From Flavobacteriaceae bacterium (GTDB lineage Bacteria; Bacteroidota; Bacteroidia; Flavobacteriales; Flavobacteriaceae), in the NCBI GenBank assembly GCA_013003145.1, contig JABDLH010000013.1, forward strand, positions 1-26,438: a DNA stretch of 26,438 bases. The letters run 5' to 3'. The position numbers and the translations under genes were made by a program. How positions within the stretch are numbered: position 1 is the first letter of the stretch; every line of letters starts with the position of its first letter. This document shows, piece by piece, positions 1-26,438 of the stretch. The notes below the pieces were generated by a model. That model had not been told where the DNA came from. It saw only the letters and a program-made list of their open reading frames with translations, and ran no database searches.

Positions 1-508
1 TATTTTCAGAATCGTAGCAATGCGCAAAGAGGTAAGCTTCATTCTTAAAATGATTGATCGCGATTATATTCTGGTATACCGCGTAATAGATATCCGGGAT
101 GTCGAGGTTACCTTCTTTTTTTTGGATAGAGACATCTTCAAAATAGCGGACCGCGTCATAGGCCATATAGCCAAAAAGCCCATTGTTGATGAACTTAAAA
201 CCGTTGTTCTGGGCTTTGAACTGCTGACTGAATTCATGGATGATGGAGGGGATATCATCCCCTGCAGTAATGGCCTTTTCTTTACTGCTGCCGTCGGGGA
301 ATTTCCACTTAATTTTCTCGTCCTGTATCCCAATCGATGCTATGGGGTTACAACAGACATAAGAGAACGTATTGTCATTTGCCCTGTAGTCACTGCTTTC
401 TAACAGTAAACTATGGGGAAAGCGGTCCCTGATCTTCAGGTATACGCTGACCGGGGTAATGGTATCGGCCAGTATCTTTTTATGATGTGTTGTTAATTGA
501 TATGCCAT
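1..508 (-). CDS. trpE: Anthranilate synthase component I, N-terminal part (runs off the window edge)
   Basis: The reverse strand from the ATG at 508 stays open to the left edge and gives 169 residues; the rest of the gene lies outside. Anthranilate synthase I turns chorismate plus ammonia (from TrpG) into anthranilate, the first committed step of tryptophan synthesis in the cytoplasm. The start MAYQLTTHHKKILADTITPV and the region around residues 35-49 are typical of the TrpE N-terminal domain. Residues 35-38 read LLES, followed by ten residues and Ser49, matching the LLES-X10-S element that binds feedback tryptophan in characterised TrpE proteins, so the enzyme is probably inhibited by tryptophan. 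The catalytic chorismate-binding domain is not visible. Upstream are a Trp-codon leader peptide and a terminator hairpin, so expression should be attenuated when tryptophan is plentiful. PabB/TrpE ambiguity is low given this context. Confidence 0.93.
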   Translation of the reverse strand, partial: MAYQLTTHHKKILADTITPVSVYLKIRDRFPHSLLLESSDYRANDNTFSYVCCNPIASIGIQDEKIKWKFPDGSSKEKAITAGDDIPSIIHEFSQQFKAQNNGFKFINNGLFGYMAYDAVRYFEDVSIQKKEGNLDIPDIYYAVYQNIIAINHFKNEAYLFAHCYDSEN

Positions 509-567
509 GTTCTGGTCTATTCAGTTTAATTCAGCTGTTAGGTCTTGCCACAAAGGGGTATAAAAGC

Positions 568-599
568 AAAAAGGCTTGTCGTGATTGACAAGCCTTTTT
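568..599 (-). terminator. trp attenuator terminator hairpin
   Basis: On the minus strand GGCTTGTC (594-587) and GACAAGCC (580-573) form a perfect 8-bp stem with a 6-nt loop, extended by A5/T5 flanks, and end in a U run before trpE. It lies between the Trp-rich leader peptide and trpE, so it should be the 3:4 attenuator stem. A competing antiterminator can be drawn by pairing AAGC and CACC around 626-616 with the left arm of this stem, but it is weaker and was judged only by eye. Confidence 0.87.
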
Positions 600-627
600 G
601 TACAGTACAGATACAAGGGTGCTTAGC

Positions 628-684
628 TCACGACTTCAGACGTAAGTTTTTCCACCACCATGTATGTACTGTAGATATTTTCAT
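628..684 (-). CDS. trpL: trp leader peptide with three tandem Trp codons
   Basis: An 18-residue open frame reads MKISTVHTWWWKNLRLKS and ends in TGA. The three consecutive TGG codons lie at 660-652. Its stop is 28 nt before the attenuator hairpin at 599-568, and the trpE start is a further 59 nt on. This is the standard layout of ribosome-mediated attenuation: stalling at Trp codons frees the RNA for an antiterminator fold, and completion of the peptide allows the terminator to form. An in-frame ATG at 720 would give 30 residues, but it lies upstream of the best -7 promoter match, so the start at 684 is preferred. No Shine-Dalgarno is visible, as usual in this phylum. The function is inferred from layout and codon content. 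Confidence 0.85.
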   Translation of the reverse strand: MKISTVHTWWWKNLRLKS

Positions 685-689
685 AGCCT

Positions 690-697
690 CAAATATA
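690..697 (-). promoter_or_regulatory. -7 promoter element for the trp leader
   Basis: TATATTTG matches the Bacteroidota -7 consensus TAnnTTTG exactly. It would place transcription start near 686, only about two bases before the leader-peptide ATG at 684. No good -33 TTG is found at the usual 19-base spacing. Confidence 0.5.
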
Positions 698-728
698 GAA
701 AGGAATTTTATAAATACCATAGGCACTG

Positions 729-763
729 AAAAAAAAATCCGGACCCTTTTAGCGGATCCGGAT
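729..763 (-). terminator. Rho-independent terminator of the marR-yceI unit
   Basis: On the minus strand ATCCGGATCC (763-754) pairs with GGTCCGGAT (745-737) with one bulge. Nine U residues follow (737-729). It lies 20-50 nt after the YceI stop codon and separates that unit from the trp leader. Confidence 0.85.
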
Positions 764-781
764 CGTTTATATGGCTGATGA

Positions 782-1360
782 TTAGAACTGCAGGTCTACG
801 ACCAGGTCAAATTCATCATAGATGGTCTTATCTCCAAGATTGTCAAAGAAACTTCCGGAACCGTATCGAACATTGTACTCCGCGCGGTCTACCTTTAAAG
901 TGGCAGTTGCCTTGTTCCCGTATACAGACATATCAAAAGTTATCGGTTTGGTGATGCCTTTGATAGTCAGGTCCCCGGTTACTTCGTACGAATTCTTCCC
1001 GGTAGCCTCAACTTCCGTGATGACCAGGTTAGCTTTTGGGAATTCAGAAACCGAGAAAAAATCTTCAGACTTCAGGTGTCCTTCTAATTTCCCTTTAGAC
1101 TCTCCTTCCAGGTCAGTCGCTACGAGGGTCGTCATATTTACGGTGAATTCACCTCCAGTAAGCTGATCATTGTCAAAAACAAGTGCGCCGTTCTCCAATT
1201 CAACTTCGCCGTAATGTGAGCCGGTTACCTTATAAGCTTTCCAGGTTACCGTGCTTTTCTCGGTATTCACTTCTTTCTTTACTTCTTCCACCGGATTAGT
1301 GGTATTGGCAGTAGCTCCGGTTACGATGGCTAAGGCCAGGATCAATGCATTCTTTTTCAT
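782..1360 (-). CDS. YceI family periplasmic lipid-binding protein
   Basis: A protein of 192 residues. Residues 1-18 form a typical signal peptide (MKKNALILALAIVTGATA), so it is probably periplasmic. From about residue 35 the sequence follows the YceI pattern: STVTWKAYKVTGSHYGEVEL, then LKSEDFFSVSEFPKA and GDLTIKGITKPITFDMSVYG, ending in a beta-rich KTIYDEFDLVVDLQF. YceI proteins are lipocalin-like beta barrels that bind isoprenoid or amphiphilic ligands; which ligand applies here cannot be read from sequence. The gene starts 18 nt after the MarR-family stop and ends at a strong terminator, so the two are very probably one transcript and share control by MarR. Family identity is secure, physiological role is not. 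Confidence 0.92.
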   Translation of the reverse strand: MKKNALILALAIVTGATANTTNPVEEVKKEVNTEKSTVTWKAYKVTGSHYGEVELENGALVFDNDQLTGGEFTVNMTTLVATDLEGESKGKLEGHLKSEDFFSVSEFPKANLVITEVEATGKNSYEVTGDLTIKGITKPITFDMSVYGNKATATLKVDRAEYNVRYGSGSFFDNLGDKTIYDEFDLVVDLQF

Positions 1361-1378
1361 TCTGTTTGTTTTAAGGGA

Positions 1379-1825
1379 TTAAAATTTATCTAAAAGGGTA
1401 TTCAATTGTATTAAATCTTCTTTGGAGAAACCAGATAAGAGTTCATCTTCGGTATGCGAGACGATTTCATCCAATTTCAATAATAGTGCTTTGCCTTCGT
1501 CCGTAATGGTAATCTCTATTTTTCGACGGTTACTTGGGCATACCATGCGGTTAACCAGTCCTTTGCCCAGTAACTTATCCACCAACCTGGTGGTATTACT
1601 TTGTTTAGAGATCATCCTTTCATTCAGGGTCTGAAGGTTAGCCGCTTTTCCGTTCTGACCCCTAAGGATCCTAAGGACATTAAATTGTTGTTGTGAAATG
1701 TCGTATTCTTTAAGGGCAGCCGCGTACTGTTCGTTCACCTTGTTACTCACCAGGATAAGGTGGATCAGGGAACGACTTTCCAGTGGCATGGGCTTTTCCG
1801 TTTTAAGAATCATCTCAACATTCAT
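1379..1825 (-). CDS. MarR family transcriptional regulator
   Basis: A protein of 148 residues, the usual MarR length. The winged-helix core runs from about residue 30 to 125: SQQQFNVLRILRG, then QTLNERMISKQSNTTRLVDKLLGKGLV as the recognition helix and linker, and the wing around RRKIEITITDEGKALL. MarR proteins act as dimers that usually repress their own operon until a small ligand or oxidant is present. Immediately upstream a perfect palindrome overlaps the promoter, supporting autoregulation. The YceI gene lies 18 nt downstream in the same direction and is the likely co-regulated target. The effector is unknown. The second in-frame ATG (1813) would remove only four residues. Confidence 0.93.
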   Translation of the reverse strand: MNVEMILKTEKPMPLESRSLIHLILVSNKVNEQYAAALKEYDISQQQFNVLRILRGQNGKAANLQTLNERMISKQSNTTRLVDKLLGKGLVNRMVCPSNRRKIEITITDEGKALLLKLDEIVSHTEDELLSGFSKEDLIQLNTLLDKF

Positions 1826-1838
1826 GTCTCTACAACAA

Positions 1839-1850
1839 TTGTATATACAA
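1839..1850. promoter_or_regulatory. Candidate MarR operator palindrome
   Basis: TTGTATATACAA is a perfect 12-bp palindrome overlapping the last three bases of the -7 element and spanning the predicted transcription start of the MarR gene. Size, symmetry and position fit a MarR-dimer operator that would block RNA polymerase. Binding is inferred, not shown. Confidence 0.6.
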
Positions 1851-1877
1851 ATGTATACTTAATTTGAAGGCAATCAA
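1848..1877 (-). promoter_or_regulatory. Promoter of the marR-yceI operon
   Basis: On the minus strand TTG (1877-1875) is followed by 19 bases and then TACATTTG (1855-1848). This is a complete match to the Bacteroidota -33/-7 promoter with ideal spacing. The predicted start site is near 1844, giving a leader of about 19 nt before the MarR ATG at 1825. Confidence 0.75.
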
Positions 1878-1954
1878 GTTTTGCTGCGATAAATTTTTGT
1901 TAAATTATAGCAGCGGAAAAGGTCAATATTTAATTTTAATATGAAAAGACATAA

Positions 1955-2590
1955 ATGAAGTTCGTATTTCCTTATTTGATCCTCCTGATGGTATTGACAG
2001 CTTGTCAACCGGACAAGAAAAAGAATACCATGAGTTTTATGGATGAAAGTACCCCTAAGAATATAGTCGAAGGGCCGGATTTTAGCGTACCGGTATACGA
2101 TTTTGATGAGTTCGAGACACTCTTGGAGCAAGATGATGAATATACATACATCATCAATTTCTGGGCTACCTGGTGTGCTCCCTGCGTAGCCGAGTTGCCA
2201 TTTTTTGAAAAGTTGGGGGCTGCCTATCCCGACGAAAAGATCAGGGTAGTCCTGGTTAATCTGGACATGGCCAAGATGTGGGATAGTCACCTTGTCCCCT
2301 TTTTGGAGAACAGGGATTTAAAGTCATATGTCCTGGTATTAGATGACCCCAGTCAGAATTCCTGGATCCCGAAAGTGGATAAAGACTGGTCCGGTGCCAT
2401 ACCTGCCACTTTGATCTATAACAAGAGGCAGCGCAAATTTTACGAGAAACCTTTCAGTTTTGAAGAACTGCAGACAGAGCTAAATTCTTTTTTAAATCAT
2501 AGAACCCATGAGACTTCCGATCACTCTTCTGACACTAGGCGCGGCACTCCTGGCTTTAGCGTTCAGCCCGGGACTTCCGGGAACAGCTAA
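1955..2590 (+). CDS. TlpA/ResA-like thioredoxin-fold lipoprotein (C-terminus probably altered by a frameshift)
   Basis: A protein of 211 residues as read. Residues 1-17 are a lipoprotein signal with lipobox LTAC (Cys17). The redox site WCAPC is at 73-77 and the thioredoxin cis-proline at 150 (GAIPAT), as in TlpA/ResA disulfide reductases that keep envelope cysteines reduced, for example in cytochrome c maturation. The thioredoxin fold ends near residue 180. The last ~30 residues (NHRTHETSDHSSDTRRGTPG and on) are low-complexity and come from reading the next gene's signal-peptide codons in another frame, an 83-bp overlap. Adding one T to the T6 run at 2488-2493 would end the protein as NSFFKS with TAG at 2500-2502, five bases before the next ATG. 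A one-base deletion or a sequencing slip is therefore likely. Confidence 0.88.
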   Translation: MKFVFPYLILLMVLTACQPDKKKNTMSFMDESTPKNIVEGPDFSVPVYDFDEFETLLEQDDEYTYIINFWATWCAPCVAELPFFEKLGAAYPDEKIRVVLVNLDMAKMWDSHLVPFLENRDLKSYVLVLDDPSQNSWIPKVDKDWSGAIPATLIYNKRQRKFYEKPFSFEELQTELNSFLNHRTHETSDHSSDTRRGTPGFSVQPGTSGNS

Positions 2591-3125
2591 GGGCTACAGC
2601 ATTGGAGATGTTGCCACAGATTTTGAATTAAAAAATATTGACGGGAATACCGTTTCCCTGGCAGATTATAAGGATGCCAAAGGCTTCCTGGTAATTTTCA
2701 CCTGCAACACTTGCCCTTATTCAGTGGCTTACGAGGACCGCATCATCGCCCTGGATCAAAAATACAAGACCTTGGGGGTCCCGGTAATTGCCATCAATCC
2801 TAACAACCCCAAAGTGCAGGCGGGAGACAGTTTCGAGAAAATGAAACAACGTGCAAAAGAAAAGAACTTCACCTTTCCTTACCTCCTGGATGAAGGGCAG
2901 AAGATTTTCCCGCAATACGGGGCCCAGAGAACTCCGCATGTATTCTTGCTGGAAAACCAGTCCAAGGGCTATGTGGTCAGGTATATTGGTGCCATTGATG
3001 ATAATTATGCGGATGCCGATAAGGTTACCGAGCCCTTCGTGGAGAATGCAGTAGACGCCATGCTTAACGGCCAGGAGATTGCTGTGACCAATACCAGGGC
3101 TATCGGTTGTACCATCAAGACCTGA
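2508..3125 (+). CDS. Exported thioredoxin-fold (AhpC/TSA-type redoxin) protein
   Basis: A protein of 205 residues. Residues 1-27 form a signal peptide (positive MR, hydrophobic ITLLTLGAALLALAF). The redoxin domain follows: SIGDVATDFELKNIDG, the active-site segment FTCNTCPYS with Cys66 and Cys69, and the cis-proline region QRTPHVFLLE (Pro143). The CxxC with Asn-Thr between the cysteines is typical of a widespread group of peroxiredoxin-like/TlpA-like proteins; the exact substrate is unknown. It overlaps the upstream thioredoxin-like gene by 83 bp. Its signal peptide is well formed across the overlap, showing that this is the frame under selection there. The two genes form a small envelope redox operon. 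Confidence 0.9.
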   Translation: MRLPITLLTLGAALLALAFSPGLPGTAKGYSIGDVATDFELKNIDGNTVSLADYKDAKGFLVIFTCNTCPYSVAYEDRIIALDQKYKTLGVPVIAINPNNPKVQAGDSFEKMKQRAKEKNFTFPYLLDEGQKIFPQYGAQRTPHVFLLENQSKGYVVRYIGAIDDNYADADKVTEPFVENAVDAMLNGQEIAVTNTRAIGCTIKT

Positions 3126-3171
3126 ATGCTGAAATTTCCTTTTCAGATAGTGTTTTCTCATACCGGATTTT

Positions 3172-3179
3172 TACTTTTG
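3172..3179 (+). promoter_or_regulatory. -7 promoter element before the rhodanese gene
   Basis: TACTTTTG matches TAnnTTTG exactly and lies 18 bases before the ATG at 3198. A convincing -33 TTG at 19-base spacing is not present. Confidence 0.45.
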
Positions 3180-3197
3180 TGAATCAAAATCAGAGAT

Positions 3198-3509
3198 ATG
3201 GCCGATTTAACACAAGACGAATGGGCGTCAAAACTGCAAGATGATGACAACGCGGTTATCCTTGACGTTCGCACCGATGAAGAAGTAGAAGAGGGGATAA
3301 TTCCCAATGCTATCAATATCGATATTTATAAAGGGCAGGATTTCATCAACGAAATTGATAAGCTCGATAAATCTAAAAACTATTATGTGTATTGTCGTTC
3401 CGGGAACCGTAGCGGGCAGGCCTGTGCCCTTATGAACAATATGGGATTCCAGACGGCGTACAACCTCTTAGGCGGTTTTAGCGAATGGGAAGGAGAGGTT
3501 GCTGAGTAA
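3198..3509 (+). CDS. Single-domain rhodanese-like protein
   Basis: A protein of 103 residues, the length of one rhodanese domain, with no signal peptide, so probably cytoplasmic. Asp23 lies in the ILDVRTDEE motif (20-28), and the active loop CRSGNRS spans 66-72 with the persulfide-forming Cys66. The C-terminal LGGFSEWEGE is also typical. Such proteins carry or transfer sulfane sulfur (GlpE/PspE type). The acceptor is unknown. It has its own -7 promoter match and follows two thioredoxin-fold genes, suggesting a thiol or sulfur theme, but this is inference from context only. It is followed by a hairpin. Confidence 0.92.
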   Translation: MADLTQDEWASKLQDDDNAVILDVRTDEEVEEGIIPNAINIDIYKGQDFINEIDKLDKSKNYYVYCRSGNRSGQACALMNNMGFQTAYNLLGGFSEWEGEVAE

Positions 3510-3545
3510 GCAGACCCTATTTTATCCCGTATAAAAAAGCAGACT

Positions 3546-3577
3546 TAAAATTCATGCCGGAGCCGGCATGAATTTTA
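3546..3577. terminator. Perfect 15-bp inverted repeat after the rhodanese gene
   Basis: TAAAATTCATGCCGG (3546-3560) and CCGGCATGAATTTTA (3563-3577) are perfect complements separated by AG. It begins 37 bases after the rhodanese stop and lies 49 bases before the DUF2851 start. The flanking T run is short, so it is a likely but not classical terminator, and it could work in both directions. Confidence 0.65.
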
Positions 3578-3625
3578 TTAGGTACACTGCATTCTTTTTG
3601 CATACTCAGACTTTATTATTCGGGT

Positions 3626-4903
3626 ATGCGAGAGGATTTATTGCATTTTGTCTGGCAACACCTGAAAATTCCGCTCAGGCTGAAGACTACTGAGGGCGTG
3701 ACCCTGCAGATTCTTCACCCCGGGGAACCTAATGATGCTTCCGGCCCCGATTTTTTTAATGCCCGGTTATTGATAGATAATATTCACTGGGCTGGAAATG
3801 TGGAAATGCACCTGCGATCGTCAGATTGGTATGCACACGGGCACCAGGATGATCCAAAGTATACCAAGGTGATCCTTCATGTGGTCTATGAGGACGACAT
3901 GCCCGTAACCAGGGGAGATGGGCAGCTTTTGCCCACCCTGGAGCTACGCTCTTATATCGCCCCAGGGATCATTAACAGCTATCGGTCCCTGCTGTCTTAC
4001 CATGGAAAGGACTTTATCAATTGTGAAAAGCTGCTCCCGGGCATACCCCCGGTCTTGCTTAGCTCCTGGATGGAGGAATTATACCGGAGAAGGCTGACTG
4101 CGCAATCTGATTTGCTTAATCGCCAATATCAATTGCATAATAAGGACTGGGAGCAATTGTTGTTTATTTCGTTGATGAGGGTTTTCGGATCGCAGAAAAA
4201 CGGAGCTTTTTTTTCGGAAGCTGCGGGTCGGCTCAATTTTTCGGTCATTAGGAAATTATCTGCTTCTGTCCAGGCACTGGAGGCTTTGTTCTTCGGTATG
4301 GTCGGAATGCTGAGAAGGAAACAGGGAACGGATCCCTATTATTTTCAACTGCAAAGAGAATTTGCTTTCCTGAAACGCAAGTATGGTATGCTGCCACCTG
4401 CCGGGAGAAGCCCGGAGTTTTTTGGGCAGCGACCTTCTAATTTTCCAACGATAAGGCTTGCACAACTTGCTATGCTGTACCATACAAGCCCTAAGCTGTT
4501 CAGTGAGACCATAGGCATCGCTACTAAAGAGGAGGCCTACACCTTGTTTTCGGTTGCGGCCTCTCCATACTGGAACACCCACTACCTCTTTGGAAAGTCT
4601 TCCCGGAATTGGCCTAAAAGAGTGAACAAGAGCTTTATAGACTTGATTCTACTGAATGCTGTAATCCCTTTAAAAGTAGCATTTGCAAGCCAGAGGGGGA
4701 AGGATATTAGGTCAGAAATGCTGGCTTTCGCCAGCGAGATCAAAGCCGAGAAGAATGGACCGATCAATAAATTCAAGACCCTGGGAGTACATCCGGGGCA
4801 TGCACAACAAAGCCAGGCCTTGTTAGAACTGTACAGTAAGTATTGTAGAAAGCACCAATGCCTTAGATGTGCAGTAGGGAGGCAATTATTGAATCAAATA
4901 TAG
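3626..4903 (+). CDS. DUF2851 family protein
   Basis: A protein of 425 residues, full length for this Bacteroidota family of unknown function. Recognisable parts are the opening MREDLLHFVWQ, the segment LHPGEPNDASGPDFFNARLL (about residues 30-50), WAGNVEMHLRSSDWYAHGHQ and VILHVVYEDDMPV, and a PTLEL motif. The N-terminal part has a nuclease-like arrangement of conserved acidic, His and Asn residues (GPDFFNA, NVEMH, SSDWY, HGH), but no activity is established. The C-terminus has a cysteine cluster at 407, 412 and 415 (YCRKHQCLRC) that could bind metal. No signal peptide or membrane segment is seen. The PspC-like gene starts 13 bases after its stop, so they are probably co-transcribed. Family assignment is by recognition of the conserved segments. 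Confidence 0.87.
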   Translation: MREDLLHFVWQHLKIPLRLKTTEGVTLQILHPGEPNDASGPDFFNARLLIDNIHWAGNVEMHLRSSDWYAHGHQDDPKYTKVILHVVYEDDMPVTRGDGQLLPTLELRSYIAPGIINSYRSLLSYHGKDFINCEKLLPGIPPVLLSSWMEELYRRRLTAQSDLLNRQYQLHNKDWEQLLFISLMRVFGSQKNGAFFSEAAGRLNFSVIRKLSASVQALEALFFGMVGMLRRKQGTDPYYFQLQREFAFLKRKYGMLPPAGRSPEFFGQRPSNFPTIRLAQLAMLYHTSPKLFSETIGIATKEEAYTLFSVAASPYWNTHYLFGKSSRNWPKRVNKSFIDLILLNAVIPLKVAFASQRGKDIRSEMLAFASEIKAEKNGPINKFKTLGVHPGHAQQSQALLELYSKYCRKHQCLRCAVGRQLLNQI

Positions 4904-4915
4904 TATTTTTGATCC

Positions 4916-5143
4916 ATGAACGTATTCTACCAACTGTTGTACTTCTTCCAGAAACGCGGCTACGCGGTCTGTGGTCGGATTGCAGAACGACTGGGAATCC
5001 GGGCGAGGGTGGTACGCACTTCGTTTATCTATCTTACCTTCGTTACACTGGGGTTCGGATTTGCATTATATCTTTTCCTGGCGTTTTGGTTAAGAATTAA
5101 GGACCTGCTGTATACGAAACGAACTTCTGTTTTTGACCTTTAA
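4916..5143 (+). CDS. PspC-domain small membrane protein
   Basis: A protein of 75 residues. After an amphipathic N-terminus (VFYQLLYFFQKRGYAVCGRI) comes the PspC-like core AERLGIRARVVRTSFIYLTF and one strongly hydrophobic segment at about residues 36-60 (SFIYLTFVTLGFGFALYLFL). A basic tail ends in YTKRTSVFDL. PspC proteins sit in the inner membrane and in proteobacteria take part in the phage-shock response; in Bacteroidota this short version is of unproven role. It is wedged between DUF2851 (13 bases upstream) and the potassium-channel gene (2 bases downstream), so the three form an operon. A link to membrane stress or ion homeostasis is inference. Confidence 0.82.
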   Translation: MNVFYQLLYFFQKRGYAVCGRIAERLGIRARVVRTSFIYLTFVTLGFGFALYLFLAFWLRIKDLLYTKRTSVFDL

Positions 5144-5145
5144 CA

Positions 5146-6153
5146 ATGATCAGACTTTTCCGTTCCAAAATTCTCCTGTCCTTGTTCCTGGTCATTACAG
5201 TGCTGCTTATTGGGGTGCTGGGTTATAGGTATATCGCAGAGTTCACCTGGCTGGATGCCTTGTACATGACGATCATCACCGTCACGACCGTGGGATTCGC
5301 CGAGGTTCAGCCCTTGGATACCGATGCTAAGATCTTCACAATCCTCCTGATCGTAGCCAGTGTCTTTATTATCGCTTTTGCCTTATCGATTATTACAGAA
5401 TACCTTCTGAGTAGAAATTCCTTGCAAATTCTAAAGAAAAAGAAAGTGGAAAACATGATCAACAACCTGGACAAACACGTCATAGTTTGCGGTTACGGAC
5501 GCAACGGAATGCAGGCGGTCGAAAGACTCAGGGCCTACAAAAAACCTTTCGTGGTTATAGAAAAGGATCGGGAGGTGATCGAAAAATTCGAAGATGGACT
5601 TCTTTTTATTGAAGGAGATGCAAACGAGGACGAAACCCTAAAGGATGCAGGGGTACACCGGGCGCAGTACCTCATAACAGCATTACCTGATGATGCTGCT
5701 AACCTTTTCGTAGTGTTATCCGCACGCCAGCTTAATAAATCACTCTTTATTATCAGCAGGGCCTCGCACATTAACACACAGAAGAAACTTTTACTGGCCG
5801 GTGCCGATAAAGTGATCATGCCCGACAAAATAGGAGGGGATCATATGGCATCACTGGTAGTCATCCCGGACCTGATCACTTTTATGGACCAATTATCTAT
5901 AGAAGGTGAACACACCACCAACCTGGAGGAAGTTGCGATAGAGGATTTTGAAAGCGAGCTGAATTGCAGCTCACTTCGCGACCTGGATCTTCGTAGGAAA
6001 ACCGGATGCACCATCATAGGGTATATCACTCCTGATGGAGATTATATTATAAACCCCGAAGCAGACCTTCAGCTGCAGCCCAAAAGTAAAGTTATCGTCC
6101 TTGGAAAGCCGGAACAGATACGTAAACTGAACCAAATGTTCAATATCACTTAA
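5146..6153 (+). CDS. Two-TM potassium channel with RCK (TrkA-N/TrkA-C) domains
   Basis: A protein of 335 residues. TM1 is at about 8-30, the pore helix and filter at 35-53, and TM2 at 62-87, followed by a cytoplasmic RCK region. The filter reads TTVGFAE (47-53): the Thr-Val-Gly-Phe part is standard, but Ala52 stands where most K+ channels have a second glycine. The Rossmann part starts [11 protein letters not shown] (111-121) with the GxGxxG nucleotide loop and acidic Glu139 ending beta-2 (VVIEKD); GDA at 157-159 is also typical. The C-terminal TrkA-C domain covers about 250-335. It resembles MthK-type ligand-gated channels, probably controlled by nucleotide or cation binding. It starts 2 bases after the PspC-like stop. 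Confidence 0.9.
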
Positions 6154-6241
6154 GTTCTTTGGGAAATTATATTTTTTTGGAACCAATTATTTTAGGATAT
6201 TGTGCGCCATTATTGCGCTTATCCAACTAAATACGACATAC

Positions 6242-8317
6242 ATGAAATATTGCCTGACTATTCTGTCATTCCTGTTCACGTTTGCGGCTCAGTCGCAAGA
6301 ACTAGAGGTTAACGCCAAGAAGTCCAACCCTTCCAATACCCTGAATGACGGGGTGGTTACACTCGATGTTACAGGAGGAACTCCACCGTACACCTATAAG
6401 TGGAGCAACCAGGAGACTCCACTGGATTCTCCCAGGGCAACAGGCCTGATCGAAGGGATAGAATATACCGTAACTGTTACCGACGCAGCGGGTAATTCCG
6501 TCACTAAAGAATACGAGGTAGAGACCGAAGCCATCACGGAGGTCTTCAATGGAATAATGACACCGGCCGTAAACGGTCTTGGATCTGTACTTTTCTGGGA
6601 TCCTTTTGCCGCCATTGGCATCTATGACCCGGTAGCTTACGCAGACGTCAAACTCATCCCGATCCCGGGTTGGAGTTCAGACGTACAGAACAAGTATTTC
6701 CTTAAGAGATGGTTAAAGCCGGAAAATTCCCCGGTAAAAAAGGGAGATGAGATTGCGGTGATTTCCATGAATGATGGGCCGGACGAGACCATTGTATCTC
6801 CTGTAGACGGATCCTTAAAATACCTTGTAGAGGGTGGAGGGGTAATTTACAACTCGGATAACCCTGAACATATTATTGAACAAGGTGCTCATTACCTGGC
6901 CGAGATAGAATACGCCCAACCAATCGCTCTTACTCACCCTAACGGTGACCCGGTGACCAAGGATATTCCTTTTATCGTGATCTGGCTGGTTTTAGGAGCT
7001 GCTTTCTTTACGTTCCGTATGGGCTTCATCAACATCCGTGGGTTTAAACACTCTATAGACCTGGCTCGTGGAAAATATGACGATCCGAATGCCCCGGGGC
7101 AGGTGACCCATTTCCAGGCCCTGGCTACTGCGGTTTCAGGAACTGTTGGACTGGGTAATATCGCAGGTGTGGCGGTTGCCGTATCCCTTGGGGGTGCCGG
7201 TGCAACATTCTGGATGATTATCTGTGGTCTCCTGGGAATGTCTTCCAAGTTCGTAGAATGTACCCTTGGTGTAAAATACAGGGATATACTGCCTGACGGT
7301 AGGGTCTTTGGTGGTCCTATGAATTACTTGCGCTATGGTCTTGAGAAACGCAATATGGGAGGTTTTGGTAAAGTACTTGCCGGGGTCTTCGCAGTTCTTG
7401 CGGTGGGAGCCTCTTTCGGAGGTGGTAACATGTTCCAGGCCAACCAATCCTTTGAACAGCTGGCCAGCCAGTTCCCTGTTCTTGAGGGCAACGGATTCTG
7501 GTTTGGTATCGCAACAGCCATCCTGGTAGGGGTTGTGATCATTGGTGGAATAAAAAGTATTGCTAAAGTAACCGGAAGGGTTGTACCGATTATGGCATCT
7601 GTATATGTCGTGGCGGCCCTGGCAGTAATCATTGTTAATATTGAAAATATTGCTCCGGCATTTTCTGCGATCGTAGAAGGAGCGTTTAATCCAAGTGCCC
7701 TGAAAGGGGGGGTGATAGGTGTGCTGGTCGTCGGCTTCCAGAGGGCTGCTTTCTCTAATGAAGCGGGTGTTGGTTCTGCAGCTATTGCACACAGTACGGC
7801 TAAAACCAATAATCCTCCTTCTGAAGGATTTGTTGCTCTTTTAGAACCCTTCATCGATACCGTTGTGGTTTGTACACTTACTGCCCTGGTATTGATCTTT
7901 ACAGGGATGCACGAAGTAGAAGGAATGGCAGGTGCACAATTGACCTCAGATGCTTTTGGTAGTGTGATCTCCTGGTTCCCATATGTACTGGGTGTTGCAG
8001 TTTTCCTTTTCGCATTCTCTACGATGATCTCCTGGTCTTATTACGGGATGAGAGCCTGGACATACCTATTTGGTAAGAGCCAGAAATCAGAGATGATCTA
8101 TAAGATGTTCTTCCTCATATTTGTGGTAATTGGTGCCTCGATCAGTCTTGGAGCTGTGCTCGACTTCTCTGATATGATGATCCTCGCCATGTCTTTCCCA
8201 AATATTATTGGACTGTATATCATGTCTGGTGAAGTTAAGGGAGACCTGAAGGAATACCTGAAGAAATTAAAGGCCAATACTTTATTTAAATCTCAGAAAA
8301 AAGGAAAGGCCGCGTAA
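6242..8317 (+). CDS. AGCS-family sodium:amino-acid symporter with a large exported N-terminal region
   Basis: The ATG at 6242 is preferred over an in-frame ATG at 6200, because it places a good signal peptide ([20 protein letters not shown]) at the start; the protein is then 691 residues. Residues 22-95 look like an SprB/PKD-like beta repeat ([30 protein letters not shown]). Residues 160-225 resemble a lipoyl/barrel-sandwich hammerhead ([31 protein letters not shown]). From about 243 comes the membrane transporter, with the AGCS signature [20 protein letters not shown] (291-310) and about ten further membrane segments. AGCS proteins import alanine or glycine with Na+. Usual AGCS proteins are about 450-550 residues, so the N-terminal ~200 residues are extra and should be periplasmic. 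The substrate is not certain. Confidence 0.9.
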
Positions 8318-8328
8318 AACCGGAAGTA

Positions 8329-9189
8329 GTGAAAAATAAGAAACCCCACCTGGTTCTCTCAAAAAGGGAACGGAGTGGGGTTTTCTTTTTGCTCCTCTTT
8401 GTTCTCATAGTTCTGGGTGTAAAATGGTGGATCATCTCCGGGTCATCAACGGAGTCCGATTCCTTTGTCCTGGACGAGGTATTACAGGCCCGGCATGACT
8501 CGATCCTTGCCAGTCGTGCCGCTCTGAAAAATAAGGTGTACCCCTTTAATCCTAATTACCTGGATGATGCCAGGGGATACAGGCTTGGACTCAGCGCAGA
8601 GCAGTTAGACAGATTGTACGCTTACAGGGAGAAGGGCTATTTTGTGAATTCCGCTGCAGAATTTGCGCAGATTACCGGCATACCCGATACATTGCTTGAG
8701 AAATTAAGCCCCTATTTCAGTTTTCCACATCATAGAATTGAGAGCTCGATTAAGCCGGGATCCTCAATCATTTCCTCCCCCAAGAAGGTTGTTCCTCGTG
8801 ATATTAATACGGCATCGGCCACAGATCTGCAGGAGGTAAGGGGGATTGGTCCTGTGTTATCTTCCAGGGTGATCAGGTTCCGGGATGCCCTGGGTGGATT
8901 CCTAGTAGAAGAGCAGCTCTACGATGTGTACGGCCTGGACTCGGCTACGGTATTGCTGCTCCTTGAACGATACCGTATATCAAAGGTTCCGGACCTGGTC
9001 AGAATAAACCTGAATACGGCTAGCGTTGATGAATTAGCTTCCCTGGTATACATTCCATATGGGTTGGCCTGGAAGATCGTGCGGTACAGGGAAAGTGTCG
9101 GGGAAATCCGATCCTTGGACGAATTAACTCAATTTGAAGACTTTCCGTCTGATAAAATCGACAGAATTGGGTTATATTTGTTCCTCTAA
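8329..9189 (+). CDS. Membrane-anchored helix-hairpin-helix (ComEA-like) protein
   Basis: A protein of 286 residues starting at GTG (8329). No in-frame ATG occurs in the whole gene, and the segment SKRERSGVFFLLLF is as conserved in flavobacterial relatives as I recall them, so the GTG start is credible. Residues 18-36 form one membrane helix. Three helix-hairpin-helix-like units follow at about 74-131, 156-215 (INTASATDLQEVRGIGPVLS) and 226-286 (INLNTASVDELASLVYIPYG). These are the DNA-binding motifs found in ComEA, which receives incoming DNA during transformation. A role in DNA uptake is possible but unproven here. A terminator-like hairpin lies in its first 20 codons, and a promoter element for the next gene lies in its last codons. 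Confidence 0.85.
   Translation: MKNKKPHLVLSKRERSGVFFLLLFVLIVLGVKWWIISGSSTESDSFVLDEVLQARHDSILASRAALKNKVYPFNPNYLDDARGYRLGLSAEQLDRLYAYREKGYFVNSAAEFAQITGIPDTLLEKLSPYFSFPHHRIESSIKPGSSIISSPKKVVPRDINTASATDLQEVRGIGPVLSSRVIRFRDALGGFLVEEQLYDVYGLDSATVLLLLERYRISKVPDLVRINLNTASVDELASLVYIPYGLAWKIVRYRESVGEIRSLDELTQFEDFPSDKIDRIGLYLFL
8341..8390 (+). terminator. Terminator-like hairpin inside the start of the HhH gene
   Basis: AAACCCCAC (8341-8349) pairs with GTGGGGTTT (8375-8383). An inner stem GTTCTC/GGGAAC adds six pairs, and T-rich sequence TTTTCTTTTT follows (8381-8390). It begins 24 bases after the symporter stop and is therefore in the position of that gene's terminator, yet it lies within codons 5-21 of the next reading frame. 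Confidence 0.6.
9173..9180 (+). promoter_or_regulatory. -7 promoter element for the acyl-CoA dehydrogenase gene
   Basis: TATATTTG matches TAnnTTTG exactly. It sits in the last codons of the helix-hairpin-helix gene, 21 bases before the ATG at 9202. No clear -33 TTG is found at the standard distance. Confidence 0.5.
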
Positions 9190-9201
9190 AAAATTGCATA
9201 A

Positions 9202-10368
9202 ATGGATACAATACAAAGTGATATAGCCTTAGGCTTCGATTATTCGGAAACGCAGAAAATGGTGGCGGAATCGGCACGTGAATTTGCGGAGACTGAGATC
9301 AGGCCACATGTGATGGAATGGGATGAAGCCCAGACCTTCCCGGTAGAGCTATTTAAGAAAGCAGGTCAAATGGGTTTTATGGGGATATTGGTTCCTGTAG
9401 AATTAGGAGGCTCCGGACTTGGCTACCACGAGTATATTGCCATTATTGAAGAGATATCCAAAGTTGATCCCTCTATTGGACTTTCTGTTGCTGCGCATAA
9501 CTCGCTTTGTACCAACCATATTCTTTCCTTTGGTAACGACGAGCAAAAACAGAAGTGGATTCCCAAGTTGGCAACCGGTGAATGGCTGGGAGCATGGGGA
9601 TTGACCGAACACAATACCGGGTCAGACGCCGGTGGAATGAACACCACCGCTGTGAAAGATGGTGATGAATGGGTGCTTAATGGTGCCAAGAACTTTATAA
9701 CACATGGGAAGAGCGGAGACGTAGCCGTGGTAATTGTCCGTACCGGGGAAAAAGGAGACAGTCATGGAATGACTGCCTTTGTAGTTGAAAAGGGAACCAA
9801 GGGTTTCAGCAGTGGTAAGAAAGAAGATAAACTGGGTATGCGTGCCAGCGAGACGGCCGAACTGGTTTTTGATAATTGCAGGCTTCCCGATGCCAACAGG
9901 CTGGGACCTGTGGGTGATGGATTCATACAGTCCATGAAGATCCTGGACGGGGGTCGTATCTCAATTGGTGCCTTATCCCTGGGTATAGCCAAAGGGGCTT
10001 ACGAGGCAGCCCTGAAGTACTCTAAAGAGCGAGTACAGTTCGGGAAGCCCATCAGTGCCTTCCAGGGTATCTCCTTTAAGCTTGCCGATATGGCCACCGA
10101 GATTGAAGCTTCAGAACTGTTATTACATAAATCTGCCTTTTTAAAGAACCAGGGCAGGAAAGTTACCAAGCTGAGTGCCATGGCTAAAATGTATTCTTCG
10201 GAAGTCTGTGTCAAAGTCGCCAACGAGGCGGTACAGATCCACGGCGGGTATGGTTACACCAAGGACTACCCGGTAGAGAAGTTCTACAGGGATTCAAAGC
10301 TGTGTACAATCGGAGAGGGAACCACGGAAATACAGAAAGTAGTAATCGCAAAGAATATTCTCCAATAA
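9202..10368 (+). CDS. Acyl-CoA dehydrogenase (FAD-dependent)
   Basis: A protein of 388 residues, standard for a soluble acyl-CoA dehydrogenase. It introduces the alpha-beta double bond in acyl-CoA thioesters and passes electrons to electron-transfer flavoprotein. The FAD/substrate signature [15 protein letters not shown] is at 132-146. The C-terminal signature is [18 protein letters not shown], with IGEGTTEIQ giving Glu372 as the probable catalytic base, the position used in short- and medium-chain enzymes rather than that of isovaleryl-CoA dehydrogenase. The substrate (short-chain or branched) cannot be decided. It lies alone with its own -7 element; rpsU downstream has a separate promoter. 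Confidence 0.94.
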
Positions 10369-10394
10369 ATTAGGCGTATTCTAATAATTACTTT

Positions 10395-10402
10395 TATATT
10401 TG
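10395..10402 (+). promoter_or_regulatory. -7 promoter element for rpsU
   Basis: TATATTTG matches TAnnTTTG exactly and gives a leader of about 34 nt before the rpsU ATG. A -33 TTG at ideal spacing is not obvious. Confidence 0.6.
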
Positions 10403-10422
10403 CACTCCCAAAATCACTAAAG

Positions 10423-10430
10423 AAAGGAGG
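10423..10430 (+). promoter_or_regulatory. Strong Shine-Dalgarno before rpsU
   Basis: AAAGGAGG lies nine bases before the ATG at 10440. No other gene in the window has one of comparable strength. In Flavobacterium, bS21 helps hide the anti-Shine-Dalgarno, and rpsU keeps a strong site so that ribosomes lacking bS21 translate it preferentially; the sequence here fits that known autoregulation. Confidence 0.85.
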
Positions 10431-10439
10431 TTGTAGCCA

Positions 10440-10634
10440 ATGTTAATTATACCAGTAAAAGAAGGAGAAAACATCGATAGAGCTTTAAAACGCTTTAAAC
10501 GTAAGTTTGATAGGACCGGCACTATGCGCCAGTTACGCAAGCGTCAGCAGTTTACTAAACCTTCCGTAGAACGCAGACAGCAAATTCAGAAAGCCCAGTA
10601 CATCCAAGGCCTTAGGGACGAAGAGGAAGTATAA
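10440..10634 (+). CDS. rpsU: 30S ribosomal protein bS21
   Basis: A protein of 64 residues, rich in Arg and Lys (MLIIPVKEGENIDRALKRFK, then KFDRTGTMRQLRKRQQFTKP). bS21 binds the 30S platform near the 3' end of 16S rRNA. In the Flavobacterium johnsoniae ribosome the C-terminal part of bS21, including a tyrosine at position 54, helps sequester the anti-Shine-Dalgarno; Tyr54 is present here (KAQYIQG). The gene has its own promoter element, a strong Shine-Dalgarno and a Rho-independent terminator, so it is an independent, probably autoregulated unit just upstream of the recombinase gene. Confidence 0.97.
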   Translation: MLIIPVKEGENIDRALKRFKRKFDRTGTMRQLRKRQQFTKPSVERRQQIQKAQYIQGLRDEEEV

Positions 10635-10660
10635 GCATTCTATCTGAACTATAAAGTTAT

Positions 10661-10688
10661 ATCCCGCCTTATTGGCGGGATTTTTTTT
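10661..10688 (+). terminator. Rho-independent terminator of rpsU
   Basis: ATCCCGCC (10661-10668) and GGCGGGAT (10674-10681) form a perfect 8-bp stem with a TTATT loop, followed by a run of eight T (10681-10688). Confidence 0.93.
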
Positions 10689-10711
10689 GTCCTTACACCA
10701 ACAGGCTTTTG

Positions 10712-10719
10712 TAACTTTG
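10712..10719 (+). promoter_or_regulatory. -7 promoter element giving a near-leaderless recombinase mRNA
   Basis: TAACTTTG matches TAnnTTTG exactly and ends only four bases before the ATG at 10724, so transcription should begin at or next to the start codon. A TTG at 10687-10689, made by the rpsU terminator T run, lies 22 bases upstream, slightly longer than the ideal spacing. Confidence 0.5.
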
Positions 10720-10723
10720 GTGT

Positions 10724-11620
10724 ATGGCCATTGCTCCATTTACATCTTACCTGCTCCTGGAGAAGAATTATTCTCCCCACACTGTGAAAGCTTACGAGTC
10801 GGATCTGCAGGCCTTTTCTGCATTCTGCCGCGAGGAATATGAAATAACGGTTTTGGAAGAAGCTTCATACGCTATTATCAGGAGCTGGATCATCAGGCTC
10901 TCGGAGCAGGGACTCAGCAACCGCAGTATCAACCGTAAGATCGCTTCTCTTAAGGCTTATTACAAATTTTTACAGAAGATTGGTGAGCTACAACTTAATC
11001 CCCTGGCCAAACACAGGGCGTTGCAAACAGAGACCAGGGTAGAAATTCCTTTTTCCGATGAGGAGATGGACATGGAGCGACTGTGGGCCGTGATGCCGGA
11101 TGAGATGGATTTTGAAGGAATCCGCGATCGACTGATGATCGAATTCCTGTATGCTACAGGGATGAGGCGGGCAGAATTGATCGGTCTCAGGTTGCAGGAC
11201 CTGGACCTGGTTTCGGGAACGGTAAAAGTACTTGGAAAACGCAATAAGGAGCGGGTGGTTCCTTTAGGTGCTGTCAGCACTGAGCTGTTAGACAGTTATT
11301 TAGCGGTGAGAGGCGAACTGCTGGGGGCTAAGGCGGAAGAGCATTTTTTTTTGACTTCGGCCGGTAACAAAGTATATGAATCGCTTGTCTATAGAATTAT
11401 AAATAGGTATTTTAGTAAGGTCTCTTCTAAACTTAAAAAGAGTCCGCATATCCTCAGGCATACCTTCGCTACGCATCTCCTAAACAGGGGTGCCGATTTA
11501 AATTCGGTGAAGGAACTCTTGGGACATTCAAGTTTGGCCTCTACGCAGGTGTATACCCACAATAGTATTGCCGAACTGAAAAAGGTACACAGCGCATCTC
11601 ACCCGAGGAGCAAAAAGTAG
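10724..11620 (+). CDS. XerC/XerD-type tyrosine recombinase
   Basis: A protein of 298 residues, the length of Xer recombinases. The N-terminal core-binding domain covers about 1-95 (FTSYLLLEKNYSPHTVKAYE). The catalytic domain contains the Arg of ATGMRRAELIGL, the Lys of GKRNKERVVPLG, the HxxR of SPHILRHTFATHLL, the His of LLGHSS, and the nucleophile Tyr in STQVYTHNSI. All catalytic residues are present. Xer enzymes resolve chromosome dimers at dif. The position between rpsU and hpf is common in Flavobacteriaceae, so this is a housekeeping enzyme rather than a mobile integrase. Whether to call it XerC or XerD cannot be settled from sequence alone. No dif-like site was recognised nearby. Confidence 0.93.
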   Translation: MAIAPFTSYLLLEKNYSPHTVKAYESDLQAFSAFCREEYEITVLEEASYAIIRSWIIRLSEQGLSNRSINRKIASLKAYYKFLQKIGELQLNPLAKHRALQTETRVEIPFSDEEMDMERLWAVMPDEMDFEGIRDRLMIEFLYATGMRRAELIGLRLQDLDLVSGTVKVLGKRNKERVVPLGAVSTELLDSYLAVRGELLGAKAEEHFFLTSAGNKVYESLVYRIINRYFSKVSSKLKKSPHILRHTFATHLLNRGADLNSVKELLGHSSLASTQVYTHNSIAELKKVHSASHPRSKK

Positions 11621-11661
11621 TACAGAGTTCTTTACTTTATTAACCTTCAAAATTTGTACGT

Positions 11662-11979
11662 ATGAAAGTGAGTACACAATCTGTGAATTTTAACGCCGAT
11701 GGTAAGCTTATCGAGTTCATTCAAAAACGACTGGATAAATTAGATCTTTTCTATGATAAGGTTATCAATTCTGATGTGTATTTAAAGCTGGATAATACCA
11801 GCAGTAAACAGAACAAAATAGCTGAGATTAAGGTACATATCCCAAAAGACCGATTCGTGGTCAAGAAACAATGTAAAACATTTGAGGAAGCAGTAGATTC
11901 TGCCTGCAGTTCCCTGGAGAGGAAGCTGGTGAAAAAGAAGGATAAGAAGAGACCGCAATCCTCATTAAAATTTTTATGA
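11662..11979 (+). CDS. hpf: Ribosome hibernation promoting factor (short HPF/YfiA type)
   Basis: A protein of 105 residues covering only the beta-alpha-beta-beta-beta-alpha HPF domain (MKVSTQSVNFNADGKLIEFI, then KLDNTSSKQNKIAEIKVHIP and FVVKKQCKTFEEAVDSACSS). A lysine-rich tail (LVKKKDKKRPQSS) follows. HPF/YfiA proteins bind in the mRNA and tRNA channel of the 30S subunit and silence ribosomes in stationary phase. The C-terminal dimerisation domain of long HPF is absent. The gene starts 41 bases after the recombinase gene and precedes the tRNA promoter region, so it may be co-transcribed with the recombinase. Confidence 0.93.
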   Translation: MKVSTQSVNFNADGKLIEFIQKRLDKLDLFYDKVINSDVYLKLDNTSSKQNKIAEIKVHIPKDRFVVKKQCKTFEEAVDSACSSLERKLVKKKDKKRPQSSLKFL

Positions 11980-11986
11980 AATTGTT

Positions 11987-12015
11987 TTGAATAAACAAAT
12001 ATTTATCTACATTTG
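11987..12015 (+). promoter_or_regulatory. Promoter of the tRNA-tuf cluster
   Basis: TTG (11987-11989), 18 bases, then TACATTTG (12008-12015): both parts of the Bacteroidota promoter are present. The predicted start near 12019 lies in front of tRNA-Thr(TGT). Confidence 0.7.
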
Positions 12016-12016
12016 C

Positions 12017-12043
12017 AGTCCGTTAGAAATAGCGGACTTTTTT
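12017..12043 (+). terminator. Terminator-like hairpin directly after the tRNA promoter
   Basis: AGTCCG (12017-12022) pairs with CGGACT (12033-12038), followed by six T (12038-12043). It may end hpf transcription, but its left arm coincides with the predicted start of the tRNA transcript. Confidence 0.6.
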
Positions 12044-12066
12044 ATGCGTCACAGAGGCCTGTACAA

Positions 12067-12140
12067 GCCGATGTAGCTCAGCTGGCTAGAGCAGCTGATT
12101 TGTAATCAGCAGGTCGTGGGTTCGAGTCCCTCCATCGGCT
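12067..12140 (+). tRNA. tRNA-Thr (anticodon TGT)
   Basis: A complete 74-base cloverleaf. The acceptor GCCGATG pairs with CATCGGC, followed by discriminator T. The anticodon stem GCTGA/TCAGC encloses loop TTTGTAA with anticodon TGT, reading ACA. The T loop is TTCGAGT. CCA is not encoded. It is the first gene of the tRNA-tuf cluster. Confidence 0.96.
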
Positions 12141-12162
12141 CATAAGTTCATAAAAATAAGGA

Positions 12163-12245
12163 GGGGAGATACTCAAGCGGCCAACGAGGACAGACTGTAA
12201 ATCTGTTGGTTTTTACCTTCGCAGGTTCGAATCCTGCTCTCCCCA
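12163..12245 (+). tRNA. tRNA-Tyr (anticodon GTA)
   Basis: An 83-base class II tRNA with a long variable arm. The acceptor GGGGAGA pairs with TCTCCCC, with discriminator A. The anticodon stem ACAGA/TCTGT encloses loop CTGTAAA with anticodon GTA. The T arm reads GCAGGTTCGAATCCTGC. CCA is not encoded. Confidence 0.95.
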
Positions 12246-12249
12246 CAAA

Positions 12250-12339
12250 AATTTTCCCAGGACGCCGGGATTTGAGTACCGGCGGGAAAATTAGGAAACT
12301 CGGATTGGGCCGGGTTTCAGGAAGTCTTAAAAAGCTTCC
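12250..12339. repeat. Series of three hairpins after tRNA-Tyr
   Basis: Three inverted repeats stand one after another. AATTTTCCC/GGGAAAATT (12250-12258 and 12284-12292) encloses GCCGG/CCGGC. GAAACTCGG/CCGGGTTTC (12295-12303 and 12310-12318) has one wobble pair. GGAAG/CTTCC (12320-12324 and 12335-12339) is the third. No T run follows, so they are unlikely to be simple terminators. They could guide processing of the tRNA precursor or be remains of palindromic elements. Confidence 0.6.
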
Positions 12340-12365
12340 GGGATTGAAATATTGAATGGATTATT

Positions 12366-12427
12366 GCGGGAGTAGCTCAGTTGGTACCCGCCCGAACGTG
12401 CCTTTCGGTACGGGCGGGGAGCGTCAG
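12366..12427 (+). pseudogene. Truncated tRNA-Gly copy split by a palindrome
   Basis: Bases 12366-12386 are identical to the first 21 bases of tRNA-Gly(TCC) at 12486-12506. Bases 12419-12427 (GAGCGTCAG) are identical to the next nine at 12507-12515. Between them sits a 32-base palindromic insert. Similarity stops before the anticodon, so no functional tRNA can form. The following bases extend GAGCGT into another small hairpin with ACGCTC. Confidence 0.85.
12387..12418. repeat. 32-bp palindromic insert in the tRNA-Gly copy
   Basis: The ends CCCGCCCG and CGGGCGGG are perfect complements. The interior adds GTGCC/GGTAC around a TTTC loop. Removing exactly these 32 bases restores uninterrupted tRNA-Gly sequence across the D loop, with no target-site duplication visible. 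Confidence 0.8.
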
Positions 12428-12485
12428 ACGCTCATGGGATCAATTTTGATGATCACCCACAATGAATAATATTGCTTAATTATAA

Positions 12486-12558
12486 GCGGGAGTAGCTCAG
12501 TTGGTAGAGCGTCAGCCTTCCAAGCTGAATGTCGCCGGTTCGAACCCGGTCTCCCGCT
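12486..12558 (+). tRNA. tRNA-Gly (anticodon TCC)
   Basis: A complete 73-base cloverleaf. The acceptor starts GCGGGAG and ends CTCCCGC with discriminator T. The anticodon stem TCAGC/GCTGA encloses loop CTTCCAA with anticodon TCC. The T arm reads GCCGGTTCGAACCCGGT. A broken 5' copy lies 120 bases upstream. Confidence 0.96.
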
Positions 12559-12565
12559 CAAAACT

Positions 12566-12639
12566 TTGAGTTAGCGTTTGCTATTCCGGTTCAGGTTTAT
12601 ATGCCCCCGGGCGCTATAACGTACAACCTTGGAACTCAA
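12566..12639. repeat. Long-range inverted repeat in the Gly-Thr tRNA spacer
   Basis: TTGAGTT (12566-12572) and AACTCAA (12633-12639) can pair across the spacer. They enclose a smaller GC-rich hairpin around GCCCCCGGGC (12603-12612). It could be a tRNA-precursor processing structure; function is not known. Confidence 0.45.
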
Positions 12640-12642
12640 CAA

Positions 12643-12714
12643 GCCGACGTAGCTCAGGGGTAGAGCGTTTCCTTGGTAAGGAAGAGGTCACGGGTTCAAT
12701 TCCCGTCGTTGGCT
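12643..12714 (+). tRNA. tRNA-Thr (anticodon GGT)
   Basis: A complete 72-base cloverleaf. The acceptor GCCGACG pairs with CGTTGGC (one G-T pair), with discriminator T. The anticodon stem TTTCC/GGAAG has loop TTGGTAA with anticodon GGT. The T arm reads ACGGGTTCAATTCCCGT. It is the second tRNA-Thr of the cluster. Confidence 0.96.
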
Positions 12715-12777
12715 CTATAGTTTGATGAAATATTGAGTGTAACGAGAGGTTGTTGTGAGAGCGATGGCCCGTGACCA

Positions 12778-12844
12778 AGGTCACGCCTGCCTGCCGGCAG
12801 GCAGGGGTTCAATTCCCGTCGTTGGCTCTATAGTTTGATGAAAT
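12778..12844 (+). pseudogene. Partial tRNA-Thr(GGT) 3' copy split by a palindrome
   Basis: AGGTCACG (12778-12785) equals 12685-12692 of the intact gene. Bases 12806-12844 are identical, 39 for 39, to 12693-12731, which cover the T arm, acceptor 3' strand and 17 bases of downstream flank. A 20-bp perfect palindrome (12786-12805) separates the two parts, and removing it restores the tRNA sequence exactly. The preceding bases contain AGAGCG at a spacing similar to the intact gene, so more degraded tRNA sequence may extend upstream. It cannot form a functional tRNA. Confidence 0.85.
12786..12805. repeat. 20-bp perfect palindrome in the tRNA-Thr copy
   Basis: CCTGCCTGCCGGCAGGCAGG is a perfect palindrome. 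Immediately before it CGTGACC/GGTCACG (12770-12776 and 12779-12785) forms another perfect 7-bp inverted repeat with a two-base loop, using tRNA-derived sequence as its right arm. Confidence 0.85.
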
Positions 12845-12936
12845 GCTGAATTCATTGACGGGAGTTTAATCTCGTTTACGGCTCATTTATCGCATACATT
12901 GTACACTAATATAAACTAAGAATAAATTTTTTTAAA

Positions 12937-14124
12937 ATGGCAAAGGAAACTTTTGATCGTTCCAAACCGCACTTGAATATAGGTACTATTGGACACGTAG
13001 ATCACGGTAAAACTACATTGACTGCTGCTATTACTACTGTTTTAGCAAATGCAGGTCTATCTGAATTAAGGAGTTTTGACTCGATTGACAACGCTCCCGA
13101 AGAAAAAGAAAGGGGTATTACAATCAACACCTCACACGTAGAGTACCAAACTGCTAACCGTCACTATGCCCACGTTGACTGTCCTGGTCACGCGGATTAC
13201 GTGAAGAACATGGTTACAGGTGCTGCTCAGATGGACGGTGCTATCCTTGTTGTGGCTGCGACTGATGGTCCTATGCCACAGACTCGTGAGCACATCCTTC
13301 TTGGACGTCAGGTAGGTATTCCTAGAATCGTTGTTTTCCTTAACAAGGTAGACATGGTTGATGATGAGGAGCTGTTAGAGCTTGTTGAGATGGAAGTACG
13401 TGAGTTACTTTCTTTCTACGAGTACGATGGTGACAACGGGCCTGTTATCTCTGGTTCTGCTCTTGGAGCATTGAACGGTGAAGAGAAGTGGGTTAACACT
13501 GTAATGGAGCTGATGGATGCTGTAGATAGCTGGATCGAACTTCCTGAGAGGGATGTTGATAAGCCATTCTTGATGCCGGTTGAAGACGTGTTCACTATTA
13601 CCGGTCGTGGAACTGTTGCTACAGGTCGTATCGAAACAGGTGTTGCTAACACTGGAGATGCTGTTGATATCATCGGGATGGGAGCTGAGAAATTGAGCTC
13701 TACTATTACTGGGGTTGAGATGTTCCGTAAGATCCTTGACCGTGGAGAAGCTGGTGACAACGTAGGTATCCTTCTTCGTGGTATCGAGAAATCTGATATC
13801 AAAAGAGGAATGGTAATCTGTAAGCCAGGTTCTGTTAAACCACATGCTCAGTTTGAAGCTGAGGTTTATATCCTTAAGAAAGAAGAAGGTGGACGTCACA
13901 CTCCATTCCACAATAACTATCGTCCACAGTTCTACGTAAGAACAACAGACGTAACAGGTACTATCAATCTTCCATCTGGAGTTGAAATGGTAATGCCAGG
14001 GGATAACCTTACAATTACTGTAGACCTTATCCAGCCAATTGCACTAAGCGTTGGTCTTCGTTTCGCTATCCGTGAAGGTGGTAGAACCGTAGGTGCTGGT
14101 CAGGTGACTAAGATTTTAGATTAA
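12937..14124 (+). CDS. tuf: Elongation factor Tu
   Basis: A protein of 395 residues, full length. EF-Tu delivers aminoacyl-tRNA to the ribosome using GTP. The P loop GHVDHGKT is at 19-26, DCPGH near 81-85, and the NKVD guanine-specificity motif follows. The switch region [10 protein letters not shown] and the domain 2/3 sequences ([39 protein letters not shown]) are all intact. Codon use favours GGT, GTT and CGT, as expected for a very highly expressed gene. It lies directly downstream of four tRNA genes and upstream of tRNA-Trp and secE. The 92 bases before its start contain no tRNA, although 12858-12884 looks like a further degraded tRNA 3' end. Confidence 0.98.
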
Positions 14125-14140
14125 TATACTAGCATATAAT

Positions 14141-14182
14141 ACACTAAGGGTGTCTCGGTTTAACCGGGATACCTTTCAGTGT
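14141..14182 (+). other. Long imperfect hairpin between tuf and tRNA-Trp
   Basis: The arms ACACTAAGGGTGTCTCGGTT and AACCGGGATACCTTTCAGTGT can pair along almost their whole length with G-U pairs and a single-base bulge. No T run follows. It could partially terminate after tuf or mark an RNase cleavage site releasing tRNA-Trp. Confidence 0.6.
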
Positions 14183-14190
14183 AATTATAA

Positions 14191-14263
14191 ACGGGTGTAG
14201 CTCAGTTGGTAGAGCACTGGTCTCCAAAACCAGGTGTCGGGAGTTCGAGTCTCTCCTCCCGTG
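14191..14263 (+). tRNA. tRNA-Trp (anticodon CCA)
   Basis: A complete 73-base cloverleaf. The acceptor ACGGGTG pairs with CTCCCGT with one T-T mismatch at pair 6, and the discriminator is G. The anticodon stem CTGGT/ACCAG encloses loop CTCCAAA with anticodon CCA. The T stem is GGGAG/CTCTC. It lies between tuf and secE, a common placement in this phylum. Its last 16 bases and flank are repeated 67 bases downstream. Confidence 0.94.
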
Positions 14264-14294
14264 CGGAATATAAAGTCATGAGACGAGAAGCTTG

Positions 14295-14337
14295 TCCCGA
14301 GCGAAGTCGAGGGAAGTCTCTCCTCCCGTGCGGAATA
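14295..14337. repeat. tRNA-Trp 3'-end copy joined to a palindromic repeat
   Basis: Bases 14315-14337 are identical, 23 for 23, to 14248-14270 (T loop, T and acceptor 3' strands and seven bases of flank of tRNA-Trp). Directly before it stands TCCCGA-GCGAAG-TCGAGGGA (14295-14314), an imperfect palindrome of a type, GAGCGAAGTCGA, that recurs in many flavobacterial genomes as far as I recall. An outer pair GAGAC/GTCTC (14280-14284 and 14316-14320) frames it. Confidence 0.8.
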
Positions 14338-14418
14338 AAAGATCCGGTAAGTCCGGAGGTCCCGGTAGCCCAGGCTCCGGAAAACACATCAGGGATCAAT
14401 TCAAAGAAATAGCGAAAG

Positions 14419-14607
14419 ATGTTAGCATATATAAAAGAATCTGTTGAGGAGCTGAGGAACAATGTTACTTTGCCTCCAAGAGCTGAGGCTATCAACCTTA
14501 TGGTGGTAGTTGCTGTATTTTCAATTTTATTTGCATTAGCCACATGGGGTGTAGATACAGTTTTCAGTAAACTGGTTCAGCTATATTTTAATGCACTAAT
14601 CAATTAA
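14419..14607 (+). CDS. secE: Preprotein translocase subunit SecE
   Basis: A protein of 62 residues, the short single-TM form found outside enterobacteria. The amphipathic helix YIKESVEELRNNVTLPPRAE (4-23) contains the conserved region that contacts SecY, and the membrane helix is at about 26-48 (NLMVVVAVFSILFALATWGV). SecE clamps SecY in the protein-conducting channel of the inner membrane. It begins the secE-nusG-rpl-rpoBC block; nusG starts two bases after its stop. The stretch 14338-14418 before it holds no gene. Confidence 0.95.
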   Translation: MLAYIKESVEELRNNVTLPPRAEAINLMVVVAVFSILFALATWGVDTVFSKLVQLYFNALIN

Positions 14608-14608
14608 G

Positions 14609-15169
14609 ATGGGATCTATGTCAGAAGTATTGGAAAAGAAATGGTATGTCGTGAGAGCGGTCAGTGGTCAGGAGAATAAAATCAAAGGCTACATTGAGAC
14701 CGAAGTAGAGCGTCATGGATTTTCCGATTACCTGGAAGAAGTGCTGGTTCCCACAGAAAAAGTTGTGCAGATCCGAAATGGAAAAAAGATCAATAAAGAA
14801 AGGGTCTATTTTCCGGGATATATTATGATTAAAGCCAACCTTGGTGGGGAAATGATACATATTATCAGGTCCATTACCAACGTTATCGGCTTCTTAGGGG
14901 AAACCAAAGGTGGGGACCCTGTGCCGCTGCGAAAGTCAGAGGTAAACCGTATGCTGGGGAAAGTGGATGAGCTGGCTGTGAATACAGATAGTGTGGCGAT
15001 TCCTTTTGTGCTGGGTGAAACGGTGAAAGTGATAGACGGTCCTTTCAATGGTTTTAACGGAACCGTAGAAAAGATCAATGAAGAAAAGCGTAAGCTGGAA
15101 GTGATGGTGAAGATCTTCGGACGTAAGACACCACTGGAGCTCAGCTATATGCAAGTAGAAAAAGTATAA
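14609..15169 (+). CDS. nusG: Transcription termination/antitermination factor NusG
   Basis: A protein of 186 residues. The NGN domain begins at KKWYVVRAVSGQENKIKGYI (10-29) and includes RVYFPGYIMIKANL. The C-terminal KOW domain runs from about 130 (LGETVKVIDGPFNGFNGTVE) to the end. NusG binds RNA polymerase, limits pausing and links it to Rho or the ribosome. The ATG at 14609 is two bases after secE; an in-frame ATG at 14618 (MSEVLEKKWY) would give 183 residues and agrees better with relatives as I recall them, so the true start is uncertain by three codons. Confidence 0.96.
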   Translation: MGSMSEVLEKKWYVVRAVSGQENKIKGYIETEVERHGFSDYLEEVLVPTEKVVQIRNGKKINKERVYFPGYIMIKANLGGEMIHIIRSITNVIGFLGETKGGDPVPLRKSEVNRMLGKVDELAVNTDSVAIPFVLGETVKVIDGPFNGFNGTVEKINEEKRKLEVMVKIFGRKTPLELSYMQVEKV

Positions 15170-15187
15170 TAATTGTTACGTAGTTAA

Positions 15188-15219
15188 AAGTGTTGTCGCT
15201 TCCAATTATAGACACACTT
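15188..15219 (+). promoter_or_regulatory. Leader hairpin before rplK, candidate L1 control site
   Basis: AAGTG-T-TGTC (15188-15197) pairs with GACA-CACTT (15211-15219), nine pairs with one bulged T and a 13-base loop, ending 18 bases before the rplK ATG. In E. coli, L1 represses its operon by binding a structure in this position; whether this hairpin resembles the rRNA site was not tested. Confidence 0.45.
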
Positions 15220-15237
15220 GAATATTAAATCAAAACA

Positions 15238-15675
15238 ATGGCTAAAGAAGTAAGTAAAGTAGTTAAGCTACAAGTTAGGGGAGGTGCAGCGAATCCGTCG
15301 CCACCGGTTGGACCCGCTTTAGGTGCTGCCGGCGTTAACATCATGGAGTTCTGTAAGCAGTTTAATGCTCGTACACAGGACAAACAGGGCAAAGTCCTGC
15401 CAGTTGCTATCACCGTGTATAAAGACAAGTCTTTTGACTTTGTCGTTAAGACACCTCCTGCGGCAGTACAATTGATGGAAGCGGCTAAGATTAAAAAAGG
15501 CTCCGGCGAACCTAACAGGGTAAAACTGGGAAATGTTTCCTGGGACCAGATCAAAACGATCGCTGAAGACAAGATGGTAGACCTGAACGCATTCACCGTA
15601 GAATCTGCTATGAGCATGGTTGCGGGAACAGCGAGGTCTATGGGTCTTAAAATCGCTGGAAAGCGTCCTTTTTAA
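15238..15675 (+). CDS. rplK: 50S ribosomal protein uL11
   Basis: A protein of 145 residues, full length. The N-terminal domain contains the proline-rich [20 protein letters not shown] (15-34), the thiostrepton-binding region. The rRNA-binding C-terminal domain includes [18 protein letters not shown] and [17 protein letters not shown]11 sits at the GTPase-associated centre of the 50S subunit. It is 68 bases downstream of nusG with a hairpin between, and rplA follows after 20 bases. Confidence 0.98.
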
Positions 15676-15695
15676 TCTTATAAAGCATTCTTAAC

Positions 15696-16385
15696 ATGGG
15701 AAAGTTAACAAAAAAACAAAAAGAGGCGCGTGCCAAAATAGAGAAAGATAAACTCTATTCTTTGAACGAGGCTTCTGAACTGATCAAAGATATCACCAAT
15801 ACCAAATTTGACGCATCTGTAGACCTTGCGGTTAGGCTAGGGGTAGACCCTCGTAAAGCTAACCAGATGGTTCGTGGCGTTGTAACCTTACCTCACGGAA
15901 CCGGTAAAGACGTTAAAGTTCTTGCCCTGGTAACCCCGGATAAGGAAGCAGAGGCTAAAGAAGCCGGAGCGGATTTTGTTGGTCTGGATGAATATCTGGA
16001 TAAGATCAAAGGCGGTTGGACAGATGTAGACGTCATCATCACTATGCCTAGCGTGATGGGTAAATTAGGACCATTAGGACGAGTTCTCGGACCTAGAGGC
16101 CTGATGCCTAACCCGAAGACTGGTACAGTGACTATGGATATTGCCAAAGCAGTATCTGAGGTCAAAGCTGGTAAAATCGACTTTAAAGTAGATAAAACAG
16201 GAATCGTTCATGCTTCCATCGGGAAAGCATCTTTCAGCGCCGACAAAATTGCCGGGAACGCGAAAGAACTGATTGATACCTTAGTGAAATTAAAACCGGC
16301 GGCTGCTAAGGGGATATACATGAAATCCATTTATATGTCCAGCACCATGAGCCCAAGTGTTCAATTGGATCCTAAGGCGGTATAA
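15696..16385 (+). CDS. rplA: 50S ribosomal protein uL1
   Basis: A protein of 229 residues, full length. It has the typical opening [20 protein letters not shown], the strand [20 protein letters not shown], the L1 core [20 protein letters not shown] (about 115-135), and the C-terminal [21 protein letters not shown]1 forms the mobile stalk that helps E-site tRNA release, and in other bacteria represses the rplKA mRNA. rplJ begins 19 bases after its stop, so co-transcription and possibly translational coupling are likely. Confidence 0.98.
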
Positions 16386-16404
16386 CTGTAAAAGATTTTT
16401 AGTA

Positions 16405-16923
16405 ATGACAAGACAAGAAAAAGCAACCGTTATAGAAGATCTGACAGCACAGTTAGCTGATAGTTCTACGATCTACCTGGCGGATATATCCGGGCTTGAC
16501 GCTACTGCTACGTCCGACCTAAGAAGGGCGTGCTTTAAAGCAGATATCAGGCTTGCCGTAGTCAAAAATACACTTTTGGCGAAAGCGATGGATGCATCAG
16601 AGAAGGAATTCGGTGAACTGCCGGAGGTTCTTAAAGGGAACACTTCTATAATGTTTTCAGAAACCGGTAATGCCCCGGCAAAACTTATCAAGAACTTCCG
16701 TAAAAAATCGGACAAGCCTTTATTGAAAGGGGCTTATATCGCAGAGGCGATATACGTTGGAGATGATAAGTTAGAGACTCTGGTTAATATCAAGTCTAAG
16801 GAAGAGATGATCGGAGAAGTTATTGGACTTCTTCAATCTCCGGCCAAGAATGTTATCTCCGGACTTAAATCCGGTGGTGGTAAGCTGGCAGGGATCCTTA
16901 AGACCTTATCAGAGAAAGAATAA
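16405..16923 (+). CDS. rplJ: 50S ribosomal protein uL10
   Basis: A protein of 172 residues from the ATG at 16405 (MTRQEKATVIEDLTAQLADS). The frame is open further upstream into rplA, but those codons overlap rplA and do not look like L10. The N-terminal rRNA-binding domain includes STIYLADISGLDATATSDLR and RLAVVKNTLLAKAMD; the C-terminal helix (EVIGLLQSPAKNVISGLKSG) carries the L7/L12 dimers. L10 anchors the L12 stalk that recruits translation factors. rplL follows after 51 bases. Confidence 0.97.
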   Translation: MTRQEKATVIEDLTAQLADSSTIYLADISGLDATATSDLRRACFKADIRLAVVKNTLLAKAMDASEKEFGELPEVLKGNTSIMFSETGNAPAKLIKNFRKKSDKPLLKGAYIAEAIYVGDDKLETLVNIKSKEEMIGEVIGLLQSPAKNVISGLKSGGGKLAGILKTLSEKE

Positions 16924-16974
16924 GTACGCACTAAATTCAATATATTTTTAAAATTTTTAACAAACGATAGGAAA

Positions 16975-17352
16975 ATGGCAGATTTAAAAGATTTCGCAGA
17001 ACAGTTGGTCAACCTTACCGTAAAAGAGGTAAACGAATTGGCTGATATTTTAAAAGAAGAGTACGGTATAGAGCCTGCTGCTGCTGCAGTTGCAGTTGCT
17101 GCCGGTGGAGCTGGTGAGGCAGGTGAAGCTGCTGAAGAGCAAACCGAATTTGACGTAGTACTGAAGGCCGCTGGTTCTTCTAAATTAGCAGTTGTTAAAT
17201 TGGTGAAAGAATTGACAGGTCTTGGTCTTAAAGACGCAAAAGACATCGTTGATAGCGCGCCTAAAGCTGTTAAAGAAGGAGTTTCTAAAGATGAAGCTGA
17301 AGGTATCAAAAAATCATTGGAAGAAGCTGGAGCAGAAGTTGAGCTTAAATAA
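16975..17352 (+). CDS. rplL: 50S ribosomal protein bL12 (L7/L12)
   Basis: A protein of 125 residues. The N-terminal dimerisation domain ([20 protein letters not shown]) is followed by an Ala/Gly/Glu-rich flexible hinge (about 36-58) and the globular C-terminal domain [21 protein letters not shown]12 is acidic and present in multiple copies; it binds elongation factors and speeds GTP hydrolysis. A strong hairpin lies 22 bases after its stop, before rpoB, where transcription of the polymerase genes is often reduced. Confidence 0.98.
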
Positions 17353-17373
17353 TAGCGTCAACCATATGGTTTA

Positions 17374-17414
17374 GGTTTAGGTCTTTCCGCCCTTTTGGTG
17401 GCTAGACCTAAACC
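17374..17414 (+). terminator. Hairpin between rplL and rpoB, probable partial terminator
   Basis: GGTTTAGGTCT (17374-17384) and AGACCTAAACC (17404-17414) are perfect 11-bp complements. An inner stem CCGCC/GGTGG makes one long rod with a five-base loop. Only four T follow, so read-through into rpoB is expected. E. coli has an attenuator and an RNase III site in the same place. Confidence 0.65.
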
Positions 17415-17484
17415 CTTTTATACGCAGTATATAAAGGCATATACACCCCTACATTAATATTCACGATCAAAATTTTGTCCATTG

Positions 17485-20400
17485 ATGTTCACAAATCAGA
17501 CTGAAAGAATAAGTTTCGCATCCGCTAAGAACATACCGGAATATCCGGATTTCTTGGACATTCAGATTAAATCATTTCAAGATTTTTTTCAACTTGAAAC
17601 AAAATCTGACGAAAGAGGGAATGAAGGTTTGTACAATACCTTCATGGAAAACTTTCCCATTACCGATACCAGAAACCAGTTTGTGCTGGAATTCCTGGAC
17701 TACTTTATAGATCCACCTCGCTATTCTATCCAAGAATGTATTGAGCGTGGGCTTACATATAGCGTACCCTTAAAAGCTAGATTAAAATTATACTGTACAG
17801 ATCCTGAGCACGAAGACTTCGAGACTATCGTCCAGGACGTGTACCTAGGTACTATACCTTACATGACCCCTAGTGGAACCTTTGTGATCAACGGTGCCGA
17901 GCGTGTGGTTGTTTCCCAGTTACACCGATCTCCTGGTGTATTCTTCGGGCAATCGTTCCACGCCAACGGAACTAAGTTGTACTCTGCAAGGGTAATTCCA
18001 TTTAAAGGATCATGGATAGAATTCGCGACCGATATCAACAGCGTTATGTACGCCTATATCGATCGTAAGAAAAAATTACCGGTAACTACCCTGTTCCGCG
18101 CCATTGGATTTGAGCGTGACAAGGACATTCTAGAAATTTTTGACCTCTCCGAGGAAGTTAAAGTTTCCAAGGCCGGATTAAAGAAAGTATTGGGACGTAA
18201 ACTGGCGGCCCGTGTGCTGAACACCTGGCACGAAGATTTTGTGGACGAAGACACCGGGGAAGTAGTTTCTATCGAAAGGAACGAAATCATCCTGGATCGT
18301 GATACCGTACTGGAGAAAGAGCATATAGACGAGATCATGGATGCCGATGTGAAGACTATCCTGCTTCACAAGGAGAACAATGCGCAGTCTGACTATGCTA
18401 TCATCCATAATACTTTACAAAAAGACCCTACCAACTCTGAGAAAGAGGCGGTAGAGCATATCTACAGGCAGCTGCGTAACGCGGAACCACCAGATGAGGA
18501 AACCGCACGTGGGATCATTGATAAATTGTTCTTCTCTGACCAGCGATACAACCTCGGTGAGGTAGGTCGTTACAGGATGAATAAGAAACTTGGTCTTGAT
18601 ATCGGGATGGACAAGCAGGTCCTGACAAAAGAAGATATCATTACCATTATCAAGTACCTGATAGAACTGATCAACTCTAAGGCAGAGATCGATGATATTG
18701 ACCACCTTTCTAATCGACGTGTTCGTACGGTAGGGGAGCAGTTATCATCCCAGTTCGGGGTAGGTCTTGCCCGTATGGCAAGGACTATTCGTGAGCGTAT
18801 GAATGTACGTGATAACGAGGTCTTCACCCCGATTGACCTGATCAACGCCAAAACCCTTTCTTCTGTGATCAACTCGTTCTTCGGAACCAACCAGTTGTCA
18901 CAGTTCATGGACCAGACCAACCCATTGGCCGAGATCACGCATAAGCGTAGACTTTCAGCCCTGGGACCAGGAGGTCTCTCCAGGGAGCGTGCAGGATTCG
19001 AGGTACGTGACGTTCACTATACACATTACGGACGACTTTGTCCTATTGAAACTCCGGAAGGACCGAACATTGGTCTGATCTCTTCCCTGTCTGTGTTTGC
19101 CAAGGTGAACCCAATGGGCTTCCTGGAAACTCCATACCGTAAGGTTGAGGACGGGAAAGTAGATACCAAAGAATTCAGGTACCTGAGCGCAGAGGAAGAA
19201 GAAGGAATGAAGATCGCCCAGGCCAACATCCCGTTAAAGGATGATGGAACTATTGAGCGTGAAAAAGTAATTGCCCGTGAGGAAGGTGACTTCCCGGTGG
19301 TAGATCCAAAAGAGGTCAACTATACCGATGTTGCGCCTAACCAGATCGCTTCTATTTCAGCATCTCTTATTCCGTTCCTGGAGCATGATGATGCAAACCG
19401 TGCACTGATGGGATCTAACATGATGCGCCAGGCAGTACCGTTGTTAAAGCCACAATCTCCTATCGTAGGAACCGGTTTAGAGCAGCAGGTAGCTTCAGAC
19501 TCCAGGGTACTGATCAACGCTGAAGGCGATGGTACCATAGAGTATGTGGATGCTAAGCAGATCACCATTCGTTATGAAAGGACAGACGAGCAGCAGCTGG
19601 TAAGCTTTGATGAAGATTCCAAGACCTATAACCTGGTCAAGTTCAGGAAGACAAACCAAGGGACCAGTATTAACCTGAAACCTATTGTCCGCAAGGGTGA
19701 TAAGGTGAAAAAAGGACAGGTTCTTTGTGAAGGATACGCAACAGAAAGCGGTGAACTTGCATTAGGACGTAACCTGCAGGTAGCGTTCATGCCTTGGAAA
19801 GGATACAACTTTGAGGATGCGATCGTGATCTCTGAGAAAGTGGTTCGTGAGGATATCTTTACATCTATCCATATAGATGAGTATGCCCTGGAAGTAAGGG
19901 ACACTAAATTGGGTGCTGAAGAATTAACCAACGATATCCCTAACGTTTCTGAAGAAGCGACCAAGGACCTTGATGAATACGGTATGATCCGTATCGGGGC
20001 CGAGGTAAAACCCGGTGATATCCTTATCGGTAAGATTACTCCGAAAGGAGAGTCGGACCCGACACCTGAAGAAAAACTGCTTCGCGCCATCTTTGGTGAT
20101 AAAGCGGGCGATGTTAAAGATGCCTCTCTAAAGGCTTCTCCATCCCTGCGTGGAGTTGTGATAGACAAGAAATTGTTCTCGCGCTCTATCAAGGACAAGC
20201 GTAAGCGTTCTGAAGATAAAGAAGCCATTTCTAAACTGGAGCTGGAGTACGAAGTTAAATTCCAGCAACTAAAGGATGTTCTTATAGAAAAGCTCTTTAA
20301 GATCGTCAATGGCAAGACTTCACAAGGAGTACTGAACGACCTAGGGGAAGAAGTTCTTCCAAAGGGTAAGAAGTACACTATGAAGATGTTGAACGCAGTA

Positions 20401-21294
20401 GATGATTTCGCCCACCTGGTAGGCGGAAGCTGGACTACCGATAAAGCGACTAACGCTTTGGTAGCCGACCTGCTGCACAACTACAAGATTAAATTAAATG
20501 ACCTGCAGGGTAACCTGAGAAGAGATAAATTCACGATTTCTGTCGGGGATGAACTTCCTGCCGGGATCATGAAACTGGCCAAAGTCTATATCGCTAAGAA
20601 GCGTAAGCTGAAAGTGGGTGATAAGATGGCAGGTCGTCACGGTAACAAGGGTATTGTTGCCAGGATCGTTCGCCAGGAAGATATGCCGTTCCTTGAAGAC
20701 GGAACACCGGTAGATATCGTGCTGAACCCACTTGGGGTACCATCGCGTATGAACATCGGGCAGATCTACGAAACCGTACTTGGATGGGCAGGGCTTAAGC
20801 TCGGCAAGAAATTTGCCACACCTATCTTTGACGGGGCTACCCTGGATGAGATCAATGGGTTCACGGATGAAGCCGGTATACCGCGATTCGGTCACACCTA
20901 TCTTTACGATGGTGGAACCGGTCAGCGTTTTGACCAGCCTGCAACCGTAGGTGTAATCTACATGTTGAAATTAGGACACATGGTAGATGACAAGATGCAC
21001 GCAAGGTCTATCGGGCCATACTCGTTGATCACGCAGCAGCCATTGGGTGGTAAAGCCCAGTTTGGTGGACAGCGATTCGGGGAGATGGAAGTCTGGGCAC
21101 TGGAGGCCTATGGTGCTTCTGCTACCCTGAGAGAGATCCTGACCGTTAAATCGGATGACGTGATCGGTAGGGCAAAAACCTACGAATCTATCGTTAAAGG
21201 TGAGACTATGCCGGAACCTGGATTGCCAGAATCTTTCAATGTATTGATGCACGAACTCAAGGGATTGGGCTTGGACATCAGACTGGAAGAATAA
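17485..21294 (+). CDS. rpoB: DNA-directed RNA polymerase subunit beta
   Basis: A protein of 1269 residues from the ATG at 17485; a TTG just before it is in frame but unnecessary. Intact landmarks are [18 protein letters not shown], the rifampicin region near 465-500 ([20 protein letters not shown], then [20 protein letters not shown]), [12 protein letters not shown], and [15 protein letters not shown] near 1050. The Asp, His and Ser residues changed in common rifampicin-resistant mutants are wild type here. The beta subunit forms one pincer of the polymerase and part of the active site. A hairpin separates it from rplL; rpoC starts 37 bases downstream. Confidence 0.98.
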
Positions 21295-21331
21295 TTACAC
21301 ACATATTTAATTTACTATCACCATTAGCATT

Positions 21332-24300
21332 ATGGCTAGATTAAAAGATAATACACAACAAAAACGGTTCAACAAGATTTCCATCGGTCTGGCCTCTCCG
21401 GAGTCCATCCTGGCAGAGTCCCGGGGAGAAGTGTTGAAGCCGGAAACTATTAACTATAGAACGCACAAACCAGAGCGCGATGGCCTGTTTTGTGAACGTA
21501 TCTTTGGTCCTGTAAAGGATTATGAGTGTGCGTGTGGTAAGTATAAGCGTATCCGTTACCGCGGTATCGTCTGCGACCGTTGTGGAGTAGAGGTAACCGA
21601 GAAAAAGGTACGTAGAGATAGGGTAGGTCACATCAACCTGGTTGTCCCTGTAGCACATATCTGGTATTTCCGTTCCCTTCCAAACAAGATCGGCTACCTG
21701 CTTGGACTTCCGTCCAAGAAACTGGACATGATCATATACTATGAGCGTTATGTCGTGATCCAGCCAGGTATTGCCAAGGGTCCTGAAGGGGAAGAGATCA
21801 AGAAAATGGATTTCCTTACAGAAGAGGAATACCTGAACATTCTTGAAAGCATTCCAAGAGAGAACCAATACCTGGAAGATTCTGATCCCAACAAGTTCAT
21901 CGCTAAAATGGGAGCAGAGTGCTTAATCGAATTATTGTCTCGTATAGATCTTAAGCAATTGTCTTATGACCTGCGCCATAAGGCCAATACAGAGACGTCT
22001 AAACAGCGTAAGACCGAGGCCCTTAAAAGGCTGCAGGTTGTAGAAGCACTTAGGGAATCGCAAGATAACCGTGAGAATAACCCGGAATGGATGATCATGA
22101 AGGTGATCCCTGTGATCCCACCGGAATTACGCCCACTGGTTCCACTGGATGGTGGTCGTTTTGCGACTTCGGACCTTAACGATCTTTACCGTCGGGTAAT
22201 TATCCGTAACAACCGTCTGAAGCGACTGATGGAGATCAAAGCTCCTGAAGTAATCCTTCGTAACGAGAAGCGTATGCTGCAGGAAGCTGTGGATTCACTT
22301 TTCGACAACACCCGTAAAGCTTCTGCTGTAAAAACAGAATCTAACCGTCCGTTAAAATCCCTTTCAGATTCCCTGAAAGGAAAACAAGGACGTTTCCGTC
22401 AGAACCTGCTTGGTAAACGTGTGGATTATTCCGCTCGTTCCGTGATCGTAGTAGGTCCTGAAATGAAATTATACGAATGTGGTCTGCCAAAAGACATGGC
22501 GGCAGAGCTCTACAAACCATTCGTGATTCGTAAGTTGATCGAACGAGGAATCGTTAAGACCGTTAAATCGGCCAAGAAGATCATCGATAAGAAAGAGCCG
22601 GTTGTTTGGGATATCCTTGAAAACGTACTGAAAGGACACCCGGTATTATTGAACCGGGCCCCCACGCTGCACAGGCTGGGGATACAGGCCTTCCAGCCAA
22701 AACTGATCGAAGGTAAGGCGATCCGCCTGCACCCATTGGTGTGTACGGCATTTAACGCCGACTTTGATGGTGACCAGATGGCAGTACACTTGCCTCTTGG
22801 GCCGGAAGCTATCCTGGAAGCCCAGTTATTAATGCTTGCCTCTCATAACATCCTGAACCCTGCGAACGGATCACCGATCACGGTACCGTCACAGGATATG
22901 GTACTGGGTCTGTACTACATGACCAAAGAGCGCAAGACTACTGACGATTATACGGTAAAAGGTGAAGGATTAACCTTCTATTCTTACGAGGAAGTGGTTA
23001 TCGCTTTCAATGAAGGTCGCCTGGAGCTGAACGCCGGAATCAAGGTCAGGGCAAAGGATTTCAATGAAAATGGAGAGCTGGTCAACCAGATCATCCCAAC
23101 TACAGTAGGTAGGGTACTCTTCAACATGGTAGTGCCGGAACAAGCCGGTTACGTGAACGACGTCTTGAATAAGAAGTCGCTTCGTGATATTATCGGTCGA
23201 ATCCTGGCTGTAACAGATGTTCCTACCACGGCAGAATTCCTTGATAAGATCAAGAGCATGGGGTATGATTTCGCTTTTAAAGGTGGATTGTCCTTCAGCC
23301 TCGGAGATATTATCATCCCACAGGAGAAACATGAAATGATCGCCGAAGCCAATGAACAGGTTGATGGCATCATGATGAACTATAACATGGGTCTGATCAC
23401 CAATAACGAACGTTATAACCAGGTGATCGATGTTTGGACCTCTACCAATGCTATGCTTACGGAACTCGCGATGAAGCGTATCCGTGAAGATCAGCAAGGA
23501 TTCAACTCGGTATATATGATGTTGGATTCCGGTGCAAGGGGATCTAAAGAGCAGATCCGACAGCTTACCGGTATGCGTGGACTGATGGCGAAGCCTAAGA
23601 AGTCTACTGCCGGAGGTGGTGAAATTATTGAGAACCCCATCCTCTCTAACTTTAAGGAAGGGCTATCGATCCTGGAATACTTTATATCTACTCACGGTGC
23701 ACGTAAAGGACTTGCGGATACCGCACTTAAGACGGCGGATGCAGGATACCTGACCCGTAGGCTGGTAGATGTTTCCCAGGATGTGATCGTCAATACCGAA
23801 GACTGTGAGACCCTAAGGGGAATCGAGGTCGAGGCCTTGAAGAAGAACGAAGAGGTGGTAGAGTCACTGGGTGAAAGGATTCTCGGACGAGTTTCATTAC
23901 ACGATGTGTACGATCCACTTACTGAGGAGCTGTTGCTGAAAGCAGGGCAGGAGATCATGGAAGTTGATCTTAAGAAGATCGAAGCTTCACCTGTAGAAAG
24001 GATTGAAGTGCGTTCACCGTTGACATGCGAGGCTCAGAAAGGTATCTGTGCCATGTGTTACGGACGTAACCTGTCTACCAATAAAATGGTACAGAGAGGT
24101 GAAGCCGTTGGGGTTGTGGCAGCACAATCTATCGGGGAACCGGGAACTCAGCTTACCCTACGTACCTTCCACGTTGGAGGTATTGCAGGTAACATTTCTG
24201 AAGATAATAAACTGGAAGCTCGCTTTAACGGTATTGCCGAGATCGAGGATCTGAGAACAGTTAAGGATAATGATGGCGATAAGAAGAATGATATCGTTAT

Positions 24301-25627
24301 CTCCAGGACTTCTGAGATCAAGATCGTAGATGCTAAGACCGGTATCACCTTAAGTACCAACAACATTCCTTACGGATCACAGTTGTACGTTAAAAATGGT
24401 GAGAAAGTAGAGAAAGGACAGATCGTTTGCCAGTGGGATCCATATAACGGTGTAATTGTTTCAGAATTCCCAGGAAAGATCGCTTACGAGAATATCGAGC
24501 AGGGCGTTACTTTCCAGGTAGAAATTGACGAACAGACCGGATTCCAGGAGAAAGTGATCACTGAATCCAGGAATAAGAAATTGATTCCAACCCTGTTGAT
24601 CAAGAACAGCAAGGATGAAGTATTGCGTTCGTACAACCTTCCGGTTGGATCGCACATCATGGTAGATGACGGGGATAAGATAAAAGAAGGAAAGATCCTT
24701 GTGAAGATTCCACGTAAATCTGCAAAAGCAGGGGATATTACCGGAGGTCTTCCTAGGGTGACCGAGCTCTTTGAAGCGCGTAACCCATCTAACCCGGCAG
24801 TTGTTTCCGAGATAGACGGTGTGGTTTCTTTTGGTAAGATCAAACGAGGTAACAGGGAGATCATCATTGAATCCAAACTGGGTGAAGTGAAGAAGTACCT
24901 GGTAAAACTCTCTAACCAGATCCTGGTACAGGAGAATGACTACGTTCGTGCCGGTATGCCATTATCAGACGGGTCTATTACCCCGGAAGATATCCTGGCG
25001 ATCAAAGGACCATCTGCAGTTCAGCAATACCTGGTGAACGAAGTACAGGAAGTATATCGTTTACAGGGTGTGAAGATCAATGACAAGCACTTTGAGGTCG
25101 TAGTAAGGCAGATGATGCGTAAGGTAAGAATCCAGGATTCTGGAGATACTACCTTCCTGGAGAACCAGTTGGTTCATAAGGACGACTTTATCCGTGAGAA
25201 TGATAACATCTTTGGTAAGAAGGTGGTAGACGATGCAGGAGAATCAGAGAACCTGAAGCCTGGCCAGATTATTACGGCTCGTGAGCTCAGGGACGAGAAC
25301 TCTATCCTGAAGCGTTCTGATAAAACCCTGGTATCTGCAAGAGACGCGGTGGCGGCTACGGCTACACCAATTCTGCAGGGTATCACAAGGGCATCGCTGC
25401 AAACCAAATCCTTCATCTCGGCGGCATCCTTCCAGGAGACCACCAAGGTACTGAACGAGGCGGCGGTTAGCGGTAAGGTTGATGACTTAGAAGGTCTTAA
25501 GGAAAATGTGATCGTAGGTCACAGGATCCCGGCCGGTACCGGAATGCGCGATTATGAAAATATCATTGTAGGATCTAAGGAAGAATACGATGAGATCATG
25601 GCCCGCAAAGAGGAACTGAAGTTTTAA
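21332..25627 (+). CDS. rpoC: DNA-directed RNA polymerase subunit beta'
   Basis: A protein of 1431 residues. The N-terminal zinc finger has [20 protein letters not shown] (about 67-86). The catalytic NADFDGDQ motif at 475-482 supplies Asp477, Asp479 and Asp481 for the active-site Mg2+. The trigger-loop/bridge region reads [20 protein letters not shown], and the second zinc site is formed around [16 protein letters not shown]. An [11 protein letters not shown] lid region and [18 protein letters not shown] are also intact. It is the last gene of the block and ends in a strong terminator 14 bases after its stop. Confidence 0.98.
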
Positions 25628-25640
25628 TCATATAATTATA

Positions 25641-25672
25641 AAAACCCCGATCTCAACTGGTCGGGGTTTTTT
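25641..25672 (+). terminator. Rho-independent terminator of the rpoBC transcript
   Basis: AAAACCCCGA (25641-25650) and TCGGGGTTTT (25661-25670) are perfect complements with a ten-base loop, and the T run continues to 25672. It ends the secE-rpoC block. Confidence 0.92.
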
Positions 25673-25693
25673 ATGTCTAATTGTAAACAGACC

Positions 25694-26005
25694 ATGGCTG
25701 AAAACGAAAACAAACAGAAACAGATCAATATAGAACTGGATGAAAAAACCGCGGAAGGAACCTATTCCAATCTCGCGATCATCAATCATTCAGCGTCCGA
25801 ATTCGTGGTAGATTTTATCAGCCTGATGCCGGGAGCGCCCAAGGCGAAGGTGAAAAGCAGGGTCATCTTAACCCCACAGCACGCCAAGAAATTCCTGAAG
25901 GCACTGAAAGAAAATGTGGCCCGATTTGAGAAATCGCACGGAGCCATACAGGATTATGAGCAGCCCAATATCCCGATGAATTTCGGGCCTCCGGGTGAAG
26001 CTTAA
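25694..26005 (+). CDS. DUF3467 family small protein
   Basis: A protein of 103 residues from the ATG at 25694 (MAENENKQKQINIELDEKTA). An in-frame ATG at 25673 abuts the rpoC terminator T run and adds an atypical MSNCKQT, so it is less likely. The family core TYSNLAIINHSASEFVVDFI is followed by LMPGAPKAKVKSRVILTPQH and AKKFLKALKENVARFE, ending in a proline-rich tail. DUF3467 proteins are short, cytoplasmic and of unknown function; in flavobacteria they often follow rpoC. The gene lies 22 bases after the rpoC terminator with no clear TAnnTTTG promoter, so it may depend on read-through. Confidence 0.88.
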   Translation: MAENENKQKQINIELDEKTAEGTYSNLAIINHSASEFVVDFISLMPGAPKAKVKSRVILTPQHAKKFLKALKENVARFEKSHGAIQDYEQPNIPMNFGPPGEA

Positions 26006-26011
26006 GCAGTT

Positions 26012-26042
26012 AAAAAAGGCCTCCGATCGGAGGCCTTTTTTT
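26012..26042. terminator. Bidirectional terminator between DUF3467 and prfC
   Basis: GGCCTCCGA (26018-26026) and TCGGAGGCC (26027-26035) make a perfect palindrome, preceded by six A and followed by seven T. It lies between convergent genes and serves both strands; the last bases overlap the prfC stop codon. Confidence 0.93.
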
Positions 26043-26438
26043 ATGCGTTGAATTCTGAAGTGAAATGCAGTTTTACCGAAGGGTATTTCTGTTGTGTCAT
26101 CTGCAGTGAGAACTGCGAATCTGCGAGGAACACTAGCTGCCCCCGTTTATCCGTAGCCAGGAATTTTTGTTTTACCCGCTGGAATTCTGAAAATTCTTCG
26201 TTCGACGGATCCTGTGGTTCTACCCAACAGGCTTTATAGGCCGGGAAATTCTCATAAGTACATTTGGCTCCGTATTCGTGCTCTAAACGGTACTGTATAA
26301 CTTCGTATTGCAGTGCTCCCACGGTTCCTATCACCTTCCTTCCATTCAGGTTCAGTGTAAAGAGCTGTGCTACCCCTTCATCCATCAGCTGGTCTATCCC
26401 TTTGTTCAATTGCTTGGAACGCATAGGGTCTGCGTTGT
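26041..26438 (-). CDS. prfC: Peptide chain release factor 3, C-terminal part (runs off the window edge)
   Basis: The minus-strand frame is open to the right edge and ends at TAA (26043-26041), giving about 132 C-terminal residues. NADPMRSKQLNKGIDQLMDE and the following GVAQLFT are diagnostic of RF3. The C-terminal domain continues with GTVGALQYEVIQYRLEHEYG and FLADSQFSLQMTQQKYPSVK. RF3 is a GTPase that recycles RF1 and RF2 after peptide release. The GTPase domain lies outside the window. It converges on DUF3467, sharing a bidirectional terminator. Confidence 0.95.
   Translation of the reverse strand, partial: NADPMRSKQLNKGIDQLMDEGVAQLFTLNLNGRKVIGTVGALQYEVIQYRLEHEYGAKCTYENFPAYKACWVEPQDPSNEEFSEFQRVKQKFLATDKRGQLVFLADSQFSLQMTQQKYPSVKLHFTSEFNA

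Follow-up and report, generated by a model that had tools for sequence, protein, structure and literature searches.

Palindrome-marked partial tRNA copies in a Flavobacteriaceae genome as probable gene-less derivatives of tRNA-embedded GIY-YIG elements

The partial copies that accompany three tRNA genes of a Flavobacteriaceae genome are probably (at roughly 70%) derived from small mobile elements that are embedded in tRNA genes, encode a GIY-YIG nuclease and would work in a SegB-like manner; those described here would be gene-less forms, either non-autonomous or decayed. The inserts look like mobile-element leftovers because their counterparts in relatives contain a gene for a small nuclease. 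We found no account of such elements in the open-access PMC literature.

Three tRNA genes and their partial copies

The window, that is, the whole stretch of DNA analysed, comprises positions 1–26,438 of contig JABDLH010000013.1, assembly GCA_013003145.1 (Flavobacteriaceae bacterium), part of a draft genome that is 68% complete (G000). tRNA genes were called with ARAGORN. Adjoining tRNA-Gly, tRNA-Thr and tRNA-Trp are partial copies, each with a palindrome, as the sequence-only reading had described; the copies are exact matches and their parents are intact (Table 1). The functional tRNA copies in the window are uninterrupted, which rules out a group I intron.

Table 1 Features of the three tRNA loci in the window
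Feature	Position	Strand	Basis
120-bp insert, 5′ type, upstream of tRNA-Gly(TCC)	12366..12485	+	gap of exactly 120 bp in G060
tRNA-Gly truncated copy, nt 1–21	12366..12386	+	exact match
32-bp palindrome CCCGCCCG..CGGGCGGG, D-loop position 21/22 of tRNA-Gly copy	12387..12418	+	
tRNA-Gly nt 22–30 (exact, 12419–12427) and complement, forming hairpin GAGCGTC-A-GACGCTC	12419..12433	+	sequence, tRNA match, fold
tRNA-Gly(TCC), intact	12486..12559	+	ARAGORN
tRNA-Thr(GGT), intact	12643..12715	+	ARAGORN
113-bp insert, 3′ type, at tRNA-Thr(GGT), alignment register	12692..12804	+	113-bp gap in G060; G016 homologue
Hairpin CGTGACC-AA-GGTCACG, ends in tRNA-Thr sequence	12770..12785	+	sequence; also in G016; right half matches tRNA
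20-bp palindrome CCTGCCTGCCGGCAGGCAGG at tRNA-Thr nt 50	12786..12805	+	
tRNA-Thr displaced 3′ fragment, nt 50–73	12805..12828	+	exact match
tRNA-Trp(CCA), intact	14191..14264	+	ARAGORN
Junction motif GAGACGAGAAGCTTG at Trp insert	14280..14294	+	by reading
Palindrome TCCCGAGCGAAGTCGAGGGA at tRNA-Trp fragment	14295..14314	+	
tRNA-Trp displaced 3′ fragment, nt 58–74 (to 14331), and 3′ flank	14315..14340	+	direct repeat of 14248–14273

Two of the palindromes had been taken for clean insertions, rightly so, because those of the Gly and Thr copies interrupt otherwise contiguous tRNA sequence, the former at 21/22 and the latter at 50/50 with one base shared; the Trp palindrome merely abuts its tRNA fragment. 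The inserts of the window measure 67–120 bp and contain no nuclease gene. By reading, the junction motif at the Trp insert resembles a motif 3′ of the GIY-YIG stop codon at locus L151 and another beside the genome's own tRNA-Leu(TAG). Palindromes are unusual in the window only in their position; their number (12, as against 2–13 in five approximate shuffles) shows no excess, and abundance was rejected as a signal.

Empty sites in close relatives

Three near-complete congeners (G060, G061 and G062) allow the locus to be compared between close relatives, and presence and absence do differ. In G060, the Gly and Thr sites are empty, and alignment establishes that the genome studied here carries exact insertions of 120 and 113 bp, respectively, next to its intact tRNA genes and in surroundings where 530 of 541 bases are identical. 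By reading, G060 has the Trp insert as well, G062 has a diverged version and G061 lacks it. An assembly artefact is an unlikely source of the duplications, because similar arrangements recur in other assemblies and both the Gly and the Thr insert are cleanly missing from G060. Chance matching was assessed at 60 loci of relatives (tuf and prs): all tRNA fragments detected lie on the strand of their tRNA, and a reversed-tRNA control gave no hits; exact fragments occur at just 4 of the 30 tuf loci, and 24 of the 30 prs loci have none.

These comparisons bear on the idea that the inserts are host hairpins serving in RNA processing or regulation of the tRNA operon. The Gly and Thr inserts do fold better than shuffled sequences (z −2.93 and −3.37), and the Thr insert adopts a cloverleaf-like fold; against a host function stand the empty sites of G060, the scarcity of fragments at tuf loci, the z of −0.23 for the Trp stretch, the different fold of the G016 homologue, and the finding that much of the stability is due to the palindrome alone. 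We consider a host function very improbable. A tRNA-like fold, not being general, was dropped as a trait of the inserts.

Palindromes across genomes

Ten of the 18 copies of the three palindromes in the draft genome sit in pseudo-tRNA copies, as expected of palindromic elements residing in tRNA-derived hairpins. The proposed preference for tRNA fragments is thus borne out, at a level far above expectation, but not as a confinement to tRNAs: the other 8 copies lie outside them, as do 27 of 35 copies in other genomes (the latter by reading). For 39 locus/palindrome pairs picked by eye, 40 junctions were mapped, three rows using a tRNA taken from another locus; the genome's own Leu(CAG) and L244 gave none. 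The junctions match tRNA on both sides in 25 of the 40, 18 of them without loss, and on one side only in 14. The row for L146 was set aside as a self-match, because ARAGORN misreads the pseudo-Val copy there as tRNA-SeC. A GIY-YIG gene lies within the fetched stretch at only 2 of 30 palindrome loci of other genomes, which counts against the main reading.

Slippage or recombination could also have duplicated parts of tRNA genes locally; unrelated REP-like palindromes would then have entered the unconstrained pseudo-copies later, and GIY-YIG genes would be passengers. The palindromes outside tRNAs, tandem copies at L100, L230 and L262 and the gene-less state of the window inserts agree with such a history. 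Arguing against it, the empty-site insertions include sequence that is not duplicated, and the same insert, hairpin and palindrome included, recurs at tRNA-Thr in G016 and at L230, with related inserts at two of the genome's own tRNA-Gly loci; moreover, GIY-YIG genes are repeatedly framed in the same way by a truncated and an intact tRNA, and they group according to target. On balance, local duplication is unlikely.

The sequence-only reading had tentatively suggested transposition as single strands, in the manner of REP/RAYT or IS200, and had noted the lack of a transposase; none is indeed present within the window region read. In such a scheme, a Y1 transposase would move palindromes and fragments through single-stranded hairpins. 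The palindromes are REP-like, and of 15 genomes tested 7 have PF01797 (Y1), one of them being G017 with the tRNA-Leu form described below; none was found in the draft (68% complete), in G060–G062 or in the insert-bearing G016 and G007. This speaks against the transposition proposal, which we regard as having very little chance of being correct, and the inserts were not assigned to REP/RAYT or IS200/IS605, the transposase being absent from the draft and from all three congeners (0/3).

Elements carrying a nuclease gene

In its fuller form, the element comprises a truncated tRNA copy with a palindrome, a gene for a GIY-YIG nuclease of 80–140 amino acids and, where the contig continues, an intact tRNA, all on one strand and within less than 1 kb. 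Two types are distinguished: the 5′ type has its truncated copy upstream, with a palindrome that is usually at or within the D-arm, and the 3′ type has its copy downstream, with a palindrome in the anticodon arm or T-arm. The genome studied here has the fuller form at two loci, and both of its standalone GIY-YIG genes above the Pfam cut-off come after a palindrome-bearing tRNA 5′ fragment. This architecture recurs in G017 at tRNA-Leu, at the site that is also occupied in the draft, in G062 at tRNA-Ala, and in one Flavobacteriaceae MAG, two Croceivirga MAGs and one Moraniibacteriota MAG; further examples are at Arg, Ala, Pro, Met, Val and Asp tRNAs. A GIY-YIG gene sits at the presumed tRNA-Leu target in G000 and G017, and alleles of this target free of the element exist, given the 24 of 30 prs loci that have no exact tRNA fragment. 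Wherever the locus includes an intact tRNA or tmRNA (15 loci), the nuclease gene runs in the same direction as the tRNA (15 of 15).

The C270 protein, encoded outside the window, matches PF01541 (E 2e-13), and the GIY-YIG columns Y, YVG, R, H and E are invariant across 12 sequences. For the nuclease model, 1zg2 is the best PDB sequence match and the first Foldseek hit. A scan of viral contigs did not find the C270 nuclease; tblastn of phage records gave two Staphylococcus phage hits at 38%. A search of two of the proteins against NCBIfam gave one hit far below the cut-off for one and none for the other.

Remnants of phages or integrative and conjugative elements (ICEs), whose integrases leave displaced tRNA ends, are the usual explanation of tRNA fragments (PMC9897764), and like them the elements here displace a tRNA end and restore an intact copy. 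The 3′ type does resemble a displaced attachment site. Integrase-driven elements span many kb in that account, unlike the 67–120 bp of the window inserts or the <1 kb of forms with a nuclease gene, and the 5′ type, the palindromes and the nuclease gene fit poorly; in the Gly insert, it is a 5′ part that is displaced, by 120 bp. Integrase-mediated integration into tRNA was rejected on these grounds and is highly unlikely as the origin of the inserts.

Standalone GIY-YIG loci

The wider sample consists of 90 standalone GIY-YIG loci, tRNA loci included, and is non-random: 30 were chosen by the search tool and 60 by hand from among the best-scoring matches listed. Short loci were dropped, leaving 82 of 90 for flanking repeats and hairpins and 87 of 90 in one other comparison. 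Direct repeats of at least 14 nt flank 43 of the 82, compared with 3 of 82 and 2 of 82 in off-centre windows of the same loci, of which the right-hand one is narrower than the window tested. UvrC loci were unsuitable for this control, because they had been fetched as about 1.5 kb around the N-terminal domain and the gene end lies at or beyond the edge. Next to the nuclease gene, an excess of hairpins is seen at a stem length of 8 alone (37 against 8 of 82), stem lengths of 9 (8 against 6) and 10 (4 against 4) showing none.

In label tests, the lineages of the nuclease separate according to target tRNA, or, away from tRNAs, according to the family of palindromic repeats. Three repeat families placed on the nuclease clades require 2 changes, the minimum, compared with at least 6 in 500 shuffles (20 rows). 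The labels in these tests are target or repeat family; tRNA targets were assigned by reading, repeat motifs were picked after the loci had been viewed, 55 rows lacking a repeat class were excluded, and L117 and L150 were dropped as duplicates.

Owing to the flanking direct repeats and the fit of repeat families to nuclease clades, a wider reading can tentatively be entertained, which we hold to be less probable than not: in this bacterial family, palindromic repeats may be mobilised by small GIY-YIG nucleases that have gone unrecognised in this role (‘hairpin homing’). Every nuclease lineage would be tied to a single target able to form a hairpin, be it an arm of one tRNA isotype or a particular family of palindromic repeats. 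It would spread itself and gene-less palindromes by cutting such sites, which would then be repaired from an occupied copy; those in the window would be gene-less products at tRNAs. Counting against the main reading, that of elements homing into tRNA genes, are the gene-less state of the window inserts, the comparison of standalone with UvrC loci (17 of 90 against 1 of 20; Fisher p 0.11) and the majority of standalone GIY-YIG genes, which are not at tRNAs.

Discussion

For the elements at tRNAs, the comparisons suggest the following course. The GIY-YIG nuclease would cut an uninterrupted tRNA gene near a loop, and recombination repair would then copy the element into the cut gene. By supplying the missing tRNA part, the element would restore the gene and displace the old part as a pseudo-copy. 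The palindrome probably keeps the pseudo-copy from renewed cutting or from folding as a tRNA, and the window inserts may have moved with the help of a nuclease encoded elsewhere. What the sequences themselves show are insertions next to intact tRNAs relative to empty sites, a recurring architecture that includes a nuclease gene, and the agreement of nuclease lineage with target; cutting, homing, mobility and the role of the palindrome are inferred. One point tells against homing: a restored tRNA would stay a target of the nuclease.

A close parallel in target and position is SegB of phages T4 and T6, a free-standing GIY-YIG homing endonuclease that cuts within tRNA genes of a wide isotype range, at a site (RAWTSGAAC) complementary to the T-loop consensus (PMC13096335). 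There, too, the GIY-YIG gene lies beside tRNA genes. SegB is phage-borne, and the available text of that source mentions no palindrome-marked pseudo-copies, whereas the elements described here are chromosomal, rebuild the tRNA and have one target per lineage. REP/RAYT systems, or REPtrons (PMC3733652), likewise combine small palindromes with copies that lack a gene and with a cognate nuclease gene that has palindromes on its flanks; RAYTs, however, are Y1 transposases, and the elements here carry a GIY-YIG gene and have tRNA arms among their sites. The palindromic GC clusters of yeast mitochondria are GC-rich and mobile, and intron-encoded endonucleases have been proposed to assist them (PMC4478555), and the reference list of that paper includes GC-rich palindromes flanking Neurospora mitochondrial tRNA genes; they differ in being organellar, and the available text describes no nuclease-bearing element that restores a tRNA. 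The standalone GIY-YIG proteins of the Slx1/UPF0213 group (PMC1564403) share the one-domain form, 1zg2 being the top match.

Phages are known to have free-standing GIY-YIG endonucleases with tRNA genes as their substrate; here, chromosomal elements seem to follow the same logic, rebuilding the invaded tRNA and marking the broken copy with a palindrome, at many tRNA isotypes in Bacteroidota and Moraniibacteriota. If this is correct, tRNA fragments would gain a source beyond prophages, ICEs and CRISPR, the N-termini of deposited GIY-YIG proteins that consist of tRNA plus palindrome (LPAGRQA) would be accounted for, and a route for swapping a host tRNA with a foreign one would be suggested. Palindromic repeats without a known transposase would also gain a candidate mobiliser that can be put to the test; the mobiliser of CGTC REPs was left open in the available text of PMC3733652. 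Should hairpin homing hold as well, REP-like repeats would owe their spread to two classes of nuclease, RAYTs and GIY-YIG proteins, the latter serving palindromes as RAYTs serve REPs.

Palindrome-bearing tRNA copies

Adjoining each of three intact tRNA genes in the window, tRNA-Gly(TCC), tRNA-Thr(GGT) and tRNA-Trp(CCA), is a partial copy with a palindrome, as the sequence-only reading had described. Copies upstream of the intact tRNA are referred to here as 5′ type and those downstream as 3′ type. In the Gly copy, the tRNA stretch and its partial complement form a hairpin. The cloverleaf-like fold of the Thr insert recurs in one of two copies at locus L230 and is absent from the homologue in genome G016.

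Positions and composition of the inserts and related sites
Feature	Type	Position	Order or content
Gly copy	5′, upstream of tRNA-Gly(TCC)		tRNA nt 1–21, 32-bp palindrome, tRNA nt 22–30, complement of part of the nt 22–30 stretch
Thr copy	3′, downstream of tRNA-Thr(GGT)		hairpin (right half is tRNA sequence), 20-bp palindrome, nt 50–73, native 3′ flank
Trp copy	3′		junction motif, palindrome, nt 58–74 with flank
Thr insert and displaced 3′ end		window 12716–12830	cloverleaf-like fold with new acceptor-like strand
prs–tRNA-Leu locus of G062 (L099)		2584–2735	native tRNA-Leu 5′ part (about nt 1–42), then intact foreign-looking tRNA-Leu(CAA) (by reading)
Own-genome locus L020		1–250	non-tRNA palindromes

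The draft genome containing the window (2.17 Mb, 309 contigs, 68% complete) holds 18 copies of the three palindromes together: seven of CCTGCCTGCCGGCAGGCAGG (at most 2 mismatches), two of TCCCGAGCGAAGTCGAGGGA (at most 3 mismatches) and nine of CCCGCCCG(N4-24)CGGGCGGG. By reading, 10 of the 18 lie inside pseudo-tRNA copies (4/7, 2/2 and 4/9, respectively), the hosts being Gly (two), Thr, Trp, Leu(TAG) (two), Leu(CAA) (three) and an Ala-like 5′ fragment; with assumed backgrounds of 0.5% or 5%, p is 7e-19 or 5e-9. The other eight are outside tRNAs, mainly in repeat-rich DNA. Pseudo-copies of tRNAs are favoured, not sole, palindrome sites. At L020, L021, L024 and L025, the non-tRNA palindromes are in short tandem-like DNA (for example, GTTACAG, GGCAGTT and GTCCCTAT repeats); at L022, a tandem repeat of ~148 bp with one CCTGACTGCCGTCAGGCAGG palindrome per unit reaches the end of contig C181.

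Across the family, the exact 20-mer palindrome is present in 57 of 299 genomes, with 0 in all rows for the backward-pattern control. At 30 fetched loci holding 35 palindrome copies, automatic matching found at least 13 nt of tRNA within 60 nt of six copies (reversed control, 2), and reading placed eight copies in pseudo-tRNAs (L229, L230 (two), L231, L232, L241, L244 and L251). In hand-chosen loci, palindrome positions within tRNAs are few (around 9, 21–24, 28–46 with the arm replaced, 32, 36, 50 and 57–59). Of 40 junctions mapped there, with one self-match excluded, 25 match the tRNA on both sides, and at 18 of these nothing is lost.

Transposition of the REP/RAYT or IS200 kind, the mechanism first proposed, is not supported: no Y1 transposase was found in the draft (68% complete) or in three near-complete congeners (G060, G061 and G062), though 7 of 15 genomes tested, G017 included, have one.

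The nuclease gene of the fuller element

The window inserts are gene-less; a fuller element comprises a palindrome-bearing truncated tRNA copy, a small GIY-YIG nuclease gene and the intact tRNA. Of five GIY-YIG matches in the own genome, one, located where a contig ends, scores under the cut-off and two are in long proteins; the remaining two are standalone genes, both after a palindrome-bearing tRNA 5′ fragment. On contig C270, prs is followed by a palindrome-bearing tRNA-Leu 5′ fragment and the GIY-YIG gene; next come another fragment of this kind, the intact tRNA-Leu(CAA) and one more copy, almost complete, that has a palindrome at the D-loop.

A protein search recovered eight homologues in addition to the query, among them one of Zeaxanthinibacter enoshimensis; all eight have LPAGRQA, an in-frame reading of the palindrome, a result partly selected because the query included that stretch. 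Among five loci in named genomes, those of a Flavobacteriaceae MAG and two Croceivirga MAGs share the C270 order at tRNA-Leu(CAA); in a Moraniibacteriota MAG, a tRNA-Met 5′ copy (same 20-bp palindrome in the anticodon loop) precedes a GIY-YIG gene and then intact tRNA-Met; and a Patescibacteria locus has the gene downstream of tRNA-Gly, with no clear tRNA fragment. At tRNA-Ala, G062 carries a complete element; the counterpart in the own genome, with an identical palindrome, is truncated by the end of its contig. A relative of the C270 nuclease (38% identical) is encoded in Staphylococcus phage records OR849895.1 and OR845007.1. Searches of open-access papers turned up no account of tRNA-embedded GIY-YIG elements in bacteria, nor of a pairing between GIY-YIG genes and palindromic repeats.

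Standalone GIY-YIG loci

In a non-random sample of 90 standalone GIY-YIG loci, an intact tRNA (14) or tmRNA (1) lies within ~1.5 kb at 15, as against 0/20 UvrC controls. Tested against an assumed density of tRNA clusters, 25 or 45 in 3.5 Mb, 15/90 has p 1e-9 or 3e-6. Fragments of at least 15 nt occur at 9/90 and 1/20, and either feature at 17/90 versus 1/20 (Fisher p 0.11); reversed tRNAs gave 0/90 and 0/20. The nuclease gene is co-directional with every nearby tRNA or tmRNA in all 15 loci; in the tRNA-His and tmRNA cases the distance is ~400 bp. Near a tRNA or tmRNA are 9 of the 12 standalone genes of the three congeners, five with fragments (Ala, Asn) and, without fragment, two near a tRNA and two near tmRNA. 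Related genes, which form one clade, are located downstream of tmRNA, at a distance of a few hundred bp, at L165, L256 and L259 (three genomes), where no tmRNA fragment was seen.

Most standalone genes surveyed are away from tRNAs. Flanking direct repeats of at least 14 nt are present at 43/82 GIY-YIG loci, tRNA loci included (off-centre windows, 3/82 and 2/82), and at four loci read in detail (L138, L173, L141 and L135) the genes lie among long palindromic intergenic repeats, the flanking direct repeats, where read, being themselves of this kind. Three palindromic repeat families map to separate nuclease clades. Fork support on a tree of 103 domains is modest, with 16 starred and 38 open among 99 inner branches. 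With 55 unclassified rows excluded from the label tests, tRNA-target labels (28 rows) require 13 changes, against a minimum of 12 and 17 in the lowest of 500 shuffles; for the three repeat families (20 rows) the figure is 2, equal to the minimum, with 6 in the lowest shuffle, and for tRNA versus repeat type it is 1, with 11 in the lowest shuffle.

Variation among relatives

Comparison with a congener identified empty sites. G060, with EF-Tu 100% and PRS 99% identical to the own genome, lacks the Gly and Thr inserts; the alignment gaps are exactly 120 and 113 bp, and the remaining sequence is identical at 530/541 positions. By reading, G060 has the Trp insert and G062 a diverged form of it, while G061 lacks it. 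Exact tRNA fragments occur at 4 of 30 tuf loci (the own genome, G060, G016 and G066); the Thr insert of G016 has the same hairpin and palindrome as the window, with tRNA sequence of its own.

Exact fragments are likewise found at 6 of 30 prs loci. By reading, the GIY-YIG form occupies the identical site in the own genome and G017, and 3′-type inserts are present in G060, G007 and G061, in tandem in the last. At this locus in G062, the host tRNA-Leu has apparently been replaced by a foreign-looking one.
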